From Tetmemena sp. SeJ-2015 (Eukaryota; Ciliophora; Spirotrichea; Sporadotrichida; Oxytrichidae), in the NCBI GenBank assembly GCA_027382625.1, contig JAJKFJ010021035.1:1-64000 (forward strand): DNA of 64,000 nt. The letters run 5' to 3'. A program made the translations under genes and the position numbers. This document shows positions 1-64,000 of the stretch, piece after piece; within the stretch, counting starts at the first letter, position 1, and the number at the start of each line of letters is the position of its first letter. The notes under the pieces were generated by a model. That model saw nothing but the letters and a program-made list of their open reading frames with translations, did not search any database and was not told the origin of the DNA.

Positions 1-1178
1 CCGCTCTCTCAAATTTTAAAAACCTGCATACCGGGCTTTTTAGACCCCTGATCGAATTTCCCCCTCATTTCATCTACGATAAGTCGCTGCAGAGAACCCA
101 TCTAAAAAAATCTTCAAGGGGGGTTATCATTTTTTTAAGTGTAAAACTGAAACCCTTGTGGGGTTTTTAAAAATTTGGAAGATTTATTGAGCGCTCTGCT
201 TTTGATGATGAAAGTCGCGACTGAAAACAAAATTTTTTTTGGCCCAAACCCCCAAGAAAAGGGGCCGGGGGGCTCCTGCTCATGTCCATGGAAACCCCAT
301 TTTTATTTGGGGCACTCGCTCAGTTACCCCCCTTCCCGCTCCTAAAATTTTAAAACCTGCACTACCGGGGCTAATTACGCCCCTGAGTCGAATTTGCCCC
401 TTTATTTCACCTACGATAATCGCTGCAAAGATATGGCGCACCTAAAAAAAATGGAAAATTCTAAGTGGTGATCACTTTTTTCGAGGACTTGGAATTTGTA
501 AACCTTCTGGGTGTTTAAAAATGGCCAGAAGTTTTTTTGAGCGTATCTCTGTTTTTTGATGGATGAAATCGCGATCTGAAAACAAAATTTTTTTTTTGTG
601 TCCCAAACCACCAAAAAAGGGGGTCCCCCCTGCTCATGTCCTGAAAGCCCCATTTTTACTTGGGCACTCGCTCAGTTATCCCCCTTCCCGCTCTCTCATA
701 ATTTAAAACCTGCACTACCTGGCTAATTACGACCCCCCTGATCGAATTTGCACCTCTATTTCACTCTACGATAAGTCGCTGCAGAGATATGGCGCATCCT
801 AACATAAAACTGGCAAATTCTAAGTGGGTGATCAGCTCTTTTTCGAGGGAGCTGTGGAGAAGCTGTAAACCTTGCTGCGGTGCTTTAAAATGTGCCAGAG
901 AGTTTATTTGAGCGTATCTCTGCGTTTTGATGGATGAAAGTCGCGATCTGAAAACATAATTTTTTTTGTGTCCCAAACCACCAAGCAAAGCGTCGGCGGC
1001 TCCTGCTAAAGTCCCATGAAAGCCCCCCATTTTACTTGGCACCGCTCATTATCCCCCTTCCCGCCTCTCAAATTAAAACCGCATACCTGGCCTCAATACG
1101 ACCCCTGAGTCAAAATTTGCACCTCTTTTCCACTCACGATAATCGCTGCAGAGATATGGCGCATCCTAACATAAAACT
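1..1178. repeat. Satellite array A, ~360-bp unit, cut by the window edge
   Basis: At least three imperfect tandem copies are visible. Landmarks recur about every 355-370 bp: 'aaaacctgc' near 352, 706 and 1077, and 'gatatggcgca' near 431, 786 and 1152. Copies differ mainly in homopolymer length and small indels. The array begins before the window and stops near 'catcctaacataaaact' at about 1178. Short ORFs inside it are not conserved between copies, so no gene is called. Confidence 0.9.
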
Positions 1179-2830
1179 ACGCCTAAGATTTTTCTTCGAC
1201 GTCAAAATCATGAGTAGTCTTTATCGATTTCTTTGCTTGAAAATGCTGTATAGAAGACTTGAACAACCTGTAAACAGCTTCTCGTATCTGTTTCTTTAAT
1301 TCTTCTCACGTAATAGTCTTGAAAAATCATTCTCAGAGTTTGTGATGTTGTCAAAAAAGTTGAAGATTCTAGGAGGACGTTATACTTAAGTAATGTTTGA
1401 TCCAGTTATATAGAGATAGAGTTCTCTCTTAGAGTTATCATTAAAGATACTTAGTTTTAGTTTGTTTTAGGAGTCCTAAATTTTGACAATTCTCGTGCTC
1501 TCCGCTAAAAAATCTAAAGGATGAGGTTCTTCACTACTCCTTCCTAATCGAACAAACTACTTTTCATGCTCTATATCCTACAAAAGTGTCATATAGTCAG
1601 TTTCGACTACTACTTCTACATTTGCACCCATGAATTTATTTTTGTCCATTATAAGATCTTCGTTGATCCTAAGTGCTCTTTCAGTTTATTTTGTATCTCC
1701 TTGAAGGCTTTGATGAGCTTGATCTTATCTTATTTTTACTTTTCGATAATCGCTTACTCAAGTTAATCTAAAAAATAAGAGAATACACGCTTCATATCTC
1801 TAAAAACTCTGATGGATTTCAAGAGGAACCCCATATCATTTTTAATGATGATATCTCTCTCAACAGTGCTGTTAAAATGCTTCTCTTATCAATTTTGACC
1901 AAAAGCTAGAAGAATTCCTTCTGAGTAGATTAGAGCTAATTTTGATGGAATATAACTCATGAAATCTTAAACTCAATTTTGAATCAGGCTAGCTTCGAAA
2001 TGCATTAAAGGTTCTGCTAAAATTTGAGAGAGTGCTCTCACGGTTTGCAATTGAAGCGTTCGTGCTCAAATCTTTGCTTTACGATATTAGAATATAAACA
2101 AAAGGTGCTTGTAGTTTCTTAAGAATAGAGACATCATTTTAAAACTTAAAATTCAAAATAATCACTTTCTCTCTATTCATTTGAAGAAGAGTTATCGATC
2201 TCTGAAGTATCATTGTTGATAGCACTGTAGCTTGCGCCATGAATTGGCATACAGTCAAGGTAGGGGTATCAAACTGTCATCCACTGCTATCTTTACTCAC
2301 TCCAATTATTTCGCTCCCGTCCAAGCCTTTACTGCCTGAAGAGCTGCCATTTCTACTCCCATTAATCATAGTTTATGCAGCTGTAGTAACTTCGGTCGAT
2401 GGCCATCGCGAACGTTTGTGTTCACACTTTTTAGTAAAATACTCTCGCTAAATCACTTAACTAGCTTAAGGGTTGCTATTCATAATGCTATGGCAAAATT
2501 TCTTCACCTAGAAGTTATTCGTATCTTAATCTGGATTATTAAATTGAGACCAAATCATCTTGGTCCCTCGATTGAGGAACTTGATTCATCCTATTCTAAG
2601 TTTTCTGCTAGTTCATTTTTCTTTGATTTGCTGTTTAACTAGTCGTTTGAGCTGATTCGCTGTTTAATAAATAATTATTTGTGTGATTTATAAATTTTTA
2701 AACTTTCTGATTGCAACTGATTACAGCTACTATATACATAAAATTTGAATATGAAAATGAGGAATGTTATGGTGGAAGAGAGTTATATAGTCTATGATAT
2801 TACTATATCAGAACAAGATAGCATAATAAC
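1179..2830. other. Gene-poor A+T-rich region upstream of the PX gene
   Basis: No frame here shows a domain or sustained protein-like composition when TAA/TAG are read as Gln. Short ORFs near 1566, 2239 and 2418 are hydrophobic and look like chance. The last ~100 bases probably hold the promoter of the PX gene, but no motif could be assigned. Confidence 0.5.
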
Positions 2831-5478
2831 ATGGTCAAGAGTTCCTCACACTCATACACAGTACAATTCGTCAAGCACGAAATAAGAGATGGGCATGCAG
2901 CAAATTTAGTTAAAATGATCGCACCAGGTAGCATCACTTTCCATATTCGTGAACGCTACTCCTCGTTGCGAAAATTCGAGTCCATGTTCAAGAATCAGTT
3001 TATCAAGGAGTTAAACATTTAATTCCCACCCTTATCATCCTCTCTCCTCTATATGTTTTGGTTAATATTATAGAACTAATTAATATTTTAAAAATTTGAG
3101 AGGAAAAATATAACTCTAAGAGTAGCATATACCTATAGTCATCTAAGGTTCATTAGCATGGATGTGATGTAGGAAACGTAGAGGTTCAATGCATCATTAT
3201 CACTACAGAAGCAATAAGCAAGTGCGCTCTCACGCTGAGTAATGTTGAATTGCATCGAGAGCGCGCATCGAAACTTCAACTGCGATAAAGAGTGAAGTGC
3301 AAGCAAGCATATACTCTTTATATACTGTGTATTTACTCTATGTCACTCACTTATCTCTATACACTCTAAGTAGAAATGATGATTATATACTTGAAATGAT
3401 AAGTGATGAAGAGTGCAAATGCATTTTACACTTGATAGCGTAACTTACTTGAGTGCGCTCAATGTGCGATATGTGCGCCGTGAAATGCTCTCTCGAATGA
3501 TGCTACTTGCGCACTTGTTGCATATCGGAAAAGTAGAGAGAGAGGCTTGCACTGAAAAGTGCGATAGTGATTTTCACTCCACCATACTAAAGTTTGCACT
3601 TGTTTGCACTTGTATCGTAATGTAACCACATGCCATGAGTGCGCATACTAGTGATTCATGTTTGCACATGATGTATGAATGATGTTAGCATGCAGTAAGC
3701 AGTGATGTACTTCACACACGCAGAGTTTGCAATGAAAGAGTGCGCTCTATATAAATACGATAGATTCCTCATCCATTAATATGATATAACCAATATCGCT
3801 ATAACTTAATAATCATATACTTATAATTGATCATAACTTTAATCGATCATTATTAATGGAGTGAGGAACTCTATCGTACTTTTATATAGAGCGCACTCTT
3901 TCATTGCAAACTCTGCGTGTGTGAAGTACATCACTGCTTATGCATGCTAACATCATTCATACATCATGTGCAAACATGAATCACTAGTATGCGCACTCAT
4001 GGCATGTGGTTACATTACGATACAAGTGCAAACAAGTGCAAACTTTAGTATGGTGGAGTGAAAATCACTATCGCACTTTTCAGTGCAAGCCTCTCCTCTC
4101 TACTTTTCCGATATGCAACAAGTGCGCAAGTAGCATCATTCGAGAGAGCATTTCACGGCGCACATATCGCACATTGAGCGCACTCAAGTAAGTTACGCTA
4201 TCAAGTGTAAAATGCATTTGCACTCTTCATCACTTATCATTTCAAGTATATAATCATCATTTCTACTTTAGAGTGTATAGAGATAAGTGAGTGACATAGA
4301 GTAAATACACAGTATATAAAGAGTATATGCTTGCTTGCACTTCACTCTTTATCGCAGTTGAAGTTTCGATGCGCGCTCTCGATGCAATTCAACATTACTC
4401 AGCGTGAGAGCGCACTTGCTTATTGCTTCTGTAGTGATAATGATGCATTGAACCTCTACGTTTCCTACATCACATCCATGCTAATGAACCTTAGATGACT
4501 ATAGGTATATGCTACTCTTAGAGTTATATTTTTCCTCTCAAATTTTTAAAATATTAATTAGTTCTATAATAACTTGAAGACTTATAATGGGTTGCCCATC
4601 TTCCCTCCCAAGAAAGCTTTTGGTAACACATCGAATGATTTTCTAAACACGCGCATGAATCAGCTGCAGAACTTCCTCAACAACTTCTTTACTTTGAAGA
4701 AGGTAAAAGAGAGCAACAACATCATCCTCTACTTCAAGTAGAAAGTCGCATAGCAACAGTCCAAGAAAAAGGTGGAGGAGCTCATAAAGTATCTGCACAG
4801 CAGAACATACGCTTCAAGCAACCAATAATGCACATACATAAATACACACACACTTTTAATTTAAGTTTGGCGGTGATTAATTTTCTAACGAAGGAAACTA
4901 ATAGCAGAGGGAGAATACAGGAGGGCAGCAAGTTTGAGGAGCTATGGGCCAGGCCATGAAGCAGTAAATATCTGAGCAGATGAAGGGAGGCAAAGGTATT
5001 TTCAGAGAAGGTTTCGAGCGGAAAAAGGTTCAAAATAAAGTTGCTCCTTCTCAGAATTAAAGTAAGTTAAGCAATTATTAACTCAATTTCATTCTCATTC
5101 TCTCTTTATAGACTTCGACTTGAAGAACTTTGAAGGCGAATGCAGGAAGATAGTAGACCTCCTAGAAGTTCTTGACTCAGGCTTGGAGGAAGGCAACCAG
5201 TCAGACTTCAACATCTGATCCAGAAGCAGCAGATATTCCAAAAGGTGCGCGAGCGCCTTGACTTCCACTTCGATTCATAGACTCTAACCAAGGGATCTAC
5301 CCAGAACAGCAAAGAGATCCTCTCTGAGATGGAGGAGCAGCCAGAGGACCCCAAAATCGCCAAGCACCACAAAGAGCTAGGACACGATTTAGACAAACTC
5401 CACGATCTGCTTTTTAACTCCATCAGAGACATCATTATGCGCGAAGGCCAAATAATTCAGTCCTCCAGACACTAGTGA
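2831..5478 (+). CDS. PX (phox) domain protein, sorting-nexin-like, split by a palindrome
   Basis: PX domains bind phosphoinositides and target proteins to endosomal membranes. From the ATG at 2831 the first exon reads the N-terminal half of a PX domain, ending in an ITFHIRERYSSLRKFE segment. The second half (LPIFPPKKAFGN, then a helical stretch) resumes at about 4572-4822, after the palindrome. A further piece (~4930-5061) reads MKQQISEQMKGGKG-like sequence, and after a 50-nt intron the last exon encodes a charged coiled coil ending at TGA 5476-5478. TAG/TAA occur in frame as Gln. One frame change is needed near 5215 (AACATCTGATCC). The boundary between pieces two and three is unresolved. The PX assignment is good; the sorting-nexin role is inferred from PX plus C-terminal helices. 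Confidence 0.7.
3066..4571. repeat. 1.5-kb near-perfect inverted repeat (palindromic element)
   Basis: 3066-~3780 is the reverse complement of ~3858-4571, apart from a few single-base indels. The left end 'attatagaac' (3067-3076) pairs with 'gttctataat' (4561-4570). About 75 bp of unpaired A+T-rich sequence lies at the centre. The short ORFs in the arms mirror each other and are not genes. The element separates the two halves of the PX domain. No GT-AG boundaries fit, so it behaves like an insertion or IES rather than an intron. No transposase gene is inside. Confidence 0.93.
5062..5111 (+). other. 50-nt GT-AG intron of the PX gene
   Basis: It starts GTAAGT, has a pyrimidine-rich tract (tctcattctctcttta) and ends TATAG. 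Removing it joins the frame on both sides (...QNQ-N-FDLKNFEGEC...). Confidence 0.8.
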
Positions 5479-5774
5479 AAAAGATAGAGAGTGCGGCAAA
5501 TATTAATTATCAGTAACTTCATCATCATCATTAACGTGATTTTAAAATATCAAGCAGCTTTTTTAAATTTGATTAAATTTTAAAACATTAAATTCTACTT
5601 CGGTATGCTTATAGCTTCGTTTTAAGTGAGAGTCATAATTAATTAAAACTCTCACTTGGCAAGTTAAGCCACCAGAATATCTAAACTCTCCTTTGCTTTC
5701 GTTTGATTAAAAAAAATCAAAGAAAGTTCTAAACTTATATGCAGACTTTGAGATTTGCTGTTGAACCACATTTT
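5479..5774. other. Intergenic spacer with a 10-bp perfect hairpin
   Basis: AAGTGAGAGT (5624-5633) and ACTCTCACTT (5648-5657) are exact inverted repeats around a 14-nt A+T loop. The spacer lies between the PX gene stop and SPT4. It could be a 3'-end or regulatory structure; nothing else was recognised. Confidence 0.55.
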
Positions 5775-6338
5775 TAGATGCAACGAGTGAAGATCCCGAA
5801 GTGCTAGACTAACAGCGACAAAAAATCTAGGACGAGGACCTCTTTGACGAGGACGACTTGTCTTAGGATGGGCGCCGCAAGTATCGCAAGCCCAAGAAGC
5901 TCAAGTACGTCTCCACCAAGCCCAAGGCAAGTTAAATAATCATCCTCTCTCCCTCTCTTATAAACATCTTCAAATCTTCAAAATACATTTTAAAACCCCC
6001 TTATGGATGTGAAGAGAATACCGTTCCAAAAAGAATTTGCTACTGATCAAGGGTAACTTCTTATTTAGATCATCTACGACACCTACCTTCCTTCCAGCAA
6101 CGTCAAACTCCGCGCTTGTTTGACTTGCCAGCTGGTCCTCAACAAAGAGAAGTGGACCAAGCTCAAGTGCTGCACCAACTGTCCACACAGCAGCGTCCAA
6201 CAGGAAGAGACTACTAACGACGTCGAGAGCCTCATCTCGCTCATCCTCACTATGAAAAGCTGGGTCTGCAAGTTGCAGCGCATGAAGGACCTAATCCCCG
6301 GCATCTACGCTATGGCTGTCCACGACCCCAACGCCTGA
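5775..6338 (+). CDS. SPT4: Transcription elongation factor SPT4
   Basis: Spt4 partners Spt5 (DSIF) on elongating RNA polymerase II in the nucleus. Exon 2 (6069-6338) contains the zinc-finger pattern LRACLTC...CCTNCP (CxxC...CxxC, with an extra Cys), followed by the diagnostic Spt4 end KSWVCKLQR...PGIYAMAV. Exon 1 (to 5926) encodes an acidic then basic N-terminal extension (DEDLFDEDDLSQDGRRKYRKP) not present in short Spt4 proteins. The intron 5927-6068 begins GCAAGT and ends TTTAG, a GC-AG intron that keeps frame. The stop is TGA 6336-6338, so the protein lacks the usual C-terminal tail of ~20 residues. No start codon is visible in the exon-1 frame: an upstream exon probably ends at the TTTTTAG just before 5775. 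Confidence 0.85.
5927..6068 (+). other. GC-AG intron in SPT4
   Basis: The donor is AAG|GCAAGT, the usual GC-AG donor context, and the acceptor is TTATTTAG. No GT donor here preserves frame. Length 142 nt. Confidence 0.6.
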
Positions 6339-6749
6339 CTGCCCCTACTGACTCACAGCTCTCTGAGCACTCCCTCTACTTTGATTTGCCTGCTACTTTG
6401 CTTTTGGAGTTAGCGGATTTTGATTAGAGAAGGAAAGCTTGCGAGAGACCACTTTGAGAATTTAAAATGCTTTGTCTAGATAATTTGACTTGCATATAAT
6501 ATTTAAACTTCAATTACTGGTTTCCAATTTATAAACGTCTCCTCTTAATTTAAAACTGAAAGATAATATTTAAAGTTACAGAACTAAATCAGTATAGAAT
6601 AGATTAAGAGCAGCGACTAAACTACTCCCTCAATTAAAGATGAGAATACTTTCACAATAATGATATTATCCTTGTGGACGAAAGAACCTACTCTTTTAGA
6701 ATAATCTTCTTCCTTCACAGGACTCAGTTCATCAATAAAAATATAAATA
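6339..6749. other. Spacer between convergent SPT4 and a minus-strand gene
   Basis: A+T-rich sequence with no domain or convincing ORF on either strand. It should hold the 3' ends of two convergent genes. Confidence 0.4.
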
Positions 6750-7808
6750 GAAAATTATTAGAAATGATCTAGTCTCTGCATTTCTTTCCTGAACTTAGCT
6801 TCCATATCGTTCCACAAATTAATGAGTCGTTTCTAAATTATTTTAAACTCTTTCTACTGCTGCATGATTCAGGATTCTTGTTGAGAAGCGTGCTTCTTCT
6901 TCGGACTTTTAAGCTCCTTAGAATTCTTGACTTCCAAATACTAGCTCTTATTCAGAAACTTACCCTTACTCTGCAGCTCTCTATTATTAAAACATTCTCT
7001 CATTTATTAACCAACTCATGTTTTTCCTTCTCTATCTCCTTGAGTTTCTTGATTTTGGGCTTGACTTTCTTGGCCTCATTATACAAGCCTTGCTTGCCAA
7101 GCAGTTCACTTTTCTTCTTGAGGTTCAGGATCATTGCTGAGTTGTGGACCTTCGAACTTCTAGTGCCCATTGCAAACATAGTCCTTCTTTATCTGCTCCT
7201 TGAATCCTTCAAGCTCATTATGATGACTCTTCTTGAGTTCTATCTCTAATATTGCTGCCTCGTTTTCAAAATTAGGCATTATTCTCCCACTTCTTTATCA
7301 GCTCTTTCAACTCTACCTTGTAAGTGTTCTCCGATGCTTTCATCTCTGCTTTCTGTTAATAGCTCTGGACAACTATCTCAAATTAATAGAAAGAGGAAAC
7401 TACTGGCGAGGAGTTGGACTTATCCAAGCCAGAAGAATGAAGATGATGCTGGACTTGCATCGCGAGTAATGAGCTCCTCTCTTTTTCTGACATCTTCAAG
7501 TCTCCTCATCTTTTTCAAAAGTTTCTAAGCTTACTGAGCTGCCTGAAAATTACTCTTCTTCTCGCAAAACTTTCTATACTCCTAAAAACAGACAGTGAAG
7601 TCAATCAAAGAATATCAAAATAGGAAATTAAAACTGAAATACTTTTAAGAGGGTCAACTAGCTCTTGAAGAGTTAATTCTCTCTTCGAATTAGGCTAAGT
7701 TTTGGTTTTACTTACTTCTTAAACTTGGAGAAAGTCCTTTGAAATGTAGTCTGCTGGATTCAAAGCCTAGTTGCCTAGTGCACCTGAGTAGACCTCGCCA
7801 GCACTCAT
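6750..7808 (-). CDS. Coiled-coil protein with a conserved Lys/Glu-rich domain
   Basis: The start ATG is at 7806-7808. Exon 1 (7716-7808) encodes 31 residues beginning MSAGEVYSGALGNQ, and a 21-nt intron (7695-7715, GTAAGT...TTAG) follows. Further pieces read EYRKFCEKKSNFQAAQ...KKMRRLEDVRKREEL, YKVELKELIKKWENNAQ, then a motif of the kind 'LNLKKKSELLGKQGLYNEAKK', a helical pattern I associate with ciliary coiled-coil proteins without being able to name the family. At least four frame changes are needed between 7470 and 7020. The hydrophobic ORF on the plus strand here (6878-7249) is its antisense shadow. The 3' end near 6750 is approximate. Confidence 0.6.
7695..7715 (-). other. 21-nt ultrashort intron
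   Basis: On the minus strand it reads GTAAGTAAAACCAAAACTTAG, bounded by exon 1 (…FLQVQE) and an exon reading NSKRELTLQELVDPL. It has canonical GT and AG ends. Confidence 0.6.
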
Positions 7809-8389
7809 TGGAACCCTTGCACTGCTTACGCTGTCGTACATTGGTAAACCTTATGAGCAACTACACTCTTAATTTATACTTTATCAGTTGAATTTATCTG
7901 CAGATCGAAGGTTAAATTTAGCTCTGTCTTAATTTTATGAGCGCTTCTAGATACCTATATCACTGGACGTTTAATTAATAGGATTAAACTGTGGTTTAAA
8001 ATGCGAGATGTCTTCGTTGGGCGAGCTGCTGCTAGTAGGACTAATTTAATCCTCTTCTGCCATTATCTCAAAATGCAAATACGCTTTCTCATTTAGAGTA
8101 AGTTGAATATTAAAAGATTGTGTGTAATACTCTGAACTGATTGTTAACTCATTTAATTTAACAATAATTCTAATATAACATATTTTTTTTACACGCTTCA
8201 TCACTATCACTATTAAGAGTGTTCAACTGAATTTTAACATTTAGCATGACAAATGAAATCTATCGTGGATATAATTATAGTAGATACTCTTATAGCATTT
8301 AAACTTGAAGCTCAAAAGCACTTCTTATTGACAAAAGCAGAGGCCTCTTCGATATATTTCTATCTCGTTATGAGAATAATGTCTAAGTG
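7809..8389. other. A+T-rich region between two minus-strand genes
   Basis: No sustained coding frame was found. It should include the promoter of the 7808 gene and the 3' end of the gene to the right. Confidence 0.35.
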
Positions 8390-9648
8390 TTTAATGCTTG
8401 AGTAGAGTTTAGATCATTGAATTTTGGTCGAGACTTAGTCTTTTTATTGCACCACGTTTATCTTATGGTACTCTTCAATGCGTTTAGTCTCGAGTTGCAT
8501 CTTCACTAAGTTCTCTACCATAATCAAATTATGAATAAATATTAAAATGAATGAGTAACAATGAACAACCTCCGGTTAAGAGAACAGTCTCGATACTGGC
8601 CTTGCTGTCATTCTCATCCACTAAATAATTTTGCAAACACTTGAGAATCTTGTAAATTACGGACTTTCTCTCCAGAGTTGCTAACTCACTATAGTTTACT
8701 ACGTTATTCCCCTGTGTGGTATAAGCAGCGTCGGAGAGGGCTTGACTCTTCACAATTTGCGAGCTAAGGATTGGGGAATTACAAGGATCATACTGCCTAC
8801 GCTATCCTGCAGTTAGGGTGGACTCTTGCTTATAATAAGAATTCTCCATATCCTTCACTATATTGGAGTTGAAGCAGAGAAAAGCATCTCTATCGTAACC
8901 AGTCTCTCTATTCACCATGAGCTGCCTCATATCGGGCAAGACGTATCTTTGCTTATGATTTGTTGGTTAAAGCGAGAGCGTTTCTCTTTTAAGTGTCCTT
9001 ATTTTGTCCAAGTAGACTTGGTTGGTGCTCCGAGGTCTTCTACCACCCCAGAGTATTTTAGCTCCGAAAATAATTTCAAACTGACTTTAGTTACAAAGGC
9101 GAACTTTGAGGCACCTAAGCTTTCAAAAGCTATCTATACGATCTCCTCTAGTTGTTCAAAACTGTCTGCCAAGTTTTTTAAGGGCTCAGACATGATTATT
9201 CCGAACTGATTGCTATCATTTTCAAAGCCAAGTTCACACGGTCCATCATCTCTATTCGAATGTCCTATGTTCAAATAGAATATCTTCACATCTACTTGCT
9301 TAATGAATTATTCTGAAGTATCTCTATTATCTTTAGGAGCTCGTCAATGACCTTTTACAAAGCGTATTAGAAAGCTTCTAAGTCTGCAATTTTGCCCTTA
9401 TGAATAGGCATGGGTCCTTTTGAAAGACTAAATGGATCCTTGATGATCTGTTTGTCGATGTATACCTTTGACTTTTTTGTCGAACATTCCCTTGCTGAAA
9501 TTGACTGGCTCATATCCTTGAGGTGTGGCACCAGGAAAGCTGGGAGGCGAAAGTAATTGAAGTCGTGAAGCACATTTGTGGACAGCATCGCACACTTCAT
9601 CTCGTTGAAGCCATATTTGATGAATATGAACTTTTAATGACCCTCCAT
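8390..9648 (-). CDS. Protein with a C22orf15/CXorf65-like N-terminus; otherwise unknown
   Basis: The start ATG is at 9646-9648. The first residues (MEGHQKFIFIKYGFNE, then a CAMLSTNVLHDF stretch) resemble the small ubiquitin-fold domain at the start of C22orf15-type proteins. The body continues to about 9110 in one frame and from about 9080 in another (ILWGGRRPRSTNQVYLDKIR..., then MRQLMVNRETGYDRDAFLCF), reaching a C-terminal part with KSQALSDAAYTTQGNNVV and a later helical exon (8400-8520). The change of frame is near 9090. The domain similarity is by eye and modest. Hypothetical protein. Confidence 0.5.
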
Positions 9649-10129
9649 TATTCAAACTTACAAAAAAGATAAAATAGCTATTATAATCTTAGCAAATTGA
9701 TTTAAGCAAGTAACTCAAACAAGCGAAGGCAAATGGAAGCTTAAAGATAAGGTAATTCTTAATTTTCAAGAAATTATATTCTCCATAGTAAAATGGTTGA
9801 TCTCATCCAAACCTGCTCTAATTTAAGGTGAATTAAGGAGATGATCACCCTCAAGAAGGAAAGCTGTATAAAAGCACTTTGAAAGGCAAAGTTCGCTGTC
9901 CATATGGTAATTTCTCTATTTACTCAGACACTGTCTCACGCAGGACTTCATCAAATAGGATTCCATATGCCTCAAGTCCTTCTGCTGAGGATCAGCCTAG
10001 TTGCCATTTAGCATTACAAAAGGGTTAATCATGTTTGTAGTGTTTTTTAAAAAAATAAATAATAGATAATTCAATTTCCAAATAAACCTCATACACAAAG
10101 TAGGAATAAGATTATCCATTTACTATGCC
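9649..10129. other. Intergenic region
   Basis: A short Lys-rich plus-strand stretch (9720-9900) is visible, but nothing that could be defended as a gene. It probably holds the promoter of the gene starting at 9648. Confidence 0.35.
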
Positions 10130-11921
10130 TTCATTATAGCGCTATTTCCTCCGAATCCAAAGCACACAATATTTGCACTTCCACTCTGTTAATGTTCTGC
10201 CTATCTCCTTATCTCAGAGTACTTTGCCATTTTATCTCTCTAAGCTTGGGTTGAGTCGGAAGCGTTGCCTACCATTCCAAATAATCCTATTTCTACTTCT
10301 TAAGTTTTAAAGACTCTAGTTTATTTATTATAGTCGCTTTAAACTTATATTATCCTCTATTTTGAGAATTCGCTATAGTTAAAGAGAATTTTGATTTTTG
10401 CATTAGACTGATTGACTGACTCTTGATAAAATCAGTTTTCATCGTCTATGATAAGCTGCAACTGGATACACTATCTAGGCATAGTTGGTATTTAAAGATT
10501 GCTTTTCTTATCTTTAGATAAGTTCTACTCTGCCAGATTTTTAGATGATAAACTTTGTACTTGTGCTGTCTATAACATACATTTTTAAGCATACTATTAT
10601 TATTTCACTGTCTATTCAGAAGTATTCTTACTCTTGACTAACCTGAGAGGGTCATTTATAATGACTTTAACCTCGTCCAAATTAGAAACTGTGATCCTCT
10701 CCTACACATTAGCCTGCTGGTCATGAATGGAAGATTCTTGACTCTGGCTTGAAAAACCAGCCTCGCTGCTGTGATTAGTTTGACCGAGCTGCTGAAGAAG
10801 GAGATGCTGATTTGCATCGCAAAAATGTTCTTCTGAGATGGGGATTTATGCGACTTAAGAGGCATGGGTTGGGGCTCATATTACTTAATGTCACTAGAAT
10901 TCAGCTTAATGAGTTTGGAAGATATGATTAACTGCTGAATTTTGAGTTGTAGAGTGATTAGTTTATAAGTTACAGTATCTGTGCAGAACTTCTCTGCTGA
11001 CTATCAGGATGCAGAGGTGGCGTGAAGGGAGACAGATAAAGAAACCTTCTCTTGAATTTTAAAAAAAATTCAATCTCATAATCTCTCATTTAGGCAACTC
11101 AAATTGAAGTCAATCCTTTTCTTTCTAAAGATAGACTTACTCAGCTGCATACTACAAGGCTTCGAAAGTAAACTTGAGTGCGCTCCCATAGTGTTAGATA
11201 TCGTAGAATAAATATCACATTGTTCAAGAACACTCTGCTTCGCCACTTAGTGAGTAAAATTTTCAGTTGAGCCCACTTTAAAGAAAGCCAAGTCGTACTT
11301 AGCCTAAAAAGGAAGAAATGAGTTATGAAAAGTTTGATGGAGGTGGAGGAGGATAATCACTAACTGACTTGTTGTGGAAACTAAAAGCCATTTCTATTAA
11401 CCCATGCTGCCTACATATTAAAGCCTATAGAAAATTTCATTCATCTTTTTCCTTTCTTACCAATGAGTTGGATAAGTTAATTATCTGCTTAGCTTATTGA
11501 ATTGAATTGAGAATAGCCGCTTAAATTTTCTAGACCTCGGACTCACTTATCCTCCGATTCTTCTCATCATCATCTTGAGCTAAACTCATCAATGGAGAGA
11601 CTGCTTTAGTGAAAAAGTTGATAGTAAGTATTAAATAATTTGCTTCAGCCTGATCTGTATCTTCCTTGCATCGCTTGGCATTTAACTATCTTTGTTTATT
11701 TCCCCTTGCTCTTTCCTTATTGGCTGTTTATTATCAACCATGCTATTATGAAACTGAAGCATCTCCCTCTTTCTTTCTATGAGAGAAAAGTTTATTTTAG
11801 CTAGGTATTCTAACTTAATGAATAGTTCCTCAAGAATTTGAATCTTCTATAAAGTAGAGTTAGAGGCATGGCTTGGTATTTAGATACTGTGGTTCCTTTG
11901 TTAAGCTCCTGTGAGTTACAT
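10130..11921 (-). CDS. Multi-exon unknown protein, Gln/Ser-rich with coiled coils
   Basis: The likely start is 11919-11921 (MQLTGAQQRNHS...). The first ~110 residues are helical and charged (LEELFIKLEYLAKINFSLIE...). The next piece reads AVSPLMSLAQDDDEKNRRI and ends near 11460. Later exons include a proline run (SDYPPPPPSNF, ~11360), AKYDLAFFKVGSTENFTHQV (~11290), a Gln/Ser-rich linker ending NLDEVKVIINDPLR at an intron donor (~10645, GTTAGT), and a last exon EVEIGLFGMVGNASDSTQAQ...IVCFGFGGNSAIM (~10130-10300). Several frame changes are present (near 11590, 10960, 10815). I do not recognise the family. Confidence 0.55.
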
Positions 11922-12120
11922 TAAGTGTGTGGTATGCGTACTTGGTTTTTTATTATCCTTTTACTGCTTTGAATTAAATTAATTTTTCTTGATTTAGAAT
12001 GCAATAGAACGAAGGAGGTTGATTGATTCATTATATTTCATTTTATCTAGAATAGGGAAGACTAAGAAATTAGAATCCAAGCAATAGATCTAATTTCTTA
12101 TATGTTTGAGAGTAGCAACT

Positions 12121-14547
12121 TCAAAGGTGGTACTGCTGCTCAGCCACTCTGCTCACCAAGTCAGAGAGCAGCAGCCCTACCTCCATCTTGTCTCACTAAG
12201 AGACTTCCTGTCGTTGATATCCACAGCTTCAAACAAGTTAGTCAGCACAGTCATCTAGCCCTTGGCTGCCGATAATTCCCACGTTATACTTCAAATTTAA
12301 ATAATATAATTATAGGATATACTGGCCATAGTGTCTTGAATGTTCTCCATGTTGGGGTTAAAGGAGTCTCTCAGATTCTTGTTAAGTCTTTGTACATAGA
12401 GGCTGGCTGGTCGTTCAAGGCAGCCACGTACTTGCTTAGGGACAAGGCCACTTCTATGATGCAACTTTCGTACTTGGTGTCCATGTAGTTCTGAGTCACC
12501 TTGTTGAGCATGTCGTTCATGATGGCAAGGACCTCTATGTCCCTCAGTCTGTTCTGTAGCTTCTGCTCCTCACTCGCGTCTTCCTCTCCGCAGATGCGAC
12601 TAAGAATGTCGTTCATCAGTCCCTTCACCTCGTCTTCCCTCAGCTTCTTCTCCTCAGCTGACAGCTTATCAAAGCCCTCAAGCTTGTCGATCTCTCTTCG
12701 GCCCAGCTCCTCTATCTTGTCTTGATTTGCAGTTAGCTTCTAATTGAGGTAGTGAAACTGGCTCTCGTGACGGTCCCTCACATCGATGAACTCCATTCGG
12801 TTGGTGTCGATTTTGAGGATTATCTTGTTCGCCTCTTCTTGAAACTTCGCCTCCTAGAATTGTCTAGAGCGTCCATGTGCTTGCTCATCATCACTTTGAT
12901 CTTCTCGTTCTCTCTGCGGGGGTTCACTGACTCCGCATTCAAGTTTGCCTTAAGAAGAACCTTCAGACTTTCTCCTTGTTTAAATATGATAAAAAAATAA
13001 AGGAATTACAAATGCTGCTGGATATGCTCGTCGAGCAGAGACCTATGAGTCTGAATAAATCTGGTGTCTTCATCCAGTCTTCCGTTCTTCCTGCTTTTTA
13101 TCGTCTTCGAACTCATTCAGCAAATCAAACTTTAGGTTCTTGACTATGGTGTCCACATACACCAGCAAGTTCTTCTCCTTTAGCGCCCTTAGCTTTACAA
13201 TCTTGAAAATTCTAGCTCCCTCACTGCAGTGTCCATTCTTCAACAGTATACTTTCAATCTGGTTAAGGAATTGAAGAAATAGAATATTTATCTTCCTGAC
13301 AATGACTTCATTATCAGCAAGTTTCTTGCACAAATCTTAGTGAGATCATCTGCAAAGCCCTTGAGAGACATCTCCACCTACTTCTTCAACTCATCCTTCT
13401 TGATGGCATTCTGCTCATTCTTGATCGCTGCCTCAGTCTTTAGCTTCTGCGACTTGTCTTTAACATCTCCTTCTAAGACCTTAGCTCTCAGCCTCCGCTT
13501 CCTAAGTGTCTAAGTACTCCACATGCTACTTCAACTGCTCCTTAAAACGCCTTTCCAAGTTTACAGTGAAAGCCTGACTTCTGCCTTCAAGCAAAAGCTC
13601 TGATTTGTGTTTGGCCTCTAATAATTTCTGAGCGTTGATACAAAACTCTCTTAGCATAGGCTTTCATCTCGTTTTTAATTACATTCAGCTTAAGATCTAT
13701 ATCATCTTTTTTAAAATGAAAATTTATAATGATCCTCATACATTTATTTGCTGAAGACTGAGGATATACACATACTCTTCAGTTAAGCTTTTGCTTTGTC
13801 GTCGACTTAACCATGGTGCAGCTTCTAGAAGTACTTATCTATCTGCATTAAAATAATAGCATGTCTTAAAATATTTCACAGCATGATAGTTCTCTCCTCT
13901 GTAGACTTAAGATCCACTTCAGTCTTATGCTTGACATCTTCGATCTATTTTCTAAGTGCGTTATCAATCACTTAAAACTCCTTTAAATCATATCGAAGCG
14001 ATCTTTCATGTCATTATTGACTTTCATGAAGTTGGCGTTGAGAATCTTCATTGCAGCATGCACCTCCTACAAGTTCTTCCTCATCCCCTTGAGTAAGGGA
14101 GAACTTCGAGTCTTTTAAGATCAAGATAGCTTGTGCTTCTCCAAAGTAGGCTATCTTTGCAAAACTGGTGGTTTCCTTGGTGGATTACTCGTTCAGTAGC
14201 GACGCTAGTTTGAAAGTTTGCAGGTCTATAGTGTCTATCTTATTCTGCAGATCCGGCATCGCAGCCTCTCCAAGGGATTAGCGTTGATACAAAGTCTCCT
14301 TCACTCTCTCGATTTTCTTAGACAACTCTGTAACGTTTTCTTGAGCTAAGGTGTTGACATCGTTCAAGTCGATTGCAGTCTACTCTTTAACTCCTCTAAT
14401 AATCTCAGTGATTGATGTCATACCCTCAGAGATCTGCTGTATCATTCTTCTTTCTCAATTGAGGGCGCCTCTCTCTTCTAAGTTTGACCTCTCAACACTC
14501 ATATTGAATTTACTCTCGAGCCACTTTCTCAAATCGCCTTTGCTCAT
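12121..14547 (-). CDS. Long coiled-coil protein (~750 residues), probably cytoskeletal/ciliary
   Basis: The start ATG is at 14545-14547 (MSKGDLRKWLESKF) with no splice acceptor just upstream. Almost the whole length is heptad-like helix rich in Glu, Lys, Leu and Gln. Recognisable stretches include GMTSITEIIRGVKEQ, VHAAMKILNANFMKVNNDMK, the piece starting MCKKLADNEVIVRKI (13070-13333) and NDMLNKVTQNYMDTKYES (~12470). The end reads LLLSDLVSRVAEQQYHL followed by TGA at 12121-12123, with an intron near 12295-12330. One in-frame TGA at 14455-14457 has clear coding sequence on both sides, and at least five frame changes occur. No catalytic domain is visible. Confidence 0.65.
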
Positions 14548-14645
14548 GATTGACAATTAAAAGCGTGGATCACAATTTTATAATTATAATTATTCTGAAA
14601 GAAGACTCATCATCGATCTTATACAAATTAATACCAATTTATAAA

Positions 14646-15716
14646 TTAGTTTTCTTGTCGAGCGTGGCAATCATGCCTTTCGAATCCTACACCCTTATCC
14701 ATCTTCTCTTACTTCATTCGTTCAATCATAAGTTTCTCCTCTCTGTTCCCCGAGAGCATCAACAACTGGTATTCTCTCTGCTCTTTGAGCTTCCTAAGTA
14801 ACTCCTATTCTTAACTGTTAAACTGCTATTGAAATTATGTTACTAAACTGTGCTGCTCGTTGAGGGCTTGCTCTCTCTTTTGCCTTTCCTCTATCAATTG
14901 GCCTGTTATTAACTTAATCTCAGTCTTTAACTCCTTCTAATTCAGCAAATGAGTGGCCTTGTCGTAACTTCCTCCCATACTACTATCAATTCTACCCAAT
15001 AGAGCTCCTGAAATCGCTAGGTTGTTCCTCATGGCCTCAAAATTTCGATTGATGGTGCCCACATTGAACTCCTACTCATCCACTCTAATCTTGAGACTGT
15101 TGTACCTCTCCATCATTTGCTCCAACTGAACTAGAAACTGCTCCCTCTGCACTATCATGTTGTCCGTGTTAAGCGATAGTTTATAACAACATGAAAATCA
15201 AATGAACATAGTAAGGTTGCTTTAGACTTGACTTCTGTGAGCTCTTTTCCTGTTGTTCGTATAGTTTTTCTTTCAAGTTTACTGGGCATTTCTTCCATCA
15301 TCTGCGCTATTTTGCACTTAGTTTGGGCTTTCACATCCAGGAGTTAAACCTCCAGCTCTCTTACCTTCAAGTGAAAATTAAAAGGTACTCCTATCTTTAT
15401 CTTACTTTTTTTACAAGTGCATACACTAAGAATGGTTTTATGGACTCTATTATGAGGGTGCATGTCTTGCTGTGAGTGGCTTGACTATAGTGTGTTTCCT
15501 AAAAGCTGGTTATTTACAACTTGACCTCAAAGTTTTAACCCTGGAAAGAGTCCCTGCTTCGTGGGATCGAAGGCAAATTGTTAAGATCTTGCAAGGATCG
15601 GAGGAAGACCACTCACCCTAATTCATGGAATCAAAGTTTATCTTAAAAGCTTTTATTGTCTAAGAGTGGATCATCATCCTGGCCGCCTCTTTGACTCGAA
15701 CTTATGAGGAGTTCAT
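14646..15716 (-). CDS. Coiled-coil protein, likely two or more exons
   Basis: A possible start is ATG 15714-15716 (MNSSQVRVKEAARMM). The piece from about 15180 to 14650 is open for ~170 codons with TAG/TAA as Gln (MIVQREQFLVQLEQMMERYN, GRIDSSMGGSYDKATHLL, EERQKREQALNEQHSL, a Gln-rich run) and is strongly helical. An earlier exon reads FEVKLQITSFQETHYSQATH (~15520-15460). The end is unclear: TAA at 14646-14648 lies at the junction to A+T-rich DNA, but in this code it should be Gln, so a TGA was probably lost to an indel. It could be the 5' part of the 12121-14547 gene. Confidence 0.5.
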
Positions 15717-15961
15717 TATTAAGTCTCTCAGATACACATAGAGTTAGAGAAAATTAATTCAAAAGTTGATATTCTACCTCAGGTTTTTTTTAAAACCTTT
15801 TTTATTTTAATTTTTTTTTTAAATTATATTAAAACCAAAAATTGTTTGGGAATTTTTAAAGTTTTTAATAAATTTTTTAATTCAGTTTTATCAGGATTTA
15901 AAGAAAAAATTGGCAAAACTTAAAACATATGGGCACAGACAATTTAGATAAACGATATTCT

Positions 15962-16510
15962 ATGATTACTAAGAGAACCCTATTATGCAAATAGACAAGC
16001 ATTCCCGCGTTTTCTCTCTTCCTAATGGTAGCTATCACATGGATGAGCAAAGTTGAGTGTCTATCCTTGAAGGGTACTTGTTAATTAACTGGGCCATGAA
16101 TAAGTCAGATGCCTTTTGTGTAAAGCAAAATCAAATTGGTCAGAGTTGCTGCCCCATGGTGAGTTTCTACAACTCCGCAACTAATTCTAGCAATAATGGC
16201 TGCCTCTGCTGAGATATAGCAATAAGCCTCGGTACCTACTCGACACAAGCCAACTCTTCTGCCAACACCCTCACTTATTCTCAACAACTGCCATTGAAAT
16301 AAGTTTTATTCGTGTGCGAGAAATTCAAACACTAAAAATTCCAAGTTTTGCACTACGGGTGGAGACTGTCAAAAGGGAGAATACTGTACTGTTAGAGGAG
16401 TAGAAATTGTAGGCCCTTTAATAGGCAAGGGAACGATTAGCTAGCTCGAGCAAGCAGTATGCGTGTCAAACCACACGGATGGAATTAGTGGCATCATTTA
16501 AGAAATTAAC
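15962..16510 (+). CDS. Cys-rich secreted or surface protein, partial
   Basis: From ATG 15962 (an in-frame ATG is also at 15929) a hydrophobic segment (IPAFSLFLMVAITW) looks like a signal peptide. It is followed by Cys-rich sequence: CLSLKGTC, FCVKQNQIGQSCCPM, NNGCLC, then FCTTGGDCQKGEYCTVRG and an N-glycosylation-like CVSNHT. Three frame changes are needed (near 16085, 16210 and 16345). Such repeats of Cys with Asn/Ser/Thr are typical of ciliate surface antigens and leishmanolysin-like secreted proteins, but no specific family was recognised. Confidence 0.45.
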
Positions 16511-16825
16511 TTTCTTTTTTAAATAAATTTACTAAGGTGGCCCAGACTAAGGGGCCTATCAGCAGACAATAACTCACGCTAGAGCATCCATAGCTTATAG
16601 CAAGTCATGGTTCAATAATAATTTTAATGAGCTAGAACTAATTCTAATGGTTCTTATAGCTACACTTAACATATCATAAAATCCATATATTTGTTTTAAA
16701 GTGTATTAATAAAGCTAAGACTAAATTCAATTGCACTCATAGTATTCTAAAAGCAACCCGTTTTTAATCTAAGTGCGTGATTTGCTAGTGCTCACTGCAA
16801 GGCCTTTACTACTTCCCAAAAGCAT
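16511..16825. other. Short intergenic region between convergent genes
   Basis: Possible remnants of the Cys-rich gene's 3' exon lie here; nothing further is supported. Confidence 0.3.
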
Positions 16826-18570
16826 TCAATCAGTTGAGGTAGTGACTATAATGATAAATTTAAAGCGCCCTTTTATCTGTAATATTGAGGTACCCTCCTA
16901 ACTCTTTGGTACTACCATTTCTATTAACTGATGCGAGCTGTCTTCTTGATTATTGACCTTGCTTAAATAAGCTCTCTTATTATGAATGTGGTGATAATAG
17001 CCCTGAGTCTGATAGCTCTACTCTTCCTACTTTCTTCTCACTCTCTTTTCCCTGTCAATTTACTATCTAAGTAAGGCTAATTTATATGGTCGATCTTATA
17101 GTTGGAGCTCATAAGTGAAGATTTATTCAGCCCATTATTCTTATTTGGACGTTTCATAATCGGCAGTCGATTCAAACTGATTTAGCAGTTTTTTAGCAAT
17201 TAAAGGAGTTTAATTCATGGCGGAATTCTTGTTTAGCCAGGAAATGTTCCTCACCCTCATAGTCCCGGCTTGCTGATTTCTTTAGGACCTGTCATTTCTA
17301 AATTTATAACCGAGTTCATTTGAAGAAACCAGTTTTGAGGTGTCATACTCCTCTGGATTTATATTCTCAAAATTGACCATGGAGTCCGTTCCCTCAAACT
17401 TACTTTCTGCTCCTTTAGTTAAAGCAGCTTTATAGTCCTAATTTGAGCCTATTTTCAGGGCTGTGACACCTAAAAGCCCTATTGAAGAGGTGGCTTTATA
17501 CTCGTTGAATGATTTAAGCAGAGAGTTTGTGTGAAGAACTTCTGCTGCTAGGAAATGACATCCCATACTTTTAATTTCTTAATTCTGTCAAATTATAATT
17601 TCTTTATAATTTCACTCTTTCACAAATCTGAAGTTGTAAAATCCTAAAGAGGAGAGGCCTGTGAAAGAATCTAGCCCTAATTTATGATGTCGAATCCCTC
17701 TTTTCGGTGTGATTGAATCGCTCATATGAAATATTGTTTTGTTGTCTCATCAGAGAGATAAAGCTATTGAGCTCTTGTCTTTACCTGTTGATAATTTTTA
17801 AATAATTATGATGAACAACTGCTTATAAATCATTCATTCTATTTTAAGAGATCCTCAAATTATCTGGCTACTTCTCTTCTTTATTGCTATTTTAGAGTTA
17901 CATATCGTAAAGTTGTAACTTCTCTGAATTTCTTCACATCTTTTGTAATTGAAGAGTGAACCCTCTCCAGAATATTATAAGTATTGTTTCTTTTATGAAT
18001 GCTTACTTCTGTAGAGCTGGTGGAAGGTTCTGAAAGTACTTTGATGATGCGTAAAAGTTCTTTTCCTTGGTTTAAAATCTACGAGTAAAGTTCAGAGTTG
18101 TTGTAAATCTGATTTATAGGGGCGAAGTGACTAGTTTCCTAATACTTCTTGGCTGTATTTATAAATTGCTTCGATTGCTCCTCATTCACTCTCTTTTCAT
18201 TGTCACAAAATACCTTCGATTATGGTTTGTGCGGTAAATAATTTTTAAAAAACTATCACACGCTATGGATTAGATTAAGCGTTTTTTCCTATTTAGTCTA
18301 AAAAAGAATCTGCTTCTAACTTTTGAAGTTGGTATTGCACTGCATTGAGAAGCAATTTTTTCAAGTAGGTGCGTTCTTCTCTCTACCCCTCTTCCAAGAG
18401 TATGCTTTATTCTATATTCAACTTGCGCTTGGGTATTCCTTCCTGATTGAGTCAGTTTTTAGAAGTCAAGTTGCTGTGCTATCTCAGTCGCTTTGATCTT
18501 TTGCCTAAGCGCTCGATCGTAGTTTCCCCTCAGGTTAAATTCTTAACCTTCACAAAGAATAAAAATGCTC
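16826..18570 (-). CDS. Ciliary-type coiled-coil protein with a long intact last exon
   Basis: The last exon (~17565-16826) is open for about 240 codons and stops at TGA 16826-16828. It reads LAAEVLHTNSLLKSFNEYKATSSIGLLGV at its start and VRNISWLNKNSAMNQ in the middle. Trp is always TGG there, so it is one of the best long frames in the window. Upstream exons encode RGNYDRALRQKIKATEIAQQ, EGIPKRKLNIEQSILLEEGQ and KKLLLNAVQYQLQKLEAD (~18540-18280) and a helical exon ending near 17850. One frame change is near 18455. Family not recognised; I infer a structural role from composition. Confidence 0.6.
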
Positions 18571-18729
18571 TACTCAAAAGTTTAATTAAAGAAAAAAATG
18601 GAGGAAATTAATAGATATGGAAGAGAGACTATGAAGACGAAAATTAAGATGGCCGTAAATACTTAAACAGAGTGAGATAAGAACCTCTCAAAGGACTTTA
18701 AATGTTAAAGGGGATATAGGAAACATTAG

Positions 18730-19593
18730 CGCCTTGGGAATTATCCTATGAAAGTGTGAAATTGTAGGATGAGGAGGAGGAGGTAGTTTAAGTATCAGTT
18801 TGGAGTCTCTTAGGGTAACCTTTTAGAAATTTAAATTGAGATAGTAACGAAAAGAATCAATCTTGCAGTAAATAAAAGTCCAGCAAGAGAGAACTAATAT
18901 GTTAAAGTGAAGAATAGAAAGGTATAAAAGATTGGGTGATTTTTAGCACCAACACAATTAAAAATTGTATTCAATTTAAACTTATCCAAAAAGTGTTGAC
19001 CCAGGGCAGTGATGATCGAATCTGTCAACACACCTTTTGTAAATATTGCAGTGTCTACGCCTCTGAGTTCTTATGACTTAGCAATCGGGATAAAACAGTT
19101 CGGTTCAAACTTCTTTAGTAAATCCATTAATTCAAAATCCTTGTCAGAATCTATTAGCCATAAGAAAATCATTAAAAAAAACATTCCCAAGCCAAATCAT
19201 GTGATCGGGTTTCCAAAATTTGGGCTTCTCTCTCTAACTTATTTATCATTGATAAATTAAACTTACAAGTATTCTCACAATTTCGTTTCCCATTACTGTA
19301 GTTCTTAGTGTTTTCGCTATGTCCAAAGAAGTTTCTCCATCATTACTCTATATCATATTAAAACTTATCTATATGTTACTAGAGCTTCTCTATCTGCGCC
19401 CTTAATAAGAAGATGCCTTCTAGTTGACCTAGATGATTAAAGGTCTTCAGCTTATTTCACAGTTATGTGTATAGTTGTGAGTCCTTTAAAATCTTTAGCA
19501 TCAACATTCGCATCCCAGGCTAACAAATAGCTTAAAGCATGCTCAGATTCAGAGAAAGTGCCCAAATGAAGAATAGTGCCTCGCTTATTATAG
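18730..19593 (-). CDS. Ankyrin-repeat DHHC palmitoyltransferase-like gene, damaged
   Basis: DHHC enzymes S-acylate membrane proteins; the ankyrin-DHHC class (AKR1/HIP14 type) sits in Golgi and endosomal membranes. The upstream part encodes ankyrin repeats (TILHLGTFSESEHALSYLLA, HLLIKGADREA, NDGETSLDIAK). The catalytic signature follows at 19008-19019: DCQVIRTQRRRHCNIYKRCVDRFDHHCP. Two positions that are normally zinc-binding Cys look like Tyr (FYPDC for xCPDC; HCNIYKRC for HCxxCxRC). Right after HHCP the frame is lost, a 35-nt insertion intervenes (18960-18994), then NCVGAKNHPIFYTFLFF and two hydrophobic membrane segments continue. One base appears missing at the CCCTGG. It is either a pseudogene or an interrupted germline copy. 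Confidence 0.75.
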
Positions 19594-19986
19594 CTAGAAT
19601 TTTAATTATCGGATATGGTTTAAAATAATAAATGGAGAGTTGTAACTTTGTGGCAGTTGAAATCACAGATTCACCCCCTAATCTGAATCTTGTTCGATAG
19701 CTTATCAAAAGTTAATATAAATTTCATCTCTAATCTTCTTCGTGGTAACTCTCAGCATCGAGATATGATGAGGACAAATTCCCAAAGTCCAAGTGTCTAC
19801 TTTTTATAATTTTTTGTCGCTTATAATTATGTGCATAGATAAAAAATTAGAAAGTTGATCGAGGACCTGTCCTCATTATTTTAATGATAAGAAAATTGTC
19901 GCTGCCAAACGACACATTCTCGAGTGATAAACTCCATTCACGCTTCTTTCTTATTTCAAAATTAAATTTTGAGATTTAATTATCGA
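19594..19986 (+). repeat. Dispersed repeat family R1, copy 1
   Basis: It shares with copies at 34064-34445 and 51129-51512 the core 'ggagagttgtaac...gtggcag', 'ttcgatagcttatcaaaa', 'gagatatgat' and 'gtcgcttata'. An 11-bp direct repeat TTTAATTATCG stands at 19601-19611 and 19976-19986. It abuts the 5' edge of the ankyrin exon. Confidence 0.8.
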
Positions 19987-20240
19987 TTCACTTAAAACGC
20001 ACTTACTAACTTCATTTTATCTAAGAGTGAAATTTGTTTGTATGAAAATGAAAGGCTTAAGTTTATTTCCCTTCTTCATCTTCGTCATCAACTTTCTCTC
20101 TCGCTATAAAAATTTAAAATGGCTTGAGCTTACTATTCATCTAGACAGATATGCTTAGCCCACTTAGCCAGGGAGCTGCCTGCAGGTAGGAGCTTCAATA
20201 CTTTGTGCTTGATAACTCCGAGCCGAGTGTATATTGTAAC
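19987..20240 (-). CDS. Exon fragments upstream of the ankyrin-DHHC gene
   Basis: One minus-strand exon reads LGVIKHKVLKLLPAGSSLAK up to a splice donor (GTAAGCTC, ~20130). After an A+T-rich intron ending TTTATAG comes a very acidic exon (DDEDEEGK). It may be the 5' part of the ankyrin-DHHC gene, separated from it by repeat R1, or a different gene. Confidence 0.35.
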
Positions 20241-20379
20241 AATACTTAACTGAAAAATTAAATGCTTTCATTATTTATAGATGCCTAAGAATTAACGAGT
20301 GAGGAGATGCAATCAAGCAATAGAATTTTTTTTAAAAAAATTTTTCGATAAAATTTAAGCTTTTCCTCCAGACGTTTGA

Positions 20380-20590
20380 AAATTAAGTTTGAGAATATTT
20401 CTGATTGCCTAGAGATTTCTTATTCTATGTAGTGTTAATCTGCGTAGTTGAAGTCAGTGGTGACTACTGACTCTTTAGAATTATTGCTTGAAATATCCTG
20501 AATTAGTAGTCCTCAGTATTGAACATCATCTCCGGTGCTGCAGATGCGGATGTTGTCAATATACCAAATATAGGAGAGAATTTATTCGAA
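20380..20590 (-). CDS. Unrecognised exon fragment
   Basis: On the minus strand it reads DNIRICSTGDDVQY, a TGA, then SSNNSKESVVTTDFNYADQ and a helical segment. The second part is clearly protein-like. The TGA at 20513-20515 is either a frame error or the end of an alternative frame. No family recognised. Confidence 0.35.
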
Positions 20591-21149
20591 AATAGACTTA
20601 ACATTGTTTGATAAATACATTTACGAAAATTTGCGAAACTGTATCAAATGCTTTTCGGAAATATTATTTGAGAAACCTGCTAATAACTATTGCATTGACG
20701 ATAGAAGAAATTCTAAAAAAAATGAATTAATGGTCTGAATAAATCAAGAGATCTCATATAGTTTTTAGCTTTGAAAAAGCTTAATTTAGTTTGATTATAT
20801 ATATTATTTTAGAAAAATTAATTTAAAGCCGTTAAATTAGAGAAATGTCACAAATAGCTTGCTTACCTTAAATGACAAGAGTTGTCTTTCATAAATTTCA
20901 AAAAATGAGAGTTGTGGAGCATTCTTTGATTATGTGATTCTTTCATAGTGTTTTAAATTCTAAAAATTATGGAATTATATATCACAGTAAAAAAACGATT
21001 AATTAAGAATGTTTACTTATTTTTGCACGATATATATTTTGAAAACCAACATCTTAACTAATCTTTCATCATTTGCGCTTAGCAACTCATTTTACAGATC
21101 TAGAGCCCTTAACAAACTTATATACTTCGAAGCTGTTGGCATAGCTGCT
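20591..21149. other. A+T-rich region without a supported gene
   Basis: A low-complexity A+T sequence with one short plus-strand ORF (21009-21224) that overlaps the 3' part of a minus-strand gene. Confidence 0.3.
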
Positions 21150-21581
21150 ACTCCTTCACGTCCCTCATCTTACGAAGTCCTTGAAATTGGAAGCAGGACC
21201 AGCATTTCCGATGCACAAAATTAATTCAAGTCGAAGCACCGCCACTGCTCTGGGCATCTAAAGTTAAGCTCTCTTTATAATTTTTTGGTGAATCTCGAGA
21301 ACTATAGTTGTAATTTGAATTGTCGTAGGGTATCATCAGCTACTTAGTTTACTCAGAGTAAATTCCATCTAACCATTGATATCTTTGATAAGCTCTTCAT
21401 CCTCCCTTTCACTGAAGTCAGCCACATCCCTTCGCTCGAATAATAAGCTTTATGAGGCTTAATTATATGCATCACAATAATCTCTGTATTTTTCCTCCTC
21501 TGAATTATCTCCTTTAAACTCTCCCTTATTATTCTTATTTTAGAATCATCCATCCTCATCCTCAATATCTTAGTCATTCAT
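21150..21581 (-). CDS. Acidic N-terminal exon of an unknown protein
   Basis: The start ATG is at 21579-21581 (MNDQDIEDEDG). The sequence is rich in Asp/Glu (EEEKYRDYCDAYNQ, FERRDVADFSEREDEELI), then Asn/Ser/Tyr-rich (LMIPYDNSNYNYSSRDSPKN). A frame change lies near 21345, and an in-frame TGA near codon 12. The plus-strand sequence around it is its antisense. No domain recognised. Confidence 0.45.
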
Positions 21582-23799
21582 TATCGTAAGATAAACCATA
21601 ATTACCTATGAATCTCTAAATCATACCTTTTATTTTAGACTAAATAAATATTACCTGATTCTATTTATTCGTTAACCATGCTGAGAATGACAGTAATTAC
21701 TGGAGAAGTAGGTATTTGCATGGTGAGGATTGGCATTTTTAGTTATTGGCAGCGACTTCTCATTTCTATAAGTACTTTGAGAAGAAGTATTCTAGTTTAA
21801 AAATAGAATTCTTAAAAGTTTAGGAAAAACATTGCACCTTAATATGGTTCTTGCAAGATATTGTTATTCTAATTGGTTGAATCAGTAAGAAATTTTATGC
21901 TCGAGATATGAATTGTTTAATTACCATTATATGATATTTCAAATAAATGAATTCCTACTTGATGCTCCTCTATTTTATTGAAGAGGTTTCATTAGAAATT
22001 ATTACTAAATGAGGAATTTCTATGGGTCTAAGCTTCTAAGCTATCTAATCAAGTTATCTCTTTTTATGTAAGTGCTGACTGTAGCATATTTATCCCTTAA
22101 ACAAGTTTGACTTAATTCTACTACTACTACTACTACTACTAAAAAACTGCAATATTAATTTGCATAGATATTTAAATAATTAAGTATGAGTAATTCTTCA
22201 TAATGATTTTTATTCTAATTTTTATTGAGAGCATTTTCTAAGAAGGACTTTCTGGTCGTTCGCCCTCCCGTCCTTTTTACTATACTTGTGCTTTGCTAAT
22301 GATTTTTACGTAAGATTTACCTTTATCATGTATATTTAAAAAGAGTTTACTCAAGTTATTTGCTGAACTTGATTCCAATAGACTATACAGATTTTCAGTC
22401 GCGCTTTTAGTAGTCTAAGCTATTCCATAACCTTTTTAATATGGGCCTGAGGTAAAAGCTACTACCTCGGACTTTCTCTAAGTCTTTTAGTCAAATAACC
22501 AAGCCTCCTCAGACCAGTTTTTATTATTATTTTAAGAGATACCTTAATTTAATTAATTTAATTTTATTTACTCCACCCATGAGAGTGGATTGAATAAATA
22601 GAGGCTAACCCATCTAATGACCCTGCTAAGATAGTTATGGCTGAGTAGCTTGAGTGGTTGGCGGTTTTTATACTTTAATCAACAGTAGAGGTCGGATATA
22701 GTTTGTTTCAATCATAATATTTGATGGGCCAAGTTATTTGAAGAGCTTAGTCCTAATTATTCATTTTAAAAATGGCTGACCTTTTAATGGCTCGAAATCT
22801 TTATTTGCTATTAATTTTTATCATGTCTATCTAAGTCTTATTAGCCATCATCAGTTGTAATAAAAGCATCTTCTAATAAATATTCTACTTTCAAAGCCTA
22901 GATGAAGAATTAGCTTTTAATGAGGTCTGGTCATACTTATTTGATTACCATCCTTGCACCAACAAAAGACATTTTTATTTTAAATAAAATATTTCTCTCC
23001 TTTATATTGATGAACTAAATATGAGCCTAAGCCTTTCGCTGGTTAAGAGAAGACAAACTTTAAGATCTCATTTCGCATTTAATTCCCAAATTTTATTTAT
23101 ATTAAACTGCTTAGGAATCAATGTTTGTTTTTGGAAATATATAACCTCTCAAAAACTTTTAAATCTCTAAGATTTTAAGCTTTAGATATAGATTAAAAGG
23201 TTTTTATAAATGATTCTCTCTAGTTATTTACTCTTTTATGAAAATGGAAGTAGGCTAAAATAATAGCAGACAATGAAACTTTTATGGAGTAAAAGTCTTA
23301 AAACTTAGACTAGCTTTTGGAGTCTCTTCGAAAGATTTGGCTTTGGTATTAGAAGTTGTCAGCACATTATTAAATTTATCACCTTCATGATTTTCGAATA
23401 GAATGAGTTGTATTTGAAGGCCTTTACCAGCTCCAGGGTACTTTAATTATAGATATACTAACTATTATAACTACTTTTAATAAGAATTATCAGACCAATA
23501 TTGCTATAAATATATTTTTAAAATGAGACACCTTTATACTTTTTAGAAATCTCATTATTTATAAAATAAATTATTTGGAGCCTTTCCAAAGTTAATTGAA
23601 AAATATAATTGCTCCTCTTGAATTCTTATCGCTTAATTATATAGCTTAAACCTGTGACTAGATGCAAATCAATATAGGAGAAAATTTAATGAAAATAGAA
23701 AGCTATTTTACTCTAGAATAAAAGGAGATAAACTCTTAAATGATATTTGCTTCATTAAGATAAAAATTTGAGGAATATGAATATCAGTATTCGGAGTTG
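21582..23799. other. 2.2-kb gene-poor A+T-rich region with a CTA microsatellite
   Basis: No protein-like frame of more than ~40 residues was found on either strand. A perfect trinucleotide run (CTA)8 lies at 22118-22141. The rest is A+T-rich with short homopolymer runs. Confidence 0.5.
22118..22141. repeat. (CTA)8 microsatellite
   Basis: Eight uninterrupted CTA units followed by an A run, in noncoding DNA. Confidence 0.95.
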
Positions 23800-24130
23800 T
23801 ACTGGTTACTGCGCGACTCCTTCAAGAAAAGTTGTTTATTCTATTAAAAATGCACTTGGTTGCACAGGTTGGAGAGCATTTGGAGAAGTAGGGTTATAAC
23901 AAGAGTGAGAGAGCACGAAGTAACAAGCCCAAGGCTTTTCAAAAGCACAGTCACTTTGATGAGGGAATATAGCGTAAGCTCAGCTGATAGAATAGTTGTA
24001 TAGGCTACAAAGACACTTATTTAAAGTTAGAAATATCAAGAAGAGGATTTAGTCACTGCAAAAAGAAATTTAAACCTCTAAACAGATGAGTAATTACTGA
24101 GCAAAATTAAGCTTATTCATGTATTTTGAA
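23800..24130 (+). CDS. Possible small exon, basic protein
   Basis: A plus-strand frame reads MHLVAQVGEHLEKQGYNK, then a basic segment with KPKAFQKHSHFDEG, and later LEISRRGFSHCKKKFKPL in the same frame after a TGA. Weak evidence; no homology recognised. Confidence 0.3.
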
Positions 24131-24699
24131 AGATATACTTTTGTGAAGAATAAATTAATTGATAGAAATGGAGTGATCATTGGCGCAAATTGTGGTGGTT
24201 GCCTAATCACAATTCCTTTTGCTCATCTATAACTTTTATGAGTTATCGTAGCATAGAGAGCTGCAGGGAAATTTAAGTTATAATCATATAGCTCCTATTT
24301 TTTAGAGTTGTAAAAAAATTCATAGAGGGAGCATTAATTCAGAATTGAATAAGAAAAGCAAGCAATGAGAGCCAAAGGAAGCTTGACAGCAGAAAGCAGT
24401 TTGGAAAATAAAAAATTCATTGCTGAAAAGGTAGCTTAAATAAAATCTTTTTTATCTTAGAAGAGATGACTTTTCTGCCTTATAGATCAACTACTTTCTC
24501 ACATTCCTTTAGCTTGAATTTTTAAATACTAAGCTTAAAGTTGGAGTAATGAACTAACGAAAATAAGTGAGCTTCCGAATCCTTTGGCTCTTTTCTCTCA
24601 AAAATATTCTTATATCATGATTAATTTGTACTTTAATGAGGATATGTAAAGACCTTAGTCGCCATTCTTTTTATTAAGTAGATCATAGATTACCCTATA
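24131..24699. other. Region without a supported gene
   Basis: One short plus-strand stretch (MRAKGSLTAESSLENKKF, ~24365) is the only protein-like signal. Confidence 0.3.
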
Positions 24700-26650
24700 C
24701 TCTATGATAAAAGCTGCTGGAGGAGAAGAAGCAACGTTCAGCTCCAGCATTAACCTGAAGCAAGTTGTTCAATTGTGGACATCTACCTCCTCCATCTTTG
24801 CTCTCTCTTCTTCAGTCGCACTGTTGAAAAGGAATTCGTTCTAAATTTTAAACTACCATATTCCTAATTTACCTTATAAACACTAATGAGATATACTAAA
24901 TACGATAAACTTTATAATGACTGTCTTCCTGCCAATCGCCACTATCGCTTAGCTTATGGCTGAAGCTTTGAGTCTAAGCACCTTTTCAACTAGAGAGACT
25001 CTCTTAGTCTCAGTAGGATCTTATGCTCACCAACTACAAAGGAAACACCTTTAGAATCTTTAGGATTAAAATCCATGATTTTACCAGAGTTAAAATATTT
25101 AATAAAATTAGATAATTGTTGTTTATTCATAAAAATAAATGATAATGGACTTATCTAAGAAGAGGAAAGAGTGACCTTTTTAAGGTAGTTTTTCCTAAGT
25201 CTTTATTCCCATGAGAGGAATCCATCCAGGATGCCTCATCTTCTGCATTTCCTTCGCCACTCTAGCAAATAGCTACGATGAAGCCTTTATTCCAATTACA
25301 GATATTCCTAAGATCAAGGATCTATAATTATTGATAAAAAATCAATTATATTTGAAAACAAGTTAGTAAAGAAATGGGTTCGCCATTAATGCTGCTTGAG
25401 TAGGTAAAGAAATATACTACCAGTGAATAAAGAATTATTTAATTTCTCATAGAGAGTGCTCTGCTGGTTGAAGTGGATGGTTTCGGCAAGCTGCTTATCT
25501 AAGCTTTCTTCTTATATCTTGAGCTTAGAAGCCTTGTGCATCGCTGAAGTAGCCTCCATAATCGACCTAATGACTAGTATCCAAGAAATGTCCTTGGCAG
25601 GAGTCACTGGCTCTCATCCTCCTTTCGTTATCACTGACTCCTAGAAAACTCTAATTGAAATTTTAAACTATGTCCAAGATTCCTGATTTATTAAGAATGA
25701 ATTTGATAGTCTCCATAGGTAATTCAGAGCTTAAGCCATGAATGTCGTAATACTCGATACCCCAATCAATAATTCATCTTCTTCCTCAAGTAAGGTGAAG
25801 AGTACCTTCACTTTGTCTATTCTTAATAAGATGCCCATTTAGATTTAGAGCTAGAAAGTTTATTAGCAGCATTAACAGTAGCCCTTACCTTATCATTAAT
25901 TAAATAATATTTGAATTAAACTTAATTATATTTATTTATATCGATAAAATGGTTCTTTGAAAGGCTTCATGCTTCCCTCCAGAATCAATGTGGATGCCTG
26001 TTTCAAAGCGAGATGGAGTTATCTCATGAGGAGCTGACAGATTATATGCCCTTTGAATCAAAGAGTCCTGCCATTCAATCTAAGAGGTGAGCGTTGACCT
26101 TCTCATGATTGAGAGACCAGCCACGCCATTCTCACTCATTACCTTAAGCTAAATTTTTCTTAAAGATTTGCTTAACAAGAATAGATACGAAATCGCTGAT
26201 CAAACGACCAGGCTTGAGATTAGTCTACATCACATAAAAAGTACAACCAGACAGATTGAAGAAGATCCTGCCAAAACTTTCTTGAATTAAGGAGGTTAAC
26301 CTTGAGTCGATAAAGGATAAGTCTGAGGAATTAGATGAGTTCGTCTGAGGGAGTACAAAGTTAAATTTATAAACAATTTAATAAATGAGGATATATAAAT
26401 TAGTGTGTATTAAATTGCTTGTTAGCAGCTGCAATATGAGGTGATAGCTTATCGAACTTAGATTGGTACTTTACATTATCAGCTCTATCAAGATCTTTGA
26501 TTCGCTCCGGCTCCGATGTTTTAAACTCTCTAATTCTAATTCTCGAGCAAGTGGAGGAGCTAACTCAGTCCACAAAAGAACTCAAGGCTAGATTCGAAAA
26601 TTAAAATTTAATATTAGTACTATTCTTCTTCATCGCAAAACAGTGAGCTT
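24700..26650 (-). CDS. Fragmentary multi-exon gene, coiled-coil rich
   Basis: Minus-strand pieces look real but could not be joined: VTPAKDISWILVIRSIMEAT followed by HKASKLKIQEESLDKQLAET (25600-25440); KRVSLVEKVLRLKASAISQA with NPKDSKGVSFVVGEH before it (25080-24900); and EEERAKMEEVDVHN, then QLNNLLQVNAGAERC in another frame (24830-24730). A donor-like GATAAG|GTAAG lies near 25889. A+T-rich introns or eliminated sequences separate the pieces. Function unknown; gene number uncertain. Confidence 0.4.
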
Positions 26651-26749
26651 TTGACAAAGTTAGATAACCTGCTTGAGAATAGATACCTCGAGTTATTATT
26701 ATTTTTGAATAAAGGTATTAAGTATTTTTCTTAAGTATTTAATGATTGA

Positions 26750-26975
26750 GAGTTTCCTAGTGATGAGAGAAAACATAAATTAAAGAAAGCAAGAGGCTAA
26801 GAGTTCCAAGCTAGTATAAATACTCAGAATCATAAGGCAAATAAAGAGATTGAAGAAACTGCACTTCTTACGAAGGCTACTGAGGAAGCAGACCCTTGCA
26901 TCTATAAGAAATCAATACAGGAGCTGAGGTCTTTGGTTAATCCTATAGGATCTCACTATTAAATAGTAAGACTTT
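26750..26975 (+). CDS. Helical exon of an unknown gene
   Basis: It is open for ~70 codons with TAA as Gln and starts SDERKHKLKKARGQEFQ. It is Lys/Glu/Ala-rich and includes LLTKATEEADPCIYKK and LRSLVNPIGSHY. It lies just before the transposon-like ORF and may belong to a host gene interrupted by it. Confidence 0.4.
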
Positions 26976-27051
26976 AGCTTCGTGGGTCGGATCTAGATCA
27001 ATAATAATAATAACTTTGATTTTCAAATAGAACAACGAGTACTCGAGCAAG

Positions 27052-27831
27052 ATGGTGGAAAACTTGAATGTTAAGCGATTAAGAGTGGAAGCGCAAGAGT
27101 TGAGCAACAGGTTCCGAAGCAAGGAAGACCAGGTACCTCACTTAGCAAGGTAAGAAGTTCTCATATGGAGTAACAATAATCTTAGTTGGTTTGTTCCTTC
27201 CGACAATGTATGGAACAAAGATCTCGTTCCTCAAAGCAATTCTTGCTGATGAGAAGAAAGCTCTCAAAACAATCGATGTCAACATGATGGAGATCCCAAA
27301 CTATCCTGAGATCTCAGTCACTAATATGTATGACGATGCGATGGAAATCCGGAGTTGCTCTATTCTTCCTAACAAGGAACAACTCTCAAACAAGTTGCCA
27401 GAACGAAGGTTCTTCTTTGGCGTCCTTGCTACTGTACGTGCAGAGTACCTCAAAGAGATCATTGAAGATGCACACAGGAAAAGATTCTAAGTAGAGAGAA
27501 CGACCCAAAGAAGCAAGGAATAGTTATCAGCGACGAATGGTTTGAGCAGCTTCAGAAGTATCCCTACTTCTCTAGTAATTTTAGAGTTTAACTGTGTAGA
27601 GAAACCTGGCACTGGCATCTCCTTAATGAAGGAGAGAGCAAAGGTATTCAGAGCACGGAAGCAAAATACAAGCACCGAGGTGAGCAAGCGTCTATCACTA
27701 TACAAACTTAGGACGACGAGATGCACATAGATGCGGGAGCAGGTTCGAAGATGAGGAAGCTAGGTCCATCTGGCCCAACAGAAGAGGAAAGGAACCTCTT
27801 AGAATCCCTTCTTCCCAGATAGCAAAAGTGA
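27052..27831 (+). CDS. Accessory ORF next to a Tc1/IS630-type transposase
   Basis: The start ATG is 27052-27054 (MVENLNVKRLRVEAQELSN) and the stop TGA 27829-27831, giving ~255 residues. The middle reads KISFLKAILADEKKALKTID and FFFGVLATVRAEYLKEIIED; the C-terminal part reads GIVISDEWFEQLQKYPYFSS and a Trp-containing ETWHWHLLN. Two frame changes are needed (near 27150 and 27478). The convergent transposase gene starts 3' of it. Ciliate TBE-type transposons carry accessory ORFs beside an IS630/Tc1-family transposase, but I cannot match this one to a named protein. Confidence 0.6.
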
Positions 27832-27869
27832 CTTAAGTCATTAAGTTAAGCTTATAATACTTTTCCTAA

Positions 27870-28810
27870 ATATTCACTCTACCTTATCTCGCACATAACT
27901 TTGTCTTCTCTTCTTCCACTCTCTTACAACTACTCACTATTAAATCCTCTGTATCGATAGCTTAATCATGCATCAAGTGATAGAGCAGCAGCTTCTTATA
28001 GTGTCCCTTAACTAAGTTCCAGTAAAACCAATGCCGTTGAACTCTGGCGAGTATGGAACATTAAAAACAGAGTGATGTTCAACTCAGCGTATGCCTTCTT
28101 CGCTTCCTTTGTCTTGTGTAACGCTGAGGTTGTCAACGAGTAGAACGATCTCACCGTCTGTGATCTTCTCTCTGAGCTTCTTAGGAACGCATCATACTGC
28201 TCTCGCTTGATAGAGCGAGGATGAAGGACATAAAGCTTCTAAGCCTGAGTCTTCGCTGAATTCCTGCAAGTAACGCACTTGTGTTATATTTACTTTCTAC
28301 TCGTAAACTTCTATGTTATCGTGCTTCTTGTACCAACTCTTCTTCATGAAGGTGTTGTGTGTGAACACAGCTTTCGTCAGCACATACAAACTTCACGCTA
28401 TCCTCTCACACCTGGCAGTGTAAATATATTCAGATTATTATAATAAAATGGCTTAGTGAAGTCTATAACGCGCTTCCCTCGATTCACAGTTTTGTACGTT
28501 ATGCCATTTCAACGATAGATGTTTGCCTACAGTCTACAGAGAGATCTTGAGATAAGGAAACTATCTATGGAAGATCTTCTACTCCAAACTGAAGTGCGCT
28601 TAGTGGCGAAGAGTTTGAGGATCAATCAAATAATTGATGTGCACATCTTGAAACTTAGAAGTGCGATGAGGAACAGCTGCAACTCCTAACTTTCTGCAAC
28701 TTTCAAATGCGAGAGTATAATGCGCGCTGGCACTCTTAACATTTTTGCGATGGAGTTGATGCTGACAACTGGCTATTACTACTGATAAGGGTGACAAAAT
28801 CCATACCAAA
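27870..28810 (-). CDS. Tc1/mariner-IS630 (DDE) family transposase, damaged
   Basis: Such transposases cut and paste TIR elements at TA. The C-terminal half is diagnostic: GEIVLLVDNLSVTQDKG carries the second catalytic Asp, then VPYSPEFNGIGFYWNLVKGH, which corresponds to the family motif (L)PYSPEFNPIE..W..K. The glutamate of NPIE is here Gly (NGIG), so the third catalytic residue appears lost. The N-terminal part contains helix-turn-helix-like stretches (LEQKIFHRQFPYLKISLQTV) as in Tc1 DNA-binding domains. At least three frame changes occur between 28700 and 28050. It could come from a TBE-like ciliate germline transposon; the TIRs of this copy were not found. Confidence 0.75.
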
Positions 28811-28890
28811 GAGTCAAAATGAAACTGATATAGGATGGATCGTAGAGTTATTTTTGAGTATTTCGCGTTTGACTCGCATGATTATAAGTA

Positions 28891-29526
28891 TTATGGCTCA
28901 AATACGATTAGGTGATAAGTAAATAATTTAATCAAGTTTTCTTTTTAGTGAATAGAGCTTGTAACGTAATATATTTAAAAATAATAAATAAAACATTTCA
29001 TTTCGATATATTTAATTGACAATGGCTGAGTGCGTGTGTCTTTAAAAGTATTTGATAGACAATAAGGTAAGTAAACCATTTTGCTTATTATCTTATTTTC
29101 GATTTATGTGTAGGGTTTAGCCCTATTTTTCTTCAAAAAGCTGATAAATTTCCTAATGATACCATAATTTTAGTTCAATTTATTGACCTGGATGAACTCC
29201 TCCATTCCAAGAAACTTTCAAATGGAGCCACGCCATTGAGTGTAGCATAAATAATCGTATGAAAAGAGAATACTCTTCTCTATCAACTATAGTAAGATCA
29301 TTGCAGACTGAACTAATGATTAATTCAATGTAATAAGAAACTAAATATCAAAGCTAAAACAGAGATCATCCACTTTGAAAACAAATAAAGCATTAAATGA
29401 CACAGATAAAGTGAGAGAAAACTCAAGTCAGAGAGATGCAAAATACAATAAGTTAGAAATAAAGCTTGAATTTAAAATAAAAGTGTATTTGTATTCCTAA
29501 ATCACCTAATCGTATTTGAGCCATAA
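28891..29526. mobile_element. 636-bp MITE with 24-25-bp terminal inverted repeats and TA ends
   Basis: The left end TTATGGCTCAAATACGATTA (28891 on) is the exact inverse of the right end TAATCGTATTTGAGCCATAA (ending 29526); the match extends to GGTGA. TA flanks both sides (28889-28890 and 29527-29528), the Tc1/mariner target duplication. The interior has no ORF. It lies 80 bp from the transposase remnant, which may be the family that moved it. Confidence 0.85.
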
Positions 29527-29989
29527 TAAAGAAATTAATTATACACAACTTATTTTCACTTTCTTATCATATTATGGGATTTTGATTGATGCAAAAGCAG
29601 TGTATTTCTTAACTGATGGTAACATAATTTTTTAATATTTAACTTTAAAAATGTTGACAAAAGTGAACATGAAGAACAAATTTGGATATTGACTCCGCTT
29701 GAGCGAGCCTGTATGTGAGCTTGGTTGAAAATAAGAGTTCTCACTTAGAAAAAAACAATTATATTCATAGAATATATAGATTTATGATAGATCTGTCTTG
29801 AGATTATTCTTCTTTTATAACATCTTGATTGGTGGATATTTTTACAGTCAAAATATAAATGATATGATGTCTGTCAGAAATAAACGCTGTAGATTTTAAA
29901 GTGGACTATATCTTAGCATTTTAAGATGAAAGTGTTATAATTAGAATGAAGGAAAACAAAAAGCAAGCAACAAAATTGATCGGACTCCA
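29527..29989. other. A+T-rich region
   Basis: One short minus-strand ORF (29556-29744), not protein-like. Nothing supported. Confidence 0.35.
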
Positions 29990-32490
29990 TAAGATCCTAG
30001 TAAGCTATTTGAATTGCCTTAACCATAAGATATTTGTATCTTAAAATTATGACTAAGTAAAAAACAAAAACTCTTAATAATTTGGAGTAAGACGGGTAAC
30101 TTCTTTTTGCTCCTCAAGACTAGAGACTATTTTGAGAAATTGAATTATGGAAAATAACTTGTGATGTCAGCATCTCAAGATGGATTTTGTATCCTCCATC
30201 TGATCGCATTAATGAGAATGAAGAGTGACTTCAAATAAAGTTAATTAAAAGGGGTTTGTTTCCAATTTCTAGCCGTCGCCTGCGTCTGTGGTTGCTAAAG
30301 AATTTATTGTAGAGGCTAAGAATTTTGTGCTACTGCTTAGTATGCAAACAGTAAGCTAGTGGAATGGCCTCTCTTGCTGAGGAGATGGATAACGCGATTG
30401 TTATGGCTAGAAACTTCTGTTACTCATCAGGTGAAACATACCTAATAATTATAAGTGAGATAAGTATATCTAGCTTTGGATTGCCAATATGACCAAATTT
30501 CCAAATTCCTATGCGGTCGAGATATTGGTGGAGGAGAAGTGTTAAAAGACTAAACTCTGCGGCACCTTAGATCAGTAGTTCAGTGGTACTCTGACCATCT
30601 ACATTGACAGATCTCCCATTCGACTTACTAATAAATTAAGATTTAATCATTTGCTTAAATAGAATAAACAAATACAAGACTTCCCTTCAATTTAAGGAGG
30701 AGGAAGAGATGCGGTAGTAGTTAAAAATCAATGAACTTTTACTCATTCCGATTTCTAAATTTGTTTATTAAATGCTACTACCAAGCCTTAAATATTGATT
30801 AATCATCTTTATAAATATAGCTTTTACACCCCACTTAGATCAATTATATAACTTCAATCAATTCTTAAAATAACTTCTTAAATAACCGTGAAGTCACCTT
30901 CGTCTTGTTCCTTGAGCTCCTTCTAACTTATTAATTCCATAACATAAAAAATATTCATATCTTATATTAAAAACAATAGGCTTATTTTTTTTAATTTATA
31001 GTCTCATTATCTCTTTCAATCCAAATTTATAAAAGCCAACAGTGTGCAGGGAAGAAGGAAGAAAGTGTGATAAGCTTTTTTGTTGAGCCTGAAGATGAGA
31101 CCTTCAACCAAGTAGTGCACATAATCACAGGCATGCCTATCCGAAGACTCCACTCATTTAAGAGAGAGTCTTAAATATGAAATAGTAATAATATAATCAA
31201 TGTGCTTGAGCTCAATAGATAAAAGAGGTTAGGAGTGTTAAAGATATCCTGCGATGCTGGCATATGTGCTAAGTTTTTCGGTGAGCATATGGGGGATAAG
31301 TCGTGAGGCCCAGATGAAGGATCTGAGGAGAGTAAGGAGCAGCCATGCTTCTGAAAAATAGGCCTTTACACTACTTGATTTAATGGATGCAGCTAATATG
31401 CTTAACTAAACGAGAGACGAGAAGAGGCTCAATAGGGTCATTGAACTGCTGGGAAACCTCTAAGTGAGCTATCAATTGATAATAGCCAAATATCGTAGCG
31501 TTAAATAAATATACTATCGAGAAAAGTAAATATTACAGCAATAGTTAATTAAGTTAAACTGGAAAACTTATGCTGACAGCGAGATGGTTAAAACAATTAC
31601 AAAAGAAGCTTTTGAGGCAGCCCTTCTCAACAGTGCAGAGTTAACCATTCTTGAACATGGGCTTGTTTGTAAAGTTAGGCGTGTTATTATGAAGAAAGAG
31701 TTTTATCAATGGAACTGAGGTTTCAAGAACGAGCATAAGATGCTAAGTAATCAGCTTTCTATTTTTATTTGATTTTCTTACTGAAACTTATGCTGAAAAG
31801 TTCTTTATTCTGCTGTTCTGGTAAAGATAGCAATTGGGCTCTTTAATGCTATTTAATAAATATGAAGCATAATATTTTACAGTGTATTGAAAATGTAAGT
31901 TAAAAGTAGAGCTGAAGGTGAGAGATAAAAGCAAACACTATGTCTATTAAAGCAAGATATTGATAAAGGAAATTCCTGAGAGTATGTACGTCCAGCCTTA
32001 AGAGTAGGCCGAGATCAAAGAGTTTGAAAGAGGGCTGAGCATCCAGGTCATGAGCTTGATATACGACATTCTAACAGATGTATTTCAGCCATTTCAGATG
32101 CTTACCATCTACGGATACTACTGAAACCAAACTACTGTGACGCAACTCAAGACCATTGCCGAGATCCTAAGAGAGATGAGCGTTGAAAACAATGATATGC
32201 TTAACAATCTTGACTGTTAAGAATATAGCAGGGAAATATTCTTAATTACAAGTTGAAGCTATTCTCCTTTGACTCAAAAGCCAACAGTGTTCCTGAGCTG
32301 GGCTTTGAGGATAATGCAGTCAGCCATTAAAGAGGAGTTTATGTACATTCCCAAGTTTGTGGGGGGGGCATTTAGAGACTTCATTAGGGTGTACTCAGAG
32401 AATAGGGGCATAACATTCTTCCTAAATAGTAGAAATACAGGTGACTCGATGGCACTGGTGGTAATTCAGCACTGAAGGTTGATTTCAAAG
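29990..32490 (+). CDS. Multi-exon gene of unknown function
   Basis: Protein-like pieces follow one another on the plus strand: MTKFPNSYAVEILVEEKCQK...GTLTIYIDRSPIRLTNK (30489-30640), ESVISFFVEPEDETFNQVVH (31050-31180), LKISCDAGICAKFFGEHMGD followed in another frame by HASEKQAFTLLDLMDAANML (31230-31500), VKTITKEAFEAALLNSAELT (31590-31720), IQVMSLIYDILTDVFQPFQM (31970-32215) and AIKEEFMYIPKFVGGAFRDF (32320-32475). Gaps are A+T-rich, probably introns. Frame changes are clear near 31302 and 32310. No family recognised; more than one gene is possible. Confidence 0.5.
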
Positions 32491-33670
32491 AGGCAATGAC
32501 ACAAGTAATCGTCTTGGAATTTATCGATCTGACTCGTAAGGTGGCACCTCTCTGCTGAAATATAAAGATATCTATGGGAACCAACCACCCTGTATTCTCT
32601 TACTTCTTGATCGGCACTGAATGTTTTACACAGTTAATAATAAATTAACATTTTTAATAATAAAATAATATATTTTTATAGATTTTAGTTTAACCCACAC
32701 AGAGAGAATATGATAGAGAAAGAATAGTCTTAAAGAGAAACATTCATTTACATATTCTTGAGAATATAATTTATCTCTACGGACATTTAAAAGTAAGCAC
32801 AGTTTCTCAGGGATACATTTCCTTTCCTCATATCATTTGCAAGCATCTCTGACCTACTCCTTTGAACAGCACTTCCTGCCACTCAAGATCATTTGCTCTC
32901 AACCTTGAGTGATGAACATGATCCAAGTAAGGCTGAAGCAAGAACTTTATTCTCAAGTAGTATCAGTCTCTTCCTAGGCAGCTCATCAGGAGCTTTCACA
33001 CAGTTGCAGCAGTGTCTTCCATCCTTGGTCAGCAGGATCTTGTAGTTGTCCTCTAAAATTATCGAGAAGATCCCTCTAGACCTAAACCTTACCCAGTGCT
33101 AAGGTTGAAGCTCCTCGTCCAAGAAGTACTGTGCAGTACATTTATATTGACAGCTGTAAGCTCATATTCTCTGCAGTTGCTTTCTGTTTAGAATCTGCAT
33201 GATTTCTTTGATAAATTTACATTCTTCATAAATCATATCTTGCGGATGTAAAAATACAAAATTATATTCGCACCCTTGTACATTTCGAGTATATTTTGTG
33301 GACAAGTGCTTTCTCTAAAATCCTTACTCTCTTGTTAATGGCAAGTGAAAGCGCTTCTAAAAGTATAAAGAACTTTATAAAGACAATATATCCACTCCTG
33401 TATACTTAAATTTACATATTAGCTTGTATATATTAAAATTACTAAGACTTATCTTTATTAAGAGCACGAGATATCTAGCAAGCTAATTTTATAAAATTAG
33501 TTAACATTTCATAAGGCAAGTTAGCTTCTGCTCTTCTAAGATACTGAATTAAGTGTTAAGAATTTTGTCTAGGCCGTTTTCATCAAGCATTTTGCTAAAC
33601 TTCGCATCAAGAAACTTGTCAATGATCATACAGAATTTCATTTGAGGTATTTAAAGGAGGATAATGTTTG
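32491..33670. other. 1.2-kb region without a supported gene
   Basis: Mostly A+T-rich. The sequence around 32820-33240 has more even composition, and minus-strand pieces are possible, but no frame could be defended. Confidence 0.3.
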
Positions 33671-35430
33671 ATGGAGACTAGAGAGATGGCGAATGAAGAG
33701 AATGTGGAGAGCAGCAGGACTGGATGCAAACTTAATGGGGAGATGAGGAGAGTAGTGAGGGATGTGTACTAAGATGGAATTGCAAGAGATTAGATATCTA
33801 AGCCGAGTGCTAAAAAGGCTATAGATGCTCGAATAAATGAGTCAGTCAGGATGAAATGGCAATGAACAAACATTTTAATACATTTAAATCAATGATTATA
33901 TGTATGAATGTAATCGTTGTAGATTGGCTGGAATGGAAGTAGAACAAGGAAAGCCATTTTGTGATTACACTTAACTTGGTTGACGACAATTCAGCTGGCA
34001 AACTCTCAATCAGGGCGCTAGGATGTTGAAGAAAGTGTCTGAGACTGAGATTTTATAGTCTAGAATTTAATTAAAATCGGTGATTAATTAAAATAATAAA
34101 TGAGGAGTTGCAACATGGTGGCAGTTTTAATCACAGATTCACTCCCTGATCTGCAGCCTGTTCGATAGCTTATCAAAAATTTATATGAGTTTCTTCTTTA
34201 ATCATCTTCATAGTACCTCTCAGCAATGAGATATGATGTGCGCAGTCTCATTAATTCCAAATATAAGGCCAAGCAAAACAGTTGCGTCGCTTATAACTCT
34301 GTACTGAAGAATCCCAGACAAAAGTTGCAAGGATATAAAGTTCTTAGAATTTTATGCTGAATCAAATGGTGTAATAATTATTCAAATCTGAGACACTTCA
34401 ACTGCCTCTGATTTGTTCCATTTTAATTTAATATATAAATTAATTTGTTTTTCCATTAAATTCTCAGCTATATTGTGAAGATATAGCAGGCAAAATTCCA
34501 TGATGAAAATTAGTAAATAGAATACCTTAGGAATGATATAAGCAGTAACGGTCTTTATTCCTCGAAAGAACTGGAGATCTTAGAGGCCTAGGGCTTATGG
34601 ACTTCTTGGCTACCAGTAATTGTGGCCTTCAAGGGAAAGGGAAGAGACAGAGTGAATGGGAGCCAGCACTTCAACTTCTATTTGGAGTTAGTAGATAAGT
34701 ATGCTTCAACACATAATTTAGGGTTCTGAGTTTTGTAGAATATTCTCTTGATCTAAGGATTAAGGACTTGGACTTATGCATACAACATGCTGATTCTCAC
34801 AACTCCTTTAATGCATTTACGCTGCCAGCTGAGGAGTGCTGGTAGAAGAGTAGACAAGATGAAATAGATGCAGGTTGAAGACACAGGAAGTATTTTATCT
34901 ACAAATATTTTAGAGGATTAGAAGAGAAGCATTTTTAAATACCAAGAAATAATTTTTTTTACTCTTGTCTGGAATTGAGAAAGAAGACTTATGAGAAGAA
35001 AGAATCGTCATCCCTGATCGTTTTCGAGACTCCATAGAAAATGGTAGATGACAAGGCGAATTAGTTAAAGGATATCTGCACTCCTGAAGTTTAAAGGGCT
35101 TAAGTTCGAGTCATTCAGCTTACAGCATTCAAGGAAATGGATCTCATGAGATGCAAAGGTGTAATCAATTAAAGAATAGGTCTCTAGACTTGGGATGCAG
35201 GTGCACAGAGGCTGTCACCTTAAATAAAGTAATAAAATCTTTTAGGCAGTAATAAAAGCGGAGAAACTGCTGAATTATTAAGGATTTAGCTGGCATAATG
35301 CGATCTTTGGGAGGATTGTTGGCGTTTAAGCGGTAAATACATTAATGTCCCTGTTTAAAGCAGAAAGACATTGAGTAGATAGTCTATTACATCATCAATG
35401 TGGGATTTTGTTAAGAATAGACGTTTAGGG
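33671..35430 (+). CDS. Unknown protein, split by dispersed repeat R1
   Basis: ATG 33671 opens METREMANEENVESSRTG...KPSAKKAIDARINESVRMKW (to 33865). The next piece is VDWLEWKQNKESHFVITLNL (33920-34030). R1 copy 2 (34064-34445) follows. Coding resumes at ~34480: GLWTSWLPVIVAFKGKGRDR and HFNFYLELVDKYASTHNLG, then with a frame change EYSLDLRIKDLDLCIQHADS. From 34983 a single frame is open for ~145 codons (DICTPEVQRAQVRVIQLTAF). The pieces read like one protein with beta-rich and helical parts, but I do not recognise a family. The 3' end is unresolved. Confidence 0.55.
34064..34445 (+). repeat. Dispersed repeat family R1, copy 2
   Basis: It matches copy 3 (reverse strand) across its length: 'tttaattaaaatcggtgatt' at the start, 'gcagcctgttcgatagctta', 'gtcgcttataactct', 'ggatataaagttcttag' and 'ttccattttaattt' at the end. 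The ends form a short imperfect inverted repeat. It lies inside the 33671-35430 gene. Confidence 0.85.
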
Positions 35431-35540
35431 TTTCACATTTTAAATTATAGCCATTTAATTAATAAATTTATTTTTCATTTAAATATTTTTAAACTTATTT
35501 ATACTATTTGGAAAGGCTTTATACTTTAAGAAGTTAGTCT

Positions 35541-35815
35541 TCAGAAAATCTTTGCTCCATTTCCTCAATTATAAGCTGAGGGTAGAGGAGAAACCTAGGA
35601 TCTGAATCTATTGCTTCGAACTTCGTCAGTCCAGCCCTGATCAATGTATCTTTTATCTCCATTGATTAATCCTCACTAATGTTGATTTGGCAGGAGGGAA
35701 TTATCTTCTCCAGAAGCCAGTTACTGCTACTGTCTTTATCCAAGAGCTAATGTAATAATTTTAGGAGCTTTTGCTCTGCTGGGATCTTGTTGATTCTTCT
35801 CTTGGTTCTATTCAT
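35541..35815 (-). CDS. Small helical protein (~92 residues)
   Basis: ATG 35813-35815 opens MNRTKRRINKIPAEQKLLKL and continues with LLEKIIPSCQINISEDQSM and LTKFEAIDSDPRFLLYPQLI. The frame misses the TGA at 35541-35543 by one base, inside a T run, so the stop is inferred. It starts only 46 bp from the divergent plus-strand gene at 35862. Not recognised. Confidence 0.55.
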
Positions 35816-35861
35816 TTAAATCGGACCTGGCTTGTAGTAAAACATATCGTTCCTTTTCCCC

Positions 35862-37289
35862 ATGAATAAATAAGAGGGATCTGGTATGAGTAAAGAAACA
35901 GATCGAAAGGGTAGCAAAAGATGAGATGCTTGATTAGAGGGCCTTAAATATTCTTGAGAGGCAGAAAGAGAGAAGAAAGTTAGCCAGTCTGAGGAGAGGT
36001 CTATGCATTGAAAGGGAGTGGAGTGAGTAACTGAGGCAAGCACTTATTTCAGCAGCAAGTTTATCAAGAGCAGATATGAGGACAGGCTAGAAGAAGGATT
36101 ATGAGCACCTGTCGCAGTTCAAATATTCAAGTTATTTAAAATTCCTGTCTAAAACAGAAAAAATATTCAACTTTAATAAGAAGAAGTCTCATTTATTTGG
36201 TTGATTGAATCCCAGAAAGTTAATCAAGCTCTAGTCAGAGAAGTAGGTGAGGAACCTTTAGGCCCTGAATAAGGAGCCAACACGAGGGCTGGAGCTTAAA
36301 TATCTGTGAAATATCTGTGAAATAACTTTTTCAGAGTCACACTGGAAAGAAATGTGCAAACTGTAACCTGGAATTGCTTGACTGATATAGGAAATTTTTA
36401 AGAAGGCAGGGCTTACCAATGCAGATCTGTGTGAATTCAATTTGCTGAATGCCAAGATACTGTTTAATTGATTGAAGTTGGGCAAAGCTTGGAATTTGAA
36501 CATGAGAATACCCTGAGGTTTCTAATTATAGATATCATCATGTCAACAGTTTAAAGAAGTTAAAAGATATGAGGGAAGAAGGAATAATCTATTTTCATAC
36601 ATCAAGGATTATCAAGTCGTACTCGAAGGATCTAAACATCAACTCAGATCACTATGCTCCAGATAGGGATTTTGAGGTTGGAAATTATCAGGACAAAGAA
36701 GTTTAAATCGTAAAGACATTGAAAGATTCAGTAGACACGCTTTCACTTTCAGAATGTTTACAATAGCTTTGAGGGAGACTCCGATGTTGAGAATCATTAA
36801 GAGGTAAGTAAGAAGAGAGTGATAGAAAGTCGAAACTGTCTGAGATATGAGAGAAGAAGGATGAGGAAGAAGCATGTTAAGGATTCAAGTAGAATAAGGA
36901 GAGCTGGTGGGATCAACAGAAAGGAGAAGAGGGAGAAAGACATTTAAGAAGTGACAGCCAAGAAGTAGAGACGACAACTGAGGATAGAGACAATTTAGAT
37001 TTAAAATGTTTTCGTTTGTTAATTTTGAAGTTTTGGCTTTGACTTCATGTGGAAGGAATTCGAAGACAAACTCAAGCTGTACATCAGCGCAAAGACAAAG
37101 TCCAAGCCGCAGCATATCAATAAAGCAAGTAAGATTGTTCAGAAGAATTTCAAATATAAAATTGATCCAATCTACAAACTGCTAAAGAACGAGGTATAGT
37201 TGTCGGGCTAAGCTAAGAGAACAACAACAAGAACAACAACAAGAACAACAACTAGAGTAACAAGGAGAGGGCTCTAATTGAAATGGTGA
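35862..37289 (+). CDS. Unknown protein, helical, with an AAC-repeat C-terminus
   Basis: ATG 35862 opens MNKQEGSGMSKETDRKGSK. The following 1.4 kb is protein-like throughout but changes frame several times: LERQKERRKLASLRRGLCIE, GLTNADLCEFNLLNAKI, YFHTSRIIKSYSKDLNINSD, FDFMWKEFEDKLKLYISAKT and NFKYKIDPIYKLLKNEV. A run of AACAACAACAAG units (37218-37252) encodes Thr/Arg or Asn/Gln depending on frame. The stop TGA at 37287-37289 ends one reading. Head-to-head with the 35815 gene. Function unknown. Confidence 0.5.
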
Positions 37290-37389
37290 AGTCTTATGCC
37301 TATTGGAGGCTGATGACCAGACTCTCAAACTGTCTAGAAGATGCTACTTCATCTATAAAAATATTTTAGATTTTTATTATATTTTTAGA

Positions 37390-38421
37390 GAAGATTTGTT
37401 CCTAATGTAGAAGGTGGTTGTCCTTGATCAGCTAGTCTATGATGGCAAAAGTGTCCTTGATCTATTTCGCCTCCTCAAACTCTACAATCTCTGTCCTGTG
37501 GTTGCTCCTTTGCAATCCATTGTCTCCCATAGAGGATATTTTCTTCTCAACTTCCACTTTAGAAGTTTGTTTCGCCATCGCTATGTGATTAATGCTCTTC
37601 GAGGAGTAGAAGAACTTCTAGATTACTCTAAAGCTGTGCTCATCCTCAGCTGCAGCAAGATCCTGCATATATTGAGATAAAGGTAGGAAAAGTTCTTTTT
37701 TTCAATTTCTTCAAGTAACCAATCATCAAGAATCAGACTGTAGTAAGGAATTTGTTTGCCATTTTGCTTACCGCATCGCCGTTGCTCTTGTCTACCCTAA
37801 GCTGACTAAGCATCTCCATATCTCTATCTCTACTTTATATGATAGATAGAAAAGAACCAACTTGGGGTATTATTTTTTTATAAAGCTTGAACTGACCTTG
37901 CTGAGGATATGGCATATTCCAGCCGCTTAAAGTATTGTCCTTACTCAAGAAATAGGAGCACAACAATCTCATAAATTTTCTCTTCTAATGCTCTAAAAAT
38001 ACTTCTTTTTCCTAATCTACATCAAGGTGATGGCAATCATTTTCCAGTCAAGTTTAGCTACCCATAGCCTTAATAGCTCCAGCAGATAGTTCACAATAAA
38101 ATTCTCCTGATGAAGGTCTTCACATATAGCTGTATCGACATTTCCGATTCATTTCTCACATCTCCATTTAGTTCATAACCTCTCTTCAGCTTTTCAGTCA
38201 GCAATAAATTCAAATATTATTTCCTCTTTGCTCAATAACTTTACCTAGATCAAATCTCTTCATAGATAGATGGACTCCAAGAAATCTATAGACTCTTCAA
38301 CTTCCTGCTTTTGATGAATATCTCGTTGGCCTTCCACTTTATAGGTGATTTGCTCAGTCCTTTCTTGATTTGAGGATCTACCCTTGCCCAAGGAGCTCTT
38401 TATCTTATTCAAAAAGGCCAT
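37390..38421 (-). CDS. Unknown helical protein
   Basis: ATG 38419-38421 opens MAFLNKIKSSLGKGRSSNQE, then VEGQRDIHQKQEVEESIDFL. The middle reads FIVNYLLELLRLWVAKLD. The C-terminal part reads DEHSFRVIQKFFYSSKSINH, EIVEFEEAKQIKDTFAIIDQ and LIKDNHLLHQ, reaching ~37390. Frame changes lie between 38270 and 38100. It converges on the gene ending at 37289. The short plus-strand ORF 37414-37680 is its shadow. Confidence 0.5.
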
Positions 38422-39299
38422 TCATGTTGGGAAATATCTTTAGAGGCTCCTTGTGGTCTTTCTTTATATGCATTATATCCCTTAAGATTTGATGAAAGGA
38501 AAGTAGCAACAAATTTTTCGAAACACATTGGATCACAGTATATTTTACTTATTTTGCAGTGCCAAGGAAATATATTTCCAATATTGCAATGCCTAAGCTA
38601 TTGAATGCTATAGACTGGATTGGAAAATCTGGGTGGAATAACTTCAATTCATCATTGCTAGTTATCCAAGTGATCTCTTTATCTACAAATCATGAGGCCC
38701 TTATCACAAGGTCTAGTCTACATAAAGGGAGCATTATATAACTAAAATTTTTTTTTTCAAAGAGTATGGATAAGAGGCGTAAGGCTTTTCAAGCTAAAGA
38801 CAGAAATGATAAAGGAGTAAGATTTAAAGACACCTGAAGAGAGCAATCGTTTTCAGATGTAGAATTGAGCACTTGGGATAATAAACCGCAAAGACAAGTG
38901 GAGAGCCATGCAACGAAGTTTTCCCAACAAGACCTGCTGAATAGCTGGAGGAGATTGGCTCCCTAGAGTCATTTCGCATCCGAGCAATACGCAGGGACCT
39001 CATAACTCAAATTTATATTTTTTAAGAGGCATTCTCTTCAAGATTATTTGAAAGTACACCAAGGCCTTACAGCATTCTACTGGAAGTAAAGATATGGATA
39101 AAAATAGGCTAAATAACCAGTGAAAGCTAGGTATTACTCAAGGTTTGTGAAGGAGAAGAGATCCTTAGGTCCACTTTAATTATAATTATTTTTTAGGAGA
39201 GACCCACATAAGTTTACAGGAAAGCAAAAGAAGATATGATCAATAAACAGTAGGCAAATAATTTTTTTTCAAGTAGGTGGATGTGTTGAGGCATAAAAC
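38422..39299. other. Region upstream of the AAA gene
   Basis: A plus-strand stretch MDKRRKAFQAKDRNDKGVRFKD (from 38766) could be the segment that precedes the ATPase in FtsH-type proteins (consensus V.FKDVAG), but its continuation does not match. The rest is unassigned. Confidence 0.35.
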
Positions 39300-40013
39300 A
39301 CCTTGAAGGACAGCATTGATTGTATCAGAAATCCCTCTATGTATGCTTCTGTTCGTGTGAAAATGCCCAGAGTCTACTTTTTATGGATTCCAAGGCACAG
39401 GTAAAACTTTCTAAAGCAGCAGCCACTGAGGCTGGAATTCCAGTGATCTTCTGCTCAGGTTCTAAGTTCGTGGAAGCTTTCGTAGTCCTAGGTGCAAAGC
39501 TCATTCGTGACATCTTTCCTCATGCAAAATTACTTATATTCATAGACGAGAATGACGCATTTAGTTTCTCAAGAGGAAACAACAATCGAGTCGGGGGAGG
39601 AGGTTTAAGAGAGGTGGAGACTACTCTTAACGAATTGTTGAATCAAACGGACTGATTTTTGGAGAATGACATGATACTGATAGTGGTAGCTACAAATCTA
39701 TCTGCGACGCTTGACTCAGTTCTTTAGAGGCCAGGCAGATTTTATTAGAAGATCGAGACTTAATTTGCCTAATGATGAGACCAGGAAGGATTATATATTA
39801 AAGTGAGAAATAAATAAATTTGTTATGAAATAGTTGTAGGAGATCTTTGAGATTCATTTGATAGCAGCTAACTCTAAGAGGGTAGTATTAAAAATGTAGC
39901 TTAGCAGATTTTAAGAAGGGGTTAATTGAATTAAGCAGAATGAGGGCTTATTTGGAGCAGATATTGAGAACATCGTGAACCTAGTCACTCTGTAAACTGT
40001 CAGGACATCTTAG
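39300..40013 (+). pseudogene. FtsH/AFG3/YME1-type AAA ATPase fragment, degenerate
   Basis: FtsH-family proteins are membrane AAA+ metalloproteases of mitochondria and plastids. Seen here in order: Walker A as GFQGTGKT (39385-39408; family GPPGTGKT), KAAATEAGIPVIFCSGSKF and VEAFVVLGAKLIRDIFPHAK (family [21 protein letters not shown]), Walker B LIFIDENDA (family FIDEIDA), LNELLNQTD then in-frame TGA at 39653-39655 where the family has Gly (MDGF), ILIVVATN, RPGRF, and after a frame change LFGADIENIVN. No zinc-protease HExxH domain follows. Two indels, a nonsense codon and several substitutions point to a pseudogene; assembly error alone would not explain them. Confidence 0.8.
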
Positions 40014-40679
40014 TCCCTCAAGCTTGATTATTGATTTGCAGTATGCTTATTTTTCTCATAACTTTCTAATATTACAAAAATACATTAAACGAGAGAGGGA
40101 GGAAATCTTGGAATTTTTAAGAAGCTACATCTCAGAAAAGCAAAAGGTATTCAACCATGTCGGTATGCTAAATTCATTCTTTGATTTTGTAATGCAGAAT
40201 ACGCAACCTCATAACTAAAGACAGTGATGGAGTTAATTCTTAAACAACTCCAACTAAGATCGATTCTTATATAGAAACTATAAACTTGACTTATTCAAAT
40301 AATCTTAGATTTTTTGCAATAAAAACTTTATACAAAGCATTCCTATCTCTCAATTTTGGTTTCAACCTATCATACAAGTTTTCACATTGCTAGCAATTTC
40401 AGTAGATTAAATTTTTCGAGTGATCCCTCCAGTATCATACTTTTGCTTGGAGGGATTCTCCTTCCACTCAAGCAGTCTAATTGACTGCGTATAATAGTTT
40501 CGCAAGACTCCTACTTATGACCAAGCTTCATTCCTAATAATTAATAAATATTCTTACATAATAAAGTTTGAAAGCGAATTACTTTGTGTATTATCTAGCC
40601 AAGGTTAAATACTCTCGTGGCTGGTTCCTACTTGTCGGCTAAATACAGTCTGTTGCTCTCGCACCTTAGGTGTTACCTC
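40014..40679. other. Region downstream of the AAA fragment
   Basis: A short plus-strand ORF (40024-40218, helical: KREREEILEFLRSYISEK) might be a further exon. No protease motif was found. Confidence 0.3.
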
Positions 40680-41415
40680 TTAACTGTGAGTGGTTTAAAC
40701 AACGTAACCTTCTCTTCGTTTCTTTTGATTTTGGTCAACATCCATGAGGGAGACATATGAGAAGTCTTGTACAAGTTGCCTCTCGCTAGCTTCTCAATAG
40801 CATTCTTGCGACTTTGAGCCAAAATCATAACAAAGTTGATATATAAATGAGTGAGAGGATCAACTATCAGACATCCTCCATTTTTATAAATGACAGTAAC
40901 GGTATGTTTCCCCTAACTCGAAGCTACTTGTCTAACTAAAGCATAGTTAGTTATCATGACTATTTCTACTTGCCTTAATGATCTACTTTGAGATAGCTAA
41001 TTTTTATTTGCAATTAGGTTTGAAGAATATCTTGCTACTTTTGTAAGGCTTTATATAACTTTCTATCCAAGATATGTTGTTCCTGCTCTCTAATTACAGA
41101 TTAAGCCTCGAGTTTGACGCACTGAAAATATTAGGTGCGAGTCTACTTAAATTAACTGTTGGACTTGCTCTCCAAGAAATCAGTTCTCCTAACTTCCTTG
41201 GCGAGGCCATCTAATTGCACCAGAGAATTAGCAACCACATCTGCATTTTAAATTGGTAATTGCTGGGAGCTTGGCCAAGCTTTAAGCAGCCTGCCTGCTG
41301 TTAAAGATCCCCATAGAGTTCAAGTTGTCGAGGGGAGCTTCTCTGACATCTTAGCTCATCTCATAGGATATGTGATAATGCTGGGAGTTATAGTTCTCTA
41401 AAACTTATTCTAAGT
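40680..41415 (-). CDS. Unknown protein: helical N-part and a conserved-looking C-terminal exon
   Basis: From ~41415 it reads NYNSQHYHISYEMSQDVREA, then VVANSLVQLDGLAKEVRRTD, a long coiled coil with many Gln (from TAG/TAA), and after a frame change near 40925 a compact exon GKHTVTVIYKNGGCLIVDPL...INFVMILAQSRKNAIEKLAR...ending at a splice donor (AAGAG|GTAACA, ~40670). It looks like a genuine cytoskeletal-type gene, not identified. Confidence 0.5.
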
Positions 41416-42009
41416 TATGATCGTCACCTCATCATTTGCTCTCTTGTTACTCTCAAAAATTGAAGCAGCCCTATCATGCAAAAGTTACAACCAGTTTATT
41501 TAGAGATAGTCAAACTATTATGATGAGTAAATATATTTACTGGAGGCAAGTTTCAGTTATATCTATCTTTGACTGGCAGTTGCCAACAGTAAGAAGTGGC
41601 TACATGGGAGTATCCGACTTCCTATGGTCAAAGGTAAGAGGGGAGGAGCAAGCTCACCAATTGGGAATAAAGAATGTCATTTATATTTAAGATTGCCGAT
41701 AAATATGCTCTCACCCCAAATAAAACAACACAGATAATGAGCGAGTATATAGCTTTTAATTCCTTTAGGATACTTGTCTTGCTAAATTCGACAGCTAAAA
41801 CTCTTGAGTGTGTTTTTAAATAGTCAAGAGTGTTGTAGGAGTATTTTTAATGCCAGTGCTTGGCTTTCAAGCACATTTAATATGCATATTCAAAATTATT
41901 AGTAAAAAAAGACGTTCTCATTTTGAGAAATATAAACTTAAAAAGGTTATAGGGAAATTTAAACAATGAAAAAGAATAAACAATAAACTTTATCTTTGTT
42001 TACTCCCTG
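41416..42009. other. Intergenic, A+T-rich
   Basis: One short plus-strand ORF (41436-41690) with mixed composition; not defended as a gene. Confidence 0.3.
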
Positions 42010-42511
42010 ACTTGCTTTTGAGTCCTTGGAGAGCTAGTATCGCTGGCTTATCTCAACATACTCCATCTCAATGATATCATTCTTCTTCTCCTCCCGCCTC
42101 AGCTCATCCTCCAGAGTATGCTCATGCTTCTCCAAGTCATCACTCTCGTTTTTGAATTTGTTCTTGAGTACCTGGAAGTGTTCTTTCAAAGGAATCCCAT
42201 CTCTAAGCAGCTTTTTATTGCCACTGGCTTTGCTCTTTTATCCGACTTCTCTATCATTGAGTAGTTTGATTTCGTGCTCCTTGAGGACGACTTGCTTCTG
42301 CATGCTGGCGATGTACTCTTCCTCAGGTCCTCTGGCGAGTTCGTTCTCTCTCTGCTTGAGTGTCTTCTTCTGCGCTTGCTCGTGGGTGCCTTTGAGATTA
42401 AAGTAGCCCTCGTACTTCTCTAATTGCTCCTACTTTCTCCTCTTCGTCTGCGTTACTAGCTGCTAACATGTTCATTGAGGATTTGCGCTTTTAGCTGGCC
42501 GTCTTTATCTA
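42010..42511 (-). CDS. C-terminal coiled-coil exon of an unknown gene
   Basis: The exon begins after a clear splice acceptor (TTTCTTAG, ~42512): DKDGQLKAQILNEHVSS. It continues in another frame as KYEGYFNLKGTHEQAQKKTL, then a long charged helix (EEYIASMQKQVVLKEHEIKL, NKFKNESDDLEKHEHTLEDE) with no TGA for ~150 codons. It ends near 42010. Coiled-coil structural protein. Confidence 0.6.
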
Positions 42512-42786
42512 AGAAATTATTTGCAAATGAGATGGAAATGAATCTTTAAGGTTTTTTCTCTGGACCGAGCTCTCATTTGTAAAAATGAATTAAAAAGTAG
42601 GAAGGAATAAAGGAAAGTTTTTTATTAAATTTCAAAATTACACATTAAAATCAGAGGATATAAATTTTTACATTTACAAATTTAAATTATCGTTGCCATA
42701 ATCAAAATAATACCTCCCTCTTTGTAGTTCAAAATCAATTTCCTATTAAACTGTAATAACAGTGTTATGAAATTAATTCTTAAAAG

Positions 42787-43792
42787 ATGCAGCAACAAGA
42801 GCAGATTAGCAATTAGTTGGAAACAAAGGCCTTCTATTCTCGGCGGACCAGACTGCAACTTCTCTTCAGTATGCTAATCACAGTACTGTCACTGGTCTTA
42901 AAATTCTCTGGGCAAGTTTGCAATAGTAGCAAATTATGAATCTGCCTTATTTGCAAAACTTATCAAGTATGATTGGAGCAGGTTCAGGAACATCAGTGGC
43001 CAAAGATCAGAACTTACAAAATAGCGGCCACCACTTCCAGCCTGCTCCAGTTAGCTTAGTAGTCCAAGTGCCCGCTTCTTTTTTCCTTCCTTAGAAAAGC
43101 ATACTTGCTAGGCGCTTTATCAGCTAAGTCGAGGAGGAAAAAAGCTCAAGATTATTGAAAAGAATACCCTCATTAATTTTAGTTAAAGCACATTAATGGA
43201 TAAGGAGCTAGCTCCCACCAAACATAAGGCTGACAACCATTTAAGACAGGGAGTCAACTCAAACCTCTCCAGTAATAATCTCTCACCTCTCAAACTTAGC
43301 AATGACCGCGGAGCAAGCAAACAGCAAGCACCTTCAAGATTCGTAGAAAAAGCAGCAGGAGCAGCAATTTATTAAAATAAGATAGCTATCTAGATTCAGC
43401 TATGTCAAACTAAGAAGTAGCAAATGAGCATGCTGTCTTATGTAAACCCTAAGAGCAGCATTATCAGCATCCTTCAGAATTAGAATGGCGTAGTCTCAAG
43501 TCTCAGGTATTCAAGGTTCGTGTAAAGCCAAGCTGATCACAGTGAAAACATGAGAAGCGGTGGTATAGGTGGTGGAAGAATGATTCCTTTCACATAACAA
43601 GTTTAGCGTCACAGGATGCTGAGAGAGCAGTCTAATTGGCTAGTGAGGGGAAAAAATTAGTCAGCTCTAGATAAATGGGAAGAGGGTAAGCCAATGTTTG
43701 GAATAAAATCCACCTCTTTTAACTCTCACGCACATATCAATATGCACATCGGTTAAGCTGCAGCAGCTGCAGAGTAAATAATTGAATACTGA
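42787..43792 (+). CDS. Gln/Asn/Ser-rich protein
   Basis: It begins MQQQEQISNQLETKAF (42787) and carries on in a second frame (MNLPYLQNLSSMIGAGSGTS). The last part, 43196-43792, is one open frame of 198 codons with many TAA/TAG Gln codons, stopping at TGA 43790-43792; it reads SNLSSNNLSPLKLSNDRGAS, NMRSGGIGGGRMIPFTQQV, NWLVRGKNQ and an alanine/Gln-rich end. Low-complexity composition suggests a regulatory or RNA-associated protein, but no domain was recognised. Confidence 0.6.
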
Positions 43793-44230
43793 AAGACATT
43801 TTAACTGTGGAGTGAACTGATTTTCTCAAATACTCTTTGAGAAGAATAGATTTGTATGAACTAAAGATGCATCTTTTGGATATTGGAAGTTAGTGTAATT
43901 ATTATATTCATTTAATCTCTATAGTTTATCATCCTGCATTATAGTGATAGATAGAGTGTGAAATGCATACTTTGCCCTTAATCTTAAATAAAACTATCGC
44001 AAGTGTAATTGCCTTAAAATAACCAACAAAATAAATTCTTTTCCAATTATCTCATTTAAAAACAGCTATTAAAAAGTAAAGTAAAGTTTAAGGGAATGAA
44101 ATAATAATCACAAAGTCTCAAGCATTTAATATATTGCTATTGATATTACGACAACATCCCAGGTAAACAGCTATTATAAATAGTAAAATTATTAATTTTT
44201 CTTTTAATAGTTTACTGCTTTATAGACTGA
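43793..44230. other. Spacer between convergent genes
   Basis: A+T-rich, no coding signal. Confidence 0.45.
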
Positions 44231-44623
44231 TCAAGCCTGAATATGCTTGGGTTTGAAGCCTTTGATCCTATAGATCTCGGGATCCTCGGCAATAGACAAT
44301 TCAAGCACTACTCTTTCAGCGCTTAAAACCTCACCTGATGCAGACTTCCTCAACTCTCAGCATTCCGTTTAGGTGTAGATTTTCAACACTTGACTAATGG
44401 CCATACAGGAAGAGAGTGGAGTCCTTCGAGACCTTGTTAACTCCCTTAAATTTATGCTTTAACTCTGATAGTGTAAGGGCGAAAGTGGGAAAGAATCTGA
44501 GGTCCGAAAGCCAGCTTTATTCAACTATATTACCATGGTTATTTGATATTTATCTACTTAGAAGTTTTTAGACAATAGTCTTCTGTCTCTGTACTCAATC
44601 TCAACTCTTACCTTATCAAGCAT
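44231..44623 (-). CDS. Small protein (~130 residues), possibly ubiquitin-fold
   Basis: ATG 44621-44623 opens MLDKVRVEIEYRDRRLLSKN. The middle reads LSELKHKFKGVNKVSKDSTL followed by FLYGHQSSVENLHLNGML, a beta-grasp-like layout. The end SAERVVLELSIAEDPEIYRI...KHIQA stops at TGA 44231-44233. Two frame changes (near 44510 and 44345). The fold suggestion is by pattern only. Confidence 0.5.
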
Positions 44624-44659
44624 TTTGAATATTAAAAAGATGCAATGTTAAATTATTTT

Positions 44660-45060
44660 AGTCTACTAGAAGAACTTGTGCTTTCCCTGTGCTGCTGAGA
44701 AAATGGGCATGTTCTTGGTTTAGAGTGCTGCTCCATCCTTGATGTTGATCTTTGACTAGTGAAAAACAGAACCAGGTGTCATAGGTAGTGAAACCTACAG
44801 CGCCCTTGTTTTGGAAAGTCGCTTAGGGTAATCTTGTGCTGTTTTCTTTCTCTCGTTTTACTCTTGTCTTTTTTTGCTTCTCTCTGCTACTTCTTTCTTT
44901 TTTTTGTTTCCTTCTTTTCTTCTTTGCTCTTTCTGCTTTTTTGTGTGTCCTATCTCCTCTGCTGTTTTTCTTTTCTATTCTTTTTTTGCTTCTTTTCATT
45001 TCGTGACTCTTTGCGCTCTTTTTTTCTGTATTCTTTCTTCCTCTTCGTCATCCTCAAAAA
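44660..45060 (-). CDS. Highly charged Lys/Arg/Glu-rich reading frame
   Basis: The minus strand is extremely A/G-rich and encodes Lys/Glu/Arg in all frames, then TRLPQATFQNKGAVGFTTYD and FSLVKDQHQGW. The second part looks like protein; the first may be coding low complexity. The hydrophobic plus-strand ORFs (44834-45076) are its shadow. Start not identified; it abuts the satellite. Confidence 0.35.
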
Positions 45061-45061
45061 A

Positions 45062-48000
45062 ATGATCACCTTATGAGAGGAAACAGACAGATTAAGGATC
45101 GAGGATTGGAACTTAGGTCGACGTATTTTTGAAGACCTAATGCTTGAGATTTTTAAAAGGATAACTCAATTTGCTGCTCGGACAGGAAAAGCATAATTTC
45201 ACTTTTTCGAAAGTTAAGAAGATAACCCAGGCGGAACTTTATCTTGGACCGCGAGCTCTAAAAATACACCGTTATGTAAGAGAGGAAAAGATTAAGGATC
45301 AAGGATTGAACTTTAATCGACGTATTTTTGAGATCTTAATGCTTAAGATTTTTAAGGAAAACTCAATTTGCCTCTCGACAGCCAACTAATTGTCACTTTT
45401 CAGAAGTTAAAAGAAAACCCAGGGGAACTTTATTCTCGCACTCAAAAATGATCACCTTATGAGAGGAAACAGATTAAGGATCGAGGATTGAACTTTAGTT
45501 CGACGTATTTTTGAGATTCTGAATGCTTGAGATTTTTTTAAGGATAACTCAATTTTGCCTCTCGACAGGATGCAAACTAATTTCACTTTTCAGAAAGCTT
45601 AAAAATAACCCAGGGAAACTTAATTCTTCGCCTCAAAGAATGATCACCTATGATGAGAGAACGATTAGGATCGATAAATTGAAATTTAGTCGACGTATTT
45701 TTGAGAATCTTAATGCTTGAGAATTTTTAAGGATAACTTCAAATTTGCCGTTTCTTCGACAGCAAAACTATTTCACTTTTCAGAAGTTAAATACATTAAG
45801 AACTTTTAATTCTTCGCACTTTTAATGTGAGGTAGTGAGAGAGAACAGATTAGGGATCGAGGATTGAACTTTAAGTCGACGTATTTTTGAGATCTAATGC
45901 TTGAGATTTTTAAGGCAGCACACTAATTTCACCTTTTTCCATAAGTTAAGAAATTAACCCCAGGGGGGAACTTTAATTCTTCGCACTCTAAAATTTGAGT
46001 CACCTTATGAGAGAGAACAGATTTAAGAGATCGGAAGAGCGTCGTATTTAGTCGAACGGTATTTTTGAGATCTTAAGGCTTGAGATTTTTAAGGATAACT
46101 CAATTTGCCTCTCGACAGCAAACTAATTTCAGCTTTTCGAAGTTAAAAAAAACCCCTAAGGGAACTTTATTTCTTCGCACGTCAATAAATGATCACCTAC
46201 ATGAGAGAGAAAGATTAAGGATGCGAAGACTTGAGACTTAGTCGAACGTGATTTTTGAGGATTTAATCGCTTAAGTGATTTTAAGGATAACTCGAATAGT
46301 TTGCCTTCTCGTAAGCAAAAATTTCACTTTCAGAAGTTAAAAATAACCCAGGGGAATTTATTCTTTGCACTCTATAATGATCACCTACTTATTTGAGAGA
46401 ACAGATTTAAGAAATTCGATAATTGATACTTTAGTTGACGTAATTTTTGTAGATCATAATGCTTGCAGATTTTTAAAAGTGATAACTCATTTGCCTCTTC
46501 GACAGTCAACTACTTTCAACTTTTCCAGAAAGTTAAATAATAACCCAGGGGAATTTTATTCTTCGCACTCTAAATGAATCACCGGTTATGAGAGACGAAC
46601 TAGATTAAGGATCGAGGATGTTGAACTTTAAAGTCGACGTATTTTTGAATGAATCTTAATGCCTTGAGATTTTTAAGGATAAACTCAATTTGCTCTCGAC
46701 AGCAAACTAAGAATTTCACTTTTCAGAAAGTTAAAAATAACCCCAGGGAAACTTTATTCTTCGCCACGTGTCAAAAATGATACCACTACTTATAAAGCCA
46801 GACACATGATTGAGGGTATTCGAGTAGAGATAAGTTGACTAAGCGCGTTAATATCGACTATTTTCATTACGAGTAATGATCAGGTCGAAATTGTCATGTG
46901 ATGGAATTTTTAAGTGATATGAAAGATAGTTCAACTAGCTGGACGCCATGACGTCGACTACAGACAAATCACACAAATACTACTTGGTATCAGTAAGATT
47001 ATGACCTAATAGTGATTTCCTACCCCAGGGGATATCCTGTAGTGTCTTCGCATGTCGTCAACACACTCGCAAAAAGATCACCGTTAAGATAGCAGCATGG
47101 AAGAAAATGATTAGAGATGTGTAGGATTGGAACTTCACTCAGTCGATCGTATTTGTTGAGATCTTCAATGCTTGAGATTTTAAGAGGGGGTAAGTAGAGG
47201 CAATTTGCCTCTCAGATTTCCGCATCATGTTCGGTCTGAGAGAAAATTCTCAACTCTTATCCGTATCTAGAAGTTCCAACCATTATTATACACACTTCCC
47301 TATGGTGCTGTATGACTTAAGTGTACTTTGCGGCATACGCCATAGATAACTCGCATCACCCTACATAGAAGAAGATATAACCAGGAAATTCAAAATCTCG
47401 TTAAATTGGAGGATACCTATGTTAGATACGACACGATATCAGCCTTGCAAGAGTATTATACATGCTTGTGATTTTAAGGATAACTCAATTGCCTCTCGAC
47501 AGCAAACTTATTTCACTTTCAGAAAAAGTTAAATAACCCCAGGGGGAACTTTGATTCTTCGCACTCAAAAGTGATCACCGTATGAGAGAACACGATTTTA
47601 AATCGAAAATTGAACTTGGTAGTTCGACCGTATTTTTGAGATCTTATGCTTGAGATTTTTAAGGATAACTCATATTTGCCTCTCGACAGCAAAATAAATT
47701 TCACTTTTCAGAAGTTAAAAATAACCAGGGGAACTTTATTCTTCGCACTCAAAAAATGATCACTTAATGAGAGAGAACAGATTAAGATCGGAAGAGCACA
47801 GCTTTATCCGACTGTATTTTTTGAGATCTTAATGCTTGAGATTTTAAGGATACCTCAATTTGCCTCTCGACATGCAAACTATTTCAACGACTTTTCAAGA
47901 AGTTAAAAATATACCCCAGGGGAATTATGTAAAGTAGAGCACTAGAAATATCAACTTAATTTACTTAAATCTTTCTAGCATTTATTCGACGTTTTTTGAA

Positions 48001-48763
48001 GATCTTATGGGCTTGAGCTTTATAAGGCAGGCAAACTAATTTCACTTTTCGAAGTTAAAAATAACCCCAGGGGAACTTTATTTCTTCGCACTCTAAAATG
48101 ATCCAGATTATGAAGGAGAACAGATTAAGGATCGAGGATTTGAACTTTAGTCGACGTATTTTTGAGGTCTTAATGCTTGAGATTTATAAGGCAGCAAAAC
48201 TGAATTCAACTTTTCAGAAGTTAAACATAACCCTGTAGAATTTTTATTTCTTTTCGAAAAAATGGGACAAGATTTAGGAGAGAGGAACAGATTAATGGGA
48301 ATCGAGGATTGAACTTCAGTCGACGTATTTTGAGATCGTTAATGCTTGAGATTTTATAAGCAGCAAACTAATGTTCACTTTTCAGAAGCTTAAAAGAAAA
48401 TAACCCAGGGGATACTTTATTCTTTCGCACTTCTAAAATGATCACTCTTATGAGAGAGAACAGATGTTGCTAAAATCGATAATTGAACTTTAGTCGACGT
48501 ATTTTTGAGATCTCTATGCTTGAGATTTTTAAAGGATAACTCAATTTGCCTCTCGACACGCAAAACGCAATTTCACTTTTCAGAGTTAAAAATAACCCCA
48601 GGGTACTTTTAGTTGTCTTCGCACATCAAAAGGAATATGATCACTTAAAGAGAGAAGAGATCAAGTCTGGAGGAGGTTGAACTTTTAAGTCGACGTATTT
48701 TCTGAGGTCTTAATGCTTGAGAAATGTTATATAGGCAGCAAAACTAATTTCAACTTTTCAGTG
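45062..48763. repeat. Satellite array B, ~190-bp unit
   Basis: About 18 copies of a unit containing 'gatcacctta', 'attaaggatcgaggattg', 'gtcgacgtatttttgagatc', 'gcttgagatttttaagg', 'ctcgacagcaaacta' and 'aataacccaggggaac'. Copies differ mostly by 1-2-bp indels. A stretch at ~46780-47440 is badly scrambled compared with the unit. Adapter-like strings occur at 46028-46045 and 47785-47800. No gene. Confidence 0.95.
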
Positions 48764-49299
48764 ACATCAATCAGCCTGCAGATACCTCCTACTGCTTCAT
48801 CGGCGAGGCACTGCGATAGTGTTTCCTGTTGTTCTTACGAGGTGCTCCGAGTACTGAGAATAATATTTTAGATAATGGAAAGCAGATGGGATAGTCTTGA
48901 AGGCGAAGGAATTTGTATCCTAGATGAAGGCCATCCACTCTTTGCCTTATTGAATCCACTTCTGAGAAACATGGTTCTGGTCTGGTAAAGGAGGGTGTGT
49001 GCATCTCATGTCCGTAGATTTGTTATTATCTTCAAATCTCCTCTCTCATGAAGAATGATTTTTCCATCGTTATCCAATAGTGGCTGTAAAGTAAAATGCC
49101 ATGATTTATAGTTAGATATACAATTTCACTAAAGAATAACATTCTCCTGCTGACGATGTCTTATATGGCTTTTATCAAGGCCATAGCAATTATTTTTTTC
49201 AAAGGGTGCAAAAAGTCTAATCAGGAGTATAGTCAGAGATCATGAAGCAGAGGGGGGCGTAGAACTCAGGCCCGCTATGAGAGGGGTCAACTCGCAGAG
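48764..49299. other. Unassigned sequence right of satellite B
   Basis: More even base composition than its surroundings. A 71-codon minus-strand ORF (48789-49004) has no recognisable feature. Confidence 0.3.
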
Positions 49300-49581
49300 A
49301 TCAGATTTAGAGTGAATATATTAAAACTAACCCGCTATAAATAAGTTGAAACTTTAATGGAATTTTGTTGTAAGTGTCGTTAATAGGCTTCCATCTCCAC
49401 AAAATTTCAATGCAAACAGGTCTTTAAGACTAACTTCTTAGTTTTTCATCAATTTCATCTCCCTCTGAGTCAGTGCCTCGCTCGACCTCGAAGGAGGAGA
49501 GATGGTGACCTTGTTAGGTGATTCTTAGTCGTTGAATACTTGACAAGTGAGTCTTTTGAACTTTGCATGATATTCAGACAT
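49300..49581 (-). CDS. Short protein or exon, unknown
   Basis: ATG 49579-49581 opens MSEYHAKFKRLTCQVFNDQE, then SPPSRSSEALTQREMKLMKN. Open for >80 codons with Gln from TAA/TAG. It could be a separate gene or part of the pyrophosphorylase-like gene just upstream on the same strand. Confidence 0.45.
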
Positions 49582-49879
49582 TGGCTTGATGAATAAAAAC
49601 GTACTTTGCTAGCTTAGCTCACAATTGCAAAAAAAGTGTAAATCGTTTTTGTTTCTCATTAACTAAGTATATTAGATTTCTTAACTGAGTTCCGCAGAGT
49701 TACTGGAGAAGCTAAGAAAGTTAGATCTTAAAGACTGTTTGCTACTTGAAGATTTGTGGAGATGGATCAGACGGAGATAGCGCACATTGTAAAAAATGGT
49801 ATAATAAAGTCATATTTATAGGGTACGTTGTTTCAATATATCACTCCTAAATCTGATCTCAGCGAGTGTCGAGGTTTGT

Positions 49880-50240
49880 TCTCGTCTTCTTTAGTTCAGT
49901 AAAGATAAGGATTGTATTTCTAGAGAAAAAAACCCTTCGATTCTGCATTAAGTTCTTAGGTATAAGATTTGTCACAGGCAGATCCACCTTAATGCCTTAG
50001 TAGCCTTGACGCTCTCCCAACTTACCTACAATCAACACAAATGTTACTTTCTTCAATTCCTAAAGACCAAGATCCTCCATTTCTTCGAATAAGAATTCAC
50101 CTTGCTTCAGCTCAAAGCCATGAGGGATCTCAGGGGTCTAGTTTTTGAAAGGATTAGCATAGTTCTTTGAGTCGAGCATGAATTTGCGAGCACGTACAAC
50201 AAACGTAATCGGGAAGTCTTACTGGGGTGACCTTATCTAA
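49880..50240 (-). pseudogene. UDP-sugar pyrophosphorylase-like fragment
   Basis: This family makes UDP-sugars from UTP and sugar-1-phosphates. The frame reads NPFKNQTPEIPHGFELKQGE and FVLIVGKLGERQGYQGIKVD. The family signature is (V)AGGLGERLGYxGIKxxLP, so both the glycine-rich nucleotide loop (GG to GK) and LGERLG (to LGERQG) are altered. Position 50003-50020 encodes LGERQG. Upstream and downstream parts of a ~600-residue enzyme were not found in frame. It is probably a partial or decayed copy. Confidence 0.6.
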
Positions 50241-50730
50241 ATACAGCATATGCTTTATTAATTAATCTTGCTTCTCTGCTATTCTTTTTTCGAACTCTGC
50301 TTATGAAAATTGATTGAGTTATGTAATTTAAAGCAAGGATGTGGGTCTGATCTGACTCTAAGTGCAATTCAAGAGCACTATGTGATTCTTTAGTTGCTTC
50401 AACCATTATAGTGTGTCATTGAAGGTTTGCTTATAATGATGCGCTTAAGACTTAATTTTTAGATATCTTGCTCCAAGCAGCGTGAGATCAGCACTCAAGA
50501 TCTTTTTAATTAATCAGCAATATCAACTACTTTCACTCATTCTCTAACTTATTTATCTCTCTGTTCTAGAAACAACTCCCGATTGGAGCAACTATTGTTA
50601 AATAGTTGTCTCTAAATTAATTATTAGCATCCCAAAATGAAAATCAGCCCAGAAATAAGTAGCCAAATGTTATAATTAGTGTTAAAATTAATTAGAGCAA
50701 ACAATTTAATCCATATATTGTTGGCATGCT
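50241..50730. other. Divergent spacer
   Basis: No supported gene. Possible 5' exons of the pyrophosphorylase-like copy could be here but were not recognised. Confidence 0.3.
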
Positions 50731-51064
50731 ATGAATAACACTTATAAGAATTCAAGTGACAACGAGGAGAAGGGAGTAAAAAGACAAAGAACAATCTACA
50801 GATACAGTACAAGATTAATAACACAATTGATGAGCTAAAGACTCAACATCCCAAACAGAACATCTTCTAATTTGGAAATATTACAATCACAAGCATGTTT
50901 GACTCAGGAAAACTAGGTAAATGTGAGGAAGGAGAGGAGTAAAATCAATAAGTGAAACTCCATTTACTTCTAAAGAGGAGATATTTCATTTAAACTTTGT
51001 TTTACAGTTCTATAAGTGGATAGCAACGGATTCACTTCCTTATTTCAAGAACTGTGGATATAGG
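50731..51064 (+). CDS. N-terminal fragment resembling cytosolic carboxypeptidases (M14D)
   Basis: ATG 50731 opens MNNTYKNSSDNEEKGVKRQ; after a frame change it reads NNTIDELKTQHPKQNIFQFG and ITITSMFDSGKL, like the 'FxSxFDSGNL' start of Nna1/AGBL-type deglutamylases. A 91-nt intron follows (50917-51007, GTAAAT...TTACAG). The next exon reads WIATDSLPYFKNCGYR up to a GTAAGC donor (51065). In the family a TWFYF strand would follow, but the next ~1.5 kb is repeat and A+T-rich DNA. Tentative. Confidence 0.35.
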
Positions 51065-51128
51065 TAAGCTAAAACTTTGAAGATAAAAAACTTTAAGCAA
51101 GATATAAAATGAAATTCATGAGAGAGAG

Positions 51129-51512
51129 TTTTAATTAATATAAATATGAAATTAAAATGGAATAAATATGTGACAGTTTCAAGGGTGTCCATTTTAAATA
51201 ATTATTAGACCATTCGATTCAGCCTAAAATTTTAAGAACTTTATATCCATGTAACTTTTGTGTGGGAGAGCTCAGTCAAGAGTTATAAGCGACACAAGTT
51301 TGTAATAATTTAAAATGGAAAATTAAATTGAATGAGAGAATCATATCTCGAAGATGAGAGGTGCAATGACGGTTATCAAAGAAGAAACTTATATTAATTT
51401 TTGATTTTCTATCGAAAAAGCTGCAGATCAGGGGGTGTTAGAGCGATTTCATCTGCCACGAAGTTGCAACTCTCCGTTTATTATGTTAATCAATCATCGA
51501 TTTTAATTAAAT
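51129..51512 (-). repeat. Dispersed repeat family R1, copy 3
   Basis: The reverse complement aligns with copy 2 along its whole length. A 10-bp direct repeat TTTTAATTAA lies at 51129-51138 and 51501-51510. It follows directly on the carboxypeptidase-like exon. Confidence 0.85.
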
Positions 51513-52613
51513 TTTCTACTATATTTTGACTGAATCAAGAAAAGGCTAAGGATTTTGAGGATAAGGCTCGCATTCACTAGAGGACAGAAATGTCAAACTC
51601 ATCATAATTACAGGAAAGAAAGGAATTTCCGATAATGAAACAGAAGATAAAAATGATAAGCTCATTTCCTGAACCTCATTTAGAATTGCCATAAATTTTT
51701 TGAAAAATGAATGCATCTCATTTAGAAGATGCTCAAAGATTTTCATAAGACGTTGTTGAAAGGTTTAAGGCAAGAAGTGTATCTTTCACGAGAGTTCATC
51801 CTGATGAAGTATAATCTTCTTTTGTTTGAATGGAATTATAAACTTTTTGGTTTAGTAGTAAAATGTTGCCGAAAACGACTTGAAGATCAACTTTTAATAG
51901 CTTGAGCTTAGTAGAAGAATTTTACTGGAGAACTATAGTGCAGAATTTAATAGATCATAATCACAAATAACAAATAGAATTAATTTGCTTTATAATTATT
52001 TTAGGGCTGAAAGGGAAAAGGGGAAATTAAAATTTTTTTCCTTCAAAACTGCACTAAAAAAACAAAGGCTAAAAGAACCCCCAAAACCCCTTTTCCCTAT
52101 ACCCCTAAAAAAAATAATGGTAAGTCTAATCATCATTCGAATAATCCCTGATTCTCAAAATAGGGCATAAATAAAATTAAATAAGGAAAATTAATTAGAG
52201 TTAGAGAGATTTATAAAGCTTTATTCTATTTCTTAATTCTGATTTTTTAATTATTTCATTCTCATACAATTACTTAGGTTTCTTCTTGCTACTCTGAATG
52301 ATTAGACAAAATAACTTCGCATATCCTACCTATAGGTTCCATAATCTATACGACCTATTAAATACACGACACAAAATATTGATAAATTCAAATTTCCTTC
52401 ACATTTTTATATAAAACTACTGTCTTCTGCTTTCTATTACACTTGGTTGTATTTACTAATTAATTTTCGTATTAAAAAAATTCATTCCTATATCTCTTCA
52501 AGATTATCCACTTCCTAAACACTGATGAAGTATATAGGGGTTACTTTCGCTAGTACACTTATAATCGCAACCTGAATCGATTCTACTTGGATCTAAACTC
52601 TTGTTCACTATCT
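51513..52613. other. A+T-rich region with a G/C-tract inverted repeat
   Basis: No gene supported. AGGGAAAAGGGG (52012-52023) and CCCCTTTTCCCT (52087-52098) are exact inverse copies 63 bp apart. The right copy overlaps CCCCAAAACCCC (52079-52090). Confidence 0.5.
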
Positions 52614-53596
52614 ATGCAGCTAGATAAGTCATCATCCAGCAGCAAAATTAGAGCAACTTGCACTTAAACTTGGACTAACTTGGACACGTAGTAAAGAAGG
52701 GCTGCTTTATTTTTGGAAACAAATTGAAAGGAGAAGAGCATGGTATCCTCACCTGCTTGAAATTTAAATTTGCTGAGGGCGTTTTCGAAGACAAATTGAT
52801 GAGTGTCAAAGATGCGGCCTCTCCAAGGAAGGCAGTGGGAGAGTAAGTATATATAAAGCTACAGGATTAGTAATGCGCTTCAAACACTCTGGAGTGTAAA
52901 TTCCAAACTGGGCGAAAGAGCAATCATCAAACTCAATATAAAAGTTATGCAGAAGTAATTAATTTTAGACTCTTAGGGTAAACTTGGAGACTGGAAAAGT
53001 AGAACCCGAGCTGCCTATAATTGATCCCAATAACAAGACCAAGACTTACAAAGAGTACAACAAAGTAAGCAAATTAGTGTTATAGTGATTAAATAGCAAA
53101 CTTTGACTCTCTTAATGCCAAATTTACCGCAATCAGCGTCTTTGCAAATGATAGCCTTGCTATTGATCTCTAAATTGAAAGAGACATCCGTTAAAAGGGA
53201 GTCCTATTGGAGGAACAAAGCTTCTCGCTGTCTAGGTGTGTGACAAAATATAATGTCAGATCAGTAAAGCCATATTCCTTCAGAGACATAAGAACAATGT
53301 TTAAGAATCCTGAAAGCGTTGTTGTGCTATCCAAAAACATGCTTAAACACTCATATAAGGTAATCAGAAGGTGTAAGCTAAGATTCGATCCTTCAAAGAT
53401 GGGTAGTAAAGCGCAGAGAAGTCGGCAAAGAAGAAGCAACTTCACATAGCCTCGATTTATCTTCCAACTTACAGACCTCCGTGCAGGAACACTCATTTTC
53501 AATCTGGACGCGCCTGATTTTAAAAATGCCTCTCATCAGCAAACTTATCTTGCGCTTCAACAAAACCCACCAACAGTTACTCTGCAATAAGAATGA
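52614..53596 (+). CDS. Unknown multi-exon protein, comparatively intact
   Basis: ATG 52614 opens MQLDKSSSSSK. Exon 1 continues HVVKKGCFIFGNKLKGEEHG...KFAEGVFEDKLMSVKDAAS to a GTAAGT donor at 52843; the intron ends CTTAG at 52976. Exon 2 (52977-53064) reads VNLETGKVEPELPIIDPNN...KEYNK and ends at GTAAGC. The last exon is open for ~165 codons (LNAKFTAISVFANDSLAIDL, KPYSFRDIRTMFKNPESVVV, FIFQLTDLRAGTLIFNLDAP) and stops at TGA 53594-53596. One frame change in exon 1 and one at the last junction. No family recognised. The minus-strand ORF 53191-53502 is its shadow. Confidence 0.6.
52843..52976 (+). other. 134-nt GT-AG intron
   Basis: GTAAGT donor and ACTCTTAG acceptor restore the frame (…GE|VNLETGKVEP…). 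Confidence 0.7.
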
Positions 53597-55369
53597 TACA
53601 GTCTAATTGCTGTAATATACATAACATTATTAAGAAATAATTAATTACTAACTCAATAATTAGCAACCCTTCTATGGTAAACGTTCTGTTCCTTAGAAAT
53701 ATAAATTCCGCCTTCCTTAATCTGAATATAAGTTTAATCGTAAGTTCCTCCAGAGATATCCATAGTATCTATCATTAGCAAAAGACTGACTGTTAGTCAA
53801 TTTGGTAAAGCTTATTGGAATCTGAAATATATTCTCTGTGGAAATGAGAACTCACTCAAGAATACACTTGCTTGCTTATACATGTCACTTCTTTCACCCA
53901 ATTTCTCTCGCCCTTTTTTGTCTGGGTTAACAAACGGTGTAGAACCCCTAATTAATTTCTAAATTCATTCTCCATTGGGAAGAGGGAATTTAGTTGCAAC
54001 TGACTTCTCATTTACTTTCTAATGTTTTTTGGTATGGAAGTTTGGGGACTAAAAGTTAATAATTTCTCAATCTTATGCGCTTTCAAGCCGAAACTCAATT
54101 AGAAGGTTCCTATAGTAAAGTAACATTTCTGCCGTAAACTTTTGCGTCAAAGAGTTAGTATTTTAATGTATCAGGGCTTCCGTAGCAGGCATCTCGCTCA
54201 TCCACCCAAAGCGTAAAAATAAACATAGAAATGTTATAATTCATAGGAACAATCTAATAAACCAAATTTCACTTAAAGATCTTAATAATCGACAACTTAA
54301 GGAGCAGAAGTCTATTGTGATAGAGTCTTTATGCAATAAGGTTATACTACGTATACAGACTGTTCATTTTTATTAGAGCCCTTCGAGAGGTAATAAAGAG
54401 ACTTCTTCGAAGAGGAGTAATTATATTCGTAGATTGGTGGGAAACGTTCGGAGTTTAGCATCTCAATTTTTTGCAGGCTAAATTGATTCAAGCTTAAGGT
54501 ATGATTTGAACTTCAACTACTCACCAAAAATATAGTGAATTGTTTGACATTTAGATGTGTGCTCAAGCTCCTCGATGTTTTCGAAGACTCTCTTCGCAGA
54601 TTGGGAAAACTTATACATTATAAAAAGAATTAAACAAGCTCTCTCAGAACGTGGCAATTTATTCTGATTCAGCACGATTCTTATTCTTCGATTATCACAT
54701 CTATTTTTCATGTAACATACTTAAGTCATTAGTAGAGAAGCATCAATCCTGAGGCATTTATGTTGGGAATAGTCAGAACACTGATAGGCATCTCGAGGCG
54801 ATTCAAATCCCCATAAACTAGTTTAGTGGAGATGATTAGCTTGCAAAACAGGGAAAAGGGATAGCCAAATATTAATATGCATTTCATCTAATAGAGATAG
54901 CTTAGATTAGGATCTTGGGATAATTTCACTTTCAGTTCCAGCTGAAAATATATTTAATAGTTAAAATGTTAAGGGCTAACATTTCAGACATAAATTCATT
55001 AGTAAAAGTTGGGTTGGAGTCAAGATTTTAATAATTATATATCGCATAGGCCTTCTATTTTCGTTCATCTCATCTTATACTATCAACCTTCTATGTTATT
55101 TCCATTTAAACTTCTGCAGCTATAGAAAACAGAAAGAGTATATTAGATTAGAGTAGGCTGGAATATCAAGGAAACTCAATAATAGCTCTTTAAGCGAGAA
55201 CGGAGATAATGAAGAGTTTTCAAGATCAAAAATTTTAAGATGATACATTGAAAGATATGTTAATCTTTGTATGTGGAGTGTTGGATTAGGCAAGTCTTAT
55301 GTATCACCAGAATATATAAGATACCGCAAGACACAGAGTGATTAGTGAGATGTGATGAAAGACTTAAAT
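53597..55369. other. Gene-poor region with one possible minus-strand exon
   Basis: The minus strand at 54517-54711 reads LNQNKLPRSERACLILFIMY and a helical RVFENIEELEHTSKCQTIHY, which could be an exon. The rest is A+T-rich without coding signal. Confidence 0.35.
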
Positions 55370-55664
55370 CTCATTTGATTCAAATTTGATTAAGCAGGCA
55401 AATGCAACTAGATGCAGTTCTGATTGGAGTACTAAAGCTAATTCAATCAATACACCGATCATGAAGATCCTATCTCTAAGGGCGACTGGAGGGGAGGATT
55501 CATCCCCTTCTTATTCAAGCTTAGGGAAGCTCTGTTCTGATAAGTATATGGGCGCATGTGATAAGTTCAGAAGTAGTCATATGATCGCGCTACAGGGCGA
55601 TCTAGATACAAGTAAAGGAGAAGTTGAGCAAAGATCGACTTTGAATCGTACATATATAAGTTAA
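55370..55664 (+). CDS. Possible exon, Ser-rich
   Basis: Open reading of ~95 codons even without reassigned stops: LIKQANATRCSSDWSTKANS, LSLRATGGEDSSPSYSSLGK and SSHMIALQGDLDTSKGEVEQ. Composition is protein-like and the segment is less A+T-rich than its surroundings. No domain. Confidence 0.4.
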
Positions 55665-56660
55665 ATCAAGTTTTTAACATATACATAATAAAACAATAGA
55701 AGTCAACTGGAAGAAGTTAGTGAACTATTCTTTTTTTATTACAAAATTTAACAATTAGTGTTTTATAACTATAGATTAATCTAATGTATTTTATGAACTC
55801 AAAACTTGAGGTTTGCCTTATGAAAAATAAACTGACATTGTGCTCTCCTTCCGAATAAACAGGCTCTGGAATAAGAGTTAGGTACATTAAAAGTCATATA
55901 ATTAGTTAATTTTCAGAGAGGCAGCTCTTAAAGTGCGTCTTCCACTTAATTCTAGTTAGCTGTAAAAGACGGATTCATCATTTAAAAATAGGAATAGTGA
56001 AAGCATATTTAAGTCTCAGCCGTAATTTAAGCGCATTTTTGATGCTATTCATGTAATATATCTTCTCAGAAAGATACTTCGACAGTAGGCCAGAGACAGC
56101 TTTCTTTCTTACTTTTTTTTCGATATCGGTAATTTGAGATCACCGGTTTCTTAGAATTCCATTTCCTCTTAGAGTCTGCTTATAATAAGGAGACTATAAT
56201 AGGATTATAAGAAAATTCAGCAATAGTCAATAGTCTTTTCTTTGCATGTCTGCCTGACTGTGTAGAGAGACCAAATATCCCTAAGTGAGATTGGAATTTT
56301 TCACAGTTTACTCTGCTATATAGTTTTCTCATCTGACTTCTATGCCTAGTAGCAAGAGAAATTACTAAAGAGTCTTGTAAATAGTGGTGATAGTCAAAAA
56401 TCCATCTAGTGTTTGACCAGTCCTATTAACACATCAACAGAGGCTGCAGGTATCAATTCAGACATTGCAAAGTCACTGTTTAAAAAATCAACTATATGGC
56501 TCTGTTCTCTGATCTTACCTTGATAACATTAAGATTTTTTTTAGGAATAGATAAGGAATAATTTATCTAAAGTTCATCTGCTAATACTTGAATGAGTTAT
56601 CGCTATTATCTGGATTCCAAAGGTCTTCAGTTGTTGGAGCGACGGCGTGTGTGTTCATCA
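55665..56660. other. Region without a supported gene
   Basis: A+T-rich, short ORFs only. Confidence 0.35.
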
Positions 56661-57028
56661 TCAAGTAAATCGTCCATCAACTTCAGTTAGATGGAAGGTG
56701 TAGACTCCATTCTCCTTCTCAGTGCTAGATTTCTTAATTCTCATCTATCGTGTAAGCGGCATTAAAGTATACATAAGTTCAGGATGATATAATTTAACAG
56801 AATTCTTTCACTTCCTTCACTAGCTGAGACCTTGTCAATTTACATATTCCTGAGTTCTTGGTTGGCAGGTACTGTGGATAGTCTCATAGTATGTTGAGCT
56901 CGTGCTAAATCTATATAATACAGTGTAATGAATTTTAATTTGAAAGTGAGATCATCGCCATATATGTTACACGTTGTAGGCAAGGACCCACAACAATTCT
57001 TCTTGGATCTATTGAATTTCTCCTCCAT
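56661..57028 (-). CDS. Possible exon downstream of the Lon-like gene
   Basis: The minus-strand frame opens MEEKFNRSKKNCCGSLPTTC and continues LARAQHTMRLSTVPANQELR past TAA as Gln. It could be a 3' exon of the Lon-like gene or an independent small gene; it does not match the Lon protease domain. Confidence 0.3.
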
Positions 57029-57389
57029 ATTTCAAAATCAAACTTAGGACATTTCAACAGTGTCTCTTCTATATAAGAGAGCTAATCATTTCTAAATAGC
57101 TTGAACAGACTGAAAAAGTTCTTCGTTGTGTGTTTTAACGCCGGTTTGGCCTAGAAATTGGTCTGTAGATCTACACTTGCTCCGGTATGCCAGACCTTTA
57201 TGCAACCAGCCCTTACCTCTGGGAACCATGAGATAGGATTTTTTTTGTATCTTGGAGTCTTTTCCAACTTGCGCTCACGGTTAGCTTCAAGTCACATATC
57301 TTTCTCTCTAAGTGTTCTTCTTTCTGAGTCTGTAATTATTATTTATTTAAGCAGAATTTAACCACCCCCGCTAAGCATATATATACTGT

Positions 57390-58130
57390 CTTAAAGAGCT
57401 GGATGAATAGTATCCAGAGAATTGGCTGTGGCTATGAAGTATACTTCAGAAAGGTTAAAAGGAGTGTCAAGGCAATGGTCTGTGAATTTATCGTTCTATT
57501 TTGGATCTAGCACCTCTAGCATGGCACTACCAGGGTCTCCTCGTTGATCTCTACCTAATTTGTCTATCTAGTCCAAAAGGAATACAGGATTGTTTGTCTT
57601 TATCTTCTTCAAACTCTGAATAACAGGTCCAGGTAGTGCTCCAACATAAATTTATAATACTTTTATCACTCTCTCTCTATATCCTTATTAGATTTAAAGT
57701 TACTCTCACTCCGCAAAGAGATATTCGAAAAAACTTCCAGATCCTCTGCGATAAATTTACCAAGTGAAGTTTTGCCAACACCAGGTGACCCAAAGAAGAA
57801 AAGGATAGTTTCTTGATTGTTATTGTTGAGTCTCCTCTCTGCCAGAAATTGAATTATTCTCTTCTTGGCCTCCTCTAGTCCAAAGAAATCTCAGTCGAGA
57901 ATAACTCTAGCTTGCTATGGATCCAATGTGCTCCATGGGGAAGTTCGGACAAAGTCTGAAGATAGTTTATTTAAAATAAAGAATGAAAGACATACATACT
58001 CGCAGGGACTGAGACTTGACACCTCGCTTGAAATCATACTCAACTTTCTTTTTATCAACTTCAGACTGAGCCATTCTGCGAATTTCTTTTTCATGTTTGT
58101 CACCTTATTGTTGCTCTGCAGCCACCAATT
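57390..58130 (-). pseudogene. Lon protease ATPase-domain fragment, degenerate
   Basis: Lon is an AAA+ serine protease of mitochondria and peroxisomes. In order: SPWSTLDPQQARVILD, in-frame TGA (57891-57893), FFGLEEAKKRIIQFLAERRL, Walker A GSPGVGKTSLGK (57770-57793), then a decayed stretch, IYVGALPGPVIQSLKKIKTN, Walker B FLLDQIDKLGRDQRGDP and [35 protein letters not shown]. The Walker B Glu of LLDEIDK is TAG (57568-57570), read as Gln. The region between Walker A and IYVGALPG has lost the family pattern and frame. No C-terminal Ser-Lys protease domain was found. Confidence 0.85.
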
Positions 58131-60519
58131 TTAAATCCAGTCTTGAGAATATAAGAAGGGATTCCTCCGCTTGAAAACTTTTCAGCTGGAAGGTTATTCT
58201 TCAAGATGAGCTAGTTGTTTTTTCAGTTTCTCAAATTCTGAATTCTACTTCTTTATGTCATCAATCTCTATAGTGAGCAAGTCAATTCAAATTATATCTC
58301 TCTAAAGCTAGTTTAAAATATCCTGCATGAATGATCCTTTACATCCTGGTATTCAGGTCTTCACACTTGAGTAGCTCTATTTAATCATTTTAGAATAGTT
58401 ATTGAGCAAAGATGCAGCCATGAATGAAAGCCGAGATGGAGAGGTTATGTAGTGGATCTCAATTGCCATCTTTCTTAGCGCTGAGTGTTGTTGAGAGGAC
58501 AGTCCTAGGTAGATCACAAAACTTTATTACTTTCTATTTAAAAAGCTTTTTCACTTTCCTTCAATGAGAGGTCAAGTTCTATGAATTTAGGTTTAATAAT
58601 AATTCAAAGTAAGTATGTAAGTAGTTTATTTATAATTAAATTATATTGACAGAATTCTAAGCATTCTACTTAAGAATTCCAACTGCATATTGGAAATAAC
58701 CAATTTTGTAATGATTCCTTAGCTTCTGCTACTTACCTGAGTTCTCCACTTCTGATATGATTACTTCAAATATTGTTACAAGGTGTTGAGGTTACTGAAC
58801 GAGCACCTTTGAAATTTAAACATGGCTAGACCCTCTACTAGGAACTCTACGTAGTTGCGAGCGAAGAAATTAGTAAGGAAAGTTTCTTTATTAATTACTC
58901 TCACTAGAGTTTACATAATGTAGTATGAGTCATCAGTGTCGCTGTTCTTATTCACTCACTATTCCAAGAGACTTCTCACTGAAACTTTGTAGTAGCAAAG
59001 TTGATTATAAACAATGAGGGAGATGAAGTTGGTTAAAATCGGATTTAAAAAAGAGACCTATACAAATATGACTATTTTGAATGCGTCCAGAGAGGAGCCA
59101 AATTAAAGATAATTTTTTTTAGAAAACTACATACAGAAACTTAATTGAGGATCGTTCAACTTGAATCGCAAATTTTAAAGTATATTTTCTGATGAGGATC
59201 AGAGGGTTTTTTCTTTCATCTCTATTTATGTGCTAAAAAAGATTTTAATATTCTTAGATCTCTGATTATAATCGAATTTATATCATGAATTATTATGATT
59301 CAGCAATAAATCAAATTTCAATTAAATGCTTAATTTTGATATTTATCTATAGATTATAATGATTATATGAATATAAATTATATTATATTCTAGGCGATTT
59401 TCATTGTTGCCTTTAGTGATAGAGGTATCAATAATTAGCTAATTTACTAACATCTTTAGCACCCAATTTTAATCTTAACTTGGTGGACAAGTCCTTATCA
59501 AATCCCTTACTAGAGAAGAACTTGCAGTCTTTGATATTAGTGTTAGTTTGATTGAACTTCCAATTTCGCATAGATTTAGCAGGAAGTTCGATCCAATTAA
59601 CTATCACGATTTCTAGGACTAGCTTTTCTTGGCTATTTAATCTAAACCAATTTTTTATATTAATACTGGATTAAATAATTGGCCATACGGACACTTCGCT
59701 CTATTTAAGAGGGCTTTTTAAGTGAGTGTTTATTCCTAGGAAAGCTTTCGAGAGAACTTTGATGTGAGCTACTAAGCAGCATATCAATAGACTTGAATTC
59801 CTTCCCCATGGCAGTTGTACTTCTCATTTTTTAGATATCCCTTAAATCCTTCTCATTTAAGACTAAACCTTGAGTGCTGCTTACTTTTCCAGCAGCAGTC
59901 TTGTAAATTTCATGATTAGTACGTTAATAGTCTGGAGTCTAACTCCGAGGATGAAAATTCATCATAATTTAGTTCAAAATTGTAATTGATATAAGTTGCT
60001 AAAAAATAAGTAGAGAACCCTAATTGAGTTTTGCTTTGAGATGAAGAGAGATTGATAATTAAACTTAGAGAGGTTTCCAGTAGTCCTATTAAATATATTA
60101 AATGATTTCAAATTGTTTCCAACATTGACCAAGTTCTTGCAATCAATATTTTTTTTTAATTAGAAAAAAGCATAATTTTATGCTTATATTAAGTATTATT
60201 TCCTTCGAGCAAATTCGGAATCATAAACTTTATTTAACAGCAACTATTTAATAAAATATTTAAATAATTGATTGCTCTATTCCTAATTATCACTTTAATT
60301 ATCATCCTGCTCAGAGTCTTGGCAAGTTTTCTTTTAGATGAAATCCATGAGTAGAGACTTTAGCTCAATCCTTTTCTAAATAAACCTTGTATCATTCTTT
60401 CTATCCTCTAATACTGCTTTTGGATTCAGTTGAGTCCTCTTATTAGCAAGTGTAGGCTTAGTTTAGATCCTTAAAGAAGAATACATGAGATGAATATTCT
60501 GTGAGCAATCTCCTTCAAC
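58131..60519. other. 2.4-kb region without a supported gene
   Basis: 58131-58560 may contain N-terminal exons of the Lon-like gene, but no Lon N-domain pattern was recognised. The rest is A+T-rich. Confidence 0.35.
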
Positions 60520-60940
60520 TAATTCTTCAGTCCCTCTTTCGAATGAGTGCCGCTACATTAGGCTCCAATTTCGAGGAAAAATGATTTCATTAGAACGCAA
60601 TATATGAGCCATTTGCCGAGGTCCTCGAGATGACCTACACAGACTTCCCTGACCTAGCTCCCTTGTGAAAAGGATTTAAGCTAAACGTAAAGATAAACAT
60701 ATGCATCTGGGTTCTCCTTCTTTAGCATGGGATACCTAAGGATTGGCTTGGATTGCTCCGAAATAAATTAAAGCCAAAAACCGAGCCCTACCCTCCTGTT
60801 CAACCTAGCTCCCTTCAGAGAGCTGTTTGAGCTTTGTAGTAAGATAAAGAAGTCTAGAGGGCTTCTCCCTCTTTCAAATGAGTGCCGCTATGTTCGGCTC
60901 AGATTCCTAACAAAAAGTCTTCATTAAAACGAACTCCTTT
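60520..60940. repeat. Diverged direct repeat, two ~335-bp units
   Basis: 'ccctctttcgaatgagtgccgct' (60531) recurs as 'ccctctttcaaatgagtgccgct' (60868), and 'acctagctcccttgtga' (60652) as 'acctagctcccttcaga' (60805). About 80-85% alike over the parts compared by eye. Confidence 0.6.
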
Positions 60941-61430
60941 ATTATAAAGTTTTATATATTCTTTTTATTAAAATTCTTAGTGTTTCTTCCTTAGGGAGAT
61001 GGATTTGAATTCTTCAACTTAGTTTCACACCTACAAGACCACTTCATGTAATAAGACTAGTGCAAGATAGGTTGAAACCTATGAAATTTAAAGTTAATTG
61101 TAGGTTTTAACTATTAAGTTGAGTGAACTGTATCATCTTTTTGGGTGCCCAAGCCAAGATCTTCAATGATTCAGCTAAATACTAAATACTTATTTTTAAT
61201 GTTATAGGGTGAATATGAATTATAGGATGAATACGAAAGTATGATCGTCGGTAGGTAGAAATACGAAATAAAAGAATACAGATTACCTTTACTGAGAGCC
61301 AATGATTATTCTACCGTTAGAATCCCCTTAGATTTTAAAGGTTAATGGCTTGGTAATTCTGTTGATTTAATAAATATATCTAATAGACCAGAAAATGATT
61401 AATTATTAATGATCTTATCCCATTATTTTA

Positions 61431-61512
61431 TTGGTGGAATGGTTTAAATTCGAGCGTATCAATAATCTAAAAATCACACTCTATTTTCCACCATTCCACC
61501 ATTCCACCAATA
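61431..61512. repeat. Left hairpin with iterated CCATTCCAC motifs
   Basis: TTGGTGGAATGG (61431-61442) can pair with CCATTCCACCAA at the end of 'ccaccattccaccattccaccaa' (~61489-61511). The iterated motif gives alternative pairings. The counterpart at the right end is 63197-63285. Confidence 0.7.
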
Positions 61513-61732
61513 TGAAGCGAACTCAAACATGCCTACTAGTTTAACATTCTAATGTAAATCTTAAACTATTAATAAATTTAGGGTTGCAAATAACATAGAC
61601 TACTCAGGAGGGCTCTAATAGGACAAATATGCAAGCCAAGTTGAATGTGAGATCATAAATAGCCACTCGCTGATTGCTGCTTCCTTCCTCCTATGAGGCT
61701 TCTTGAGAGTACGCAGCAGTGAAATCCTCTGT

Positions 61733-63026
61733 CTAATCGCTCACCCTGTTTATCGGGAGCTCGTCCTTGATCAGCCTGTCCTCGAAGTAGTTCGCGAGCT
61801 GCATGCACGTGAGAGGGAAGCCCTGGCAGCCCTTCCTTCCCTCTCGTCTCATCTTCACAAATACTGCTCTGTTCTTGAAGGACTCCAGGTGCTCGCCCTT
61901 GACAAACTCCAGTGGGTAGTCGTTCGAGGACACAATGACTTTGCAGCCCTGGTATCTGACTTCAGCTGCGCTGTGCTTGATGTTCACTGGATAGCCTTCG
62001 CCCTCCATAAGTAGTTTCATTTTCGCTATGTTTTGCCTACTCAAGAAGTGAGGCATGTTGATCTCTTTCATTGTTACTATTGATGGTGAGACTCCCTCAA
62101 CCTTCTGGTTTACGATGAATTGTGATGATGCGTCCAGGAGCTTCTCGCACACAAATATCTCCTGGATGAAGCCTATAAGAGTTGATTTGCCAGCATTAGA
62201 GTCGCCATGCATCCAAAGCACGCATTTCTTCTAGTTGACGAGACCAAAATCACCTTGTAAAGTCCGTCCAATGCCTCCAATAAATTGTTCTCCTTCAATT
62301 ATTCGTCCGTCACCCTCTTGCCGGCATCCTTGGCCCTCTTAGCATGTTGATATCGGCTCTCAATGTACAACTGCAGCTGATCTAGTAAAGACTGCGCCTT
62401 TCAAGCTAAAGAATGCCTGCCTTTTAAAGCTCTGATACGTGAATTTCAAGTACCATTTTCTCTCGGGCCAACCTTGAAATCTTTACGTCGTCGTCCAAGC
62501 TCTACTAGTACAGATCGCTGAAAGATCTGGCTTCTCCCGATTTAAGCTAGGCCAGAGAATCCATTACGGCCTTGCTTTCCTATTTTTCTTCGGCCGAGCT
62601 TGTGCTGAGTCTCGTAGGGCCACTCTATTCCCTCTTGGTTATTAAGACATTGAGAATGCGGTCCTCTCGTCCTCTGAGCATACGTAAGCCCCCCGTAGCT
62701 TGTACTAGATTCCTGATTTCTCTCTCAGATATGTTCTTAGCCGGGATCTACAAGTTGTGTATAGCCTGGCAGCCGAGATATCGTTCACTATTGAAATAGC
62801 TCTTGGAGAGGCTGTTTACCTTGGGCTTGACAAATAGAGCCATGTATTATGTCTCGTCTCCTTTGACTTCGAAGAAATTGACGCTCTCTACTTCCTTGAC
62901 CTCTTTCATCAAGTCTCTCTCAATCTCGAACAGTGATTCCTGCTTGACCTCTTCAGTAATTCTGAAGAAGAACTAGTTTCTCTTGTTTTAATCTTTCACA
63001 AACATAGCCTTCTTGCTGGACTCCAT
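61733..63026 (-). CDS. Replication-associated protein with superfamily-3 helicase domain
   Basis: ATG 63024-63026 opens MESSKKAMFVKDQNK. The N-terminal ~200 residues are open with TAG/TAA as Gln; no clear HUH endonuclease motif is visible. Frame changes lie near 62455 and 62410. The helicase part (62250-61733) is intact: Walker A GDSNAGKST, a Walker-B-like region around IVTMKEINMP, and a motif-C-like KVIVSSNDYPLEF, in the spacing of SF3 helicases of CRESS-DNA, parvo-like and related Rep proteins. The stop is at 61733. The stretch GTGATTTTGGTCTCGTCAAC (62237-62259 with TAG) could be a 23-nt intron that keeps frame before KKCVLWMHG. It is the only gene of the flanking inverted-repeat element. 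Confidence 0.75.
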
Positions 63027-63559
63027 TTTGGTTTTTATAGATGAGAGCACTTCTCCCTGTCTTAACTTAAAGGAGCTTTGAATGTTTAAAAATCGTAGTA
63101 ACCCGAACCGACCTGGTTCATTTATCCTTCCGAAATAATATATTTCAATTTGTACAGATAATTAAGATATCTATTTTCAACCTTAGGACATTACAGTTTT
63201 GGTGGATTGGTGGATTGATGGAAATTGAAGTGTGCTATTTAAAAATGGGTACGCCCGAATTTAAACCATTCCACCATTAAACCAATTAGTATTAGTCATT
63301 TAATTAATTAAGATGGGTTTGATCAGAAAGGATATACTAATAATAATCTGATAGGCTAAAGTTTGAAATCCTCACTCTTTATCAGTGCGAGCGGAAACAC
63401 ATTTGTATATACCTAAAATTACTTCAGACTTTATTTATTTCGTATTTCTACCAACCGACGATCATCCTTTCGTATTCATCCTATAATGATAGAGGGTAAG
63501 CAAAACCTAATCAAGATAGGTAACAGGAGAAAAGTGATATATATATTAAATTATAGATA

Positions 63560-63964
63560 GTTTAAAACATTATGTTTTTATATTTAATGAAGGAGTCAGC
63601 TCCAGCTAAAGAACATCCATAGTTTCCATTTATTACTCCATCAGTATCGTTTTCAGTTTTAGTGTCTGCGGTTTGAGTAGTTGTTTTAGTAGGGTTGACT
63701 CCTTTTGGACGTTGTAATTAGAGAGGGCTCTGCTTGTCCTTGTTGAAGATCTTGGATGTTGTTCAAAAGTACGCAAGTGTAAGCATATTTTAGTATTTCT
63801 TTGAGCTTGCCTGCGTAGATGAGTCTCTGTTAATCGGAAGGGATATCCTCGTTAGTCTAGGTGCTTGCTTCCTCAGTTGTCACCCTCAAGTTTTAGAGGT
63901 TGAGCTTGTATTTGTAGATGTAGTAGTGGTTGTTGAAGTAGATGTAGTTGTTTGAGGTAGACAT
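63560..63964 (-). CDS. Ubiquitin-fold protein
   Basis: ATG 63962-63964 opens MSTSNNYIYFNNHYYIYKYK. NEDIPSDQQRLIYAGKL matches the ubiquitin loop (IPPDQQRLIFAGKQL), and after an A+T-rich interruption, probably an intron, ALSNYNVQKESTL matches TLSDYNIQKESTL. No C-terminal Gly-Gly follows, and the first strand is unlike ubiquitin itself, so a ubiquitin-like domain protein is more likely. One or two frame changes lie near 63750. The 3' end is uncertain. Confidence 0.7.
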
Positions 63965-64000
63965 TTTAATTATAAAAAACTCTTAATTAAAAGAGTAATA

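What the first reader, a model, noticed from the sequence alone, without database searches (positions are those of the whole stretch)
61219..63487. Nested-inverted-repeat element carrying a single SF3-helicase Rep gene
The sequence shows two concentric pairs of inverted repeats, hairpin-forming iterated motifs at both ends, and one gene with a clean SF3 helicase core (Walker A GDSNAGKST, KVIVSSN). Known ciliate germline elements are mostly Tc1/IS630, piggyBac or LINE types. A Rep-type helicase with hairpin termini suggests a replicative element, an integrated small DNA virus relative or a plasmid, possibly of a new kind. The N-terminal part lacks an obvious HUH nuclease. Origin and mobility are inference.
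Basis: partly seen in the sequence, partly recalled or inferred. Interest (0 to 1): 0.88.

Follow-up and report, generated by a model that had tools for sequence, protein, structure and literature searches.

The report
Transposon-like element carrying a replication helicase
In a ciliate genome, a large family of small mobile DNAs carries only a virus-like DNA-unwinding gene between transposon-type ends, and the ends appear to have been swapped between family members; this looks like a type of mobile element not described before.

Summary
The window copy is a 2.26 kb element (61223-63483) between two TA dinucleotides, with nested inverted repeats and one minus-strand SF3-helicase gene whose frame changes twice: a dead copy. 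The genome holds at least 143 helicase places (lower bound). Of 20 elements aligned at both ends, 38 of 40 junctions show TA; two sites have a perfect empty counterpart with one TA. The protein is under purifying selection between subfamilies, relaxed between recent copies. No relatives were found in the searched protein, viral, phage and prokaryote collections; no HUH motif or transposase was recognised. Subfamilies have their own iterons (8-bp period in most) inside the terminal repeats. Iteron type follows the helicase tree closely; terminal end type much less so. One element differs from near-identical kin mainly in its outer ~20-40 bp, at both ends. GNAT-like-gene elements, and palindromes without a recognised gene, carry the same ends. 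Best reading: a small replicon that replicates from its terminal repeats and is integrated at TA by transposases acting in trans, whose recognition ends it exchanges. Replication, the integrating enzyme and the life stage are inferred.

The parts
61221..61222 (.). TA flanking the left end (target duplication)
   Evidence: TA at 38 of 40 junctions of 20 relatives; perfect single-TA empty sites for two relatives
61223..63483 (.). whole element, 2261 bp
   Evidence: boundaries from comparison of copies
61223..61272 (+). left terminal repeat, outer part; the first ~20 bp are the exchangeable terminal cassette (type A end)
61422..61512 (+). left iteron/hairpin block (TTGGTGG units and their complement)
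61607..62272 (-). SF3 helicase domain of the Rep-like gene (Walker A GDSNAGKST, motif C KVIVSSN), own frame
   Evidence: motifs conserved in the alignment of ten relatives
62240..62400 (-). stretch where homology passes through a third frame: two frame changes, so the gene of this copy is broken (limits approximate)
62598..63026 (-). N-terminal domain (from the ATG), no HUH motif, unassigned by sequence; lies in an open frame 62310-63050
63197..63286 (+). right iteron/hairpin block
63434..63483 (-). right terminal repeat, outer part, with type A end
63484..63485 (.). TA flanking the right end
61202..61219 (+). extra degenerate 18-bp copy of the terminus just outside the left end (older element end or end duplication; not resolved)

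Best explanation
A family of small transposon-like replicons. The single protein (unassigned N-terminal domain, read as an origin-binding domain, plus SF3 helicase) binds family-specific iterons in the inner part of both terminal repeats and drives replication of the element. Copying within or between the folded arms keeps the two arms alike and now and then yields whole-element palindromes. Copies are put into TA sites by a transposase acting in trans (Tc1/mariner type the likeliest) that reads the outermost ~20-40 bp. Because recognition end and replication origin are separate modules, lineages change transposase by swapping the outer cassette. SHOWN by sequence: copies, TA at the junctions, empty sites, selection on the protein, co-variation of iterons with the protein, exchanged ends, palindromes, ends shared with another gene family. 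INFERRED: iteron binding, replication, the trans-acting enzyme, how ends are exchanged.
For: Copies: 150 rows (143 distinct places) scored of 329 candidate helicase places. TA at 38 of 40 junctions of 20 elements chosen for having matching ends on both sides; perfect empty sites for 2 of 20 sites (L033 at C505, 182/182; L019 at C3695, 180/180), 5 more with uninterrupted paralogous sites, best 81-94%. Selection: 20 pairs tested; 7 with dS>0.2 give dN/dS 0.06-0.17, 9 with dS<0.2 give 0.47-1.61, 4 saturated. Iterons: period 8 is the best lag in 13 of 18 arms. On the helicase tree nine iteron types need 8 changes, the minimum (8-10 if rows with tied motif counts are labelled the other way; shuffled labels at least 11), while four end types need 6 changes on the same 26 rows and 7 on 32 rows (minimum 3; shuffled labels at least 8). 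End exchange: L022 against the window copy, bases 121-240 115/120 on both sides, bases 1-20 12/20 and 11/20; L022 against the distant L040, bases 1-20 17/20 and 16/20. Arms: 12 of 21 loci have arms >=194 bp at >=96% identity; first 200 bp of 12 elements: >=0.98 within an element in 11, 0.67-0.89 between elements except one close pair at 0.99. Palindromes: L067 and L068 self-complementary over 1.3 kb at 92% and 87.5%, outer parts resembling a Rep element's arms, with different ends. SF3 assignment: DUF5906 up to E 1e-8, PPV_E1_C 7.6e-8, Parvo_NS1 2.7e-4.
Against: No transposase gene was found between matching ends: none of 8 DDE_3 loci carries them (<=3 substitutions), and by eye none of the 150 listed DDE_3 hits lies between a listed end pair (lists truncated). 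End types are not random on the tree either: 6 changes against at least 8 for shuffled labels, so exchange is repeated but not free. No extrachromosomal form or expression was examined. Arm identity also occurs in ordinary long-TIR transposons (gene conversion; recalled), and L022, L031, L039, L040 and L042 have arms of only 65-93%. The origin-binding role of the N-terminal domain has no sequence or structural support (structure jobs never ran). Iteron types were defined by me after seeing the sequences, and the three clade-1 arms (L039, L046, L047) show little 8-bp signal (lag-8 score reached by 7, 33 and 21 of 200 shuffles).
Confidence: 0.5

Rival explanations
1. Autonomous element: the protein itself, through an unrecognised nuclease in its N-terminal domain, cuts and inserts the element at TA, so no other transposase is needed.
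For: The gene is under purifying selection across subfamilies and is the only gene recognised in these elements. End types keep some tree signal.
Against: No HUH motif and no conserved His pair; only K79, F82, G89 and G123 are invariant in 15 N-terminal domains. End types change more often on the protein tree than needed, which is unexpected if the same protein recognises them. A gene family with no detected similarity to it uses the same ends.
Confidence: 0.2
2. Integrated viruses (parvovirus-, papilloma- or CRESS-like) or remnants of them.
For: SF3 matches to Parvo_NS1 and PPV_E1_C; iterons and long terminal repeats.
Against: No capsid or second gene recognised in 2.0-2.4 kb; no relatives found in IMG/VR or phages; TA at the junctions and single-TA empty sites; ends shared with another gene family.
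Confidence: 0.1
3. Split (multipartite) transposon: helicase elements and GNAT-like elements are complementary parts of one system, each carrying one gene and sharing ends, with a transposase part not yet seen.
For: A' ends occur on both gene families: of 29 listed A' end pairs, 5 hold a listed helicase hit and 11 a listed GNAT-like hit. A-ended elements carry a decayed relative of the GNAT-like protein. Both families have inner inverted repeats.
Against: Sharing of ends is also expected for two unrelated hitchhikers; no functional link was tested. The A-ended relatives were matched only in a small custom database (best E 1e-6) and are not among the rows of the genome search.
Confidence: 0.15
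4. Ordinary non-autonomous Tc1-type elements that captured a helicase gene with no role in their spread.
For: TA at the junctions; DDE_3 (Tc1-type) transposases abundant (150 scored of 921 candidates); a B-ended element with a SLOG-like gene fragment exists.
Against: dN/dS 0.06-0.17 between subfamilies and iterons that co-vary with the protein.
Confidence: 0.05

Closest known systems
Tc1/mariner transposons and TA-bounded ciliate eliminated sequences (IES; TBE, Tec)
   Same: TA at both junctions and a single TA at empty sites; type A and A' ends (TATAG...) resemble the weak IES consensus TAYAGYNR described for Paramecium (passage seen in PMC3464196).
   Different: No DDE transposase recognised in the element; a helicase gene instead; iteron-bearing arms up to ~460 bp; type B and C ends (TATTCT..., TATTGT...) do not fit the consensus.
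Parvovirus NS1 / CRESS Rep proteins
   Same: C-terminal SF3 helicase; terminal or origin repeats with iterons and hairpins (recalled for these viruses).
   Different: No HUH endonuclease motif, no capsid gene recognised; inserted at TA.
Papillomavirus E1 / polyomavirus large T type initiators
   Same: SF3 helicase (one of 8 members scanned matches PPV_E1_C above its cut-off) preceded by a domain without nuclease motif; short repeated sites (recalled for E1 and T).
   Different: Chromosomal TIR element; fold of the N-terminal domain not tested.
Bidnaviruses
   Same: SF3 helicase as a stand-alone protein and long terminal inverted repeats (passages of PMC4061559).
   Different: Bidnaviruses encode a type B DNA polymerase and a capsid protein; neither is recognised here.
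Polintons / Polinton-like viruses / virophages
   Same: Terminal inverted repeats and SF3 helicase (recalled).
   Different: Those are much larger (14-40 kb for PLVs, start of abstract of PMC12220804 in the listing) and encode capsid proteins and other genes (recalled).

Membership tests
Tc1/mariner transposon | TA target site duplication | tested here: met
   38 of 40 junctions TA; single TA at two perfect empty sites
Tc1/mariner transposon | terminal inverted repeats | tested here: met
Tc1/mariner transposon | encodes a DDE transposase (autonomous member) | tested here: not met
   only the helicase gene recognised; no DDE family in the Pfam scans
CRESS / parvovirus Rep | SF3 helicase domain | tested here: met
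   Walker A GK, a Walker-B Glu, motif C SN and an Arg invariant in ten proteins; DUF5906 up to E 1e-8, above cut-off in 3 of 8
CRESS / parvovirus Rep | HUH endonuclease (His pair and catalytic Tyr) | tested here: not met
   no conserved His in 15 N-terminal domains; candidate Tyr positions are F or C in some members; no HUH family hit. By sequence only.
CRESS / parvovirus Rep | capsid gene | tested here: not met
   one recognised gene in elements of 2.0-2.4 kb
E1 / large T type initiator | RRM-like origin-binding domain | not testable with these tools
   structure prediction queue was full at each of 24 attempts (first, last)
E1 / large T type initiator | short repeated binding sites at the origin | tested here: inconclusive
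   iterons exist and follow the protein tree closely; binding not tested
Polinton / PLV / virophage | capsid proteins, PolB, integrase | tested here: not met
   one recognised gene per element
Helitron | HUH Rep and SF1 helicase, no TIR or target duplication (recalled) | tested here: not met
   SF3 helicase, TIRs, TA junctions

The most novel reading that the evidence does not exclude
A new class of eukaryotic mobile element: a minimal replicon that outsources integration. Its initiator and iterons co-evolve as one module, while its transposase-recognition ends form a second, exchangeable module shared with an unrelated gene family (GNAT-like), so that together they form a modular, possibly multipartite, transposon system with fold-back replication.
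Probability: 0.35. Interest if true: 0.92.

Novelty: new variant of a known kind. Interest (0 to 1): 0.8.

Why it matters
DNA transposons are classified by their transposase. Here the conserved, selected gene is a replication-type helicase and the transposase signal appears to be a swappable part. If right, this links virus-type replication initiators and cut-and-paste transposons in one 2 kb element, shows how an element can change mobiliser, and gives a natural test system (iteron code against helicase clade) for how initiators recognise origins. It would also add two large families to the mobile DNA known from ciliate genomes.

Tried and rejected
Rejected: cellular helicase gene with introns (uninterrupted stop-to-stop frames of 447-550 aa across both domains in ten of the 40 loci read; transposon-like junctions). 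Rejected: transposase in the 2.76 kb A'-ended element C2042 (it is a decayed helicase element with an insertion). No Rfam match at gathering score, no tRNA. Led nowhere: three protein database searches, two with one sequence and one with alignment A1 (thresholds 1e-3, 1 and 1; searches scored only the 8000 candidates sharing most words), prokaryote genomes (412 pattern stretches, none confirmed), IMG/VR (125 stretches, none confirmed), phages, PDB by sequence (mostly P-loop regions, best a primase at E 0.0029; E 0.72 for the N-terminal domain), PHROGs (DNA primase families up to E 4.6e-10 for the helicase; at most 2 of 15 N-terminal domains matched any one family), NCBIfam (nothing above a cut-off). 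Papers: eight library searches; I saw listings and abstract openings, plus passages of four papers. In those listings I saw no SF3-helicase TIR element of ciliates; most subscription journals are not in that library. Structure prediction of the N-terminal domain was never accepted, so its fold is open.

Limits: iteron types were named after inspection. In one search five rows (L009, L011, L016, L024, L027) took their iteron label from their clade without a motif count; one search drops them (26 rows) and also tries the other label for rows with tied or contrary counts (L019-L021, L026, L030, L040, L042), giving 8, 9 and 10 changes. The tree has 34 inner branches, 12 well supported, 10 under 80; L051 and L037 fill under half of the columns. 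Loci L029-L048 were chosen for long frames, so intact frames are over-represented. One search uses 143 of the 150 rows (7 second pieces of places already listed were dropped) listed ends per type; a pair without a listed helicase hit can still hold a helicase gene (C2025, read as L037, is one). The low-dS pairs rest on few changes. The shuffles move two-base blocks.

Full report
WHAT IS IN THE WINDOW. Outer arms of 54 nt (96% complementary) and inner arms of 42 nt (86%) lie where stated; both inner blocks fold better than most shuffles (z -4.6 and -2.5). The gene is on the minus strand under the ciliate code (TAA and TAG read as Gln: 83 such codons in ten uninterrupted aligned frames; Gln is the commonest residue opposite, 115, with Glu close behind, 105). 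In this copy homology passes through three frames in turn, so it is a broken copy. The element proper is 61223-63483 between two TA. A degenerate extra copy of the terminus sits just outside the left end. C4454 carries the same insertion with the same 30-bp flanks, probably the other haplotype.

IT IS A FAMILY. The 72-bp terminus finds 40 scored places, many paired about 2.2 kb apart. The helicase piece gives 150 rows (143 distinct places) scored of 329 candidates, and the N-terminal piece 152 matches from 150 scored of 236, both lower bounds. I read 40 loci: 20 near relatives and 20 more distant ones chosen for long frames. Uninterrupted frames across both domains occur in ten: L022, L029, L032-L036, L039, L040 and L048. 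Ten aligned proteins share the SF3 motifs, including the invariant GK of Walker A, a Walker-B Glu, motif C SN and an Arg. Best curated matches: DUF5906 E 1e-8 (above cut-off in 3 of 8 proteins), PPV_E1_C E 7.6e-8 and Parvo_NS1 E 2.7e-4 (both above cut-off in one protein, L039). The N-terminal domain matches nothing convincingly and has no conserved His pair.

IT MOVES, INTO TA. Of 20 elements with matching ends on both sides, 38 of 40 junctions show TA; one side each of L029 and L048 does not. Joined flanks were searched against the assembly. Two sites have a perfect uninterrupted counterpart with a single TA (L033, 182/182; L019, 180/180). Five more (L046, L012, L014, L015, L021) have uninterrupted paralogues, best 81-94%, meaning they inserted into repeats. 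The other 13 gave no spanning match among the 40 rows that each search lists. Whether a perfect empty site is the other allele or a somatic, excised form cannot be told here.

THE GENE IS SELECTED. Of 20 helicase pairs, 7 with dS above 0.2 have dN/dS 0.06-0.17; 9 with dS below 0.2 have 0.47-1.61, on few changes; 4 are saturated. So spreading lineages keep the protein and inserted copies decay. A passive passenger gene would not show this.

TWO MODULES IN THE ENDS. The arms carry subfamily-specific iterons, with period 8 as the best lag in 13 of 18 arms. Against it: L037, L039, L042, L046 and L047 did not have 8 as the best lag. Motif counts mostly separate the subfamilies (TTGGTGG window group, TTGGTAC, TTGGTTC, TTGGAAC, TTGGAAT, ATGGACT, ATGGAAT, CTGACCA, CTGACTT), though L019-L021 and L026 carry TTGGTAC as well as TTGGTGG (L026 more of it) and L030, L040 and L042 have ties. 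On the helicase tree nine iteron types need eight changes, the minimum, or 9-10 with the other labels; shuffled labels need at least 11. Four terminal end types need 7 changes on 32 rows, or 6 on the same 26 rows, where three would do; shuffled labels need at least 8, so end types keep some tree signal but are exchanged repeatedly. Type A' ends occur in clades 1, 2 and 4 of the read loci, type B in clades 1, 2 and 3, type A in clades 2 (one decayed element, L051) and 4. The cleanest case is L022: against the window copy it matches 115/120 at bases 121-240 on both sides, but only 12/20 and 11/20 in the outer 20 bp; those outer bases match the distant L040 at 17/20 and 16/20. So the outer cassette was exchanged at both ends. 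Genome-wide pattern counts: A (20-mer, <=2 mismatches) 441, B (25-mer, <=2) 146, A' (28-mer, <=3) 108, reversed-pattern controls 0.

OTHER OWNERS OF THE SAME ENDS. Among 100 listed ends per type there are 17 A pairs (12 hold a listed helicase hit), 33 B pairs (18) and 29 A' pairs (5); 11 of the 29 A' pairs hold a listed GNAT-like hit. A pair without a listed helicase hit may still hold a helicase gene, as L037 does. Of such pairs these were read. (i) L066 (A' ends, 65 bp perfect arms) has a 435-aa frame with a sub-threshold GNAT match (E 0.0026) and Cys/His-rich parts; its family has 97 scored of 391 candidate places. It resembles decayed proteins in elements with A ends (C3895 and C2964 with both ends, C1842 with one; best E 1e-6 in a small custom database; C1802 only 0.005, ends); the genome search with L066 does not list these places. 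(ii) L067 (B ends) and L068 (A' ends) are palindromes over their whole 1.3 kb (92% and 87.5%), 82% alike inside but with different ends, and their outer arms resemble those of helicase element L037. (iii) Deleted or decayed forms of the helicase elements (L051, L053, L069) and L052, a B-ended element with a SLOG-like fragment.

ARM HOMOGENISATION. Within an element the first 200 bp of the two arms are at least 98% identical in 11 of 12 elements (L042 89%), but 67-89% between elements apart from one close pair. Together with exchange at both ends and palindromes this fits copying of one arm from the other. Gene conversion in an ordinary long-TIR transposon could do the same, so this is support, not proof.

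MECHANISM. I read it as an iteron-dependent replicon using its own helicase initiator, integrated at TA by transposases in trans. DDE_3 (Tc1-type) transposases are plentiful (150 scored of 921 candidates), and type A/A' ends resemble the Paramecium IES consensus TAYAGYNR (passage in PMC3464196). But no transposase with matching ends was found (eight loci; truncated lists compared by eye), and this is the main gap.

COMPARISON. It works most like a helicase-type initiator replicon and inserts like a Tc1-type element, but it fails defining tests of both parent families (no HUH or capsid recognised; no DDE gene recognised). No relatives were found in 5.8 billion proteins, IMG/VR, GTDB genomes or phages with the searches made. 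Those collections are poor in ciliate-code genes (my judgement), so absence there is weak evidence; other ciliate germline genomes were not available to search.

Noticed in passing
L066 (G000:C1880:81500-83560): A second large mobile family: GNAT-like gene with Cys/His-rich parts between A' ends (65 bp perfect), with its own inner inverted repeats; 97 of 391 candidate places scored; 11 of 29 listed A' end pairs hold it.
   Followed up: partly
L067 (C2298), L068 (C103): 1.3 kb elements without a recognised gene that are palindromes over their whole length, similar inside but with different end types.
   Followed up: partly
L052:120-1295 (C368): 1.18 kb B-ended element carrying a fragment that matches the SLOG/LSDAT family (PF18171, E 8e-8), possibly a captured host gene piece.
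   Followed up: no
window 45058-48529: Several tandem arrays of a 170-200 bp unit.
   Followed up: no
window 61202-61219: Extra degenerate copy of the 18-bp terminus directly outside the left end, perhaps the end of an older element.
   Followed up: partly
window 60531-60916: Pairs of diverged direct repeats (31 nt at 74%, 51 nt at 80%) spaced 151 and 335 bp.
   Followed up: no
whole window: Ten of the longer frames (237-356 aa) outside the element have no Pfam match at 0.01: gene-poor, as might be expected for germline-limited DNA, but not tested.
   Followed up: no
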